A DNA stretch of 64,000 nt, taken from positions 1 to 64,000 of the forward strand of contig CAJQUW010007128.1 of NCBI GenBank assembly GCA_907163375.1, given 5' to 3'. Position 1 is the first letter of the stretch; every line of letters starts with the position of its first letter. Shown piece after piece: positions 1 through 64,000 of this stretch. Origin of the DNA: Prostheceraeus crozeri (lineage: Eukaryota > Platyhelminthes > Polycladida > Euryleptidae). The notes beneath the pieces are model-generated. The model saw only the letters and a program-made list of their open reading frames with translations, had not been told where the DNA came from and did no database searches. A program made the position numbers and the translations under genes.

Positions 1-109
1 TTGGAAGTTTAAAGGAGCCTCGACCACTATGATTTCCTAATAAACTGAATTTTAAATAAGGCTCGGACTCAAAGCCGTGAAAAATGAGACCGCTATCGCG
101 CTCGTTAAA

Positions 110-899
110 TTATTCAATATTTAATTTTAATCCTTGGATGTGAAAATTTATCCAAGACTCATAGTCTACAACCTCGGTTGCAGGAGAGGAGGGTATGTGA
201 AACTCCAACCTCTCTATTATTTGTCCAGTATGGTGGTCGATTTTTACATATTTTATTTTAAGATAGATGAGCGCCTTCATCCTAAAATTGTCTAAATTGT
301 TGAAGAGCCCTTCTATCAATGATGAATTTTGATGAAACCATTCCTCAAAGTTAGCAATGGTTTCTGAGGAGTCCATCTGGTAGTTCCTCACTAAATTATT
401 TATGGACACTTCAGTGAGTCGGATAGAGGAGGTACCGTTGGTGTAGGTATCGTTCGTGTGTGTATGTTGAAGTCTGTGCGAAGATAGTTCAAAACGTGTC
501 TCGAAAGACTGGAGCGCACAAGTCGCAAGAAAAGGAGACATCGTTAACAGAATCATCCCTACCTTCGGAGATTGATACCGGCTTAGGTCGACAAACACCT
601 CGCTTGATGTGTCGGGTGAGATCCCATTTCCTCGTGAAGATGTGCCCACAGTCAGCACATTCCCACTCGTTGCCATGTCGCGACAGTTCTGAGGTGGAAC
701 TCACATCACCTGAAAGAGAAATCATTCTATCATCTCTGTTCAAGCCTCAGTGTATTGTTACAACCTACCTTGACTCAATAACTCTAAACTTTCCTCGAGA
801 AGGGAGGGCGTTGGTGATGAAGTTGATGCCTGAAATTGAGGAAGATGCTATTAGTCACACGTTTGAGGGAGATGAGAGAGGAAATCTTTAACTTACCAT
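110..899 (-). CDS. Spliced C2H2 zinc-finger gene, possibly related to Polinton polymerase N-termini
   Basis: Gene model of four exons on the minus strand: ATG at 897-899, then 769-829, 579-709 and 110-508. The introns are 830-896 (67 bp), 710-768 (59 bp) and 509-578 (70 bp). Each has GT-AG ends with a pyrimidine-rich acceptor, and all junctions keep the frame. Exon 3 carries a C2H2-type finger (CADCGHIF, then H and C ligands); a histidine-rich stretch follows in exon 4. The C-terminal part (EEWFHQNSS onward) vaguely resembles regions found ahead of the palm in Polinton-like polymerases, and similar-looking sequence continues past the stop at 110-112 to the window edge. That relation is inference. 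The alternative is two overlapping unspliced reading frames, which I think is less likely because the splice sites join them cleanly. Confidence 0.5.
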
Positions 900-1124
900 T
901 TTAATGAAATATGATCAGACAGAATAATAGTCAAAGAGAGAGATCGTGCGTTCGTCACTTGTATGATTCACAGATTAAATGAAATGACCTGAATGTCACT
1001 TTGCTTATATACTTTCATTCTCTTCATTCATTGGATGTTCATTCTGATTGGCTGCTTGTGTATACTTAAGAATTAGAAAAATGTTAAAGTTATCATTATT
1101 CAAAGTCAGCATTTCAAAGACAAC
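900..1124. promoter_or_regulatory. Divergent promoter region
   Basis: This 225-bp gap lies between two divergent genes. It contains a TATA-like box (gcttatatac, near 1003-1012) and two ATTGG (reverse CCAAT) motifs near 1030 and 1048. Placement between two start codons suggests a shared promoter; this is inferred from motifs only. Confidence 0.4.
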
Positions 1125-1562
1125 ATGACAAGTCCTCCAACAACACCAAATACCGCATTGGAGTTCTCCTCTCCATGGACATCAGCAAAGGTGCTCGTTA
1201 CACCAAATGCACCAAGAAAGGCGAAGGTGGAGAAGACATACAATCTCGACAATATACGAAAGTTATCATTATCGGAGGACGATGAAGAGGAGTTTCCCGA
1301 CCTAACAGGCATACGGTGGAAATATTTACAATATGATGCCGAAGGGGTGATGGAGATGACCAGCAAGTCGCACTTGCATCAAATATGGGAGTGGTACACC
1401 CCTAACTCCCAACCGCGAACCGTGGCGGAGTGGGCGTACATTGACAAAGTGAGGGACGCTGCAGAAGAACGTTTAAAGCAGCTCAACTGTTTTTGTGATC
1501 TATGTGAAGTCAGACTCTGGGACGATATTGACGATGAAGACCTTTTGAAATACATGCCATAA
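1125..1562 (+). CDS. Hypothetical acidic 145-aa protein
   Basis: An uninterrupted reading frame of 145 codons starts about 115 bp after a TATA-like box. The N-terminus is rich in Pro, Thr and Ser. A central acidic run (SEDDEEEFPDL) is followed by a Trp-rich part (IWEWYTP, AEWAY) and a short C-terminal segment with paired cysteines (CFCDLC) and an acidic tail. No family is recognised. The cysteines could bind zinc but there are too few for a classic finger. It is divergent from the zinc-finger gene on its left and shares its promoter region. A poly(A) signal AATAAA lies at 1734-1739, consistent with a polymerase II transcript. Confidence 0.5.
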   Translation: MTSPPTTPNTALEFSSPWTSAKVLVTPNAPRKAKVEKTYNLDNIRKLSLSEDDEEEFPDLTGIRWKYLQYDAEGVMEMTSKSHLHQIWEWYTPNSQPRTVAEWAYIDKVRDAAEERLKQLNCFCDLCEVRLWDDIDDEDLLKYMP

Positions 1563-1733
1563 TTAATGTTTATTTCGTATTATCTTTGCTTTCATACTGA
1601 CTTACTTGAATGGGGCTTTAGTGAATAATTTAACCATGTATACTTTTTCATTTGGAAATAGTAGCACGCTTAGTTTAACTTGCAAATCTTATAACATTTC
1701 ATATGGGTGATAATGGTAGATGAAATAGTGTTA

Positions 1734-1739
1734 AATAAA
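1734..1739 (+). terminator. Poly(A) signal
   Basis: An AATAAA hexamer lies about 170 bp after the stop codon of the 145-aa gene on the same strand. The motif is common in AT-rich DNA, so this is modest support only. Confidence 0.3.
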
Positions 1740-2150
1740 ATTAAGATAACTTACATGATTCTGGGATAGCAATCGACTGCGATCCATGTGTAAAGAGCTT
1801 GTTAGACTACGGAAGAGAGAAGTGTGTTATGTTGCGTGTGGCGCGTGAGTGTCCTCCCTTTCATTCCATTCATCAATTCATCTCATTGATAGAGACAGGT
1901 AGAACTCATGGCTCTCATAACGTATGCAATGGAAAGTTTTAGGCAACCTTCGACAGTTGGCTAAATGTCGCCCTGGCGCGAATGCATACTACGTTGAGAC
2001 AGAGGCAATCACTTGCAAACATGACGCAGAGAGGTTTAACAAGATTGACCATTGCCGAATGTCCCTTGCGGTATACATAGCTACGGGTTTCACCGCCGCC
2101 CTTTACAGGAACGCCCGTCGAAAGGAAGTATTACACCGAACTTCATTTGC

Positions 2151-2292
2151 AACGTTCAAGTTGACTGATAGCAGATTCAACTTAATGATAGTATTCGCCA
2201 GTCCGAAGACTGCCCAGGGCAAACCGCGTGGAGGTTCTATCATGTCTTGCCCTATGGTGGCCCTTAAGAGAGCCGGTGGTTCGTTCTCGGGG
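2151..2292. repeat. 142-bp direct repeat, copy A
   Basis: This stretch is over 95 percent identical to 2676-2817, and both copies are exactly 142 bp. Each copy begins (minus sense) shortly after the stop codon of a minus-strand gene, 2308-2562 for this copy. Both strands stay open in one frame, but the few differences between copies do not favour a coding frame. A short continuation of the repeat (ggatagcaatcgactgc) is displaced to near 1766, which suggests a later insertion of about 370 bp inside copy A. Confidence 0.75.
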
Positions 2293-2307
2293 TGTGAATT
2301 AAGTTGA

Positions 2308-2562
2308 CTATTGGCTGGAGTAGTCAAGGGGTATGACGGTTAGGTTCTCATAGACCCTATACCGCCTAAGCCGTGCTGGTGCATCTGGCACCTTTCGGAT
2401 GCGAGTGGTATTCGGAGTCCACACCTCATCCGTCCAAATGATCTTCCTAATCTTCCCCTTCTTCTCATCCTCTTCATCCCACTCGTCGAGGATGACGAAC
2501 TCGGGAATGGCGTTGTCTTCAGCGATGAAGACGGGAATACTGTTGGCAGATGTGGCTTCCAT
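2308..2562 (-). CDS. Hypothetical acidic 84-aa protein
   Basis: A minus-strand frame starts with ATG about 40 bp downstream of a good TATA box. The protein is acidic in the middle (DEWDEEDEKKGK) and more basic towards the C-terminus (RLRRYRVYE), with no cysteines. No family is recognised. The stop is followed within about 20 bp by a 142-bp repeat that also follows the next minus-strand gene. That pattern suggests the two genes were once duplicated transcription units or share a 3' element. The coding call rests on start, promoter and composition only. Confidence 0.4.
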   Translation of the reverse strand: MEATSANSIPVFIAEDNAIPEFVILDEWDEEDEKKGKIRKIIWTDEVWTPNTTRIRKVPDAPARLRRYRVYENLTVIPLDYSSQ

Positions 2563-2600
2563 CGTGACTTGAAATTGAATGAGAAGCGCTACAATCTTCT

Positions 2601-2612
2601 GGCTTATATAGG
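2601..2612 (-). promoter_or_regulatory. TATA box for the 84-aa gene
   Basis: The sequence ggcttatatagg reads cctatataagcc on the minus strand and lies about 40 bp ahead of the ATG at 2562. The same GCTTATATA core recurs near 1003 and near 4839, also close to predicted genes. Confidence 0.45.
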
Positions 2613-2675
2613 GTTTTCAACAATGAATTGCTCAACAGCGAATCAGAATGCTTCAGGGATAGCAATCGACTGCAT

Positions 2676-2817
2676 AACGTTCAAGTTGACTGATAGCAGA
2701 TTCAACTTAATGATAGTATTCGCCAGTCCGAAGACTACCCAGGGCAAACCGCGAGGAGGTTCTATCAAATCTTGCCCCATGGTGGCCCTTAAGAGAGCCG
2801 GTGGTTCGTTCTCGGGG
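2676..2817. repeat. 142-bp direct repeat, copy B
   Basis: Second copy of the repeat at 2151-2292, located just downstream (minus sense) of the stop codon at 2839-2841 of the Ser/Glu-rich gene. Confidence 0.75.
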
Positions 2818-2838
2818 ATGATTGAAAAAATATGGGAC

Positions 2839-4090
2839 TCACGCTTGCCGCTTCGCCTCCGGCTCGTTGACGGAAGCAGGTGGGCGCTTCTCTTTGATAT
2901 CTGTAAAGAAAGAAGTTGTTAGTTATCATCTTGAACTCTAAGTTACTTGATTTAACTTACAGATCTTCTCCGGACGTGGTTCGAACAGGAATCCTGTGAT
3001 TGCCTCCTTATGCTCGAATGTAAAATGAAGGCATTCGATACCTTTTTTAGCCCTGCTGTAACACATTTCGTCTCTGCCACGTTCACAGAGGAGCGGTCTT
3101 GCGGGCACACGTCCTTTCTTATCTAGAGGAATGTGGAGGCGACTTGATCGTCGAGTACTGCTACTCATCACTTGTTGGTGCAGCTCCTGATTAGTCGCCA
3201 CCACCTTCCCCAACTGCTTTCGCAGCCCTTCCACCTCCTCCCTCATCTTTCTCAACTCCTTCTCTTGACTCTCTCTCGATCAGGAGCTGTTCTTCTCTAG
3301 CCTTACTAGCGAGGTGCGAGAACCTCTCGCGATCGAGCTCTCCTTCTTTCTCAAAAAGACTAGCTTGAGTCTTCTTGAGCTCCTGAGTGACTCGCGAGAG
3401 GTTCTCGGAACTCGCTTTATAGAAGAAACAGTCCCTCTTCCACACTTCCAACTCATTCTTCAACTTGTCATAGTTATCGACCAGTGGTGGGCGCATAATG
3501 AAGTTGCGACATTGAGCCACAATCCCACCACTGCTCGATAACTTAGCCGGCTGCACCTCGCTATCAAGGTCAACTTCCCTCACCGCCTCTACCTCGCTAT
3601 CGAGGTAGACACTCTCGACTAGGTCAGCCTTCGTCGAGCCTTTTTCCTCCTCCTCCTCTTCCTCACTGTCGCTGCTACTAGTAGCCGACTCATCGCTAGA
3701 GGAGGAGGAGGATTTACTCGACTTCGGAGAAGACTCAATCGGGGTGGGTGAGAGAGCCTTTGCTGGCACACTAGATGAGGGAGCCTCTGCTGACGCGATA
3801 GACTCGACAGCCTCGACAGCGCACTGAGTCTCCAGAGCTTTTAACTCTGAGCTGAAGAGACTTTGCTTCGCCTCCTCAATCAGCTCTGGTTGACTGCAAC
3901 TGCTATGCTTCGCATGCCACTCCGGTAACGTCTCGACAAGGCGAGATGCATTATGGCTGCTGCAAAAGTATCGAATGCCCCCTACCATTCGCTTATTTAC
4001 ACAAGAGTGTTTCTTGAAGGCATCACTGCGAAAAATCTTTGTACAAACGCAGAGCTTGAAAGCCGTCTTGGCATTATTGTAGTTAACCAT
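2839..4090 (-). CDS. Spliced Ser/Glu-rich coiled-coil protein with a probable frameshift
   Basis: The frame opens at the ATG at 4088-4090, directly after an excellent 3' splice acceptor (tttcacttcag), so an upstream non-coding exon is likely. The N-terminus has a Cys/His-rich part (CVCTKIF, HSCVNK, YFCSSH). A Ser/Glu tract follows (SSSSSSDESATSSSDSEEEE), then a heptad-like charged region (ENLSRVTQELKKTQ). Near 3250-3265 the coding potential moves to another frame that continues the coiled coil (VEGLRKQLGKVV) down to a 60-bp GT-AG intron at 2901-2960. A last exon at 2839-2900 stays in frame and ends in TGA. The frameshift is either real decay or a sequence error. Function unknown; Cys/His plus acidic plus coiled coil suggests a DNA- or chromatin-associated protein, which is inference. 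Confidence 0.5.
2901..2960 (-). other. 60-bp GT-AG intron
   Basis: On the minus strand the intron starts gtaagtt and ends with the pyrimidine-rich acceptor tttctttacag. Removing it keeps the frame open from the coiled-coil exon into a 20-codon final exon. The size matches the three introns of the zinc-finger gene at 110-899. Confidence 0.55.
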
Positions 4091-4158
4091 TTTCTGAAGT
4101 GAAAAGGGGAAAACAATGATTATAATTCCGTAAACGTTTGATAGCAAACGATTGATTC

Positions 4159-4353
4159 CTAGTTTATAAAAACGGAAAAGAATGATTTTACACTTAGTGA
4201 GGAATGATAGATTTGAGTGTAGTGAGTGGCACTAGATCCCGTCGACAGCCCGAAGGCCTTGTACTGATCACTAGGGAAGTGAGAGATCTTCCCCGATACC
4301 CGCTCTTTACAGCTGAAGACATCATTGTCACTGCCCCGAAGTGGTAACAGCAA
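4159..4353 (-). CDS. Short hypothetical frame, perhaps an upstream exon
   Basis: A 64-codon minus-strand frame lies just upstream of the splice acceptor of the Ser/Glu-rich gene. It has no recognisable domain. A TATA-like box (gcttatatag, near 4838) lies further upstream in the same orientation. It may be part of a 5' exon of the next gene or chance. The stretch 4354-4880 otherwise holds nothing that I can identify. Confidence 0.2.
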   Translation of the reverse strand: MLLPLRGSDNDVFSCKERVSGKISHFPSDQYKAFGLSTGSSATHYTQIYHSSLSVKSFFSVFIN

Positions 4354-4879
4354 CGCCGAGTCAAAGGTAGTGAACAGTAGCTGGGATCTAACCCCTCAAA
4401 GCTGCCTTAGACTTAGTTAAATTTGAAATCTGATAGTAGATTTGAACTCAGCATACTTGAAAACCCCAGAAAACCTCCAAAACTAGAGAATTTAAATTTT
4501 TCAACTTTTTAGCACTACTTATGAAATTTTATAAGTAGTCTGTCACTTAGGCCAGGTCAATAGCGACCGAACCCTTTTTGAATCAAGTCAAACGGACTTG
4601 TAGAAGCAAAGTTACAAGCCTTTAAAGTTTTGGAGTCTTTTATGGCCTGGAGACGAAGGCCATCTCCTGGCTAACCTCTAAGTCTGACGGCTTAGCTGAT
4701 ATCAGCAATGGAATTTTCTAAGTTGGTTTCTTACAGAAACCCGGAATTTGGAATGTCCGATGCTATCATCGGAGATCAGACAGACGACCTACCTTTGGCA
4801 ATCTCTTGTCTGAATGAAAAGTCTCTGTCGGTTCCCAGCTTATATAGTTTGTGATGATCAGCTGATGACATAATATCCA

Positions 4880-6228
4880 TCATCCAAACACTAAAAACCC
4901 GTCTATCTCCGGTTCTGGAGGTCCGATTGAGCTGGAAATATACCATTTCCATGTAGAATTTGACGCTGAATCCGAATCTGGCCTCCGTTTTCCCATCCGA
5001 TGCTTCGTTTTGGCTCTACAGTAGGCAGCCATCGCAAAAATTCTAACTCTGTCGTTTTTTCGAAAAATGTTGAAAATTTTTTGTCGCCGATTGCCTTGAA
5101 ACTCACCATACAGATAGAGAATTTCACGCTGATTCCAAATCTGAAATCCGTTTTCCAATCCGATGCTTCGTTTTGAAGCTACAGCCCAAAACGTCCCAAA
5201 TTCTAACTGTCGTTTTTCGCCAATGTCCCAAAATCTTAAATGGCGTCTCACATCTAAACGAAGACAGATAGGAACAAGCCGTTTGTTTCACTGAATTTGT
5301 CTCACTCTTAGCTTTCAAACGAGCTATCGCACGACAAAATCCGTCCACTGGAAGCCAAAATCGAAGCAAGCTGTCCAGAGGAGGGGGGGACGTCAGTGAA
5401 ATTTCAAAATTTGATGAAAAATGTTTTGGTGACGGTCCCAGGTCGAAATTCCACACTTTGGAAAATTTTCAAAATTTTACCCATACAAAGTCACTCTGAC
5501 ACTTAGGATTTTTTCAGGTGAGCGAGCTCCGACCCAAAATCTTAAATGGCGTCTCACATCTAAGCGAAGACAGATAGGGACAAGCCGATTCTTTCAGTGA
5601 ATTTTTCTCACTCTTAGCTTTCAAACGAGCTATGGCACGACAAAATCTGTCCACTGGAAGACAAAATCGAAGCGAGCTGTCCAGAGGGGGGGACGTCAGC
5701 GAAAATTTTTTCTCTCCGATTGACTTGAAACTCACCATACCGATGCAGAATTTCACGCTGAATCCGAATCTGGCCTCCGTTTTCTCATCCGATGGTTCGT
5801 TTTGGCGCTACACACCAAAACGTCCCAAATTTTAACTCTGTTAAAATTTTGAAGAAAAATTTTTTCTCGCCGATTGAGCTGGAAATCACACCACAGATGC
5901 AGAATTTTACGCTGAATCCGAATCTGGCAGCCATTTCACCATCCACGACAACCTAGACGGTCGCCCACGTCAACCTAGACGGTCGCCCACGTCAACCTAG
6001 ACGGTCGCCCACGTCAACCTGGATGGTCGCCCACGTCAACCAGGCGGTCGGACCAACTCACCCGAGTCTCACACTCTGTCGTTGCAGAGGGGGGGGGGAG
6101 TCAGCGAACATTTTGTGAACGTAGACCAACCTGGCCGGCACACCACGACAGACCTCTGTCGTTCCAGAGGGGGGGGACGTCAGCGATGGCGGCCATCTTG
6201 CGCTATCTGGTGTTTGTCACTTCCTTAC
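4880..6228 (+). repeat. Dispersed repeat, inverted partner of 63332-64000
   Basis: Long parts of this segment match the right end of the window in reverse orientation, for example the run ending gtttgtcacttccttactact at 6228. An internal duplication of about 170 bp is present (about 5223-5395 and 5534-5700). The segment also has repeated poly-G motifs of the form gagggggggacgtcagcga at about 5380, 5683, 6077 and 6165. Open frames here are shadows of this repeat. The parent element is not recognised. Confidence 0.7.
5949..6051 (+). repeat. 22-bp tandem repeat, about 5 copies
   Basis: The unit caacctagacggtcgcccac with a short linker repeats with a 22-bp period starting at 5949, 5971, 5993, 6015 and 6037. 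The last two copies have diverged. Confidence 0.85.
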
Positions 6229-6784
6229 TACTTAGAATTTTTTTGCTTCTTTTCACGTGGACATATTTCCACACGAATGCGCCATGGAATATACATTTAC
6301 CACGATGATATTTCGAAACGGCCGGGATGGCACCTGGAATCCACATAGAATTATCCACGTGGATAATTCCACGTCATCCGTCATGATTTCGAACAAATTG
6401 AAACTGCTTCACTACTAAAATAAAGACGAAAATCCTGCAATATCAATTTTGGACAAAAAAATTCCACGTGAATTCCATAATGTCAAGTGGATTCGATGTG
6501 GAATCCACGTAGCATTTTTCAGTAGATTTTTTCGAGACCTCATTAGTCTGACAATTTTATGTGATGTTACGTAACGTTTTAAGTAATGTATGGCTATTTC
6601 AGTTGCATGGCACATGTGATGAGATAATAAACTCTCCCGATTTGGTAGATAATGAAACTATCGCATCGCTTTTCACCGGGCAAAAGTCAACCGGGACATC
6701 CCGCTAAGGAGGAAGACATCCCAGGAGCATTTGTGACGCAATATTGGCATCATGTGATGCCAATTAGGACAAATTAGACCTGTT
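6229..6784. other. Non-coding segment with palindromes
   Basis: No gene was seen. Repeated ccacgtgg/ttccacgt words are present, including a perfect 22-bp palindrome at 6348-6369 centred on CACGTG. A 10-bp inverted repeat with a 2-bp spacer (attggcatca tg tgatgccaat) lies near 6743-6764. Confidence 0.5.
6348..6369. repeat. Perfect 22-bp palindrome centred on CACGTG
   Basis: The sequence reads gaattatccac and then its exact reverse complement. The centre is an E-box-like CACGTG. Confidence 0.8.
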
Positions 6785-6951
6785 ACGTAGCTGCCACGTT
6801 TCGCTACTTTCCACTAGCTACCGAACAAATTGCAACGTAGCTGGTACGTCTCGCTACCTTGTATTTGCTACCGAAAAATATCAACGTAGCTGCTACGTTC
6901 CGCTACCTTGCATTCGCTACCGAAGAAAATGCTACGTAGCTGCTACGTTGC
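6785..6951. repeat. 49-50-bp tandem repeat with an internal palindrome
   Basis: Units start at 6785, 6835, 6884 and 6934, each opening with acgtagctg. The later units contain the palindrome acgtagctgctacgt. The repeat replaces the expected downstream part of the BEL/Pao polymerase next to it. Confidence 0.75.
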
Positions 6952-7031
6952 AGTTGCGTAGCACAGACACGCTACCTACTGCAACCAATGCTACCATCTG
7001 CTGCGTAGGTGCTACGTAGCATTGTTGGCCG

Positions 7032-7999
7032 GGTCACAGCCAGTTCTGTAGCATGAGCGTCGGAATCTGGGCCACTCAAAAAGTCATCGACACAGAAGGA
7101 TTGAGCCAATTTGTTGTTGACTGGACCCTTCGTTTCCAAATGATGATGCAACGTAGCGCTCAATAAAAAAGGTGATAACCTAGCCCCAAAGGGCAGTCGC
7201 TTGAACCTGTAAAGTTTCTCGATGCCGTCAAGATCAATCCAAATAAGCCGCAAATAGTCTCTCTGCTGTTCATTGACTTGAATCTGTATAAATGCCTTTT
7301 CGATATCACTAATTATGCCAACTTTGGAAAGACGAAAGCGAAGGAACAATTCAACCAAGTCAGGCAGGAGATTAGGACCAGTTTCTAATTCGTTTAGTGC
7401 TATAGGCCATTAATATCTTTTGCACTAGCATCAAAGACCGGGCGTACACGATACGTGGAAGTCTCGCTACTCTTGATGACAGGGTGATGCAGCATATAAT
7501 ATGTCATTCCGTGATCTTGTAAAGTTTCTTCGATAAAATCATTGACAATTAACTCATCGATGGCTCTCGCATAAATGTTTCTCATTGATGAATTTTGGCG
7601 ATTATGCATTCTTTTGAGACGAGCGCAAGCGCTACAGCGATTGCTCTTCAGGTTATCAATACTTTGAGTGACCGGTAATGCTACTTCATAACGACGGCCA
7701 TCAACTTTAACCGTCTCTTTGAAATGACTATACACTGGATCAATCTGACAAGAATCAGCTTCTGAAGGCAAAATTCCAAGAGATTCTAAGTCAAAGAAAG
7801 ACTTTAGAGATGAAAAAGACTCATCGTCAACTTGCCGAGTAGACTGCACCAAATTCACTGATGTGTCACCAGAATCTCCAGAACTTTCATACATTCGTCC
7901 AGACAAAATCCAACCGAAAGATGTCTTTATCGCGACAACTTTGTCTCCTCTAACGCTTTCATCCGAAACAAAATCCCAATAATAGTCTGCTCCTATCAA
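7032..7999 (-). pseudogene. BEL/Pao pol fragment: protease-RT linker and reverse transcriptase
   Basis: The upstream frame (7400-7999) carries the family hallmark IGADYYWDFV and FGWILSG, then VYSHFKETVKVDGRRYEVALP, which leads into the RT fingers. After a frame break, 6972-7358 continues with SKVGIISDIEKAF, YRFKRLPFGARLSPFLL and the catalytic box CVDDFL in place of the usual YVDD. BEL/Pao pol normally continues with RNase H, an integrase and about 800 further residues; none is present. The last 20 or so codons near 6972-7030 are read into the neighbouring tandem repeat and are not pol. This is a fossil: at least one frameshift near 7380 separates the two parts. Confidence 0.8.
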
Positions 8000-8008
8000 G
8001 ACTTGGAT

Positions 8009-8446
8009 CTAATCAGTATCAGTTGCCTGACGGTCTGACAATTGTAAATGAGCAAATGATGTAGGTAGCTTGATTACCCTGCGAGGAGTATGACAGAGCT
8101 TGTCAACTGATATCAGATTGAGAAAGTTCGATTTATTCGGCCTATCTATCGCTGAGATGCAACATGAGACACGAGGCAAATTCCCACTAAAAGTTAAATT
8201 TCCTCTGAATCCTCGAACTGTACTGGCTTCACAACCTTCCTTGTGCAATTGCAAGTGATCACGAAGCTTTTTACAAATAAAACTTCTCTGAGATCTAGGA
8301 TCAAACAAAATTCGAACAGCTCGACTTTTCCTACTTGCTGGATGAGACATCTTTGCAGCGGCTAGTTCCACGACGAGTATCAGGAGACAAGTGCGCTTGG
8401 ACAATTTCAGTGGCACAACGAGCATCAGAAGTCTTATGACCCTCAA
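8009..8446 (-). pseudogene. BEL/Pao aspartic protease remnant
   Basis: The frame has the protease-like stretch RILFDPRSQRSFICKKLRDHL, where a BEL protease normally has an LLD(T/S)G(A/S) type active site followed by SFI. The catalytic position reads DPR rather than DTG or DSG, so the enzyme is probably dead. It lies between the gag zinc knuckles and the RT linker, as expected for the family. The first 45 or so codons overlap the zinc-knuckle frame and are likely out of frame. It is separated from the RT linker by one stop near 8009. Confidence 0.65.
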
Positions 8447-8690
8447 CTAGCCTTTTATCGCACAGAAATTTGTGATGAGAAAAGGAATCACAGTGAATAC
8501 AATTTTTCCTCCACTTACAGAATTTTCTCAAATGAGTGCCTAGACAGATGAAACAGAGCCTTTTCTCTTTGGCTATTTCCTTAACTTTGGTCACTGTAAT
8601 ATTTGAGTGAACATTTTGACAAGTGTAGGATTCATGAGATCCTTCACAAAAAGCACAAGATGGAGCTTGGGACATCTTTTCACATGACAC
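8331..8690 (-). pseudogene. BEL/Pao gag zinc-knuckle region
   Basis: The frame contains Cys/His clusters typical of BEL gag C-termini: CAFCEGSHESYTC, then CFICLGTHLRKFC, then CIHCDSFSHHKFLC. These would bind the RNA genome in the particle. Frames upstream (8863-9114) and downstream (8009-8446) belong to the same ancestral polyprotein but are in other phases, so the gag-pol frame is broken several times. Confidence 0.75.
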
Positions 8691-8862
8691 TCGAAGTTAG
8701 GAAGCAGAAGCCATATGACCTTTATGAACACGATTACTGCTGTTAGAACTTTCGCTTTTCAGCTCACCCACAATTCGTAACTTTTTTGTAGCGTTAACAC
8801 TTTCTCTCAATGTTGATCTCTTTGTGCAACTTATCAATGACATCTGACAATTTCAGATCATC

Positions 8863-9619
8863 TTATTCCAAGTCAATAGACCTTGTCAACTGGAGAATAA
8901 CACATTTTGGAAGTTTAGAAAGTGTTATCTCTACATACACAAATCCAAAATCATTCTCAGGGACACCGAGGTTTTGCAGACCACGAGTATGCTTTAGAAG
9001 ACTATCATGAAAAATTCTCAATGACTTGGAGTTTGACTGTGGGGGTTCCATTGTTAGCAAAGCGCTAAGATGAGCCCTCTTAGCACGACCTGACTTTCCG
9101 TATCTCTCGTTCAAAAGTTGTCACCCAACCTCATAATTATGAGATGTGATCGACAGCCCAGTAACACAACTTGCTGCCTCACCAGTGACCAATCGCATCA
9201 AATAGGACAATTTAGCAACATCTGAAAGATTTTCCCTACTGTGTACTGAAGCGTGGAAAAGATCCCTGAATTCAGTCCACTTCAAATAATCACCGCTAAA
9301 AATAGGCAAATTAATCTTAGGGAGATTCATTTGTGTCCTAGCAGAAACAGATGGAAGTGAAGAACCAGAATGATTACTCACAGAATCACTAACCAACAAA
9401 AATTTTCTTGACCTTGACACGACACTTCGCAATCTCATCGAGGAACTCAGCCTCCAGAACAATATCTGCTTGAATATCATCATCAGTTTCAAGCAACGAT
9501 TCTACTATACGCTGAACAGAATTCAATGCGTCAGCTCTCTCTTTTAAACACTCAAACTCTGCTAAAATTGTACATTTATCGTAGGTGTCGGAGTCACAAA
9601 ATTCATTTATGCGAATCAA
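8863..9619 (-). pseudogene. BEL/Pao gag N-terminal and central region
   Basis: Three overlapping frames (9389-9619, 9121-9492, 8863-9114) together give a BEL-type gag. The hallmark LPKINLPIFSGDYLKWTEF is followed by KLSYLMRLVTGEAASCV, then LSKLPKCVILQLTRS. These match the structural gag region that normally precedes the zinc knuckles. At least two frameshifts break it, near 9400 and near 9118. The start codon is not certain; upstream sequence to 9900 is leader. Confidence 0.75.
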
Positions 9620-9900
9620 TGATCGGCGAATCCAACTTTTCTACGCAGATCGCCTACGTATTACAACTGAGATATCTTCCATCTCTACACACACACACAC
9701 AGTTACTTTGCTATCGGCGGATAAAATGTAAGAATGAACAAAGCAGAGGATGATATGCAGTCAAAATCCGACCGACAACAGTTCTTGTCTCCGCAAGAAA
9801 TAGACGCAACAATAAGTTTCCTTGACTCAGCAAGACAACACTAAACGTGTCACATTAATCAAATACGTGACTTTTGACACAGCAATTATTTGACCGTTAT

Positions 9901-9923
9901 AATCCTGGTCACGGTACCAAATG
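9901..9923 (-). promoter_or_regulatory. BEL/Pao primer-binding-like site
   Basis: On the minus strand the sequence tttggtaccgtgaccagg resembles the conserved segment directly after the 5' LTR of BEL elements. The 5' LTR should lie just above 9923, but its outer end was not found. Confidence 0.5.
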
Positions 9924-9929
9924 TGCGCG

Positions 9930-12700
9930 GTTAGGACGTATCTTTGCGTTGTGTTGTGCAAAAAACCAGACGTGTCTAGTAAACCAAGACTTATATTCAT
10001 ATTCAAATTTATACATATCGCTAGCCGACTTGCGCAGACAAACAAACACATCAAATGAAATATTTACAGCTCAATTTCACACATTACCCGATATGTTCGA
10101 CGTGGAAATATCAATTCCCAACTCGGCTGAGAGAATTTGGAGTTAAATTTCTTAAAATTTCTTTTCGCAAATGAAGGCATAAATATTAAATGCTTTATCG
10201 ACTGGTGTAATTATGAGGTCATTCTGCAATTCTTTCAGCTTTTTACCAATTTTTCACATTTGTCAATTGTGTCGATTAGCATGCACGTGAAATCTATTCG
10301 AAGATTTCTTGGCAAGATACACCATAGGGACATCTATGATTAATATAAGATGCTTTATTAATAATAATAGATGTCCCTGGATATATTCAATCTTTAATCA
10401 AGTGCCATGATTCTTGATTTCCAGGCTGAGAATCAAGTAGCATCGAGCTTCTCCTTTTTACTTATTTTTGTGATATGCTCATCTAAATAATTCCTGACTA
10501 GAGTCGTTATGGCACTCCAACTAAGGCTCTTGGGGATTCTGTGTATGGTGCCACAATTGAAGAGTTGACGCAAGTCTTAATCATCTACAGTATCCAGATC
10601 ACCTGTTATTACGTGGCCATTATGTGGGCAAACATAAGACTGCCTCTTGTTACATGAACAAGGATTATTCATGATTTGTATCACGAAACTTCAGGATATT
10701 CAAAAAATGCCCATAATTGCCAAACTTCAATGCAGTGGGTTTATCTAATTTGTAGAATATCTTCGGTGGATAACGTATTTGAATTGTGTTTGGAATTCTT
10801 GCACACTTTGATCGCAGATCATAGACATGAGATTGAGCGAATCCATTTTCTGAGATTCGAACGGGATATTGTGGTTCCTCGTTCTTTCACCTTTTTGTTG
10901 TCCGAGTCCAGGGTAAGTTTATTTTTAATGTCATAATAATGTCATCCTGCTTGCCTCATCCCTTACTTTGCCTAGAATGGCTCTTAGCATAGTTTAAGGG
11001 AGAGATTTTAGATGATGATAAAACTTTGACGTCTTGTGTCTCAAAAGAATCTTGCAATTCTTGATCAGTATTATCAAGTTTCATGAGAATTCAGCCTTTT
11101 CTACCCGATATTCTTTTTCCACACTGTAAACCGTACGCTACCAAATCGATGAAATGCCTGCTACCAAATGCGTTATTGCTCTTCTCATTTGGTGGCGGTG
11201 TTTACTGTTCGGCAGCAAAGCTACCAGACCTGCATGGCGCCAAACAATTGCTACTCTTTCTTCTAATCGCATAGAATGTTAATAAAGCACACTTAATTGT
11301 AGATCAAATCACTTTCATAATATTGCATCATAAATGATGCCAAATTTCTGTCAGTAGAAGAGTTGAAATCAATGCCATCCCTGTGCAAACGTAAATGTCG
11401 GACCGTGTCCGGGCCGACAACAGCAAAGTGCGACTTTTCGGCCATCTGGAGCAGTTTCAATTCAAATAAAGTTTCTATCGTAATTTACATTATCTGTGTT
11501 ATGATATGAACTGTGAAAGATGTTTTAATATGAAATAAATAGAAATATTCTTATAACCACGTATTTTTATGAATGTCGGCACAAGTGCGTCATAATTCGG
11601 TCAATCGACTTTCGACAGAACTTCGGCAACATGAAAAACGTAGCTGACTTCGGAACATAGTGATTAATCGCACTGTGACGAGAATCTTGTATTGGGTACT
11701 ATATTTAGAAGTCCGTATAAGGCGCTCAGGTAGAAATGCCATCATTTTACGATCTTTCACGAGTATGTATGTACGATAGTCAGTTTTCATGATTATTTAT
11801 AAAGCATGACTTCATTCTAATGCATCCTGACCACTGTAACTATCTAATTTATATTTCTGACCTATTCTAAAAAGGGATTATCATGTCTTCATGATGGCGA
11901 GACTCCCGAATTCGAACATTGCAATACATTTCTTCGCCGTTCGCTACGTCTATCAGTCAGTTCACGGATTCCTCATGCGGTGTGTGGGTGTGAATCAATT
12001 CGTCGAACAGCTGACGGTTCAGTTTTCTCCATTCATTGAAGATAGTATACATGCGGCCATCCTTTGTTAAAAATTATCACCGCGGATATATGAGTATCTA
12101 AATGGAGTGCATACATATGGTGCGTCAGCACTATTCAGACATATGAGTAGCAAATAAATCGTACTTGTAAATCAGGTGAATAAACAACATCAGTAGGCAA
12201 CTTGCATAATAACAGATTCTAAGCCAACCATTCTAATTGTCCTAAAGCTACAAAATAAGATATTTATTTGATTAAAGAATTAATCACGTGACTCATCAGG
12301 ATCGTTGATAGGAGATAGAAAGTTCAATCCTTGATATTAAAACATGTTTCCTAAAGACAGGAGTGGTGAATAAACATGAATGTCGTCCATTTTAAAAAAT
12401 TCAACTCGATGCTTTTCGATAATGTAGTTTGTGAGCAAGCCGTCTGTCGTTTTGTCAGGCTTACTTGTAATATAGTATAATTAGGCGGTGGGCTGTTTAA
12501 TTAGGCCTGTTGTACATGAAAAAGAAGGCAATTAGCAAGCATAGCAGTCTTATAAGCAAACAAAAATTAAAAGGAGAAAATTATGCCATACCACTGTAAT
12601 TATTCACGCCATTTAATTTCTGTGTGAATGCTAATGTTTGCAGTTCACGGGAGGTTGGTCACTGGTTGAAAAAAGAAAACGGAATGTCACTCCTAATTTA
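9930..12700. other. No gene seen
   Basis: AT-rich sequence with only short random frames. The first few hundred bases probably include the BEL/Pao 5' LTR. An inverted pair tagggacatct/agatgtccct lies near 10324-10377. A short motif ccctgtgcaaacg near 11389 is shared with the inner ends of the large inverted repeat at 14050 and 16200. Confidence 0.5.
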
Positions 12701-13040
12701 CGACCTTACATTTTAAATAAAACTTCCTGAAATGACACCTGACGTTTCATCGTCTGCCGACTGTGACAAGCAATTTTTTGCGATTCTTTGTAACTGCTTC
12801 CGAATGATTCGGTTTTTCAGTATTGAGTATGTATTTCTGCTGTTAATTTTTGAAGCATTTCGCTGCAGACTGATGTGATCGACAGCATTTGTAATGTATA
12901 AATATGTTGTACGGCTATTCTTGTAACTGCCCCCGAATGTATTGGCTTTAACAGGCATTGGTTTATTCCCGTGATCAAATCGGCAGGACGACGAAACGTC
13001 GGGTGTCATTACAAGCAGTTTTATTCAAAATATAAGGTCG
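12701..13040. mobile_element. 340-bp MITE-like element
   Basis: About 60-bp terminal inverted repeats face each other. The left arm runs 12701-12762 from cgaccttacattttaaataa, and the right arm 12978-13040 is its reverse complement with several mismatches. It has no coding capacity. A related internal sequence occurs near 17040-17130. Confidence 0.6.
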
Positions 13041-13082
13041 CGAATTGGAATTGAAAATGTTTTTCTAATATTCACAGGGGTG

Positions 13083-16000
13083 ATAATTTTCTGCGGATTT
13101 GTATTAGTAACAACTCGGCTTTAAGTATTATTTTGTTGGCCTTTTTGGGCCTCCTTGAAATGTGAATTTCCGCCGGGACTACATTCTCCCCTTCTCAACC
13201 CTGTCTGGTAATAAGTCACAAACTTTGAAAGTAAGTCACAGGTTCGAATGTTTCACTACATTGTTGGTTTGGATGTGTAAGTAAACCATCTTGCGGTACG
13301 TTGTTATTTATCTCAGCTGAAGAAGAAATCACTTTAAATTAAATATCAAATTCATCGAACTTTCTGCTTTAACGGCATGTTGTCCATCCTGGGAAAATGT
13401 GTTGTCGATTAACTCGTTCTGTTGTAAATTATTGGAATGATGAAATACAAAAATAGTATAGATTAATTATCACCTTTATTCATCCTACAATATATTAATG
13501 CAAATTTCTGTGTCATATACTTCTCTAGTATGTGTCGTTATAGAGGTCTACATGGTTTATGTTTTAAATCATTTTTCAGTTTTTCTGCGTTTTACTATCT
13601 TAATTCGCTTATAATGTATATTTATGTTGGTTTCAATCAACTTAATCAAAATTTAGGAGCAGAATATCCTAATGAACCTCATCTACGATAGTTTTGAATA
13701 CCACTGGATATGATTGTTATTATCCATTGTATTCAATATTTAAACTTGTTTGAAGTACAATCAACTTGAATCCCGATGTCAACGTTTACAAAATTGACCT
13801 TCAGTGGACTCAATCTAGGTAAGTTTCATCATCTGAGTAGTTGTTATCATGCTTATTACATGCAGTTAGGTAAAGGCAAGCCAGCGCAGATCTCGCGGAC
13901 TGGATTCGACCACCACAAATCGACTTGCTACATACGGTCAGTGCACTACGGGACGAAGTCGACCAGACGAGCCTGGGCCGACTTAGGGGCGCCCGGACAC
14001 GTCGCGTTCGGGCCGAAATAGTTCGGCTGACTTCGGCCCAGACTTTGCCGACTTTCCGTTTGCACAGGGATCGATAATTGTATGTCCGATTGTCATCTGA
14101 ATTCTCCATGATCGATTTCAATTAAGTCTCATTTCAAGTTGTGCTTTGATGATGTCATGTGGTTGATACTGCGGATGTGTTCAGGCTCAGTGAGCCTGAA
14201 GTAAATTCCTCTCTACCCGAGAAAAAAAATATTGCTTACTTTAGAAATTGTCTTAAAATACATTGCTGTAACTCTGGCAATTTTCAGTGCTTTGTCATGA
14301 TTTACATGGTGATTTTCTAAGTTTCCATTGGAATGATTTCTGGTATATTTCAAATTTAGACTTCACTTTCGAGATCACTCAATAACAGCCTTTTATGCTC
14401 TACCGTGAATGAGGAAAACATGAATGTTTTAAAAATATCACTCAAATCATATTGTCTGTAGGTCTACAGAATTGTGAGTTTATTTTGCTGTGGTTAATAA
14501 AATCTGTCACCCAATTTCACAGATAAACTCCCATGCATGGTAAGCTTTTTAGGGGAAATTTGCAATTTCTTTTGTAATTTCATCGAAAAAACATTGCTAC
14601 TTGCTGAAATGTGATGTTGCTTATTCACAAATATAATGGAACTAGGACAGCAAAATGAAATGATAACTTTCATATGGTTGAAATCAACTGAAATTAAATT
14701 ATTGATAAATAACTAAATTTTCAGATGTGCTGGCAAATAATTGAAGCAGAGTGTTTATTTTTGTCCATTCAAAGAGTCATAAAATCTTTGCATTATGAAA
14801 AAAGATGTCGGGAAGATTACACTGTCAACCAACATCGATCACGTTCAATAGTTTTCGTGAGGACTACTGGTCAAAGCTAACACCACTAAGGAAGGTGACA
14901 TCTTTCCTTGGCACCACTAAGGAAAGTGACAGGGGGCGGTGAAGAGTGAATACAGAGCGCTTAGCGTGGCTTACGGGAGATGAGAGAGCTCCCATTGTTA
15001 AGTCTTGATGTATGAAGCGAAGTTGGATTACATATTTATCACACAACGATTAGATGTTTATTGGATTAGAGTATGAACAGGATCTGTTTACTTGTGGTAA
15101 TCGAAAAGGCAAAGATTGATTAACAGGATTTGTTTACATGTGCGGATCGAAAAAATCATGCTGTATTTATTGATGAGATGAATTTAATGACAGGATGAGT
15201 TTACATGTGGGAAACGTAACAATTGAATGATGTCTGATTTATCTTTGTGACATATCTTTCAAGACATATCACTACCTATTGAGTATGTTGTCAGCCACTA
15301 TGTGTGGGACCCCGCTCGTCTGGGTTTGAGTGTTCAGGTTAGGGGTCGAAACACAACTACACGAGTACCTGCTGATGACTGACGGACTGCAGTAATATGT
15401 TTTATATCCCTTAATCGGTAGCTGAAGTAGTGGTCGATGTATTGTATTTCAAATGAAGAAATGTGGGATTACATGAAGTGTTATAGACGGATGAAGGAAA
15501 TGGCGATAACAAATTCAAGTGAAGAAATAGTATTTTCCATGTGCAGTCTTAGGGATGGTGTGTATAGTTTCATTGCTTTCGGTGTCGTAGAGTGTCATTG
15601 CAGTTCTATTGTTTACCTCCATTATCCACTTTCCACTTATCTACTCTTACCATTATCCACCATGTGTAGTGTCAGATATAGTTCACTTGTAACCGGTGTA
15701 TTAGCATCGTTGTATTTCCATGCTTTATCTTCACTTTTCCAGTTTTTATTCATCGGTCTCCTGTTGTTTTATAACATCCATTTTAAATTTCCTTAACCTA
15801 TGGTAACCATTGTCCTATTCTATTTCCACTATCAGCATCTGTAGTCGGTACAGTACATTAAACGTCTGTTTTGAGCGTGTATGCGGAAGTGTTTGGAATC
15901 TATGGTATTAGTATATTAACTGTAAGAATGAGTAGTGTTACAAGGCTTACGATTTCCATTATTTTACCAGTTATTGGGCCAAAGCTGATCAATTTTAATT

Positions 16001-17797
16001 CGTTGCCACGAGAAAGCTCCATTGAGGTCTTTTAAGAACTGATTAATCCAATGGTTACAGTAGCATTGCCTTTGTACACATGCGGATTGGAGGACGCCAT
16101 CAGTCCTCATTTGGACTACTTTCACTTATATTTTACATTAGTGAGCATTATATTCTACCATAAATGGCTGCTGGGATGATTTTCATCATCGTATGAGAAT
16201 CCCTGTGCAAACGGAAAGTCGCCAAAGTCTGGGTCGAAGTCGGCCGAACTATTTCGGCCCGAACGCAACGTGTCCGGGCGCCCCTAAGTCGGGCCGGGTT
16301 CGGCTGGTCGACTTCGGCCCGTATTGCACTGACCGTATGTAGCAAGTCGATTTGTGGTGGTCGAATCCAGTCCGCGAGATCTGCGCTGGCTTGCCTTTAC
16401 CTAACCGCATGCAATAAGCATGATAACAACTACTCAGATGATGAAACTTAACTAGATTGAGTCCACTGAAGGTCAATTTTGTAAACGTTGACATCGGGAT
16501 TCAAGTTGATTGTACCTCAAACAAGTTTAAATATTGAATACAATGGATAATAACAATCATATCCAGTGGTATTCAAAACTATCGTAGATGAGGTTCATTA
16601 GGATATTCTGCTCCTAAATTTTGATTAAGTTGATTGAAACCAACATAAATATACATTATAAGCGAATTAAGATAGTAAAACGCAGACAAACTGAACAATG
16701 ATTCAAAACATAAACCATGTAGACCTCTATAACGATCACGGGAGCCGAAAACGTGTTTCTGGGTTATCTCCCTTCATCAGTACGACACAACCAGCCTATC
16801 ACATCTTGCGATGACCAGACACCCTAATCCAGATGTTTGGTTAGTTTTTCGGAACATTAACGTTGAGTCGTTTCCAATTATGGTTAGTTTAACGTTGCAA
16901 ATGGCCTTTTTTATGGCATTGCAACGTCAATTGACTAACGAAATATATTTTCAAACTTAACGTTAAGACCTCAATGGTTGACCAAATTGCACTGAAATTG
17001 CAATTAATTGCGTTTTCAATACTGTTGAGCGTTGTCATCCTGCTGCGAAATGCTCCAAGGATTAACAGCAGAAAAACTCAATGCTGCTAAAACCAAAGCA
17101 TTTGGAGGCAGTGACAAAGAATCGCACAAAAAATTACTTTAGTGACTCACCTCGTAAGTAAATGTCAGCCTTCAGAGCTGTCGTAATTGTTTCTGTGCCA
17201 TCGATTGCGGTTTGGTGGCATCCGTTTCCATTTATGATATTTCTTTTTGAGAGACAACGATTTCGGACTGAAATGCACAAGTTTCTGATGAAAAAAAGCA
17301 TCGAAAATGATTGACATATTATAGAGAAGGATTAGACCACGTAGAATTTGATATAATTGAAAAATATATGTCTCAGGAATGAACTTTTATTACAAGATGA
17401 ATAAAGGTGATAATTAATCTATACTATTTTTATATTTCATCATTCCAATAATTTACAACAGAACGAGTTAATCGACAACACATTTTCCCAGGATGGACAA
17501 CATGCCGTTAAAGCAGAAAGTTCGATGAATTTGATATTTAATTTAAAGTGATTTCTTCTTCAGCTGAGATAAATAACAACGTACCGCAAGATGGTTTACT
17601 TACACACCCAAACCAACCATGTCGTGAAACATTCGAATCTGTGACTTACTTTCAAAGTTTGTGACTTATTACCAGACAGGGTTGAGAAGGGGAGAATGTA
17701 GTCCCGGCGGAAATTCACATTTCAAGGAGGCCCAAAAAAGCCAACAAAATAATACTTGAAGCCGAGCTGTTACTAATACAAATCCGCAGAAAATTAT
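13083..17797. mobile_element. Large foldback-like inverted repeat element
   Basis: The left arm (13083-14071) is the reverse complement of the right arm (16199-17797) over nearly 1 kb. The right arm carries a 660-bp insertion at about 16736-17395. The inner arm ends are GC-rich with repeated cggcc words and stop at tttgcacagggat. The 2.1-kb centre (14072-16198) has no recognisable transposase or other gene. Frames inside the arms are mirror images of each other, so they are not independent genes. Confidence 0.65.
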
Positions 17798-18509
17798 TTT
17801 CCAACAATTATAAAAATAAAATGTGTCATCATTCATTTAAACTCGATATCTTCTCGTGATAGGTTCCGTCTCAAAATCAGACTCTCAACCTCAAGAGTGA
17901 ACAATTTTTGCAGCACGTGCTTGAATCACAGCTGTTTTCTTCGAACAATTAGACACACAAGCTAGTCGTGTGTTCAGACGGAGCACTGATGTTCAGACAG
18001 CGAAAGAGAGTTGTGTGCGTGTGAAGCAGTAAGCGCACGCGCTCGCGCCAGTATTGGCTTTCCCGATAGACATAATGCTTTGCCTTCTCCAATTTTTGCA
18101 ATGAAGTTCGACACAATTCTTGATCGAGGCGCGGTGCATAAATATAGTAAGGGAAGCGCAACCCAATTGTTCCTAGCTTCGCTTAATGTGAGAGAAGCCA
18201 ATACGTCAACAATTGGCAGATGGATGACGTTCAGACAAGACTGCGATCAGATGATGAGCGTTCTCCAATGAATGCAGAGTAATGCATCTGACTGGAACAA
18301 CCAGATTCGGTAGAATTCCGTAATTTGTTTTTACGTGATTGATGTGACACTATGTTTAGTACTGCAGATGAGATCATGACTACGCCTTTCGTCCGAAGGG
18401 AATATACTGAAAAGATGACAGTCGTCAAGCAAGGTAGACCAACACCTGATATGAAATTGAAAGTACTCACACAGAAAGAAATAAGAAATACACAAGACAT
18501 TTTAATGCA
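17798..18509. other. No gene seen
   Basis: AT-rich spacer between the large inverted repeat and the left end of Polinton copy 1. No repeat structure, RNA gene or convincing coding frame was recognised. Confidence 0.4.
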
Positions 18510-18519
18510 AGTAGTATAG

Positions 18520-18570
18520 GGTATGACATCCGGCGCGGTGCTTCGCTTCGCTCGCACCGGATGTCACACC
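18520..18570. repeat. Terminal palindrome of Polinton copy 1
   Basis: The arms ggtatgacatccgg and its near-perfect complement (ending gtcacacc) enclose a short loop rich in cttcgcttcgctcgc. The same design with slightly different arms occurs at both ends of copy 2. Confidence 0.8.
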
Positions 18571-18574
18571 TTGC

Positions 18575-18815
18575 GAGATTTTCAAAAATTTAGGTAGTCT
18601 CCAAATTTCAAAAATTTAGGTAGTCTCCAAATTTCGAAAATTTAGGCGGACGAAAAATATCACGTGGACGAAAATTTAAGTTGTCTCAAAATATCACGTA
18701 ATCGAAAATTTAAGTTGTCTCAAAATATCGCGTAATCTAAAAAATATCACGTGGTCGAAAATTTCACGTAGTCGAAAATTTAGGTAGTCTAAGAATTTCA
18801 CGTAGTCTCAATATA
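18575..18815. repeat. Subterminal short repeats of Polinton copy 1
   Basis: Repeated units based on aaaatttaggtagtctc and aaaatatcacgt follow the palindrome. They hold the same position as the ggtcctcttgaaattt repeats of copy 2 but differ in sequence. Confidence 0.65.
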
Positions 18816-19151
18816 CCAGAAGACTGATCGCTCTCATCTGTGTTGGTGTTTTTGTGCATTATTTCTGGTTATTCGACGAGTTTTCTCGAAATTTTTGGTA
18901 TTACATCCATCTGCAAGATTCCGTTGAGGTGAAGCTGCCAGTGGTTTTTCGGGTCTTTGCATCCTTTGTCCAGAATTGGGAATTATTGGTTTTGGCAGGT
19001 GATTTTCATTCGCCGCTGACATATTCGAGACCGGTAGGTGTTGCAAGACATTGATTGCTTTCTAGGCTGTGACGTCACGAATCGTGCCAGGGGTGGACTG
19101 GAAATCGGAATTCCCGGATTATCTTGCTGTTTCAAGTTCGATTGATCAATG

Positions 19152-19219
19152 TCATAGTGGTGTACTGTCTTACGGATAGGACTTTCGAGTTGAAGGTTAC
19201 TGGTTCGACTCCTGTCATT
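19152..19219 (+). promoter_or_regulatory. tRNA-like pol III boxes in the LINE 1 5' region
   Basis: A B-box match ggttcgactcc at 19202-19212 is preceded about 40-50 bp upstream by an A-box-like stretch (tcatagtggtgta). It ends about 45 bp before the ORF1 start. LINE 2 has an equivalent arrangement. A complete tRNA cloverleaf is not evident. Confidence 0.4.
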
Positions 19220-19255
19220 AATTTTTGTCATTTTCAAATCCTGGTCTTCTCAAAT

Positions 19256-19993
19256 ATGGCTTACTCATGTGACACATTGATATCCATGACCGAAGAGGAT
19301 CTTAACTCTCGGAAGGGAAGCATAAAGAAGGAAGAACTGTTTAAAGCTTTCATTCTTCTGCGTAAGCAAAGTGTGTCTCCGACAAATCTACCTGATCAGT
19401 CAGCCAATCTATTAGAGTTGTTTGAAAAGAAGTTTGACCTTTTGATGGCCAAGATTACTTCTCTGTGCTCTGAACAGCTCAAACTCCGTACTAAAATTGA
19501 CTCCATTGAGGAGAGGCTGTCTAATCATGAGCAAAATGTCTCCATGTCTCAAGAAAGTCTGCTGATGGAGGCTGAGCAGAGAGCTATTCGTCGGAACAAT
19601 CTTGTTATTACTGGCATCGCAGAGAGTGATGGATCTATTGAAGAGCGCTCAGCCTCTGACAGGGCGTCCATGTTTGCCTTACTCTCTGAAATAGATCTTA
19701 GCCCTGAGATAATCCAGTCCGTTCGACGCATCGGCAGGATACAATCTAGCAAACCAAGACTGTTATTGGTTACCTGTAGGACTGCAGAGCAGAAGTTCAC
19801 GAAAATGGCGAAGAGTTTGAAGAGCATTGATGGTTACAAGAAGGTATTTATCAATCCGGATCTAACTCGAGTGCAGCGTGACAGCAACAAGCGACTACGG
19901 GAAGAATTGAAAAGACGCCGAGATAATGAGGAAGATGTGGTGATTTCACGTGGAGAAGTAATACTTCGGTCGAACATTCAAAATTTCCGATAA
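19256..19993 (+). CDS. LINE 1 ORF1 protein
   Basis: An intact 245-codon frame beginning at the ATG at 19256; the frame is open further upstream but that part lies in the tRNA-like leader. A coiled-coil-like region (KITSLCSEQLKLRTKIDSI) precedes an RRM-like core with NLVITGIAESDG and the C-terminal domain LRVRRIGR-type segment (SVRRIGRIQSSKPRLLLV, then VFINPDLTRVQRDSNKRLR). This arrangement is known from L1/CR1-type ORF1 proteins that coat element RNA. It is followed by ORF2 after about 50 bp. No stop or frameshift is visible. Confidence 0.75.
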   Translation: MAYSCDTLISMTEEDLNSRKGSIKKEELFKAFILLRKQSVSPTNLPDQSANLLELFEKKFDLLMAKITSLCSEQLKLRTKIDSIEERLSNHEQNVSMSQESLLMEAEQRAIRRNNLVITGIAESDGSIEERSASDRASMFALLSEIDLSPEIIQSVRRIGRIQSSKPRLLLVTCRTAEQKFTKMAKSLKSIDGYKKVFINPDLTRVQRDSNKRLREELKRRRDNEEDVVISRGEVILRSNIQNFR

Positions 19994-20046
19994 AGCTTTT
20001 ACCCATCAACTATACTCATCGTAAATCTATCAAGCTTCCGTTACTA

Positions 20047-22628
20047 TTGTGTGCCAACGTTAGGTCTGTTGCTCCGGAGATGGATGAGGTTAGTGCCACA
20101 TTAATTTCGAAGGACATTGACGTATTTGCTTGTACGGAGTCTTGGCTTAATGAGAGCAAGCATGATGAGCACGTCGTATACATACCTGGTTATGTTTGTC
20201 TTCGTCAGGAACGACATCATCGAGTTGGTGGCGGAGTGGCAGTTTGGTTGAGAGATTCAATCACGTTTTCCCGTAGGATGATTACTGACTGTCCGAACGA
20301 TCTTGAGTGTCTGATCATTCCACTTCTTACATTCAACATCATTTTATTTTGTGGATACATTCCCCCAGATTATGCTGTACCCTGTCAAGATTCAATAACC
20401 ACTTTTATAATATGTTGTATAGATGATGTATTATCTCACTTTCCACATTTCGAAATTATTGTCTGTGGGGATTTTAATCGTTTTGATATTGGTGACATTT
20501 GCCTGTTTCTGAGCTTGAATAACATGTACAATCTACCAACGTATGGCAACTCCCAGCTTGATTATGTTTTGATGTCGGATGACCTGTCCAATGAGTATAC
20601 TGTTTGTGACTCAGTTCCTTTTGACGGTTCTGTTGTGCCTCATGCCTCTTTGTTGGCTACTCCTGATTGCAAATATTCCGTCTGTCATGATGTGTTCAGA
20701 AAGGTTTTTGACATTCGTGATTCTAATCTACGTAGATTATCATCTGAAATCAGTAAGCTTGACTGGCAGATTCTGTATGATGATGATTTGTCATTGGATC
20801 AGAAATGCAATTATTTTCACACAGTTTTGAGTCGCGCTGTAAATTTTCGCATTCCGACTTCTTTTGTGCGATGTTCTTCCAGGGACAAACCTTGGATTAC
20901 ACCAGTTATCAAAGATTTGATAAATAAGCGGTGGATGGCATACAGGAAGCGTGACTTTTGGTGTATGAAGGCTTGAAGGTAAAAGTCAGGGAGGCTATCG
21001 AGAAATCGAAAGAAGCTTGGGTTAAAAAGATGGCTGCCACTGATGTTTGGAAGACAGTGATTTCTCATGTTTGCACCAAGCGAACCTGTCCAATTACATC
21101 TTTGCTTTCACAGTATCCAAGTGTTGATGAAGGGATTGAAGCCATAAACGATCATCTAACATCGCTTTTTTTGAAATCTGACTTAAACGTGGTCAATGTC
21201 GACGTTCTTCAGGATTCCAGTCAAGTTTATGATGACCCTATGTTGACTCCTACAATTGTTGAAGAACTGCTGTTGAATGCGAAGAAGAGCAAAGCTTCCT
21301 CTGATTTCCCTACCGAAATCTATAGATCTAACGCAAAACAATTGGCAGAACCACTTTGTCAACTATTTCGCCTGTCCGTGCGAGACTGTACAGTTCTCCA
21401 GCTTTGGAACACTGCGGCTATAACTCCAGTGCCTAAATGCTCATCCCCGTCTCTGAATGACATCCGCCCGATCAGTGTCTTGCCGTTGCCTGCCAAACTA
21501 TTGGAGGGCTTGATTTTGGGTACTGAAAAGTCTAAGTTGCTGAGCTGCTGCGGTAATCATCAGTTCGGATTTAGACCTGGTTCCTCTACTCTATGTGCTC
21601 TTACATCGCTGCATGACAGATTGACTTTATATTTGGATGATCCTGCGACATATGGTGCATGTGTGATTTCTTACGACTACTCAAAGGCGTTTGACAGTTT
21701 GAAGAGTGAGATAATCGTTCAAAGATTGATTGACTATGATTTGCCGGCACATTTTGTGAAGTGGATTTATGACTATTTATCTTCTCGTTCGCAATACGTA
21801 AAGGTTGGTGTATCTTGCAGCAGTCTTGCATCTATGACATCAGGCGTACCTCAAGGCTCAATCCTCGGTCCGTTTCCTTTCTCTGTTGCAACCTCCACCC
21901 TGTCAATTAGTGATAGCTCACATTGTCATATGATCAAATATGCCGACGACATAAACTTATGCTTTCCTCTATTTAAGAACTGTGATAATAAGCATGTCCT
22001 AAAAGAGCATGAGCGAGTATTGTCTTGGTCTCAACAGCATGACCTGCCGATAAATAGCTCAAAATGTAAAGCGCTGACTATCAAGAAATCCGCTGTTTTT
22101 GATGATTTTGTGGTGCCGAATGTGTCGATAGTTAAAGAACTACCCATTCTCGGTGTCCGGTTCAACTGCAAAGGAACGTGGTCAACTCATGTGGATTCTG
22201 TGCTTCGAACTTCTTCACGGCGTTTTTATGCGTTGAGGACCCTCCGTCGAACCCTTAGCAATAGCTCAATGACGCTTTTGTATTATTCCTTGATCAGGTC
22301 AGTGATTGAATACTGTGCTCCGCTGTTCTTATCTTTGTCTGCCCATGATGGCATGAGACTTGACCGTCTACAGCGGCGATTTCATAGATTGTTATGTGGA
22401 AAAGGTTGTGACAATAATTGTTTGCCTGATCTTTCTCAACGTCGTATACTTTTGAGTCAAAGATTTTTGAGTAAGATTATGACTCAGTCGCACATTTTGC
22501 ATCATTTGCTTCCTAACATGTCTACTTCTGGTCGATTTCTCTTACCTATGCGTAGAACTGTCCGTAGAAGTAATAGTTTCATTTTAAAGGTCTGCTCTAT
22601 GTACAACAATCATTTTCAAAGGAAATAA
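20047..22628 (+). pseudogene. LINE 1 ORF2: endonuclease and reverse transcriptase, one frameshift
   Basis: The first frame (20047-20976) has APE-type endonuclease motifs: ANVRSVAPEMDE, ACTESWLNES, GGGVAVWLRD and VCGDFN. It then switches at about 20958-20976 to a second frame (to 22628) that carries the reverse transcriptase. Visible there are the block DYSKAFDSLKSE, SGVPQGSILGPF and the catalytic YADDINLCF. The expected single ORF2 is about 880 residues; the total here fits that size. A single frameshift thus appears to be the main lesion, so the insertion is relatively young. ORF2 nicks the target and reverse-transcribes element RNA. Confidence 0.8.
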
Positions 22629-22750
22629 TTTTGTGAACTTGGATTTGTAATCAAGCTATTTGTCTTTGCAATTTTACCTGTAACTTGTCGATTTTCATTC
22701 ACTTCGAAATAAAACGCTTTATATATTGTATTCAAAATATTTATTAAAAA

Positions 22751-23065
22751 ATGGATGAAACAAGAGTGGAAGAAACCTCAACGGGGACGGCGACGACGAA
22801 AATGGAAGGAACCTCGAGAATATATCCTTCGTTATCACAATTAAAAATAACTGAATTGAATAAAGAAAAACACAAGGATAGAGTTAGGTATATAAAAGAT
22901 AAGGAATCTCAATTATTATTAAGATTAGAGCATTATGACAAATTAAGAAAGAGATGGTCTAAAGTTAAGACTTTAACACAAGCTCTTTCAATTCCTGTTA
23001 TTGCTACTGCTTTGCACTCTGATGAATCTCCCAATTGTAGGGAACAGCTCCTCCCGCATACATGA
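22751..23065 (+). pseudogene. TIR-spanning Polinton gene, left-end partial copy
   Basis: The N-terminus resembles the copy 2 protein at 60953-61573: KDRVRYIKDKE and the heptad LRLEHYDKLRKRW are shared. A segment of about 30 residues with the first hydrophobic region is missing. Homology stops after IATAL, exactly where the 693-bp terminal repeat of copy 2 ends. The rest of the frame reads into unique sequence. It is therefore a terminal-repeat echo of a gene whose full version should lie at the other, missing end of copy 1. Confidence 0.65.
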
Positions 23066-23238
23066 AACAATGCAGTTGCTTCTCGCATTCCTGAACAATT
23101 GCATTTCAGAACAAGCAGCTGTTACCCGCACTTAAAGATTAGAACGACGTGGAATATATTGCAGTATGTAGGAAGTAAGACTTCATTTTACAATTTCATT
23201 AGTCATAACTAGTGACTGTTTTCTTTCTTCATTACAAA

Positions 23239-23499
23239 ATGCCAGAACGTACTGCTGCGGAAGCTTTTTCGTTTTAGATGCCGATTTTGCTAAACTTAAT
23301 TAAAGAAGAGCACAAGGAAACTGCGAAGAAATATTTTGAAGAGTGGAAGGCGGAAATTCAATCGAGAAAGAAGAACAAAATTGTGGACTCTAAAAAACAA
23401 GTGGAGGATATTACAGTAAAAATAGAACAGTATCTCACCACTGCTACAATTCCTCAGTTCAAATTTACAAAAGAACATTTCATTACCATCGAGGAATAG
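23239..23499 (+). pseudogene. Small Polinton accessory gene with in-frame TAG
   Basis: An ATG at 23239 opens a frame that meets TAG at 23275-23277, directly followed by ATG and 73 further codons. The protein is charged and Lys-rich (KKYFEEWKAEIQSRKKNKI). It occupies the same slot as the 120-aa gene at 43754 in copy 2 but is not obviously similar to it. No family is recognised. Confidence 0.35.
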
Positions 23500-23921
23500 T
23501 GCTATTATGATTTTAAAACTGATTGCAAGTGATAAAGTACACCATGGGTCGTTGCTGAGAAGTGCTGCCTATCAAGGTTATGGGTTTAGAAGAATTCTGG
23601 AATTGAGTGACAATAAAAAAAGAGATTTGTTGCAAACTTGGAACTATTTAGCATTTCCTATAACGCAAGTTATTGTTATTTCTTGATGAACTTATCGGAT
23701 GTAATTCTACCACACGTATATTTCTAAATTCATCAATGCCCATAGTTTTGTCAGAAAACATTTAAAAGAAATCAAAATTTATATAGAAAAATTAAATGAA
23801 CCGACAACTATAGAAGAAATGAGGTTTGGTTCCCAAGATGAACATCAACTGTGATGTCTCACTTTTTAAGATATATACAATGTACATACATTATTTATGA
23901 ACACTTTTTTATAAGTAGCGG

Positions 23922-24247
23922 CGCATTCTAGAATATTTTGAAATGTAATTAAATTTTCTTTTGTTCTCGAGTCTTCTGCCAGTAGACTCAAATTGTATAG
24001 ATATAAATTTCAGTATGTAGGCATGATACATGGAACTTGGTGGTATCGCATTTTAGAATATTTTGAAATGTAATTAAATTTCCTTTTGTTCTCGAGTCTT
24101 CTGTCAGTAGACTCAAATTGTAGAGATCTATATTTCATTATGTAAGCATGATGCATGGGACTTAGTAGTATCGCATTTTAGAATATTTTGAAATGTAATT
24201 AAATTTCGTTTTGTTCTCGAGTCTACTGTAAGTAGACTCAAATTGCA
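23922..24247. repeat. 125-bp tandem repeat, 2.6 copies, with stem-loops
   Basis: Units start at 23922, 24047 and 24172, a period of exactly 125 bp. Each unit contains a hairpin of the form gagtctNctg...agtagactc. It lies between an accessory gene and the protease gene and is absent from copy 2. The flanking stretch 23500-23920 holds no recognisable gene. Confidence 0.85.
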
Positions 24248-24370
24248 AAATTGTGTGATAAGATTGATTGTTGTATTATTATATTTGATGCAAAATACAC
24301 TGCCGCTGTTTTTATTTTTCTGTACAAGAAGTAGACATCATAGCAGACATTAGAATTTATTTCATTTAAA

Positions 24371-24853
24371 ATGAATGGTGAAAACCCGACTGGTACACAA
24401 TGTCACATAAGTGGACTATCTCCCAGAGTCTTAGGTTTGACCGACTTCTTAAAATTATATGGGAAGCAAACAACTACGAATTGTGATCTTAAGAAAATTG
24501 CAAATCAATTGGGAATAAAGAATGTTTACCTATTGATGAGGGATGAATTAATATTGATAAAAGATGTACCTGAAGTGAATTTTGTAACAAATCTTCACTC
24601 GTCAGATCAAAAAGGAGTACATTGGTCTGCGGGTATGTCTAATAAAAATGGTGACAATTACTATTTCGACTCTTATGGATTGCTTCCAACAAATGAAGTC
24701 AAAGAATTACTTGGAAATGGAATTTATAATACATTTCAAATTCAAAAACCAGGAACAACTTATTGCGGTCAGTTATGTCTTTATGTTTTATTTAAATTAC
24801 AGGAAGGAGTACCATTTCTTGATATTATGTTAGAATTGAATAAGGGAATTTAA
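24371..24853 (+). CDS. Adenain-like cysteine protease of Polinton copy 1
   Basis: An intact frame of 160 codons. The catalytic histidine sits in GVHWSAG (about residue 81), the acidic residue in YYFDSYG (about residue 96) and the cysteine in TYCGQLCLYVLF (about residue 137). This layout is that of the adenovirus-like maturation proteases of Polintons, which cleave capsid precursors. Length is a little shorter than in adenoviruses (about 200) but usual for Polintons. The next genes are all on the opposite strand. The equivalent in copy 2 (44469-44928) is broken. Whether this copy is active cannot be told, but no lesion is visible. Confidence 0.8.
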   Translation: MNGENPTGTQCHISGLSPRVLGLTDFLKLYGKQTTTNCDLKKIANQLGIKNVYLLMRDELILIKDVPEVNFVTNLHSSDQKGVHWSAGMSNKNGDNYYFDSYGLLPTNEVKELLGNGIYNTFQIQKPGTTYCGQLCLYVLFKLQEGVPFLDIMLELNKGI

Positions 24854-24941
24854 TTCCCGAAAAACGTTAGTTCTAATGGCTAGCTAAAGGATACTTGTAA
24901 TTAAAGCTCAAGCGAAGCTAGCTAAAGCGCCACCTGAAGGT

Positions 24942-26171
24942 TAAAGCTCGGTTATTTGTAATTCGTTTTCATAAAATCTGCCAGTGATTTCTTCATCATC
25001 TAGATCTCTAGTTTGATAGGTAATCGGATAAGTTTGATTTATTTTACAAACTTCAAATATCTCTTTAGTCCAATAACCAACAAAACCTTTTAAAATTTAT
25101 TCTTATACTTAAATATCCTTACTCTATCTCCAATCTTAAACTTCAGCTTACGTTTCTTTAAATTCGGATTACTCTCACTCGAATAATTATTTTCGAATAT
25201 TTTCTTTCGTATTAAATCAGGATCGTCAGAAGCATTCTTTGGAGTTTCTTTAATACCTGAATGAATCTTATTGTTATAATCCTCAACAAATCCTGGTAAT
25301 ATTTATAACCATTTCTGATTTCCTTGGTTTGTAAATTTCTTGAATATTTTATTTTTGAAAGTTCTATTGAACCTCTCTATTACTACACCTTTGCCAGCAT
25401 TTTCTGTGGAATAAACAGTTTTAAATAATGGCTTAACATTTCTATTGTAAAACTCAGATCCTTTATCAACAGACAATTTTTTTGGCTTTCTATTACTTTC
25501 TTTAAAGATTTCTTCAAACGCATATTTAACTGACAGACCACTTTTGTTTTTTAAAGGCTTCACCCAAGCGTAGCGTGTATATAAATCTATAACAGTCAAT
25601 GCGTACTTAAACCCTCTTTCATTCGGCATATTGATTAGATCAGCACTCCAAATATCATCTTTATTAAATATTTTTACTTTCAATAGATATTTTGGTTTTC
25701 TATATTCTTTATGAATTTCGGAGGCATAAGTTTCACTTAAACCTTGACCAAAAAGCATTTTAGCTTGTAATGCTTTCTTAACAAACATTCTTTCAATTTT
25801 TTCTTAAAAGGTAGGATTTTCAATATTATCTAATTCTTGTATCATTTTCTTATCAGCTACATGTCTAGAAGCTATATATCATCATGTTCTCTTTATGCTA
25901 GATCGTGTCTAGAAGCTGCTGCATCTACTCTGTTTGTTGGTTCTTCACCTGGTTTTGGATTATTATTCTTATCTAGTCTTATATCTAATCGAGTTCCTGG
26001 GCCGGTATATGAATGACCAGGAAGATGTTTCTCTTTTGAATATTTACTCCAAATAAAACCAGGAATGTTTTCTAATGCTTTTTGTATATCGTTACCTTCG
26101 TAACGCTCACAATTTGAGGTTTTATGTACTTTTAAGAGATAATTCAATAAATCTAAATTAGAAATTTTCAA
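24942..26171 (-). pseudogene. PLA2-like plus integrase gene of Polinton copy 1
   Basis: The N-terminal frame (25893-26171) has a parvovirus-type phospholipase A2 signature: a YTGPGTRL calcium-loop-like motif and RHDLA where HDxxY is expected. It stops there, and several lesions follow. The next frame (25303-25788) is the retroviral-type integrase core: DDIWSADLINM, LSVDKGSEFYN and IERFNRTFKNK give the D, D and E positions. The C-terminal SH3-like part (GDRVRIF type) continues to a stop at 24942 with another frame break near 25300. The enzyme would insert the element with a 6-bp duplication. No clear ATG is visible at the 5' end. Confidence 0.75.
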
Positions 26172-26249
26172 TTTAATTAAATTTTTGGAATTTGTAGAAC
26201 TTGTAGAATTTGTAGAATAGATTTTTAAAGATAAGATAAAATAGATGTT

Positions 26250-26735
26250 TTACCTAATCATGTTAGGACTTAGATATATTCCAGAACCATCTTTAGTTTC
26301 TTTAATTTCTATTAAATCATCAACATTATGTAGAATGTTTTTGAGAACTCGTTTTCCTTCATCAACTAAATTTAATTTACTAATAAAATTATCTACTATT
26401 CCTTCTCCCCTAGCAACTTTCTCTAACTCTCTATTATGACGTTTTTGTTCTTCTAATGCTGCCTTCTCTGATTTATTTTTATTTACTGCTTGAACAATGC
26501 CAGCTGTCCCACCTGCAACACTTCCTGCTGCTGCTATGCCACCCATTATTATTAGTGGAATTAATGGGAGAATTCCACCATTATTTTCTTCTTGTAATTT
26601 AATATTCTCTATCATTGGTTTACTTATGTAATATTTCTTTTTGCTAATCGTAATAGTTTTAGGTGTATTTTTGTCAACAATGTTACGTAATTTTAGTTCA
26701 ACCGTTTTATTATTATTGCTTTTCGCTTGCGACAT
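26250..26735 (-). CDS. Hydrophobic virion-like protein X, copy 1
   Basis: An intact 161-codon frame. The N-terminus is basic and Asn/Lys-rich. A glycine-rich hydrophobic segment (GGILPLIPLIIMGGIAAAG, about residues 53-71) is followed by a charged helix (NKSEKAALEEQKRHNRELEK) and a C-terminal part that is 90 percent like copy 2 (47653-48108). Such Gly/Ala-rich membrane-active proteins accompany capsid genes in Polintons and adenoviruses, but no exact family is recognised. It lies between the PLA2-integrase and the major capsid gene on the same strand. Conservation of both copies supports a real gene. Confidence 0.6.
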   Translation of the reverse strand: MSQAKSNNNKTVELKLRNIVDKNTPKTITISKKKYYISKPMIENIKLQEENNGGILPLIPLIIMGGIAAAGSVAGGTAGIVQAVNKNKSEKAALEEQKRHNRELEKVARGEGIVDNFISKLNLVDEGKRVLKNILHNVDDLIEIKETKDGSGIYLSPNMIR

Positions 26736-26849
26736 TTTTAATGAAAAAATTTTAAGTTAGGAACAAATTTTAAGTTACCAAAAATTTTAATTAACCTATA
26801 GAACTTTGTTCAGAGGCTTTAGCCGATCGGACCAAAGGTCCTCAGGTTA

Positions 26850-28182
26850 CTAACTTGTCCTAGCCATCTTTCCATCAAGAATTTCAATTGAATATTTTAC
26901 ATCTTCTAGCAATAAACCATAAGCCACCAATGAAGTTGTGGAATCTTTCTTTTCAATATTAATTGTTGAATCAAACCCAGTCTTGATAATATCTTCAGAT
27001 TGTGCACTTAAATCGAAACAGAAAACAGGATATAAATGTCTCCGATCTCCAGGAGTTAATTGTGCTTCAACTCCAAATTCTATACAAAGATTTCTATAAG
27101 CATCATATCCTTCCATAAATTGATTATTGGTATCATCGAATCTTAATGGATCAATAGGATATCGGGTTTGATTTAATGAAACTTGTAAACTTCGAATTGT
27201 ATTAATATGAAAAAGATTGTCGTTCTTATCAAAAATTGGAGAATTATTTCTTTGAAATGTTAGTAATAAATATCTTGGAGTATTCGAAGTTCTAGTAAAA
27301 TGCCAGTTAAATCTTTGTTCGGAAAAAGTTACAGAACTAGCAGTTCGCTTTAGAAAATTTACTGGAATTGGTTTGTTAGTGTTTAATCTCTTTGCAATAG
27401 CTGTTTCAACCTCTAAACTAGGAGTAATATGCTTTATCCACCATTCAAGTCTATCAATTTCTAAATATGCTTTTTTTCAGTCTTACCATAAAAGATTAAT
27501 TCATTATTTGCTGTACGATGAATTATTAATTTAAATTTTAATTGATATGATATTTTATCATAATCTAAATATCCGAATAATGGAGACAATGACCAATTTA
27601 CTGTCTGTTTACTATTCTTGTTAAATTCACGTCTTTCTTTATATGCACAATTGTTTGTTTTATTTAAATGATTTGCAATATTTTCTGCATCTTTCGCAAT
27701 TCCTGCTGGATCTGTTCCAGTGTGAGTTAAATCATCAACAATTATACCATCATTAGTATCAGGAAACCAACCTTCGATTTCATGCTCCTTATTATTATTA
27801 CCAATTGCTACAAATCTAAGCATTGTATCAATTACACCTGGAGAATCACTTATTGTTTCTATATTTTGAATTGCAACATCTAAACGCATTTGTGTAAATA
27901 ATTTTGGACAGAAATTATTCTCTAATGCAATATTATCGGTTTCTGGTAATGGTGTTGTAAAATTGGCATCACTATATATAGAATATTCACAGTGTAAAAA
28001 GGAATCAGGTAAATATAAATAACTTTGTTGATTATCAACTTCAAAGATTGAATCTCTTCCAGTAGTTACTCTACTAGAAGATCGGGGATTCATAGCAACT
28101 CTTATATAGTCATTCTTTTTTGATTGCAACTGACGAACGGAGGATCGTCTAATCTAAATTTATTTTCGATAAGAGAAGACAT
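26850..28182 (-). pseudogene. Major capsid protein (double jelly roll), copy 1
   Basis: The gene starts at the ATG at 28180-28182 and stops at 26850, about 440 codons. Copy 2 has the same length, shorter than many Polinton hexon-like proteins but in the adintovirus range. The C-terminal hallmark FDLSAQSEDI and AYGLLLEDVKYSIEI matches the conserved end of Polinton capsid proteins. A frameshift near 28115 comes from a 6-A run where copy 2 has 7 A, and a second break lies between 27117 and 27460. The protein would form the icosahedral shell. Neighbours on the same strand are other virion-type genes. Confidence 0.75.
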
Positions 28183-28282
28183 TTTTATAAAAAATAATTT
28201 GACTTTTTGTTTTTTCTCACACACAGAAAAAAATTTCTCACACACAGAAGACATTTTTTTAGGTTTCCTTTTCGAATATATT

Positions 28283-28751
28283 TTAGAATTTTGCTAAACC
28301 ATTACCTCTTATTTCTTCAATTGATTTCTTCTCGTGTTTGCTATCAGCAGCTATGTTAGCAATTTTGTCTTTTGTTTCCTCTGAAAGTTTTTTTAATCTT
28401 TTTAGTTCTTCAGAATCATTCTTTAGTTTGCGGATAGTTTCTAGTTGTTTTAATTCGTTTTGAGACTCAACAGAATTTGATATTGCACTAGCTGTACTAC
28501 CTATAGCAGCTGCTCCTTTTGCAGCAGATGTAATCAAATCTTTATTATTTTAATTTTTAGTTAACGATACTTTCGATACCAGAAAATATTCCAGCTCCGC
28601 GGTTTACACCAGCTCCGCTGTTTACACTATCTCCTTCTTTTTGAATAGTTTCTACATTGTTATAATGGTAAACAGATTTCATAGATGGTTCATGTGCTAT
28701 TTTGTGATTTGAAGCAAAATGTTTAAGATTGTGTTTATCAATTATAGGCAT
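28283..28751 (-). pseudogene. Small hydrophobic virion-like protein, copy 1
   Basis: Two frames, 28557-28751 and 28283-28537, correspond to one gene in copy 2 (49633-50073). The first begins MPIIDKHNLKHFASNHK and ends with IFSGIESIVN. The second has an Ala-rich hydrophobic stretch (AAKGAAAIGSTASAISN) and a charged tail ending GNGLAKF. A stop and frame change near 28550 separate them. The amphipathic Gly/Ala-rich segment suggests a membrane-active or core protein, similar in style to adenovirus pVI or pX, but homology is not claimed. Confidence 0.5.
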
Positions 28752-28826
28752 TTTTTAGCAATAAATTTGTCTTTTGGGAAAAATATTTACGTTTTGGATC
28801 GGCTAAAGCCTTTGAACAAGGTTCTA

Positions 28827-29624
28827 TCAAGATTTACGTGTGTGAATGGACAACAACCGCGTGATAACTGTATTAATTTTCTGTTGCACTTTATCTATTG
28901 CGTCAAGCAGCGTGTGATGTATCTTAATTTCTTTTCTATTAACTTGCATTTTCTGCTGATTCATCTTCAACGCCGTTTTAAGAGCATTCAATTGAACTTT
29001 AAGAACATCCAACTGATTTTTAACAGCATCTAACTGTTCTTTATTTCCTTTATAATTTTTCTCTAATTCATTTTCTAAATTGATTTTAAGAGTTTTCATT
29101 TTATCAACTTTTTGAATAAGTGAGTTTACTTCATTTATTATTCTATTCATCTTTTTCAATTGTTGAGTAATTTTAGAACTTAATTCATCAACACTTTTTT
29201 GGAATGTAATTTGTAACTGCTTTAAATTTTTTTAAATTCTTTCAGGAAGTTTTTCTATTTCATCTTCTAATTGTTCTTTCAATAATTTTATTTGATGTTT
29301 ATTTTTTATGACTGCAGACTTTAACTTTATAGAAAGTAATATTAAAATTTTTGATTGTTCTGAATTTTTTTTAAAAAGTTTTGCTATATCTGCTTCTAGC
29401 TCTCTATCCTTTTTATCAAGTTTTAATAATTTTTCGTTCAATGATTTGTCATTAAGTTTAAGCAACGTTAATTTATTCATCAGTGGAACCAAAACATCGT
29501 TTATATATATTTCTTTTAAGTCATTGATTTGTGTATCAACATATTGTTTATTTGTTAACTCTGTATTTTGTTGCGGAAGAATAGAAAGATGCAATGGACC
29601 AGATAAAACGTCTCCAGTTTTCAT
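28827..29624 (-). pseudogene. Coiled-coil fibre-like protein, copy 1
   Basis: Two frames (29232-29624 and 28827-29159) correspond to the intact 252-codon protein of copy 2. The N-terminus MKTGDVLSGPLHLS with NKQYVDTQI resembles the repeated head motif of phage and iridovirus tail-fibre proteins (a known L.GPL.L..(N/D)..YVD pattern). The rest is long heptad-rich coiled coil. A stop and frame change near 29160-29232 separate the parts. A trimeric fibre or scaffold role is inference. Confidence 0.6.
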
Positions 29625-29789
29625 GATATAATTTCTATTCTATTTCTGATTCACGATTATTCGGGATATATGCACCTCCACCAACGTTTGGTGACATCAT
29701 TTTTAAACAATAGAAGATGTCATGAAAATAAAAATAAAAATTGTTTTCTCACGAAAAAAAATATAAATTTTTCTCACATAAAAATATAA

Positions 29790-30250
29790 ATGGAAATGAC
29801 TCAAATTTGTCAATTTTGTAATATGCGTTTTACAAATCAAGCGTTCTTATATTCACATATGAATAATACACCATGTGGTCAACTTATAAAACAATCTCAA
29901 CAAAATATGCAACCTATGAAACAATTATTACCTATGACATATAGGCAATACATTCGTCAATCACAACAATAAAAAAATTTGTTTCTACCTCAACAAGGTC
30001 AAAAAATTCAACCTGTTCAAGAAATTCAACCTGCTCAAGAAATTCAATCTATGTCAAATATTCAACAATTACAACATTTGGTATAGCAATACCTAACAGA
30101 TTAAAAAATAATGATACATTAAAATGTTTAAAATCTGGAATTGATGATGAAAGAAATGCCTTGAAAAAAAGCAACACCAATAATATCTGATGCCAAATCT
30201 ACATTAGCTGAAGCAAAACAAACAATTGAAGATGAAAACCAATAATAAAC
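29790..30250 (+). pseudogene. C2H2 zinc-finger protein, copy 1
   Basis: The first 60 codons have a finger CQFCNMRFTNQAFLYSHM followed by Gln-rich sequence. The frame stops at 29970-29972, and degenerate repeats of the form ttcaacctgttcaagaa continue to about 30090. A later piece resembles a Lys/Asp-rich tail. The position between coiled-coil gene and next module equals the zinc-finger/minisatellite gene of copy 2 (51028). It may bind element DNA or regulate; unknown. Confidence 0.5.
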
Positions 30251-30908
30251 GGTGTGAGTGCTATAATTAATTAATTACATTTTTAGATATAAATTTTAGA
30301 TATAAATTTTTTAGAGACAAAATATTCTATAAATAAATTTTTAGATGCAATAAAATTTTCATATGTAATGAAATTTTTGATGTAATAAGTTTTTAGATGT
30401 AATAAAAAAATTATTATTCCCACGTGTCATCATCATCACTTAAATTACTCTCACAGACGATTGTTTGAAATATTTCAGCTTGAACATCTTCTCCGTTATA
30501 AGGTAACATAATTTCATTTTCATCAGGTGCTTGACGTTTAAGAATATTTATTTGACCAGAAAATTTTTTTTCTTCATTATTATTATTTTTATCAGGAATA
30601 CTAATTCCAGTTTCTAAAGATCTTTTCCATGGTTTATTAACAATTGTTGTCAATGTTTCGCCATGGTATAATTGTATGAAATCTTCTACTTTTACTTTAG
30701 TTTTTGTATAACCCTTAAATGTTTTCTTTTCACTAAGTCTTCCTTGTTCATCTACAGTAATACAGTATTTTACTTTAGGTGCAATAAACATTGCAAAAAT
30801 AATTACACCATTTCCATAATCATTTTTTCCTTGACACAATTCTCCCCCAACATATCCAGCAGCATCTAATTTATTGAAGAGTTCATTAGAAATGTATATT
30901 GAATCAGT

Positions 30909-31958
30909 GTTTTTTACAATAATGGAAAACCACTATTAAATGCGCCATCTTCTGTTTCAATATCATAAACATATTGTTTTTTATTATTCAAATATCTTAC
31001 AGTGGTGACATCTTTGGTAATATTATTTTTAACTTGACATGCACTAGAGCATAATGGTTTATCTTTTCTTTCGCTTACTATCAAATTAATACCTAGAGAT
31101 GATGCCAAATTGTATAAACCACTAAAGGTTTCTTTATTTTTCTGTGTAAAACGAATAGTTGCATATTTCCTTGTAAAAAAAGATTTCTTGTCCCCATCTG
31201 CTGCATAAAATCCAACAAGAACTATCATATCTAATATTATATTCAGCATTTAGAACATACCAGGGAACACGTTTTTCTTTAAACTGATTATAATAATTTT
31301 TACTAAAGTATATAGCATATTGTCTTGGATTTTGAAAATTAAGTTTGTATACTCTAGATGATCTCATTGTATCATATATTTTACAATAATTGTTATAAAC
31401 TTCATTAATATATGTTTTTAATTTAAGTAAGAGGTCAAGGTTTTGGTTATTTAAAGTACAACAATATCTGACTCCTGGTTCATAATTACAAATTCCAGCA
31501 GAACCATCTCCCAAAAAGAACCCTTCTATAAATGCTTGCTTACATCTTAAATTAGGTGGATCATTAAAATAAATATCACTTACAATTTGTTTCAATATGA
31601 TTGTATTGTCGTGTAAAAATAATTTATTATGTAGTAAATTTGTTCTCTTATTTAATTCTTGTGGCTTTATTTCATTACCTGTTTAATCTAACAATGAATG
31701 ATCTTTAGTAACATCTACTATTCCCATTTTTGTTCTTACTCGATAAATACTTTTATTTGTAAGATGTCTAATAATTTTTTTTACTTTACTCCATCCATTA
31801 TGAGTATAAATGTCTGAATTATCAACTAATGAAATTTCTTTCATATCACCATTGGTTTCAAAGGGACTAATTTTATATTTGTTTACAATACTATCTATTC
31901 TAGAAATAAATATTGAATTATTATTTCTCAATATTACAGGCGTGTCAGCTGTTACTGA
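30909..31958 (-). other. Decayed intein with LAGLIDADG endonuclease in DNA polymerase B motif C
   Basis: The 1050-bp insert starts with a Ser codon at 31956-31958 and ends with an Asn codon at 30909-30911, next to Thr. Splicing blocks are visible: block A SVTADTPVILR, block B VDVTKDHSLL (about 31690-31715), block F VYDIETEDGAFNSG (about 30930-30970) and block G VKN before TDS. Two endonuclease motifs lie between: FIEGFFLGDG (31503-31532) and VLVGFYAADG (about 31193-31222). Lesions are a TAA at 31683-31685, a frameshift near 31230-31250 and one near 30915-30925. Copy 2 has an uninterrupted site between 57759 and 57760. It would have spliced itself out of the polymerase and homed into empty alleles. 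Confidence 0.9.
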
Positions 31959-32965
31959 ATCTGCAAAATGAATGTATTTTTCGTTGAAACCATTAATTTC
32001 TAAAATAAAGTTATTCATGATTCTTCTAGAGTGAGAAAGAATAAAAGAACCTAAATGTGATGGCATGAATGACGTCTTCCCATCTTTTACAATATTAGTT
32101 TTGAGAAATTCATCATCTTCCATTTCTACTTTCGCTAAGAATTGTTCATCATTTAATTTTTCATAATCTTTTACTTCTTGAGTGAAATTTTTTCTCATTG
32201 TATTCTCATTCCATAAATGATATTTAGTGGTTATATCTTTTTGTACAGTTTTGCCATATAGCGAATTCATCAATAATTTAATTAACTCATCGCCTACAGT
32301 ATTTCCTTCTGTTTTATATTTTTTTCTCAAATTAAAAAGTTTTTCAATATAATTTCGAAATGGTGAAACTTGATAATTTTTTTCATAAGTTATACCATCA
32401 TTAATATGTAAGATTTTTCCACCACATCTAACAATTTCTTGTATGTCTACAGAAGTTAAGACATCATAACATATACCATTTCTAAACCTGATTACTTTCA
32501 CATGAGAATTATTATTTTGATTTTTAACTTTATCTTTTATAGGAACTGGTTGAAAAAACATATCATTCGGATATTGAAACACAACTGTAAATATTCCAGT
32601 TTTAGGTCTAAATGCATGCATGCGCTATGTATGCGCTGGTCGTGTTTGGACGGTCTCTCGTTCAGTATTTGATGTTTTGGTCGTTCTGCGGTTATCTGGC
32701 ATCAATTTTCCTCAAATTTTCTAGTGAGCCTGCGTCTATCGATACTCCACATCGTCGTTGCGTCGTCATTACCTGAATTCCAACGGATTGCCTACGATTT
32801 CCTTCCTACGTGTTAGATTGCTTCCTTCAATGAGTATTGTTCATTGGTCTCTGCCTCTGTCACAAACGCAGTGTCACGTCGCGTTCTGAAGCTCAGTAGT
32901 GATAATCTGCATAGCTTCAGGACTATACTGACCATATTACCAACTTTCGCAAGAGGACTGACACT

Positions 32966-33031
32966 TGTCAGCTTGGTGTTGTGGTATTGTTCGGAACTAA
33001 CGCCTAGACATCTGTGGTTCGATTTCTAGCA
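32966..33031 (+). promoter_or_regulatory. tRNA-like pol III boxes in the LINE 2 5' region
   Basis: A B-box match ggttcgatttc at 33016-33026 is preceded about 45 bp upstream by an A-box-like stretch (tcagcttggtgttgtgg). It ends about 65 bp before ORF1. LINE 1 has the same layout. Confidence 0.4.
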
Positions 33032-33096
33032 ACGTAAATTTTCTTCGAAATACGTGTGTCTCATAGTTTTGCCGCTTTGCTTTGAAACTTCGTGCT

Positions 33097-33879
33097 ATGT
33101 CTACTAAGTTAAATGGTAAGGCAATTGATACGTCTCGACACTCGAAAACACCACCTAAACGCACTGCCAGAGCTAACTCACAAACTGAGCTTACTCTCGA
33201 GGCTGTAAAATCCATTGTCCAATCATCGACATCCGAAATCATTTTTCAATTAAGAACTGAAATATCTTCACTAAAAGATATTGTGCATGCTCTTTCGAAG
33301 AGAGTTGATAAACTCGAAGCAGAACGAAACAGTAATGATTCTCATATTCAAGAAATGTTGAAAGCAGCCGTTGGTGATGGGCAAAATCCCAATTTAGCGT
33401 TTGATGGTGAGGCTTTGATGGTTGAACTGGAGCAGAGACAGATGAGACAATGCAACCTAATACTCACTGGGTTACCTGAACCTACTAATATTCAGAATTT
33501 TGAATCTGTTCCAGAGTCTGCCACATGTACTCAGATTTTTGGCTCAATTGACTGTTCCAGTATCCCGATTTTGCAAGTTTCACGCCTTGGAAAACCGAAA
33601 TCTTCATCGCAAAGACCTCGGCCTCTGCGTTTAACGCTTCGAAGTGTTCACGACAAAATAAGGATTCTGAAAAACGCCAAAAAGTTGAGACAGTGTCCTA
33701 TGTTTAATAAGGTTTACCTTAAACCTGATCATACAATTCATCAGCGTAATTTGCAATTTCAGCTCCGCAACGAATTGAAGGAAAAGCGCAATGCCGGGTT
33801 AGACTGCATAATTCATCGAGGTAGAGTTGTTGAACGGAACCAGCTTCCACCTTCTTCGGGTTTTCAGCCAACATTTTAA
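33097..33879 (+). CDS. LINE 2 ORF1 protein
   Basis: An intact 260-codon frame from the ATG at 33097. A basic N-terminus (PPKRTARANSQ) is followed by a coiled-coil region (EISSLKDIVHALSKRVDKL), then an RRM-like core (QCNLILTGLPEP) and the C-terminal segment FNKVYLKPDHTIHQRN. The domain order equals LINE 1 ORF1 but the sequences differ, so the two LINEs are separate families. The protein would coat the LINE RNA. Confidence 0.75.
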   Translation: MSTKLNGKAIDTSRHSKTPPKRTARANSQTELTLEAVKSIVQSSTSEIIFQLRTEISSLKDIVHALSKRVDKLEAERNSNDSHIQEMLKAAVGDGQNPNLAFDGEALMVELEQRQMRQCNLILTGLPEPTNIQNFESVPESATCTQIFGSIDCSSIPILQVSRLGKPKSSSQRPRPLRLTLRSVHDKIRILKNAKKLRQCPMFNKVYLKPDHTIHQRNLQFQLRNELKEKRNAGLDCIIHRGRVVERNQLPPSSGFQPTF

Positions 33880-33983
33880 ACACTTCAGTTTCTGCGACTG
33901 AAAGTGAAACAACATTCTGCCCACGTTCTGAATTACATTGTGACAGGCCTACTTCATCGAATCAAGCTCTTAGTAATTTAAGA

Positions 33984-36793
33984 TGTTTGCTGTGCAACTC
34001 CCGATCTTTGAACAATAAACTGCCTAATCTGCATGCATTACTGTCCTCCGCTGCTTATGACGTTCTAATATTTACCGAAACATGGTTGAAGCATTGCACT
34101 CCTGATTCTCTTCTATGTAATAACTTGTTCTACAATATGTTTAGATGTGACAGATGTGATGGTTATGGTGGAGTTGCCGTATTTGTGCGTATGGATCTAT
34201 GTGCAACTCAGGTTGACGTTCCAGAATCAAATTTTTTGATGCTATTTGCTTGGATATCATGCTGTCTAAATGTCTAAAGTATCGGTTACTCGCTGTTTAC
34301 AATCCTCCTAAGTCGACCATAGACTCGTCTAAACAATTAAGTCTATCATTCATTTGTGTGCTGGTGCAAATTTACCATTTCTGCTCTGTGGAGATTTTAA
34401 TTTCCCATGTATCGACTGGTCGGTTCCGCGCAGTTTGGGTGATAAATGTCATGACATTTTCCTTTCGACGATTCTTGAAAACCGTCTTACTCAACTGGTT
34501 GATAGCGCAACACGATGTTCTTCTCTGCTTGACCTTGTATTCACCAACAATCCTTGCTCAGTTTCTGCATTGAACGTTATAGCACCTTTCCATTCTTCGT
34601 GCGACCATGCTGCGGTTGAGTTTTTGATTCAGACATTGTCGAATATCTCTCCGAAGACGACTAACGTCAGATATGCTTACAATATTTCTGACTATGACAA
34701 CATGAAAATATTTTTATCCAGTATATCATGGAATAATATCATCAAAGGTAACTCGCATATCACAGCAGCTTCTGTTGATAACATGTGGAACGCCTTTCTT
34801 AACGTGATGCACGAAGCAGTTGACCGCTTTGTTCCTAGGATTGTGATCAATTATCGTAAACCTAAGCAATCAAAAATGCTGCGATCATTACTGAAAAGTA
34901 AACGATCTTTCTATCGGAGAAACAGCCATCTCTACCGAAAGGTTTCCGAAAAATATGATGCGGAAGTTTCAAAGTCAAATCAAGAGTTTGAACGTAATTT
35001 ATTTTGAGTGGTGATGTTAAGAAATTCTACGCACATGTTAATAAAAAGTTGAAAACACCACATTCTGTACCGTCTATTTTAATGACAACAACGATCTCAT
35101 TTCGGATAACTCTGAAAAGGCTAATGTCTTGAATGAGTATTTTTCATCTGTGTTTGTCCAGGACGATGGCATGTCGGCGACATTCCCTCAGAGAGTCAAC
35201 AGCGAAGTGTCTTTGTGTTCCATAGAGTTCCCAGTTACTGAAGTGATGCAGTGTTTATCAAATTTACCGGCTAAGCTTTCTAGATCACCCGATTTTCTTC
35301 CTGCTATGCTTCTACGAAAAGTGTCATTTGAAATAGCACCTTTCCTGGCCACGCTTTTTGAGTTCTCTATGATTACTGGTCATATTCCTGTGGATTGGTG
35401 TACAGCTTTTGTCATCCCGTTGTATAAACGAAGAGGAAATGCTTCTAAGACATCGAGCTACAGGCCCATATCGTTGACATCAAACGTATGTAAGGTTATG
35501 GAACGTGTCATTGCAACCAAGCTGATGTCATACTTGAAGCAAAATGTTATCCTTTGAAATCATCAATTTGGTTTCCCAAATAGAAGATCGACGACTACTC
35601 AGCTCATTACTTCAATTCATGATTGAGTTAACATGTTAATCTGTAAGCAAAGAGTTGATTGTGTATATATCGATTTTGCAAAGGCGTTCGATTCGGTTAT
35701 TCATCGTAAACTGATTACTAAACTTAAAGCCTACGTTATTCGATATGAACTTCTTAACTGGATTTATGCTTTTTTATCCAATCGTACTCAGGCAGTGATA
35801 ATTGATGACGCCGTATCGGATAGCGTTCCAGTGCTGAGTGGAGTTCCTCAGGGCTCCGTCTTAGGGCCAATTCTGTTTCTTATATACATAAATGATTTGG
35901 ATGATTGTTTTTTGCATAGTGTTGCAAAATATAAACTTTTTGCTGACGATCTCAAGATATATCATTCTTGTAACTCTCTTGATATTCCGATTTTTCAAGA
36001 CTCACTAGCAAGTCTGGATGTTTGGTGCAGAAAATGGCAACTTAAAGTGTCTTCCGATAAATGTTCTGTATTTTCCCTCGGAAAAAATTTCCATCCTGAC
36101 ATCAATTATTATGTAGATGGTTCATTAGTGTGTGCAAAAGATTCTGTATCAGATCTAGGAATTTTGCTGTCGTCAGACTTAAACTTTAGGTCGCACTGTA
36201 GTCGCATTGCTGCGTCTGCCTTTTCTAGAGCTTGTTGCTTGCTCAAAAGTTTTTCGTTCTCTGAAAAGAATTCCTTAATCCTGGGCTACAAGACTTTTGT
36301 TCGGCCTATTCTTGAACATAACTGTCAAGTGTTCAATCCGCATTTAAAGCGTGATATTGTTTGTCTTGAACGCGTTCAAAAATATTTCACTCGTCAGCTG
36401 TGCAAGCGGTGTCATATTCCCTACTCTGATTACAGGGATCACTTAAGAATTCTAAATCTTGACTCTTTGTCTAACAGGCGTATTTTACTTGATTTATGTC
36501 TTTTTTATAAAATAGTTCATGGAATTGTAGACGTTGATTTAAGAAATTTTTTGTGTGACCGCCCAAAGTCCTATTGTACTCGAAGTTTCAGTGTTAATTC
36601 ATCTCAAGTTCAGCCCTATGTCTTCCCTTCTAACCGGAACTACTTGAACACCTTCTTTTTCCGAGTTTATGAATTGTGGACCGCCTTGCCAACAGAATGT
36701 ACTCGTGCTCCGTCCATCAAGTCGTTCAAGTTCAATTTGGCGAATGTAGACATCGACTCCTTGTTGTGGCTGTTTCTTTTTCGATGTTTGTAA
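33984..36793 (+). pseudogene. LINE 2 ORF2: endonuclease and reverse transcriptase, broken
   Basis: Endonuclease motifs appear in two frames: LCNSRSLNNKLPNLHALL and FTETWLKHCTPDS in 33987-34277, then LCGDFNFPCIDW and LDLVFTNN in 34354-35007. After breaks near 34250 and near 35010 the RT continues in 35129-35557 (YRPISLTSNVCKVMERV) and 35633-36793 (VYIDFAKAFDSVIHRKL, SGVPQGSVLGPILF, FADDLKIYHS). At least three frame changes and a TGA near 35557 are visible. The C-terminus reaches the LINE 3' end. It is more decayed than LINE 1. Confidence 0.8.
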
Positions 36794-39130
36794 AGTGCCG
36801 ATCGTCTATAAGTGCCATGCTGGCCATGACCTGCGTTCATCTTGTTTTTCACTTCTTGGAATGCACATTTATTTACAATAAAAAAATCTTATCTTATCTT
36901 AAATGTTTGAGTATTAAATTCATATAGTATTTCTCGTTCTTCTTCTTGACGAAATTTTCTAGCTGATTCAGATTTAGGGTATTCTGAATTTTCATTATAC
37001 ATAGCTGATGGATATAAAGATGTTGCATCAAAAGCCATTAGAAATTCATTTTTTTGTTCAAGTAGTTGATTTGAAATTTTCTTACAAATTTCAGTTTTAT
37101 CTCCTAAATCTCGATACTGTTTCATTAAATCTATTAAATTACTTTCAGGTAGATACTGTTTTAATATTGGTAACAAGATATTACAAAATGGCGATATGTA
37201 TTTTCTTATATTTGGTGAAACTCTTCCACCTTTAACAGATTTTCTAATATAATTTCTGGCCCATAAATCTATATGAGAATGAATATTTATATTGTCATTT
37301 TGTACGCTTTTCATCCAACCGTTAAATGTTAAAGCGGAGGATGTTAAATTAGTAGTTATATCTTCACCAACTAAATCTCGCATAACATTATTATATTTGT
37401 AAATACAAAAAGCGGAGGAAAGAACGTCGTTAACTAAATATGGTCTCCATTCATTTTCTTTTTCTTTATAATTTTCATGTGTTATGTCTCCAATTTTATA
37501 ATTTAATTTACACACATTGGTAGGAATTTTAAAATTCTCACACCATTTAGAAAGACTTGTTTTTACATGTTGATAACTACATTTCATTATAATAGTTTGA
37601 AGTGCTAATTTACCTGGAGGTGAATTTTTTCGTAATATTATTATTGTTTTTAAATCTAAAAGATTTTTGAATATATCTACTAACACATTCAGTTGTATAA
37701 TATTCCTCTTGAAGTTTTAAGAGGCGGTTTAGATAATTTGAAATTAGCTTTTATCGGAAAATAAGAATCAAAACCTGATGAATTGTGAGCTATTAAAGTT
37801 ACTTTCGAATAATTAAATTTTCCAAGAGTTTTAAAAAATTGATGTATCGGACATGCGTCCCCTGGGTTTCCCCCGATTGGACATTCATCATCCTCAGTTC
37901 TCGTAAATATTTTCACACAATTTTTAAGTTTATTAAATTCTAATTCAGTTAAATTATTATACTCATTAATTTGTTTTTTAAGTTTTTTAATTTCATCTTC
38001 ATCTTTTGATCGTTTAATTTTAATCATATCAATTAACAAACGTGTTTCTAATTCTTTCAATCTTTGTTTCGGTGAGCAACATATAAATTTATTAAAATTA
38101 ATAGCTCCTACAGCATAAGGAATAGGATGAGCTGTCGAACAGTTAGGATCAATAAAAGTTTCGAGATCCCAAATATATGTTGAACTATAGTCAATTTTTT
38201 CTTTGTTATGATTTTATGTGGACGCGTTGTTAGATTTTCATCAGTAACTGTTTTATATATTGGTTTGAAATTATTTTCAATTTCTCTAATAGTCTTTAAT
38301 TTATGAGATTTATTAATTAAACAATAGTGTCCAATTGTTGAACCTTCGTGAAAATAATTGTAATAAACATAATTATGAAACGTTTCAATTTCTCCAGGAT
38401 TTAAATGACGATTCGAAGGACTGTAATACTGAACACATTCTCCAAAAATTTATTGAACTGAGAAAATTTGCAGTTTGACATTACTCCTGTTCTCGATGTG
38501 GCTTTCTCTTTATATAAAAATTTATTAAACATTTCTTTCATCATTTCTCCTTGTTCTTCATTAAAACCTCGTAAAACATTATAACATTTAATAAAACAAA
38601 AATCTTCAGAAGGAATATAACAATATTCACCGAAATATTCTTTGATTCTATATTTCATATTAATACCTGCACCTCTATGTGATCTTGGTACTGGCTTCAT
38701 TCCAAAATCTTCATATTTAATATCACCTGTAAAAATCCATTCCTGACTATCTGATTTCTCATCCAGATTGGAAAACCATGTTTCAAATGAATTTTTTATT
38801 ATAGAAGGTTACGTAAAAATTTTGAATTATATTTTCCTGATCTTTAATAACTTTTCCAAGTAAATTAATAATTTTACCATTTGCTAAAAGTTTTCGCATA
38901 TCATTTACTACATTAATAAAAGATACATTTTCATATTTAATTTCATTTGGATTAAATAAATTACATAAATCATCACCAAGTTCATCCTTAATTCCATCAT
39001 CAAAAAATATCAGTAATAGGAGTTTCTAATATTTCTTTTGTTCCACGTTTCTGTTTCTTAATACTACGTTTAATACTACGTTTCTGTTTTTTAATACGTT
39101 AACTACGTTTAATTTGTGCATCAAACTCAG

Positions 39131-39715
39131 TGTTACAGGTTGTTATTTTCTTAATATTCCCAAAACATATGATAGAAAAATGTAAATGAAAAATGTGGAT
39201 AAATTATATTGTGAAAATAAATAAATGGTGCAAACAGTCCTTACAAGGACAGATGGTACGTTCACAGTTATAAGACAGTCACAGCACCAACAGAGTCTCC
39301 AGATTCTTCCAGGACCACAAGCCGTGGTGATCACGTCCGCAGCAGTTCGATGATAGTTCGTACATAGAAGATAGGCTGAAACACCGTCAACGGCTCTCGC
39401 CGACAACTTCGCTTGGAGAGACAAGAATGCGTGAGCGGGCGTTGTTCATGCCGCGTTAAATACGTCTGTGAAGATTCGCTCACGGTCAGCTACGAATTGT
39501 TTGGTCATCCATTGTCTGATGACATGACATGTCTGTTGTCAGTCATATACCGTAGATAGCTGACAAGCTGGACTTTTGTATGACATTGGAACTTGAAATG
39601 CATGCCGCGGAAAAGTTATTGCTCTAACAATGGAATGGAGATTGCTCTCACAAAACAATAAAATGCATAATAAATGCATAATAAAGCAAGAAGACAAAGT
39701 GCCTAGCACACAACA
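39131..39715 (-). repeat. 3' LTR of the Gmr1-like Gypsy element
   Basis: On the minus strand the LTR begins tgttgtgtgc directly after a polypurine tract and ends cctgtaaca. The ends form the short inverted repeat TGTT...AACA. The 5-bp flank ctcag at 39126-39130 is a possible target duplication; the 5' partner is not visible in the window. Confidence 0.6.
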
Positions 39716-39740
39716 CGCCCCACCAAAAAAAAATAAAAAT
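39716..39740 (-). promoter_or_regulatory. Polypurine tract
   Basis: On the minus strand a T-rich run is followed by ggtggggcg directly before the LTR start at 39715. It is the expected primer for plus-strand synthesis. Confidence 0.5.
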
Positions 39741-39751
39741 CACATTTTTAT

Positions 39752-40168
39752 TTAACTTCTCGACAAACGATCTGCTATGATGTTATCCCTCCCGGGTACA
39801 TGTTGAATGATAATATTATATTCCTGTAACAACAGACTCCATCTCAAAAGTCTCTGATTGTCATTTTTCATTCTGTTAATGAAAACTAACGGATTGTGAT
39901 CTGTGTAAACAAAAGTAGCTCGCCGGCCTTTGAGGAAATACGCAAAGTGTCTCAAACTTTGAACCAAAGCTAGGCCTTCTTTTTCAATCGTACTGTAATT
40001 TCTTTCGTAATGATTGAATTTCTTCGAATAATATGATAATGGATGCTCGTTCCCTTCCTCATCATCTTGAGCCAACAATGCACCAAGACCAAGGCCGCTA
40101 GCATCGACATATAATTTGAATGGCTTTCCAAATGTAGGTACTGATAAAATCGGTGGTGATGCCAGCAT
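39752..40168 (-). CDS. Gmr1-like RNase H domain
   Basis: A 138-codon frame with the Ty3/Gypsy RNase H order: LYVDASGLGLGALLAQ (first Asp), YSTIEKEGLALVQSL (Glu), VYTDHNPLVF (Asp), and the C-terminal HVPGRDNIIADRLSR. It is the C-terminal end of pol and would degrade the RNA strand of the RNA/DNA hybrid. The stop lies only about 35 bp before the LTR. It is out of phase with the reverse transcriptase, with breaks between 40169 and 40470. A 16-bp tandem duplication near 40348-40380 (tacaacggcttgaact) is part of that damage. Confidence 0.8.
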   Translation of the reverse strand: MLASPPILSVPTFGKPFKLYVDASGLGLGALLAQDDEEGNEHPLSYYSKKFNHYERNYSTIEKEGLALVQSLRHFAYFLKGRRATFVYTDHNPLVFINRMKNDNQRLLRWSLLLQEYNIIIQHVPGRDNIIADRLSRS

Positions 40169-40469
40169 TGTTTTGACTTGTTCGAAAGCTACTTGGCATT
40201 CATTACTCCAAGTATATTTTTGGGCTCGTGAGGCTTGTCAAAAGGTGTACAACATCTGCGTAATTTTTGCAAAATTTTCTATAATACCCAACCATACCAA
40301 GGAATCTTCTTAGTTCCTTTCTTGAGTTAGGTACAGGAAAGTTTACAACGGCTTGAACTTACAACGGCTTGAACTTTTGCCATAATAGGTTTTATTTTCC
40401 CATGTCCGATTTCAAAACCTAAATAGTTTAGCGACTGTTTCCCAATCTCGCTTTTGCTGAGGTTGATTG

Positions 40470-40988
40470 TTAAATCGGCCTCGCCGATTCTTTGGAATAA
40501 TTTTCGTATTTTTCCAAGTGATCTGGCCAGTCATTACTATAAACGACTATGTCGTCAATATATACGGCGCAGTTGTCTAAATTTTCGATGACTTTATTAG
40601 CTAATCTTTGAAATGTTGATGCGGCATTTTTCATTCCGAAGGGCATAACTTTGTATTGAAATAAACCCTCTTCGGTGACGAAGGCTGAAATTCGCTTTGC
40701 TCTTTCTGTTAAAGGAACTTGATAATATCCTTTCAATAAGTCAAACTTGCTGATTATTTTCGAATCTCCTACTTGTTCAATGCAAGTCTCGATATTCGGC
40801 AAGGGGTAATTGTCTGCGATTGTCAATTCATTTACTTTTCTATAATCGGTACAAAAACGATGAGTTTTATCTGGTTTTGGTACCAAAATGCATGGTGAAC
40901 TCCAATTGCTGTTGCTATTTTCTATTATGTTATGATCTTTCAGATATTTTAATTCCTTTTTCATAATTTCTCTCTTCTCTGGATTCAT
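40470..40988 (-). CDS. Gmr1-like reverse transcriptase domain
   Basis: The frame has SSPCILVPKPDKTHRFCTDY, KFDLLKGYYQVPL, FGMKNAASTFQRL and the catalytic YIDDIVVYSND. These are standard Ty3/Gypsy RT motifs in order. It lies downstream of the integrase on the same strand, which is reversed from most Gypsy elements. The frame overlaps the linker frame (40930-41439) by about 60 bp, a frameshift in an ancestral single pol. The last residues are read out of frame before the stop at 40470. Confidence 0.85.
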   Translation of the reverse strand: MNPEKREIMKKELKYLKDHNIIENSNSNWSSPCILVPKPDKTHRFCTDYRKVNELTIADNYPLPNIETCIEQVGDSKIISKFDLLKGYYQVPLTERAKRISAFVTEEGLFQYKVMPFGMKNAASTFQRLANKVIENLDNCAVYIDDIVVYSNDWPDHLEKYENYSKESARPI

Positions 40989-41439
40989 TCTGTACGGACT
41001 CTTTTATTGGCCTTTCTTCAGATAATTCGACATCATTTTCTGCCCACGTAGTTATCTGCGGATGATCGGAAAATATTCCTTTATGCTCTTTAATTATTTC
41101 TTTTATCTTTTCTTTCTGTTCAGAATCGACATGCTGGAAATGGCTATCAAGATTTTCTAATATCTTTGAATTATTCATTCTTGGCATGATGAGATTGACT
41201 TCCTCTTCTGCATCACCCGACGATGCCAAGTTCGTCAGCGATGTTGCCGCTGCAGACTCCCCTGACGCAATCATAGTGATCGAAGTGCCTGTAGAATTTT
41301 CTTTTATATCACCCAGTGCAGGCAAATTCGTCTGCGATGCTGACACCAGACTCCCCGGCACAGCACCAGAAGGGTTTGACTCAGTTGTTGACTCTTCGTC
41401 TCGGTCGTGATATTTCTTGAGCATATTTATGTGACACAT
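40930..41439 (-). CDS. Gmr1-like integrase-to-RT linker
   Basis: The frame starts with CHINMLKKYHDRDEE, the conserved end of the integrase chromo-like region of Gypsy elements, followed by a Ser/Thr-rich spacer. It then has LDSHFQHVDSEQKEKI and HKGIFSDHPQ, which is the RT entry motif (LL..h..IF.d.P). The frame is connected to the integrase upstream by a small frameshift near 41430-41460. It then leads into the reverse transcriptase. This piece proves the integrase-before-RT order. Confidence 0.7.
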   Translation of the reverse strand: MCHINMLKKYHDRDEESTTESNPSGAVPGSLVSASQTNLPALGDIKENSTGTSITMIASGESAAATSLTNLASSGDAEEEVNLIMPRMNNSKILENLDSHFQHVDSEQKEKIKEIIKEHKGIFSDHPQITTWAENDVELSEERPIKESVQNESREERNYEKGIKISERS

Positions 41440-42906
41440 TCTTTGTTTCTTTCTTCTATCCGGACTTCACTTATTTTCTTTTGTATCATATAAGGACCTT
41501 GATACCTTGCCTTCATCGGATCTCCCGAGATTGGCAATAATATGAGTACTTTTTCACCTTGCTGAAATGTTCTTTCTGTTGTGTTTCTGTCAAATTGCTT
41601 CTTCATTTTACTTTGCGAATTTATTAGATTAGCCTTTGCAGACTTTTGTATCTCAGTGAGTCTTTCTTTGATCTCAGACACGTAGTCTAACAAATTCGTG
41701 TTTTTCTTCTCTTCGCTGAGCATATTTTCTTTCATCAACTTCAGGGGTCCTCTAACTTCATGACCGTAAATTAATTCAAATGGACTAAATCCGAGTGAAT
41801 CTTGAACTGTTTCGCGGATGGCAAATAATAGCATTGGTATACCTAAATTCCAGTCTTTTTGATGTTCTTCGCAGTAAGTTTTCATCATAACTTTCAATGT
41901 CTGATGGAATCGTTCTAACGCACCTTGAGATTCTGGATGATAAGCAGTTGAACAAATATGTTTTACTCCAAGTACTTCTGACACTTGATTAAATATCTTC
42001 GATGTAAAGTTCGTGCCTTGATCTGAGCGTATGACTTTCGGTAATCCCACCATAGTAAAGAAATTGATCAAAGCCGAACAAATATTTTTGGCGTTAATGC
42101 TTCTCAATGGGATAGCTTCGGGAAATCTGGTTGACGAACACATAATTGTAAATAGATATTCATGTCCCATTTTGGTTCGTGGTTAAGGTCCAACACAATC
42201 AATAATGATATTTCTGAATGGTTCTGCGCACGCAGGGATTAGAATTAACGGTGCTTTCGGAGGATCTAACTGATGTTTACCAATTGTCTGACATGTATGA
42301 CAAGTTCGACAGAAGTTAGCTACATCTTTGTATATTTTCGGCCAGTAAAAATGCTTCAATATTCGATAATGAGTTTTGCGTACACCAAGATGACCACTTA
42401 ATACGTTTTCGTGTGCAACGCTTAAGACTTTTTGTCGATATGACTTAGGTATTACAATTTGATGTACTTCTTGCCATGTTTCTTCAGGAGTGGCTTCTCT
42501 TGGTTTCCAGCAACGAAATAGGATACCATTTTGCTTGTAAAAGTGAATGCGCTCATTCTTATCACTCTCGTTCAGTTCTGCGGAGATGTTTTGTAATTCT
42601 TCATCGCTTTCTTGTTCTTTTATTAGTTGACACCGATCTATATTCGCTTCGAATGTTATTTCTTTCTCTTCAATATTTTCATCAATTCCATTCTCTTTTT
42701 CTGATTTCTCTTTCTTACTCATGGATCTTGTGACGGCACATACTGTTGTTTGTTCACTTTCTTTCGCTAGTTCAATCTCTTTCAGTTCATTCTCTTTCGC
42801 TTCACGATCTTTTATTTCTCCTTCGCTTGCTTTAATTTCTTTTATGTCTGTTATCATACGTGGTACCTGAACTTTGCATCCGGCTAAGTCGTTCCCAACA
42901 ATCAAA
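41427..42906 (-). pseudogene. Gmr1-like integrase with adjoining pol linker, one in-frame stop
   Basis: The upstream frame (from 42906) carries the end of the protease (VGNDLAGCKVQVP) and an acidic linker. Then comes the HHCC zinc motif (HLGVRKTHYRILKHFYWP and CRTCHTCQ) and the first catalytic Asp in IIIDCVGP. A TAA at 42183-42185 interrupts. The second frame (41427-42170) has STRFPEAIPLR, IRSDQGTNFTSK (second Asp) and AYHPESQGALERFHQTLK (Glu, 35 residues later). The frame read as starting at 43037 includes Polinton terminal sequence and is not natural before 42906. Confidence 0.85.
42901..42906. repeat. Left target-site duplication ATCAAA
   Basis: Identical to 61959-61964, directly outside the Polinton copy 2 termini. 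Six bases is the known Polinton duplication size. Confidence 0.9.
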
Positions 42907-43599
42907 AGTAGTATAGGGTATGAGATCCGGTGCCAACGCTTCGCTCGCCACCGGATCTCATACCTAGGTAGATACAAAAATGAAAAATGCAAAAATAGGG
43001 TCCTCCTGAAATTTATAAAAAAATCCAAAATTAACATACCTGCAAAATCAGCCCCAAAATGCCCAAAATTAACTACCCTAGCTGCAAAATCAGCTCCAAA
43101 ATGCTAAAATAGGGACCTCTTGAAATTTAGCAAATTCAAATGCAAAATAGGGTCCTCTTGAAATTTATAAAAAACAGCTAAAATAGACCCCCTTGAAATT
43201 TAACAAATCAAAAATGCAAAATAGGGTCCTCTTGAAATTAGCAAATCAAAAATGCAAATAGGGGCCTTCTGAAATTTAGGAAAAAACAAAAATGAATATG
43301 AACAAAAATATTCATTTAAAAATGGAAGATGTAAAAACAAAAGAACCATCAGCCCCTTTATATCCTTCATTATCATATGAAATGGATATAGCAAAACACA
43401 AAGATAGAGTCAGATACATGAAAGATAAGGAAGCGCAATTATTACTTAAACTAGAACATTATAATAAATTAAGAAAAAGATGGACGATAGCTAAGAATGT
43501 GACACAAGGCGTTGGAGCATGTTTAACAATTTCTTTAGGCGCTCTCACTATTGTCATTTCATCTGGCGTTCTTGCAATTCCTGTTGTTGCTACAGCTTT
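42907..43599 (+). repeat. Left TIR of Polinton copy 2
   Basis: Reverse complement of 61266-61958 at equal length (693 bp) with few differences. It includes the terminal palindrome, the gggtcctcttgaaattt repeats and the first 100 codons of the TIR-spanning gene. Confidence 0.9.
42917..42964. repeat. Terminal palindrome, left end of copy 2
   Basis: Perfect 16-bp arms (ggtatgagatccggtg and its complement) enclose a 16-nt loop containing gcttcgctcg. It starts only 10 bp inside the terminus. Confidence 0.9.
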
Positions 43600-43603
43600 G
43601 TGA
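43292..43603 (+). pseudogene. TIR-spanning gene, left echo (103 codons)
   Basis: Same N-terminus as 60953-61573 (MNMNKNIHLKMEDVK, RYMKDKEAQLLLKLEHY, GACLTISLGALTIVISSG). The homology ends with the terminal repeat at 43599, where the frame hits a stop at 43601-43603. It might produce a short membrane protein of its own, since the frame is open. More likely it is a by-product of the repeat boundary. Confidence 0.6.
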
Positions 43604-43753
43604 TACAATTAGATTTTAGTTGTACGTTAGGCAAGTTGTTTTAATTCTTACCAGCGCGTCAGCACAACCGCATGACGTCAAAGCATCTGGCAGCTGTATT
43701 GTTACATTTCTCTCTCTTTTGTCATTTTATCGTGTGCGCCGCTGTGTTCAGTC

Positions 43754-44116
43754 ATGACACAAGAAGTTATCGAAGAGCAGTCAAACATTATTGCTGTGTT
43801 TCTGGAGTTATTTGCAGAAATTTCAAAACGATATATTTGCAATGACAAGAAGGCAGAATATATCATTTTTATCATTGAACAAATGAATAAATTTCCTATT
43901 ATTTTTGGCCCTGCATTTTTGGAGAAGGAGAGAAAACGGAGAAGAAAAGGCAAACGCTTACTCGTGGAAGAAACAAAAGAAAGAGAAAGGGGCGAAAAGA
44001 TTGACAACCTTCATCATCAATTACCGACGTGTTTATCTACCCGACATGAATTTGTGAATTCCTTAAAACACTCATTGTTAGAAGATTGTCTTCGGAAATA
44101 TGAAAGCTTTTGTTAG
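43754..44116 (+). CDS. Polinton accessory protein of 120 aa
   Basis: An intact frame beginning MTQEVIEEQSN with a hydrophobic-alternating helix region (VFLELFAEISKRYIC, YIIFIIEQMNKFP). A strongly basic tract follows (EKERKRRRKGKR), which could be a nuclear localisation signal or nucleic-acid-binding stretch. No family is recognised. It occupies the same place as the accessory gene of copy 1 (23239) but does not resemble it, so this slot may hold interchangeable accessory genes. The region 44117-44460 after it has no gene. Confidence 0.4.
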   Translation: MTQEVIEEQSNIIAVFLELFAEISKRYICNDKKAEYIIFIIEQMNKFPIIFGPAFLEKERKRRRKGKRLLVEETKERERGEKIDNLHHQLPTCLSTRHEFVNSLKHSLLEDCLRKYESFC

Positions 44117-44468
44117 AATCATTTTCATTTTGTCGTTATATGACGTCATTTTTCTCTCGTCCAATGAAACCTCGTCCACGCGTGGACATATGTTTCATGC
44201 AATTTGTAATATTATAGTTAGTAGATGATGGTTGACAACTACATCTGAAAAGCAAGCAAGCAAGCAGTGATTCAAGAACTATCTAAAACTCAGTTTTTCC
44301 TAAATCATTTTGAGAAGTTCACGAAAAAGGAATTCTGTTAAGCAATGTAACTTTTTAATTTAGATTACATTAAATCATTTCAAAATCGAATAGGTGGTAA
44401 GGAAAGCCATCATTATGAGGCAGTTTTTAAATCTAGGGGGCCCTTATAAGAAATTTTTTTATTATAAA

Positions 44469-44928
44469 ATGAAAAACATAAAAGAGTTTCTAAAACAATA
44501 CGGCAAACAAACCACGAGAAATTTCGATTTAAATAAGATCGCTAATCGATTAGGAATAGAGAATTTTCATGTCCTAATGAGAGACGAATTATAATTGATC
44601 AAAAATAAGCCAACTGTAAATTTCATAACAAAATCTTCACACTTCAGACCAAAAAGGCGTACATTGGTCAGCGGGACATAGAAATAAAAATGGGGTTAAT
44701 TACTATTTCGACCGCCCAGAGGCTGAGAACTATTGGTTCGACTCTTATGGATTGCCTCCAACAAATGAAGTCAAAAAATTACTCGGAAATGGAATTTATA
44801 ATACATTTCAAATTCAAAAACCAGGAACAACTTACTGTGGTCAATTATGTTTATATGTTTTGTATAAATTACAAAAAGGAGTACCATTTCTTGATATTAT
44901 GTTAGAATTGAATAAAGGAATTGATTAA
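44469..44928 (+). pseudogene. Adenain-like cysteine protease of copy 2, broken
   Basis: Starts MKNIKEFLKQYGKQTTRNFDL, matching residues 23 onward of the copy 1 protease, and stops at TAA 44592-44594. Homology continues in other frames with VHWSAGH, then a small duplication that repeats the YYFD region (near 44700-44740), then FDSYGLPP and TYCGQLCLYVL. The end LNKGID is at 44928. The catalytic His, Asp and Cys positions are all still present, but nonsense and frameshifts prevent one protein. Confidence 0.75.
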
Positions 44929-45654
44929 GGGAATTTAATTCCCGAAAAACGTTAGTATCAATTAGTGTAATTAAAGTTCCAGCGAAGCTAGCTAAAGCGC
45001 GACCTAAAGGTTAAAGCTGGGTTAATTGTAATTCGTTTTCATAAAATCGGCCTCTGATATCCTCATTATCTAAATCTTTAATTTCATAAGTAATCGGATA
45101 AGTTTGGTTTATTTTACAAACTTCAAATATCTCTTTAGTCCAATAGCCTGTGAAACCTTTTTCCAATTTATTCTTTTACTTAAATATTCTAACTCTATCT
45201 CCAATTTTAAATTTCGGCTTACGTTTCTGTAAATTCGGATTACTCTCATTCGAATAATTATTTTCGAATATTTTCTTTCGTATTAAATCAGGGTCGTCAG
45301 AAGCATTCTTTGGAGTTTCTTCAATACCTGAATGAATCTTATTGTTATACTCTTCTACAACTCCTGGTAATATCTTCAACCATTTCTGATTTTCTATATT
45401 CTTTATGAATTTCGGACGCCTAGGTTTCATCTATCCCCTGGCCAAAAAGCATTTTTGCTTGTAAAGCTTTCTTAACAAACATTCTTTCAATTCTTTCTCT
45501 AAAAGAAGGATTCTGAATACTATCTAATTCTTGTATCATTTTCTTATCTGCTTCATGTTGAGAACTTAGGTCATGATTTCGATAAGATAAATCATGTCTG
45601 TAAGCGGCGGCGTCTACTCTATTTATTGGTTTACTATTTTCTCTAGGTGTATTA

Positions 45655-47400
45655 CAGTCTGCGACATTTTATTAGGACCACCCATATTTTTTTAGTTTTT
45701 TACAACTAGCTACTTGTTGATGTCATATTATCTTTCACCCTTGTCAATACATTAAATAGGCATGTATGCCAACAATATACCACAACATAGCCATCTACTG
45801 ATTAATAACACAGACACCGGACACTCAAGCATAAAAATTGACCGCGACATATTATTAGGACCACCTTCGACATTTACATAAAAAGTTTTCCTTTGGACAT
45901 GACAACGCTGCGTTTTTGTTTTGTAATTGGCATCCCAAACATCTTATGTAAATCTTATGTAGCCGATGCTTCATGATAGCGCATTAATGTTCTGAATGAT
46001 TTACATCGGAGATGGTCCTTCCAACAAAGTGGCGCTGATGTCATCAAAATGTCGCTTCACAATACTGACAGTGTGGCAGGGAGCTCCCTCTTGCATAAAC
46101 AGTCCGTTGTTTTCCGGAAACCAGCAGTCACGAACTATGGAATCACCCTTCTCTGAAGCACTTGTAAGGATGAAGTCGAATCGAGCTAATAGAGCACTCA
46201 CAAACATGAAGCCTACCAGTTTCCTCGCAAGAAAACAGGCCTACAGCATGTCCTTTGCTTGGTGTTTGACGGGCTGAAACGCAGGAGCAAGTGATCCACG
46301 TGACTGCCACATTCGCTGACGAGTAGTCTGGTCTCAAGGCTCGGCTCTACGCAGAATGCCACCATTCACCAGTCATTGACGCTCCAATTGACATGGCTAG
46401 TGGCAAAATTAAGCCTATTAGATCTTCATGCATGGGGTCAGTTACGACACTTTCCTTGACCGCAATCCCGCTGGCAATCATTTTATGCATCCCTCGTTGA
46501 ACAGTGTGTGCCACTTCGTTGATGTAACGCTTCTACCATGGTCTTCGTAGCTGGGACGACGTTATTAGCCACCCTTTTCAAACAGTAGGCCTGCGCTCTT
46601 GGAATCGGCCATCTTGTGTCGTAGATTTTCATCATGCTCCACAACGTCATCGTCGGTTTGCTGCATAAGGATTTCCAGAAGTCACATTCCGTTGAACAAG
46701 TAGTGCCGACGACTTTGAAACATAACAACGAGTAGCGATTTCACGCTGAGAAAACTCTTCGCTAGACAAAGCTTCCATCTACGAGGCACTTATGCTTGTT
46801 GTTAGATCCGTTTTTACTCATGAGTAAGATTTAGACTTTCCACGTTAGACCTAAACATGAATCGTATTGGTAGATATCCATGTTATCTCAATAGTTCAGA
46901 TATCTGGTCTCGATGATGCAAAGCAAATCAAGGATCGATTTCATAATGAATATTAATATCTTTATTGTTGACAGACAACAGTGTGCGTGCGCAGGCGACG
47001 ACACACACCACACATTAATGATAGTTTCTCACATGCGGCTTTCTCACAGCAAGCTGACAATGCACAAATAAGGCAAACAGAACACACAATTTGTATTGCT
47101 AAGAAATCGACATATAAGTAAATAACTGAAAACTGATCTTTATCTAGCGTTGTCATGTCTAAAAGAAAGCTTCTTATCTAAATGTCGAAGGTGGTCCTAA
47201 TAATATGTCGCGGTCAATTTTTATGTTTGAGTGTCTGGTGTCTGTGTTATTAATCAGTAGATGGCTATGTTGTGGTATATTGTTGGCATACATGCCTATT
47301 TAATGTATTGACAAGGGTGAAAGATAATATGACATCAACAAGTAGCTAGTTGTAAAAAACTAAAAAAATATGGGTGGTCCTAATAAAATGTCGCAGACTG
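45655..47400. mobile_element. Tc1/mariner element 1 with 220-bp TIRs
   Basis: Ends cagtctgcgacattttatta and its exact complement, flanked by TA duplications (45653-45654 and 47401-47402). The TIRs of about 220 bp are nearly identical and include a second internal copy of the gcgacat..attaggaccacc motif. It encodes a decayed transposase on the minus strand. It is inserted in the PLA2-like domain of the Polinton integrase gene. Confidence 0.9.
46001..46770 (-). pseudogene. Tc1/mariner transposase fragments
   Basis: Several short frames (46483-46728, 46143-46337, 46001-46207) carry scattered transposase sequence. The clearest is FMQEGAPCHTVSIVKRHF near 46100, the conserved second catalytic Asp/Glu region of Tc1-like DDE transposases. 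The start, the first Asp region and the C-terminus are all broken or lost. The intact TIRs suggest it could still be mobilised in trans. Confidence 0.65.
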
Positions 47401-47652
47401 TATCATCGTTTTTAATCTTAAATCTAATCTTTTGCCGGGGCCAGTAAAATTATGCCGAGGTAAATGTTTCTCTTTTGAATATTTACTCCAAATAAAGCCA
47501 GGAAAGTTTTCTAATGCTTTTTGTATGTCACCTCCGGTGTGGTGACAATTTGAGGTTCTATGTACTTTTTACAGATAATCCATGAGATCTGGATTTGAAA
47601 TCCTTAAGTTATTCAAATTCATTTTTTAAAGATTAAATCTTATCGCACCATA

Positions 47653-48108
47653 CTAGGATTTAGATATATGCCATTCTTTTGTTTCTTTGATTTCAATTAA
47701 ATCATTAATATTATGTAATAAATTTTTAAGAACTCGTTTCCCTTCATCAACTAAATTTAATTTACTAATAAAATTATCTACTATTCCCTCACCTCCAGCA
47801 GCTTTCTCTAACTCCGTATTATGGCGTTTTTGTTCTTCTAATGCTGCCTTCTCTGATTTATTTTTATTTACTGCTTGGACAATACCAGCTGTCCCGCCTG
47901 CAACACTTCCTGCTGCTACTATAACACATATGATTAGTGGAATTAATGGGAGAATCCCTCCATTCTTTTCTTCTTGAAATTTGATATTCTCTATCATTGG
48001 TTTACTTATGTAATATTTCTTTTTGTCAATCCTAATAGTTTTAGGTGTATTTTTGTCAATGATGTTACGTAGTTTTAATTCAACCGTTTTATTATTCACT
48101 TGCGCCAT
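47653..48108 (-). CDS. Hydrophobic virion-like protein X, copy 2
   Basis: A frame of 151 codons matching copy 1 (26250-26735) along its length: KTVELKLRNI, KKYYISKPMIENIK, the hydrophobic GGILPLIPLIICVIVAAGS and the charged helix. The C-terminus is out of frame for the last few residues relative to copy 1 (deletion near 47670). The segment may be a membrane-active peptide. Located between the integrase and the major capsid gene, as in copy 1. Confidence 0.6.
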   Translation of the reverse strand: MAQVNNKTVELKLRNIIDKNTPKTIRIDKKKYYISKPMIENIKFQEEKNGGILPLIPLIICVIVAAGSVAGGTAGIVQAVNKNKSEKAALEEQKRHNTELEKAAGGEGIVDNFISKLNLVDEGKRVLKNLLHNINDLIEIKETKEWHISKS

Positions 48109-48252
48109 TTTTTAATATGAAACTTATAGTCTTGGGCTTAGCCGATCACTTTTGTTCAGAGGCTTTAGCCTATCACTTTTTGTTCAGGTTACTAACCGAT
48201 CGGAGCGAAGCTCCTCTGGCTTTAGCCGATCGGGCCAAAGGTCCTAAGGTTA

Positions 48253-49586
48253 CTAACCTATCCTAGCCATTTTTCCATTAAGAATTTCAATAGTATATTC
48301 GGCGTCTTCTAGCAATAAACCATAAGCCATCAATGAGGTTGTGGAATTTGTCTTCTCAATATTGCTTGTCAAATCACAACCATTCTTAATAATATCTTCC
48401 GATTGTGCACTTAAATCAAAGCATAAGACAGGATATAAATTCTTCCAATCTACAGGAGCTAATTGTGCTTCTACTCCAAATTCTCGGCACAAATTTCTAT
48501 AAGCGTCATATCCTTCCATAAACTGATTATTGGTGTTATCAAATCTTAATGGGTCAATAGGATAACGTGTTTTATTCAAAGAAATTTGTAAACTTCGAAT
48601 TGAATTAACATGGAAAAGACTAGTGTTCTTATCAAAACTAGGTGTTTCATTCTTTTGAAAAGTGAGTAAAAAATATCTTGGAGTATTTGATGTTCTAGTG
48701 AAATGCCAGTTAAATCTTTGTTCAGTAAAAGTGACAGAGCTCGCAGTACGCTTCATAAAACTTACTGGAATTGGTTTGTTCGTATTTAATCTTTTCGTAA
48801 TAGTTGTTCCAACCTCTAAACTAGGAGTAATATGTTTTACCCACCATTCAAGTCTATCAATTTTTAGGTATGCTTTCTTCCCAGCCTTTCCATAAAATAT
48901 TGATTCATTATTTACAGTGCGATGAACTATGAGTTTGAACTTTAATTGATATGATATTTTATTGTAATCTAAATACCCAAATAATGGAGACAATGACCAA
49001 TGAACAGTTTGTTTTTTTTATTATTGAAATTACGTCTTTTCTGATATGAGCTATTTTGTGTACTGTTTAACTGTTTCACTATGTTTTCTACATCTTTCGC
49101 AATTCCTGCTGAATCTGTTCCAGTGTGAGTTAAATCATCTTTAAGTATGCCGGTATGGTTATCAGGTAGCCATCCTTCGATTTCATGCATTTTAGTATTT
49201 TCACCTATTGTAACAAATCGAAGCATCGAATCAATAATACCAGGTGAATCACTTATGGTTTCTATATTTTGTGTTGCAACATCTAAACGCATTTGTGTGA
49301 ATAATCTTGGGAAGAAATTGTTTTCTAATGTAATATTATCCGTAGCAGGTAATGGTGTTGTAAAATCAGCATCAGAATAGAGAGAATATTCACAGTGTAA
49401 AAATGAATCGGGTAAATATAAATAACTTTCTTGATTGTCAACTTCAAAAATTAAATCACCTCCTGTATTCACTCTAACTGAAGAACCGGAGTTCATAGCA
49501 ATTCTTATATAGTCATTCTTTTTTTGATTGTAACTAACGAACGGGGGATCATCTAATCTAAATTTGCTTTCAATCAGAGTTGCCAT
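48253..49586 (-). pseudogene. Major capsid protein (double jelly roll), copy 2
   Basis: Start ATG at 49584-49586, stop at 48253, about 440 codons with one frameshift in an 8-T run near 49010. N-terminal half: LDDPPFVSYNQKKNDYIRI, ESYLYLPDSFLHCEYSLY. C-terminal half: ISYQLKFKLIVHR, PRYFLLTFQKNE, SIRSLQISLNKTRYP, LCFDLSAQSEDI. The last two are hallmarks of hexon-like capsid proteins in Polintons. Together with the penton-like protein, protease and ATPase this makes a virion plausible for the ancestor. Because the lesion is in a homopolymer, it could also be a sequence error. Confidence 0.8.
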
Positions 49587-49632
49587 TATATTTTTTATTA
49601 GAAAAAATCAGTTTGGTACTAGAATTTTGCTA

Positions 49633-50073
49633 CTAGAATTTTGCAAGACCATTTCCTCTCATTTCTTCAATTGTTTTTTTCATCATGTTTACTTTCCATC
49701 TTCGCTAATTGTGCAATTTTGTTTTTTGTTTCCTCTGAGAGCTTTTTGTCTTTTTGCATTTCTTTTGCATCATTTCTAAGTTTGCGAATAGCTTCTAGTT
49801 GCTTTAATTGCTTTCGTTTTGTGACTTAACAGCATTCGATATTGCACTAGCTGTACTGCCTATAGCAGCTGCTCCTTTAGCAGCAGATGAAATCAAATCT
49901 TTATTATTTTTAATCAAGTTAACGATACTTCCGATACCAGAAAAGATGCCAGCTCCTTCTGTTTGAACAGTTTCTACACTATCATAATGGTTCACAGGTT
50001 TCATAGATGGTTCATGAGCAATTTTATTATTTGAAGCAAAATGTTTAAGATTGTATTTATAAATTATAGGCAT
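49633..50073 (-). pseudogene. Small hydrophobic virion-like protein, copy 2
   Basis: Starts MPIIYKYNLKHFASNNK, with IFSGIGSIVNLIKNNKDLI and the Ala-rich stretch AAKGAAAIGSTASAISN. The frame is lost near 49810 and the charged tail continues in another frame to the stop at 49633. Copy 1 has the same gene with a break elsewhere, so the intact ancestor was about 145 residues. An amphipathic core or membrane-lytic protein is a guess from composition. Confidence 0.5.
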
Positions 50074-50159
50074 TTTTTAAGCTTAAATGTGACTTTTGGG
50101 AAAAATATTTACGTTTGTGTTTGGTTAGAAACCTGAACAAAGTGGCCGGCTAAATTCTA

Positions 50160-50918
50160 TTAAGATTTACGTTTGTGAATGGACAACAGCTTCGTGATAA
50201 CTTTATTAATTTTCCGCTGCACGTTATCTATTGCGTCAAGCAGCGTGTGATGTACTTTAATTTCTTTTTCATTTACTTCTAATTTTTTCTCACTTTTCTT
50301 TACTTCTGTTTTAAGAGCAGCCAACTGAACTTTAATAGCATTCAACTGTTCCTTATTTCCTTTAGAATTTTTCTTTACTTCATTTTCTAAATTCGTTTTA
50401 CGGGTCTTCAATTCGCTAACCTTTTGTTTAAGTGCTTTAACTTCATTTATCATTCTGTTCATGTGCTTTACTTGTTGTGTGATTCGGCTACTTAATTCAT
50501 CAACACTTTTTTGGAATGTGGATTGCAGCTGTTGTAAGTGTTGTAATAATTTTCGATTCTTTTCGCTTAATTTTTCTAACTCTTCTTTCAGTTGTTTATT
50601 TTGATTTGTATTCTTTGCAATGGCAGACTTTAAATTTAGTGATAACAGGATTACAAGTTTTGAATGTTCCGTTATTTTTTTATGAAGTTTTGATATATCT
50701 GCTTCTATATTTCCATGTTTGCTACTTAGATCTGTTAGCTTTTCTCGCAGTCTTTCATCATTCTGCTTTAGAAGCTTGGTTTCTTTCATTAGTGGAGACA
50801 GCAGTGACACAATTCTATCGAACTGTTTATCAACATATTCTTTATTTACCAACTCAGTATTTTGTTGTGGAAGAATAGAAAGATTCAATGGTCCTGTTAA
50901 AACGTCTCCAGTTTTCAT
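50160..50918 (-). CDS. Coiled-coil fibre-like protein, copy 2
   Basis: An intact frame of 252 codons. The head MKTGDVLTGPLNLS and ELVNKEYVDKQ matches the motif at the start of many viral and phage fibre proteins. Residues 40-230 form almost continuous heptads (LREKLTDLSSKHGNIEADI, LKQKVSELKTRKTNLENEV). The tail is basic (SIHKRKS). A trimeric rod or attachment spike is the likely role, by analogy. The gene ends the minus-strand virion cluster, and the divergent zinc-finger gene starts 110 bp away, so 50919-51027 should hold two promoters. Confidence 0.65.
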   Translation of the reverse strand: MKTGDVLTGPLNLSILPQQNTELVNKEYVDKQFDRIVSLLSPLMKETKLLKQNDERLREKLTDLSSKHGNIEADISKLHKKITEHSKLVILLSLNLKSAIAKNTNQNKQLKEELEKLSEKNRKLLQHLQQLQSTFQKSVDELSSRITQQVKHMNRMINEVKALKQKVSELKTRKTNLENEVKKNSKGNKEQLNAIKVQLAALKTEVKKSEKKLEVNEKEIKVHHTLLDAIDNVQRKINKVITKLLSIHKRKS

Positions 50919-51027
50919 GATATAGTTGTCTAGTTCTATTTATGATTCTTGATTATTCGGAATGTAAGCACACCCGCCAACATTTGTTAACATCATTTTT
51001 TCTAGATTATTTTTTTCTGCTAAAAAT

Positions 51028-51855
51028 ATGTTATCCAACAAAGACAATGGAACCAAGGTTCTATGCGAAATCTGTAATTTATCTTTTCGTAATAAAGCAT
51101 TATTAAATAAACATATGAATGTAGTTCATGCGACAGTGCACCCCCTACATGAACAGGCAGTACAGCAAGCACACCCAGTCCATGAACAGCTGGGACATGA
51201 ACAGGCAGTACACTCAATACAGCAAGCACACCCAGTCCATGAACAGCCGGGGCATGAACAGGCAGTACACTCAGTACAGCAAGTGCACCCCCTACATGGA
51301 CAGCCAGTGCTCCCCCTACATGGCCAGCCAGTGCACCCTGGACAGCAAGCACACCCCCTACATGGACAGCCAGTGCACCCCCCACATGAACAGCAAGCAC
51401 ACCCCCTACATGAACAGCCAGTGCAACAGAATGTAACACAAGCCAAGAAGAAAAAGACATGTAATGACTGTGGAAAAAGTATAACCTCAAACAATTTCGC
51501 TCGGCACCTAAGAACATGCCAATTACCACCACGGCCTATAATAAAAGATAGACAATGTACGTGTTGTGACAAATTTTTCACTAGTCAGGGGTTCAAAAAT
51601 CATTACAATGCATGTTCTGTTAACACACGAAAGTGTAATAAGTGTGGGGAGATCAAACTGAAATCAGAATTTTATGAAAGTAAGTACCAATGTAAAGATT
51701 GTTTAAAGGTACAAGTAAGATGTGCCAACTGTAACAAAGTTTTATTGAAGAAAAGCTACCAACGACATTCAGTCACTTGTGTGGGAAAAGTAACTTTGGC
51801 TGTGGGAAAAGTAACTTTGGGTGCGGGAAAAGTAACTTTGGGTGCGGGAAAGTAA
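51028..51855 (+). CDS. Multi-zinc-finger protein with a His/Pro/Gln repeat domain
   Basis: An intact frame of 275 codons. An N-terminal C2H2 finger (CEICNLSFRNKALLNKHMNVVH) is followed by about 100 residues of tandem repeats based on HPLHGQPV/HPVHEQ. Then come several Cys/His units: CNDCGKSITSNNFARHLRTC, CTCCDKFFTSQGFKNHYNAC, CNKCGEIKLKSEFYESKYQC and CANCNKVLLKKSYQRHSVTC. The C-terminus has three GKVTLGA repeats from a 21-bp minisatellite. The N-terminal finger is related to copy 1 (29790). It probably binds DNA or RNA; function unknown. Frames on the other strand here are shadows of the repeats. Confidence 0.65.
   Translation: MLSNKDNGTKVLCEICNLSFRNKALLNKHMNVVHATVHPLHEQAVQQAHPVHEQLGHEQAVHSIQQAHPVHEQPGHEQAVHSVQQVHPLHGQPVLPLHGQPVHPGQQAHPLHGQPVHPPHEQQAHPLHEQPVQQNVTQAKKKKTCNDCGKSITSNNFARHLRTCQLPPRPIIKDRQCTCCDKFFTSQGFKNHYNACSVNTRKCNKCGEIKLKSEFYESKYQCKDCLKVQVRCANCNKVLLKKSYQRHSVTCVGKVTLAVGKVTLGAGKVTLGAGK
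51138..51430 (+). repeat. Minisatellite encoding HP(V/L)H(E/G)Q repeats
   Basis: Imperfect units of 21-24 bp (tacatggacagccagtgcacc and gtacactcagtacagcaagc types) are arranged in higher-order blocks. They keep the reading frame throughout. Confidence 0.8.
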
Positions 51856-51869
51856 CTTTGTGTCTGTAG

Positions 51870-52015
51870 TAGTTTAGAGCCCCCCATACGCCCGGGTGAG
51901 TGGATACGCCTTCGTTTTGGGCCCCGGACGTGGGTGTCCGTGCGGGTCTAGAGCTCCTAGAGAGGGATTAATCGCCCAAAGGAGTGAAGGGGTGCACGTT
52001 GCCCGAAGTACTTTT
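51870..52015. other. GC-rich insert in an AT-rich element
   Basis: This roughly 145-bp stretch is strongly GC-rich (gccccccatacgcccgggtg, ggccccggacgtgggtgtcc) unlike everything around it. No coding frame continues from either side. It could be a captured host fragment or a structured RNA; the origin is unknown. Confidence 0.5.
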
Positions 52016-52028
52016 CTCACTCTAAAAA

Positions 52029-52175
52029 ATGGAAAATCCACCGGTAAATTATATGAACCTTCGAGACAATGCGTACACTGTGTTGCCCAAGCCACTGCCT
52101 TTAGTTAATCAGTGCCATCCATCTAATGAAAAAACTTTATTTTCAGAGAATTCAGATCTTGGAAGATGTTTCTAA
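52029..52175 (+). CDS. Possible 48-aa protein
   Basis: A short frame starting ATGGAAAATCC, encoding MENPPVNYMNL and a polar C-terminus. It overlaps the next small gene by 10 bp. Its tight packing with neighbours and the matching strand suggest a real small gene, but no family is recognised. Confidence 0.3.
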   Translation: MENPPVNYMNLRDNAYTVLPKPLPLVNQCHPSNEKTLFSENSDLGRCF

Positions 52176-52339
52176 AATTTCATTGTGTTAAAATCATTAT
52201 CATATGTATCATAATTTATCTTGCTTATCGTTTTGTAAATTGGTTAGGGTTCTTACAAACTCCAGAACAAATGAAGGTTGCGTTCTATAAAGACCAAACT
52301 AAAACTTTTAAAGGTTTAAATCACCTGGACGCCAAATGA
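52166..52339 (+). CDS. Small single-pass membrane protein (57 aa)
   Basis: The frame encodes one clear transmembrane helix (VKIIIICIIIYLAYRFVNW, about residues 8-26) near the N-terminus followed by a polar tail. Its stop codon overlaps the start codon of the ATPase gene in the arrangement ATGA, typical of tightly packed viral genes. Two upstream bases shared with the 48-aa frame add to the compact pattern. Function unknown; a virion or vesicle membrane anchor for the downstream ATPase is a guess. Confidence 0.45.
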   Translation: MFLKFHCVKIIIICIIIYLAYRFVNWLGFLQTPEQMKVAFYKDQTKTFKGLNHLDAK

Positions 52340-53250
52340 ATAAACAGAAAGGACGTACTACACAAGAGAACTTACATTTCATAGTCTATGGCAAGACTGC
52401 AAGTGGAAAGACTACGTTTCTTAGAAAGTATATAAATGAACATTAGCCTGATGAAACAAACGTACATGTGTTTTGTCTACAGGAAGATGAATGGCCAGAG
52501 TTTTCTAATGTTTATAACGAACATGATTTATGTATGTTAGAAGATATGGAAACTTTTGCTGGAACATATACACAAAAGTCTTTACTAGTATTAGATGACG
52601 TAGCTAGTTTAGTGAAACAAAAAGACATATCAGAAATATTTACAAAAGGACGACACCATAATATACAAATAATAGTATTAGCTCATAAAGCTTGTGATGT
52701 AGATAATAAGATTAGAGAAAATGTAGAAAGCTTTTATACAACTACACAAAATAATACTGCATTCTTTGAGGACATCAAGAAAAATTATAAACTCACGTTA
52801 CCTTTAGCAAAATATGCACATGTTAAGTACGGTATAATACGTGTTGATACAATTTTGAATCAAATGCAAGTATATGATAAAGATCTAAATGTTCTATTGG
52901 ATACAGAACATGACTTATGTAACAATGCAACCGATTTCAATATAAGTCTTTATGTAGGAGCTAAGAATTTATCACCACATAACATAGAAGAAATAATCAT
53001 CTTTCTAGAAAACGAATCACTTGGGCCACTAACTATCATACCTGAAACATTTTATTTCTATTTCGATCATTATTTAAATAATGTATTACAAATAGCCACT
53101 CCTAAACGATTAGAAAATAGAGATACTCTAGATGTTATCAGGGCAGGCATTAATGATATCCGTGATGTACTAAAAAGTGTGCAATCTCTAGTCTCTGATG
53201 CCAAAAATACATTAAGTGCTATGCGTCCAATAATACAGTCCGTTTCATAA
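52336..53250 (+). pseudogene. Second P-loop (A32-like) ATPase of copy 2, one in-frame stop
   Basis: From the ATG at 52336 the protein has a Walker A motif GKTASGKTTFL (about residue 20), then a TAG at 52444-52446. The frame continues with SLLVLDDVAS (Walker B), FTKGRHHNIQIIVLAHKA (the GRHxN and sensor-like motif shared with Polinton packaging ATPases) and a long C-terminal region. The final stop TAA at 53248-53250 is made by the Tc1/mariner insertion, so the ancestral protein was longer. It is only distantly similar to the other ATPase at 58429-59163. A second packaging-type motor or a helicase partner is possible. Confidence 0.7.
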
Positions 53251-54363
53251 AAAGTGGATCATCCTAAAATTTGACTAAATAAAACATAAGTATGATACAG
53301 AAAGCATTTTTCATGTTATTTCATGTCCTTTATATATTTAAATGTCCTTATATAATCTGATAAGCTATGATACAGTAACGGTTCTTAAGAAGCTAATATT
53401 TTGTGGCCCTACCCTTATTGTCAATGACATTACAAATTCGTCTAGGCATTGATTCGATGATATCGTTGATTTTTGAATGATCTAACTTTCTCCACTCTCT
53501 AACAGTGACGTAAGTTGTGATACGCCATCTGTAGGTAGCAGTGAACGACGAACGTTACGTTTTAGAATACTCCATACATTTTCTATGGGATTCAGATCAG
53601 GAGAACGAGCTGGCCAAGATAATGTCCTAAGCCCTAATTGAGACTTGCATAAGTTGACTCTACTACTCCTGTGACACGTAGCATTATCATCCATAAATAA
53701 CCAAGTCGATGGATCACCAAGTTAATCTGTCATTTGGCCAATGTTCATTCGTAAAACATTCACATAGCGTTCAGAATTCATGGTTCCTTGCTGTATGTGA
53801 AGTTCAGAGAGGCCATTGGTCCAAATGCCAGCTGACACTTTGCCTTTTGTGAATGCGATCTCGTTATTGTTCATTTGTGCTTTGTATTGTTTCAACCGGT
53901 AAGAGATAGATTTCTAGCTGAAAGCAATCAGGAGTGCTGCCAACACCACCGCAACGAAGTCAGGAAGCTATGGAACATGAAGTCCAGTTAATCACATGTA
54001 GCAGTTACATTATTGTTGATGAATAATGGTGCTATACTGGCTCTGATTGACCGATTTTCTTTATTTTTGTTTTGCTTGATAGCTTTTGGCTTGTAGAACA
54101 ACATATTACATAACAAAGGAAACAAATGTAATTTTATAAGAGTGAGGTATGATTTTGTGTAACATTGCTAAATGAAGATCAAATTATCTACTACTTTTTT
54201 TATCTATAACAGGAAAACAACTCAATATTCATGCTTGAAATTTCCAACAATGATATTAGTAAGCACAACTGACTTATCTTCCAAATTTCAGAGAAATTCG
54301 TTCAAGTTTGGCGGAGTTAGACAAAGTTGAAGTTAAGGCGATGTTTAAGGGTGATCCATTTTT
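53250..54363. mobile_element. Tc1/mariner element 2
   Basis: Flanked by TA at 53248-53249 and 54364-54365. Short TIRs of about 16-20 bp (aaaagtggatcatcct against aaaaatggatcaccct). The internal transposase remnant is on the minus strand. It is unrelated to Tc1/mariner element 1 in sequence and TIR length. Confidence 0.85.
53482..53880 (-). pseudogene. Tc1-like transposase remnant
   Basis: The 53482-53694 frame carries MDDNATCHRS (second catalytic Asp region) and WPARSPDLNPIENVWSILKR (third acidic residue region), which are hallmark Tc1 motifs. Upstream sequence to 53880 continues with ELHIQQGTMNSERYVNVLR-like residues, with a stop near 53720. The N-terminal DNA-binding half is not recognisable. 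Confidence 0.8.
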
Positions 54364-54414
54364 TATGAAACAATCTGGAGGAAGTACATAAAATGTAATT
54401 TTTGTTTTAAAAAA

Positions 54415-54666
54415 ATGATTAATGAGGTGAGTGAAACTCAGAGGACAAAGGCCTATAAAATAGAACACGTACCAGTTTTAAAAAATTATCGTCATCCTAC
54501 AAACCCTCTCACCCCGAAACATGAAGTTAAATTTCATTACCATCGTCAATATATGCAATTCGTGAAAGACTATAAAATAAAACACGGTATAAGAAGTTAC
54601 GCGAAAACAAAAGACTTCCCCCTTTGTCTGCGAAGTTTCAGAGTATTTTTAGCGTATAATAATTGA
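54415..54666 (+). CDS. Hypothetical basic protein or displaced C-terminus of the second ATPase
   Basis: An 84-codon basic frame (MINEVSETQRTKAYK, KFHYHRQYMQFVKDYKIKHG) between Tc1/mariner 2 and polymerase B. Removing the transposon and one TA would put this frame in phase with the second ATPase, so it may be the lost C-terminal end of that protein. The alternative is a separate small gene. Sequence 54667-54804 contains a further short open stretch but nothing I can name. Confidence 0.35.
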   Translation: MINEVSETQRTKAYKIEHVPVLKNYRHPTNPLTPKHEVKFHYHRQYMQFVKDYKIKHGIRSYAKTKDFPLCLRSFRVFLAYNN

Positions 54667-54804
54667 TGGTGGTTGGTTAATAAAGAACATTTAACTGTTT
54701 ATGATTTAGAAACATTAGCACAACTAAATATTCCTGTATACGTGAAAAACATAAATTATTTATTAAAAAGTAAAACATAAATTTTTTATTAAAAAACGTA
54801 AATA

Positions 54805-57800
54805 ATGGAAAATGTTAAAGGACCAGAACACGCGATTGATGAATTCATCAAGAAACAATTTGATGAATTTGATGCACAAATTAAACGTAGTAGACGTATT
54901 AAAAAACAGAAACGTACTAGGCGTAGTATTAGACGTAATATTAAAAAACAGAACCGTAGAACAAAGGAAACATCAGTCACACCAATTACTGATATATTCT
55001 CTGATGATAGACTTGGTGATGATCTATTGAATCTGTTTAATCCGAACGTTATCACGTATGAAAATGAACTTTTTACTAATGTAGTAAATGATATACGTGC
55101 TCTTTTAAGAAATGGGAAAGTTTTAAATTTATTGGGTGTAATAAACAAAGAAGATGGAACCACAATACCAAACTTTTACGCTACATTTTATAATAAAAAT
55201 TCATTTGAAACATGGCTTCGTAATCTAGATCACAAATCAGATACTAATGAATGGGTTTTTACAGGTAGTATCAAATACGAAGATTTTGGTATGAAACTAG
55301 TACAAAGATCACATAGAGGCGCTGGTATTAACATGAAATATAGAATCAAAGAATACATCGGCCAATATTGTTACATTCCTTCTGAAGATTTCTGCTTTAT
55401 AAAATGTTGCAACGCCTTACGTGGGTTCAATCAAGAACAAGCTAATATTATGTTCGAAAGGTTTAATGACTTTTTATATAAAGAGAAAGCTACCTCTAGA
55501 ACAGGAGTAATGTCAAACTGCAAGTTTTCTCAATTCAATAAATACTTTGGAGAATGTGTTCAGTATTTCAGCCCTACTAATCGTCATTTAAATCCTAGAG
55601 GTATTACAACGTCGCATAATTACGTTTATTACAATTATTCTCACGAAGGTTCATCAATAGGATACTACTGTTTAATAAATAAGTTCTACAAAACAGAAGC
55701 TATTAGAGAAATTAAAAATAATTTCAAACCAATATATAAAACTGTTACTGATGAAAATCTAACAACACTTCCGTATAAGACCATAACAAAGAAACCAATT
55801 GACTATGGTTCAACATATATATGGGATCTCGGAACTTATCCAGATCCTCGTTGTGCAACAGCCCATCCTATTCCTTATGCTTTAGGTGCTATCAATTTCA
55901 ATAAATTCATGTGTTGCTTACCGAAGCGGAGATTGTCAGAAGTGGACAAACGTTTATTATGTGACATGATGAAACTAAAAAAGAGTCAAGATCCAGCGGA
56001 AATTAAAGAACTTAAGAAACAGATAAGTGAATACAATAACTTAACTGAACCAGAACATAACAAACTGCAACGTTGTGTGAAAATCTTTATTAGGAAACAA
56101 GATGAATGTCCGTTCGGGGGAAAACCAGAGGACGTATGTCCGATACATCAATTTTTCAAAAACCTTGGCTCTTTTAATCATTCAAAATTAACTTTAATAG
56201 CGCACAATTCATCAGGATTCGATGCATATTTTCCGATAAAATCTAATTTTAAATTAACTAAACCAGCGCTTAAAACATCAAGAGGAATACTCACTGCTTC
56301 TTTACAAAATCCTTATACAACTGAAAGTGTTAGTAAGTATATCCAACGTTCCTCTAGATCTAAGCAACTAGGTGACTCTACAAAACGTAACATAAAACCA
56401 AGCAAACCTTTACAAACCATTGTAATGAAATGTAGCTATCAACACGTGAAAACGAGTCTTTCCAAATGGTGCGAGAATTTTAAAACCCCTAGCAATATGT
56501 GTAAATTAAATTATGAAATTGGCGAAATTACACATGACAATTATCAGGAAAAAGAACATGAGTGGAAACCGTATTTAATTAACGATGTTCTTTCATTAGC
56601 ATTTTGTATCTACAAGTATAATCAAGTAATGCAAGAATTAATTGGCGAAGATATAACTACTAATTTAACATCTTCTGCTTTAACATTTAACGGTTGGATG
56701 AAGAACGTACAAGATGACAATATAAGTATACACTCACATACTGATTTATGGACTAGAAACTATGTTAGAAAATCTGTTAAAGGTGGAAGAGTTTCAGCCA
56801 ATATAAGTCATTATGAATCTCCATTTTGTAACATCGTGATACCAATATTACAGAGGTATTTACCTGGTAATAATTTAATAGATTTAATGAAGCAGTATAA
56901 TCAGTTGCAAGACAAGAATGCTCTTTGTAAAGAAATTGAACATTAACTACTCGAACAACGAAATGAATTCTTAATGGCTTTTGATGCAACATCTTTATAT
57001 CCATCAGCTATGTATGACGAACATTCAGAATACCCTAAAGCTGAATCCGCTAGAAAATTTAGACAAGAAGAAGAACAAGCAGTATTATATCAATTTAACA
57101 CTCAATCATTTCGTCCTAAAACTGGAATATTCACAGTTGTATTTCATTATCCTGATGAGATGTTTTTTCAACCAGTTCCTGCGAAAGATAAGGTAAAGAA
57201 TGAAAACAATTGTAACCAAGAAATAATAAGGTTTAGGAATGGAATGTGTTATGATGTATTAACTTCTGTAGACATACAGGAAATTGTTAGATGTGGCGGG
57301 AAAATATTATCTATTACAGATGGTATAATTTATGAAGAAAATTATCACGTTTCACCATTTCGCAAATACATTGAAAAGCTCTTCAATTTAAGAAAAAAAT
57401 ATAAAATAGAAGGAAACACTGTAGGCGATGAGTTAATTAAATTATTAATGAATTCACTATATGGAAAAACCGTGCAAAAAGACATAACCACTAAATATCA
57501 TTTATGGAATGAGAATACATTGAGAAAAAATTTCACTCAAGAAGTAAAAGATTTTGAAAAAGTAAATGATGAACAATTCTTAGTGAAAGTAGAAATGGAA
57601 GATGATGAATTTCTTAAAGCTAATATTACAGACACTGAAAAGACATCATTCATGCCATCACATTTAGGTTCTTTTATTCTTGCTCACTCTAGACGAATCA
57701 TGAACAACTTTATTTTAGAAATTAATGGTTTTAAAGAAAAACACATACATTACACAGATACTGATTCCATATACATTTCCAATGAACTCTTCAATAAATT

Positions 57801-58269
57801 AGATGCGGCTGGATATGTTGGCGGGGAATTTAGCCAAGGGAAAAATGATTATGGTAATGGGGGAATTATATATGGATTGTTTATCGCTCCCAAAATAAAA
57901 TATTGTATTACTGTAGATGAACAAGGGAGACTTAGTGAAAAGAAAACATTTAAGGGTTATACAAAAACTAAAGTAAAAGTAGAAGATTTCATTCAATTAT
58001 ACCATGGCGAAACATTGACAACAATTGTTAATAAACCATGGAAAAGATCTTTAGAAACTGGTATTAGTATTCCTGATAAAAATAATAACACTGAAGAAAA
58101 AAGTTTCACTGGTAAAATAAATATTCTTAAACGTCAAGCGCCTAATGCAAATGGTATTATGCTACCTTATAGCGGAGAAGATGTTCAAGACGAAATATTT
58201 CAACGAATAAAAAAAGAATGTAATATAATTGAATACACTGATAGTGAAGACTGGGAAGAGGAATCTTAA
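54805..58269 (+). pseudogene. Protein-primed DNA polymerase B of copy 2, intein-free
   Basis: About 1155 codons with a single TAA at 56944-56946, between the exonuclease and palm halves. The N-terminus is Lys/Arg-rich. Motifs in order: Exo I WDLGTYPD near 55823 where WDLET is expected (the Glu is Gly here; copy 1 keeps Glu), Exo II IAHNSSGFD (residues 465-473), motif A FDATSLYPSAM near 56978, motif B LLMNSLYGK near 57450, motif C YTDTDSIYIS at 57751-57780, and PWKRSLETG near 58036. The uninterrupted motif C is the empty site of the copy 1 intein. The enzyme would replicate the element from its protein-capped ends. Confidence 0.88.
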
Positions 58270-58428
58270 TGCACAAGATGTTCGGTTCAGAGTTTCAGTC
58301 GGGACAAAGCCAAGAAATCCCCCCTTCCGATAGAGGGTCCCTCGAGCCGAAGGCTAGACAGTGAACAATTGTTCGGTACAGAGTTTCACTCTATGAACAA
58401 ATCCTCTATAACTCTATCATGTACTTTT
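58270..58428. other. Gap between convergent genes
   Basis: It holds an imperfect repeat of the form ttcggttcagagtttca at 58282 and 58370. No gene was seen. Confidence 0.4.
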
Positions 58429-59163
58429 TTAATCAATATTGATTGTGATAAAACCATAGTCGTTTGCCCAAGCATTGTTACACGATTGTTTAAAATCATC
58501 TTTATCTCTTATACATAAGTCTCTTAACAAATCACTTAGGTTTCTTGGATTGATTTCGAAAAGCATAAAAATATTAGCATTCTTTCTAATAACGCCGCCA
58601 TCTAGTGAATACATACTTTGTGTCAAATAAAAGACACTACAGTTATTGTGTCGTCCTCTTGTAAAATAATTTCTCTGAACTGCCTGATCTCTGTTATTAA
58701 CACAATCATCAAACACCACACAATGTTTTTTCGTTTTATTTAGTTTACTAGGATCTTGCATATTCCCACTATCATCTATTAATTGCATCGATATGTGTTT
58801 ATTTTTATTGGGTTCTACTAGTTGTTTATTTTTCGCTGCTTCTTCACACCAGGAACTTATTTCCTCTTCATACTCCGATTTTTCATATTCTTCAAACAGT
58901 GAAGCTATAGCTGATTTTGTAAGATTATTTTCCAAACCATATTTCAAAAATTGATAAATAGGTTGTTCTGCTGTTGTTGTATAAATGATAAGATTGTTAT
59001 AATCCAAAAAGTTGGGTGTCGTGAGAATTTTAAATAATAGATACGTTTTTCCACAACCTGATCTTCCACAGATAACTGATAAAACTTTATTTGACAAGTT
59101 GTGATGATGATTGAATTTCACTTTCTTGTTTAGTGGATATTTTACAGAACTGCTTTCACTCAT
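58429..59163 (-). CDS. A32/FtsK-HerA-like DNA packaging ATPase
   Basis: An intact frame of 244 codons with Walker A VICGRSGCGKTYLLF (about residue 33), Walker B KHCVVFDDCVNN (about residue 150) and the motif NYFTRGRHNNCSVFYLTQSM, which is diagnostic of the Polinton and poxvirus-type genome packaging ATPase. Length is usual for the family. It ends 160 bp from the polymerase stop, convergently, and starts directly after the penton gene. It would pump the element genome into a capsid. No lesion is visible. Confidence 0.88.
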   Translation of the reverse strand: MSESSSVKYPLNKKVKFNHHHNLSNKVLSVICGRSGCGKTYLLFKILTTPNFLDYNNLIIYTTTAEQPIYQFLKYGLENNLTKSAIASLFEEYEKSEYEEEISSWCEEAAKNKQLVEPNKNKHISMQLIDDSGNMQDPSKLNKTKKHCVVFDDCVNNRDQAVQRNYFTRGRHNNCSVFYLTQSMYSLDGGVIRKNANIFMLFEINPRNLSDLLRDLCIRDKDDFKQSCNNAWANDYGFITINID

Positions 59164-59184
59164 TTTTAAGACAATATTTTTTAA

Positions 59185-59969
59185 TTACACCTCTCGTAAT
59201 AATAGATCTATCACAATCTCTTCACCTCCAAAATTTATTGCGTTTCCTTTCTCATCTGTTATTCTAATGGTAATTGAATTAATTGTTTTTCGTGTCACGG
59301 GAAAATATATTAATGATTTTGGGATTACATTTAAACTGTAACCAATCGGAATTGTAAATGCTGGATAACTGAAGATATTATTTGTTAGCTTTCCATTAAC
59401 ATAACCACCTTCTATAATATCACATTGAACGTTGATTGAATTTATTTCAGTTATTTTAGGTATATTTTCACTGATATGAAAACCTTGTGCATAGAGTTTC
59501 TTTTTAAATCCTAATAGTCTTGATAAAGATTTGTCAATATCAAAATCAACTTGATGATTTTCATCTAAAGTAAGAGAAAATTTATTTACTGCTGGCTCAA
59601 CTGCGAAATGTAATTGTTTCTTGTCTTTAAATTGAATGCCTAAATGTCTTTTTATTTCATTGGAAATCGATTCAACTTCATAAGATCCAGGAAGAAAAGT
59701 GAATTCTTTCCAAGTTTTACCTTTTTCATTTGAATATTTAAATCGATCATTTACATCTTTGATAATATTTTGTATCGTGTTAAATGTTGAAAAACTAGTT
59801 AATGCTACTTCATAATGTTTGTCTTGTTCTAAGTGAATAATAGGGTCTAAATTACAAGTATGCGAGGACGTAGTTGCTATAAATTATAATGACGTACTAA
59901 ATTTTGATGAGGACAAAATCTCGGTTAAATTTTTTCTAGTTCTCCCGATGATAATTCTCTCGAAGACAT
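59185..59969 (-). pseudogene. Penton-like minor capsid protein
   Basis: The candidate ATG is at 59967-59969, followed by a stop about 15 codons later. The main frame is open without interruption from about 59883 to the stop at 59185. Family hallmarks of the Polinton single-jelly-roll minor capsid are seen: YEVALTSFSTFNTI, FTFLPGSYEVESISNEIKRH, FDIDKSLSRLLGF and INSINVQCDIIEGGYVNG, then IYFPVTRKTINSITIR. The N-terminal 25 residues are scattered over other frames. The frame lacks an in-frame ATG. It would sit at the capsid vertices. Confidence 0.75.
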
Positions 59970-59972
59970 TTT

Positions 59973-60883
59973 TTAACCAAAAAATTTAGATAAGCTTTTG
60001 TAGTCTTTTTCACTAATAATTTTCTTTTCTAATAGTCTTTTTAAGATTGCATGTATTTCGTTAAAACTAGAGTTATGTCCTTCTTTTGTTGCAGCTAATA
60101 AAATCTCTAATCTGTTTATTAATTCCTGTGGATCATCGGACAGGAAAACCGTTGTCTCTTTTAGTCCTGTTCCTGTTTTTGGGTAACTAGCCGGTGTTGA
60201 ATAACCAGTTCTTGCTGGAGAAGCAGTTCTTGCTGGCGAAGCAGCTGTTAGTATTGGTATCTTTGTTCTTGTTTTACTGGTACTAGACGTTTTGAATAAT
60301 AAGCCATTCAAATTTTTATAACGCTTAAGAGTTTTTACAGTTCCAACCTTATCTAACAGAGTTTTGTATTTCAGTAGATCATCAGTATGATATTTATATA
60401 AATCCGCTCCTCTTAATAAATCCACGAAATTTCTGTCTAAACTGAAAGCTGTTTTGTCTGGTGTGAAAATTAAGCTTTCTTTAGTATTAATAAATAATTC
60501 TTCACCACCTAAGTAAAATCTAAGAAATGGCTTACCATCTATAAAATTGTAGAATGTTCAAATAGCATAGATTTTGGTAATTTCTTGTCTATGTTTGCTT
60601 CTAACAAACCATAATCATCCATGATGGTTTTCTGCACGGGATCAGATATATCAATTCGTTTATCATGAACTGCGAGTTCTTTCTCAAGAATTTTGAGTGG
60701 TGCAATAGTTTTTTCAAAATCAGTTTTCACTTGTTCAGTTAGGTGCATTTTTTCTAACATATCAGATTGAACGCCAGCTTGTAGCATTCGATATTGTCTA
60801 TGTCTTTTCTTCATAATATTTTTCTGTTTTATTAATTCTTCTAGTTGTTTTATTTTTGCCTCATTTGTCTCATTTGTATTCAT
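59973..60883 (-). pseudogene. Conserved Polinton protein of unknown function
   Basis: Two frames: 60539-60883 (MNTNETNEAKIKQLEELIK, a coiled coil with a basic KKRHRQYRML) and 59973-60425 (DLLRGADLYKYHTDDLLKY, then a Ser/Pro/Thr linker and NRLEILLAATKEG). Between them the bridging sequence FLRFYLGGEELFINTK is open in a third phase. The domain following the coiled coil (short beta hairpin, then a D-L-x-x-Y-x-x-L helix) is seen in many Polinton proteins next to capsid genes. It is probably a virion-associated protein. At least one frameshift near 60430-60540. Confidence 0.5.
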
Positions 60884-60952
60884 TATTTTATAAGATAATA
60901 TTTGAATTTTGTGGTATCATTGTCACACAGCATAAACACTTTACTGAACAAC

Positions 60953-61573
60953 TTATTTTTGTCCTATGGAACTTTGTTCTAACGTTTTTAATAAAGTTCT
61001 TATGTCTTCTAAAAAAGCCGCATTGTCTACTTTGTCTTGAGATTTAATAGGTATTTTAGTTGCTTCTCTAGCTATTTGATCAAATTTTTCAATCTCATCT
61101 AACGTAATAACATTGTCATCACACACTCTCTGGAAGTAGTAATGTAGTTTATCATATACTTCTTTGACATGTGCATGTTTCTTACTTAAGGATTTTCGTT
61201 TCTTAGACATTACAGATTTATCTATCACTGTTGCAAGTGACGTTGTGAAAACACCTGTACCTGTTAAAGCTGTAGCAACAACAGGAATTGCAAGAACGCC
61301 AGATGAAATGACAATAGTGAGAGCGCCTAAAGAAATTGTTAAACATGCTCCAACGCCTTTTGTCACATTCTTAGCTATCGTCCATCTTTTTCTTAATTTA
61401 TTATAATGTTCTAGTTTAAATAATAATTGCGCTTCCTTATCTTTCATGTATCTGACTCTATCTTTATTTTTTCCTATATCCATTTCATATGATAATGAAG
61501 GATATAAAGGGGCTGATGGTTCTTTTGTTTTTACATCTTCCATTTTTAAATGAATATTTTTGTTCATATTCAT
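60953..61573 (-). CDS. TIR-spanning membrane protein, full-length copy
   Basis: An intact frame of 206 codons. A basic coiled region (KDRVRYMKDKEAQLLFKLEHY) is followed by hydrophobic segments (GACLTISLGALTIVISSGVLA and VVATALTGTGVFTTSLA) that look like two membrane passes. A cytosolic-type tail with an EF-hand-like acidic helix follows (DNVITLDEIEKFDQIAREATK). Polintons commonly carry such a protein; its role is not known. The first 103 codons lie inside the right TIR, so a truncated duplicate exists at the left end (43292) and in copy 1 (22751). Confidence 0.65.
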   Translation of the reverse strand: MNMNKNIHLKMEDVKTKEPSAPLYPSLSYEMDIGKNKDRVRYMKDKEAQLLFKLEHYNKLRKRWTIAKNVTKGVGACLTISLGALTIVISSGVLAIPVVATALTGTGVFTTSLATVIDKSVMSKKRKSLSKKHAHVKEVYDKLHYYFQRVCDDNVITLDEIEKFDQIAREATKIPIKSQDKVDNAAFLEDIRTLLKTLEQSSIGQK

Positions 61574-61958
61574 TTTTGTTTTTTGCTAAATTTCAGAAGG
61601 CCCCTATTTGCATTTTTGATTTGCTAATTTCAAGAGGACCCTATTTTGCATTTTTGATTTGTTAAATTTCAAGGGGGTCTATTTTAGCTGTTTTTTATAA
61701 ATTTCAAGAGGACCCTATTTTGCATTTGAATTTGCTAAATTTCAAGAGGTCCCTATTTTAGCATTTTGGAGCTGATTTTGCAGCTAGGGTAGTTAATTTT
61801 GGGCATTTTGGGGCTGATTTTGCAGGTATGTTAATTTTGGATTTTTTTATAAATTTCAGGAGGACCCTATTTTTGCATTTTTCATTTTTGTATCTACCTA
61901 GGTATGAGATCCGGTGGCGAGCGAAGCGATGGCGCCGGATCTCATACCCTATACTACT
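61266..61958 (-). repeat. Right TIR of Polinton copy 2
   Basis: Reverse complement of 42907-43599 (both 693 bp). It includes repeats of the form aaatttcaagaggaccctat and the terminal palindrome. Confidence 0.9.
61901..61948. repeat. Terminal palindrome, right end of copy 2
   Basis: Arms ggtatgagatccggtg and cgccggatctcatacc (one mismatch) with a 16-nt loop containing cgagcgaagcg. It ends 10 bp inside the terminus. Confidence 0.9.
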
Positions 61959-61964
61959 ATCAAA
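61959..61964. repeat. Right target-site duplication ATCAAA
   Basis: Identical to 42901-42906; both copies lie inside the Gypsy protease coding sequence. Confidence 0.9.
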
Positions 61965-62240
61965 TCGATCCCTTCAATAGGAATTTCTTCTCGATCGACT
62001 AAACCAATTATGAAGGTACCTTCGACTATCTCGGTTTTTACGTACAACTTATGCAGTGGAGCTGAGATACATCCTCCGACGCCGCGGAGTGGAACACATA
62101 ATCCCGTGTATGTGGCATGTGACACTGGAACTATGTCTTTCACTATGATTGAAATGCTCCGGCATCTCGCCATACTGTAACTGGATATAAATCATCTTTA
62201 TCGTTACCAGCTAGACCGTCTTTCGTGAAAGCTTGCTTCC
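61959..62240 (-). pseudogene. Gmr1-like aspartic protease, split by Polinton copy 2
   Basis: This is the N-terminal part of the protease; its last residues continue at 42840-42906 beyond Polinton copy 2. The flap-like region CVPLRGVGGC and the end GIDLI are visible. VGNDLAG follows across the insertion, a typical end of Gypsy proteases. Where DTG is expected the sequence reads RDAGAFQS (about 62155-62180), so the active-site Thr appears replaced by Ala. An additional stop (TAG) lies right after that motif. The break coincides exactly with the duplicated ATCAAA. Confidence 0.75.
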
Positions 62241-62241
62241 C

Positions 62242-63320
62242 TTATTCAATTAGTTGTTCACTTTCGTCGACTGAAGTATACCTATCATGCTCATTGACCT
62301 GAACACCATAAAAACTAGTAGGAAAGGATTTTTCCTGCTCAGTCTCAAGATGGCAGTTCGTTTCACGAACAAGCGTTGCGGGCTTTCTATCGTACTTTTC
62401 TGGTCGTCCATGCAATTGCCAACATTCTGTTTTTGCATGTCCCTTTCTCTTACAGTGTTCACATTCTATTTTCCATCTTGGCGTTTCTCGTTTTCTCATA
62501 TCTTCTGGCTGTTTGTTTTTATTGTCATATTGCCTGTTGTCTTCATAATATTTTTCCTGTCTTTTGTCTTAATGATATTTTTCTGCACTTCTTGTGTAAT
62601 AGTTTCTTGGCTTTTCATAATGGTAATACGACCGTGGCTTTTTATGCGTCAATTCGTATTGATCGGCGATTCTTGCTGCTTCGGTTATGTTTTGTGGCAT
62701 TCTCTCATCTAAATATACTTTGATTTGTGGGCTCAAACAGTTCTTAAATTCTTCGATGAGGATGACATTTCGTAGTTTCTCAAACGTATCGGCGTTTTCG
62801 GCTTTCGTCCACTTATCAAATAAGACTTCTTTATCTTTGGCAAATTGTAAATGATTTTGCTCTTTCATTCTTTTCCATGAACGGAATTTCTGTCGGTAGG
62901 CTTCTGGCACCAACTCATATGCTTCAAGGATTACTTGTTTTACCTTTTCATAATCTTTGGCATCGCCATTAGGTAAGGCTGCATACGCCTTTTGCGCTTT
63001 ACCAGTTAAAACTGTCTGCATCAGGAAGGTCCATTTTTCTTTTGGCCAGTTTGCCGTTTCAGCAACCCTCTCAAAACACAGGAAAAATTGTTCCACGTCT
63101 CTTTCGGAAAACTTTGGAACTATAGATGCATTTTCTTTTAATGATGCCTCTGATTTTCTTTTTCAGTTTCTGCTTTTGTTCTTATTCTCTCTAGTTCAAT
63201 TTCTCTTTGCATATTCATCTCTTTTTCTCTGAGTTCTCTTTCGGCCTCCCTTTGTTCTCTTCGTTCTTCTCGTTCTAATCGCTTTTCTTCTCGTTCTCGT
63301 TCTAATCGCTTTTCTTCCAA
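62242..63320 (-). pseudogene. Gmr1-like gag
   Basis: Three frames. The first (63138-63320) is an Arg/Glu-rich helix (LEREEKR repeats). The second (62569-63096) is a SCAN/capsid-like region (FLCFERVAETANWPKEKW, LTGKAQKAYAALP, VLFDKWTKAENADTFEKLRN). The third (62242-62499) holds one zinc knuckle CEHCKRKGHAKTEC. Frameshifts lie near 63100-63140 and near 62500-62570. No clear start is visible, because an in-frame TAA sits just upstream and the sequence changes identity at 63332. It would form the particle core and bind the RNA. Confidence 0.75.
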
Positions 63321-63331
63321 TTCTCGTTAGT

Positions 63332-64000
63332 AGTAAGGAAGTGACAAACACCAGATAGCGCAAGATGGCCGCCATCGCTGACGTCCCCCCCCCTCTGGAA
63401 CGACAGAGGTTGTAGTCTGTCGTGGTGTGCCGGCCAGGTTGGTTCACGTTCGCAAAATGTTCGCTGACGTCCCCCCCCTCTGGAACGACAGAGTGTCGTG
63501 GTGGACTTGGGCGACCGCCAGGATTAGTCTTGAGGCTATAGTGTGTGATGTTTTTCGTGCAATCTGCTGAATGTTGGGTTGTAAAATGGGCTGTTTCGAG
63601 TGGAAGGAGTGCTCGGATGGGAAAACGGAGGCCAGATTCGGATTCGGCGTGAAATTCTGCATCGGTATGGTGAGTTTCAAGTCAATCGGAGAGAAAAATT
63701 TTCGCTGACGTCCCCCCCCCCTCTGGACAGCTCGCTTCGATTTTGGCTTCCACTGGACGGATTTTGTCGTGCGATAGCTCGTTTGAAAGCTAAGAGTGAG
63801 ACAAATTCAGTGAAAGAATCGGCTTGTTCCTATCTGTCTTTGTTTAGATGTGAGACGCCATTTAAGATTTTGGGACATTGGCGAAAAACGACAGAGTTAG
63901 AATTTGGGACGTTTTGGGCTCTAGCTTCAAAACGAAGCATCGGATTGGAAAACGGATTTCAGATTTGGAATCAGCGTGAAATTCTTTATCTGTATGGTGA
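63332..64000 (-). repeat. Dispersed repeat, inverted partner of 4880-6228
   Basis: Matches 5105-6228 in reverse orientation, including three poly-C motifs of the form gacgtccccccc. It directly abuts the Gypsy gag at 63331. Open frames in it are shadows. Confidence 0.7.

What the first reader, a model, noticed from the sequence alone, without database searches (positions are those of the whole stretch)
30909..31958. LAGLIDADG intein in the DNA polymerase B of an animal-type Polinton, with an empty site in the sister copy
In copy 1 the catalytic motif C of polymerase B is cut between IHFAD and TDSIYIS by a 1050-bp in-protein insert. The insert has all intein blocks: Ser1 with SVTADTPV, block B VDVTKDHSLL, two LAGLIDADG motifs, block F VYDIETEDG and a terminal Asn before Thr. 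In copy 2 the same site is intact (57751-57768). Motif C inteins are known in archaea and giant viruses; I am not aware of a well-described one in a metazoan Polinton, but that needs checking. The insert has a stop and two frameshifts, so it is a fossil.
Basis: partly seen in the sequence, partly recalled or inferred. Interest (0 to 1): 0.93.

Follow-up and report, generated by a model that had tools for sequence, protein, structure and literature searches.

The report
Intein in an animal Polinton polymerase
A protein-level parasite (an intein with a DNA-cutting-enzyme domain) sits in the polymerase gene of virus-like transposons in an animal genome, in many copies beside many uninvaded ones; inteins have been described as absent from animal genomes.

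Summary
The 1050-bp insert (30909-31958, minus strand) splits motif C of a Polinton PolB exactly between Asp and Thr; the neighbouring copy is empty at the same base. It is a motif-C (pol-c) intein: TIGR01445 32.9 bits (cut-off 24.5), LAGLIDADG_3 24.0 bits (cut-off 22.5), and three motif-C inteins of viral PolBs hit only this place in the window (E 2e-27 to 3e-30). The window copy is broken, but it is not a lone fossil. In its own 2.05-Gb assembly 150 of 150 scored matches were intein copies. Of 88 fetched stretches 86 hold at least 85% of it, and 24 of 88 read openly from PolB through intein to PolB. A PolB query across the site gave 150 of 150 sites without the intein. Two copies carry the intein with about 180 and 235 bp of donor-type flank inside another PolB type, as homing predicts; ordinary gene conversion is not excluded. 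The assembly encodes Wnt genes, so the host is an animal; its phylum is unknown. Protein splicing and DNA cutting are inferred, not shown.

The parts
30909..31958 (-). intein insert, 1050 bp, between the Asp and Thr codons of PolB motif C
31686..31958 (-). intein N piece: Ser1, block A (SVTADTPV), block B (VDVTKDH)
   Evidence: TIGR01445 E=9.4e-8, 32.9 bits; up to 48% identical to motif-C inteins over about 90 aa
31134..31679 (-). intein middle piece with first LAGLIDADG-like motif (GFFLGDG)
   Evidence: LAGLIDADG_2 below cut-off; blastp to viral motif-C inteins down to 9e-17; 150 of 150 scored genome places
30917..31249 (-). intein C piece with second LAGLIDADG-like motif (GFYAADGD) and block F (YVYDIETEDG); the last residues, VKN, are read in the neighbouring frame
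   Evidence: PF14528 24.0 bits over cut-off 22.5
31959..32624 (-). PolB N-extein of copy 1 (palm part up to motif C)
   Evidence: DNA_pol_B_2 E=3e-18
30417..30908 (-). PolB C-extein of copy 1
   Evidence: 91% identical to copy 2 over 444 bp; no Pfam hit on its own
36892..38213 (-). upstream PolB pieces of copy 1
   Evidence: DNA_pol_B_2 E=1.3e-13 on 36892-37716; aligned to copy 2
32615..36900 (.). nested insertion with a non-LTR retrotransposon (plus-strand RT frame 35627-36793) that splits PolB of copy 1
   Evidence: gap in the copy 1 / copy 2 alignment; PF00078 relatives
54802..58269 (+). PolB of copy 2 in two frames, with an uninterrupted motif C at 57759/57760
42907..43599 (+). left terminal inverted repeat of copy 2 (693 bp, 98.8%)
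61266..61958 (-). right terminal inverted repeat of copy 2; 6-bp ATCAAA target duplication outside both ends
48253..49017 (-). major capsid protein part of copy 2 (double jelly roll)
   Evidence: PF21738 E=1.2e-18
52447..53250 (+). packaging ATPase (A32-like) of copy 2
   Evidence: PF04665 E=8.1e-7
25303..25803 (-). retroviral-type integrase of copy 1
   Evidence: PF00665 E=1.8e-10

Best explanation
It is one decayed copy of a large family of motif-C inteins with a LAGLIDADG homing endonuclease, carried in the protein-primed DNA polymerase B of Polintons of an animal. Inferred mode of life: PolB is translated with the 350-residue intein inside its catalytic YxDTDS motif; the intein cuts itself out (Ser1, block B Thr and His, final Asn, +1 Thr) and joins the two halves, so that the polymerase can work and the host element survives. 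The endonuclease would cut the empty motif-C site of other PolB copies, and repair from a filled copy would install the intein with some flanking DNA. After that the intein multiplies mainly as a passenger of Polinton transposition. SHOWN: identity by sequence, exact site, filled and empty copies in one animal genome, many open copies, and two copies whose mosaic flanks fit intein transfer between PolB types. INFERRED: splicing, cutting, and that the mosaics arose by homing. The confidence given is for what it is and where it sits; for homing as the cause of the mosaics I would say about 0.5.
For: Profiles and motif-C relatives. Exact insertion. Family in the own assembly: 150 of 150 scored places, E 2.4e-85 or better, from 1313 first-look candidates; 86 of 88 fetched stretches keep at least 85% of the insert; 67 of the first 68 with long matches, 90.7-100% nucleotide identity to the window insert, the 100% being the window itself. 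Open through both junctions: 24 of 88; in these SVT at the start 24 of 24, VKN at the end 23 of 24, TDS after it 23 of 24, the VDVTEDH form of block B found in 21 of 24. Empty sites: 150 of 150 scored, open frames up to 1217 aa. Both states within one PolB type: empty L156 is 0.017 from filled L084 in the N-extein. Transfer: L109 and L125 have exteins 0.10-0.11 from the main filled copies (median among copies about 0.033) but inteins only 0.040-0.043 away (median 0.044). Upstream diagnostic sites 197 bp or further away are copy-2-like in 38 of 43 and 35 of 43, those 181 bp or nearer main-like in 20 of 21 and 21 of 21 (Fisher p 4e-12, leaving out 2 sites of L109 in neither state, and 1e-10; the sites are linked, so these are descriptive). 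Animal host: 30 Wnt matches, best 187 bits.
Against: No biochemistry. Penultimate Lys instead of His, though the same is seen in motif-C inteins of several viral PolBs. Variants shared by three or more copies show no depletion of amino-acid changes in the intein (98 non / 36 syn against 379/134 in singletons, odds 0.96, p 0.91; no sub-region significant), while the exteins do (odds 0.22, p 5e-6; 0.43, p 0.02), so recent selection to keep the intein's sequence is not detected; the lower pairwise dN/dS of 0.57 among 17 open copies is weaker evidence. At 57 of 85 distinct places the intein carries a stop or out-of-frame change. The two mosaics are close kin (inteins 1.2% apart) and may be one event. 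Patches of copy-2-type sequence away from the intein in L148, L073 and the window copy show that ordinary conversion between copies also occurs.
Confidence: 0.9

Rival explanations
1. Same intein family, but it spread only as a passenger: it entered one Polinton lineage once, was amplified by transposition, and reached the second PolB type by ordinary gene conversion or recombination between Polintons; the endonuclease has long been idle.
For: No detectable amino-acid constraint on the intein among shared variants; conversion patches away from the intein exist (L148, L073, window copy); at 57 of 85 places the intein carries a stop or internal out-of-frame change.
Against: The tract in L109/L125 surrounds the intein on both sides; filled and empty alleles coexist within one PolB type. 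The mosaics were found with an intein query, so that the tract had to include the intein; this weakens the point.
Confidence: 0.35
2. The intein no longer splices (Lys in place of the penultimate His); filled PolB copies are dead polymerases that transpose with polymerase supplied by empty copies.
For: Empty copies with open frames of 1050-1217 aa are common in the list; some out-of-frame changes are shared between places (up to 11), which may mean that broken copies were multiplied, though run-length errors of assembly are not excluded.
Against: 24 of 88 filled stretches are open throughout; the exteins of filled copies show purifying selection among shared variants; Lys at this position is also the state of several open motif-C inteins of viral PolBs.
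Confidence: 0.15
3. Assembly chimera, or contamination by a virus or symbiont.
For: None found; the host name is withheld and completeness figures are lacking.
Against: 150 scored places, fetched ones lying on contigs of up to 1.35 Mb; PolB of copy 1 is itself split by a non-LTR retrotransposon; Wnt genes in the assembly.
Confidence: 0.01

Closest known systems
Motif-C (pol-c) inteins of viral and archaeal family-B DNA polymerases (found here: 32 distinct, among them IMG/VR contigs and a Lokiarchaeota contig)
   Same: Same insertion point D|TD[SG], Ser1, Asn end, +1 Thr, many of similar length (315-359 aa); the three used as queries are homologous over nearly the whole length.
   Different: The nine polymerases that I classified match PHROG 'DNA polymerase' families, and L035 and L009 match PF00136/PF03104, whereas here the host is of the PF03175 kind (organellar and viral, protein-primed). 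Identity is roughly 25-48% over the longer alignments; the insert forms a long branch of unresolved place.
PI-PkoII intein (PDB 2cw7), PI-SceI, I-DmoI
   Same: A profile of three motif-C inteins reaches them (2e-16, 4e-4, 7e-4): kinship with solved intein and LAGLIDADG structures.
   Different: Archaeal or fungal hosts (recalled); the window pieces alone do not reach them.
Homing endonuclease domains in Polinton pPolBs noted in PMC11071308 (passages read), which cites Jeong et al. 2023 on nematodes (not held, not seen)
   Same: Insertions in Polinton pPolB; that paper suggests 'intein invasions'.
   Different: From the passages I cannot tell the site, the type of endonuclease in pPolB, whether splicing blocks are present, or whether filled and empty copies were compared. 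This is the nearest precedent and limits any claim of priority.
Eukaryotic inteins surveyed in PMC5784728 (passages read)
   Same: Viral inteins in DNA polymerases are the largest viral class there (67).
   Different: Its abstract lists fungi, algal chloroplasts and some eukaryotic viruses, no animals; PMC8529194 (start of abstract and passages) states that inteins are absent from metazoan genomes.

Membership tests
intein | in-frame insertion between two conserved halves of a host protein | tested here: met
   open through both junctions in 24 of 88 stretches
intein | Ser/Cys/Thr first residue and block A | tested here: met
   SVTAD in 81 of 86 aligned copies; TIGR01445
intein | block B TxxH | tested here: met
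   VDVTKDH in the window; VDVTEDH in 21 of 24 open copies, motif search failed in 3
intein | C-terminal Asn followed by Ser/Thr/Cys | tested here: met
   VKN in 23 of 24 and TDS after it in 23 of 24 open copies
intein | penultimate His (usual, not universal) | tested here: not met
   Lys; Lys also in several motif-C inteins of viral PolBs, so this does not exclude membership
intein | protein splicing | not testable with these tools
   needs an assay
pol-c allele of PolB inteins | inserted between D and T of YxDTDS and homologous to inteins at that site | tested here: met
LAGLIDADG homing endonuclease | two LAGLIDADG motifs | tested here: met
   second motif above the Pfam cut-off; first below cut-off alone but aligned to viral inteins; GFFLGDG or GLFLGDG in 24 of 24, GFYAADGD in 17 of 24 open copies
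LAGLIDADG homing endonuclease | homing into empty sites | tested here: inconclusive
   mosaic flanks fit but conversion elsewhere is also seen
Polinton/Maverick | protein-primed PolB, rve integrase, double-jelly-roll capsid protein, A32-like ATPase | tested here: met
   (integrase seen in copy 1, capsid and ATPase in copy 2)
Polinton/Maverick | terminal inverted repeats and 6-bp target duplication | tested here: met
   copy 2: 693-bp repeats, ATCAAA; ends of copy 1 not delimited
Polinton/Maverick | Ulp1-type protease | tested here: inconclusive
   the one candidate frame searched (24344-24853) gave no Pfam hit; not pursued

The most novel reading that the evidence does not exclude
A homing intein has been moving between Polinton lineages inside an animal germ line: a three-level parasitism (endonuclease in intein in virus-like transposon in animal) with filled, empty and mosaic alleles side by side in one genome, a case in which intein homing could be studied in an animal.
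Probability: 0.5. Interest if true: 0.9.

Novelty: new variant of a known kind. Interest (0 to 1): 0.78.

Why it matters
Inteins are described as absent from metazoan genomes (PMC8529194), and how they reach new hosts is largely inferred from scattered copies. Here one animal genome offers at least 150 filled and at least 150 empty versions of the same site, with a second PolB type acting as recipient, so gain, loss, co-conversion length and decay can be measured directly. It also shows a route, virus-like transposons, by which inteins can be carried in an animal germ line.

Tried and rejected
Rejected: single fossil; assembly chimera (many places); penultimate Lys as decay of this copy. Led nowhere: viral-contig scans with the window pieces and with a PolB alignment found no relatives (0 of 3, 0 of 1 and 0 of 157 pattern matches confirmed). 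A protein search with the N piece had 9 candidates, none significant, and by the tool's length rule admitted only proteins of about 172-548 aa. The PolB protein search listed 120 of 664 hits, 119 with an uninterrupted site and one (P0074) unclear; its length limits exclude most filled full-length proteins, so this says nothing about other species. Host phylum: the retrotransposon search gave few named hits; the arthropod cuticle family gave 0 matches but no control rang; a mollusc haemocyanin search did not complete. The 14 control genomes of the Wnt search held no match; which organisms they are was not shown to me. Rfam: nothing at gathering cut-offs. The dN/dS value for the N-extein is spoiled by unaligned length differences and is not used. 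The defect count (63 of 86) included copies whose aligned ends were trimmed by BLAST; one search replaces it (57 of 85 places). Trees: N and C pieces fall near L003/L005/L009/L055 (91/81 and 83/40), the middle piece with another viral group (86/76), so the origin is open.

Full report
What is there. On the minus strand of the window, a Polinton polymerase B (copy 1) is interrupted at 30909-31958. Alignment to the second Polinton copy stops exactly at both edges and resumes at adjacent bases of copy 2 (57759/57760), with 87.5% and 91.0% identity outside. The insert begins SVTADTPV, contains VDVTKDHSLL, two LAGLIDADG-like motifs and VYDIETEDG, and ends VKN before TDSIYIS. One stop and two frameshifts break it; none of the three is seen at the same aligned place in the other 85 aligned copies.

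Is it an intein? Searched as three separate open pieces, the N piece passes the curated cut-off of NCBIfam TIGR01445 (32.9 against 24.5 bits) and the C piece that of Pfam LAGLIDADG_3 (24.0 against 22.5). Other profiles stay below cut-off and PDB sequences do not respond to the N and C pieces. To find true relatives I scanned viral contigs with a degenerate pattern for the start of a motif-C intein. Of the six contigs, three carry distinct complete inteins in PolB at exactly D|TD[SG], a fourth repeats one of them, and two were incomplete in the stretch held. As tblastn queries the three hit the insert with E 3e-30, 2e-28 and 2e-27. An alignment of them reached 48 viral and 9 archaeal loci. In these and the first six loci together, 32 distinct inteins with both ends lie at this site, and the profile reaches PI-PkoII, PI-SceI and I-DmoI in the PDB. 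The window pieces are roughly 25-48% identical to these inteins over the longer alignments. Trees of the separate pieces place the N and C pieces near a group with a Lokiarchaeota contig and viral contigs L003, L005 and L009 (91/81; 83/40) and the middle piece with another viral group (86/76); the end branches of the window pieces are 1.2-1.5, so the source is unresolved.

Not a lone fossil. The window is contig C5929 of a 2,048,925,868-bp assembly. The middle piece of the intein matched 150 of 150 scored places (1313 first-look candidates; 76-93% amino-acid identity apart from the window itself), many in long open frames. I fetched 88 stretches (87 places, one being the window itself): 86 contain at least 85% of the insert, and in 24 of 88 one open frame runs through N-extein, intein and C-extein within the fetched stretch. 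In those 24 the intein has 350 residues in 22, starts SVT in 24, ends VKN in 23 and is followed by TDS in 23. The penultimate Lys is therefore the family's own state; motif-C inteins of several viral PolBs share it. Against this, at 57 of 85 distinct places the intein carries a stop or an internal out-of-frame change and at 28 it does not.

Empty sites. A stretch of copy-2 PolB across motif C matched 150 of 150 scored places without the intein (3050 candidates), with open frames up to 1217 aa. The last 27 of these matches are 30 bp longer than the query; in the one of them that I fetched (L157) the extra bases lie in the N-extein and the 80 bp around the site are unbroken. All these numbers are lower bounds set by the tool. 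Of eight empty copies fetched, seven are of the copy-2 type; one, L156, is of the main, normally filled type: 47 of 48 and 40 of 40 diagnostic sites, and 1.7% from a filled copy in the N-extein (this comparison used 44 of the 82 N-extein rows and 44 of the 84 C-extein rows). Filled and empty states thus exist within one PolB type.

Signs of transfer. Filled copies differ from one another by about 3.3% (N-extein), 4.4% (intein) and 3.5% (C-extein) at the median of the 77 with all three parts. L109 and L125 differ from the rest by 10-11% in both exteins but by only 4.0-4.3% in the intein. Along the N-extein they are copy-2-like at 197 bp or more from the site (38 of 43 and 35 of 43 diagnostic sites) and main-like at 181 bp or less (20 of 21, 21 of 21); downstream they are mainly main-like to 234 bp, with four exceptional sites at 81-113 bp, and mixed thereafter. 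A tree of the far N-extein joins them to copy 2 with SH-aLRT 100, while their inteins lie close to those of the main copies. This is what homing with co-conversion would leave. Three cautions: the two copies are near kin and probably one event (two more, L137 and L151, share the downstream pattern but lack a long enough N-extein in the set); the intein query guarantees that the tract includes the intein; and patches of the other type away from the intein occur in L148, L073 and in the window copy itself.

Selection. Between variants seen once and variants shared by at least three copies, amino-acid changes are depleted in the N-extein (odds 0.22, p 5e-6) and C-extein (0.43, p 0.02) but not in the intein (0.96, p 0.91), nor significantly in any of its three parts. 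So PolB was under selection while the family multiplied, whereas the intein sequence shows no measurable constraint in that period, although its end residues are kept. Pairwise dN/dS among 17 open copies is 0.57 (0.39-0.89) for the intein, which is weaker evidence since it includes only open copies. Copies were the best matches to the window piece, not a random sample, and one place was fetched twice.

Host and element. The assembly holds 30 Wnt matches, best 187 bits; that Wnt genes are confined to animals is recalled knowledge. The named PolB relatives among the 120 listed are from the limpet Lottia gigantea, but the phylum of the host is not established. Copy 2 is a typical Polinton: 693-bp terminal repeats, 6-bp target duplication, capsid protein, ATPase and PolB.

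What is known. PMC8529194 (start of abstract and passages) says that inteins are absent from metazoan genomes; PMC5784728 (passages) lists fungi, algae and large DNA viruses. PMC11071308 (passages) remarks that Polinton pPolBs contain homing endonuclease domains at different positions, suggests intein invasion, and cites Jeong et al. 2023, which is not held and which I have not seen. Searches for intein with Polinton, Maverick, adintovirus, metazoa and related terms showed, in titles and starts of abstracts, no description of a complete intein in an animal Polinton; of the papers listed I opened only six, and those by passages. Priority therefore cannot be claimed.

Noticed in passing
G000 contigs C2929, C3684, C13059, C11196: Four pairs of intein copies lie tail to tail in inverted orientation, about 1.6-2.6 kb apart (start to start), suggesting palindromic, truncated Polinton copies such as a fold-back during replication might leave.
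   Followed up: no
window C-extein of copy 1, about 195-270 bp downstream of the intein (L064): A run of copy-2-like diagnostic sites inside an otherwise main-type PolB: a likely local conversion, perhaps with the neighbouring copy 2.
   Followed up: partly
window 32615-36900: A non-LTR retrotransposon with nearly open frames is nested in PolB of copy 1 and split the gene independently of the intein.
   Followed up: partly
85 distinct intein places: Some out-of-frame changes are shared by up to 11 places: either broken copies were multiplied with help in trans, or one run-length tract is often mis-assembled.
   Followed up: no
window 52447-53250 (+) and 58429-59184 (-): Copy 2 has two frames that match the A32-type ATPase profile (29.2 and 23.1 bits, cut-off 22.8), on opposite strands; whether one is a second gene or a nested piece of another element was not examined.
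   Followed up: no
L055 (Lokiarchaeota contig JAEOTR010000065.1): A complete motif-C intein in an archaeal PolB, 45% identical to a viral one and among the best matches of the window N piece.
   Followed up: partly
L026, L028, L029, L031, L032: Shorter motif-C inteins (250-256 aa) in viral PolBs; two of these contigs (L026, L032) carry an asparagine synthase gene nearby; in the one shown in the alignment (L026) the middle part looks reduced.
   Followed up: no
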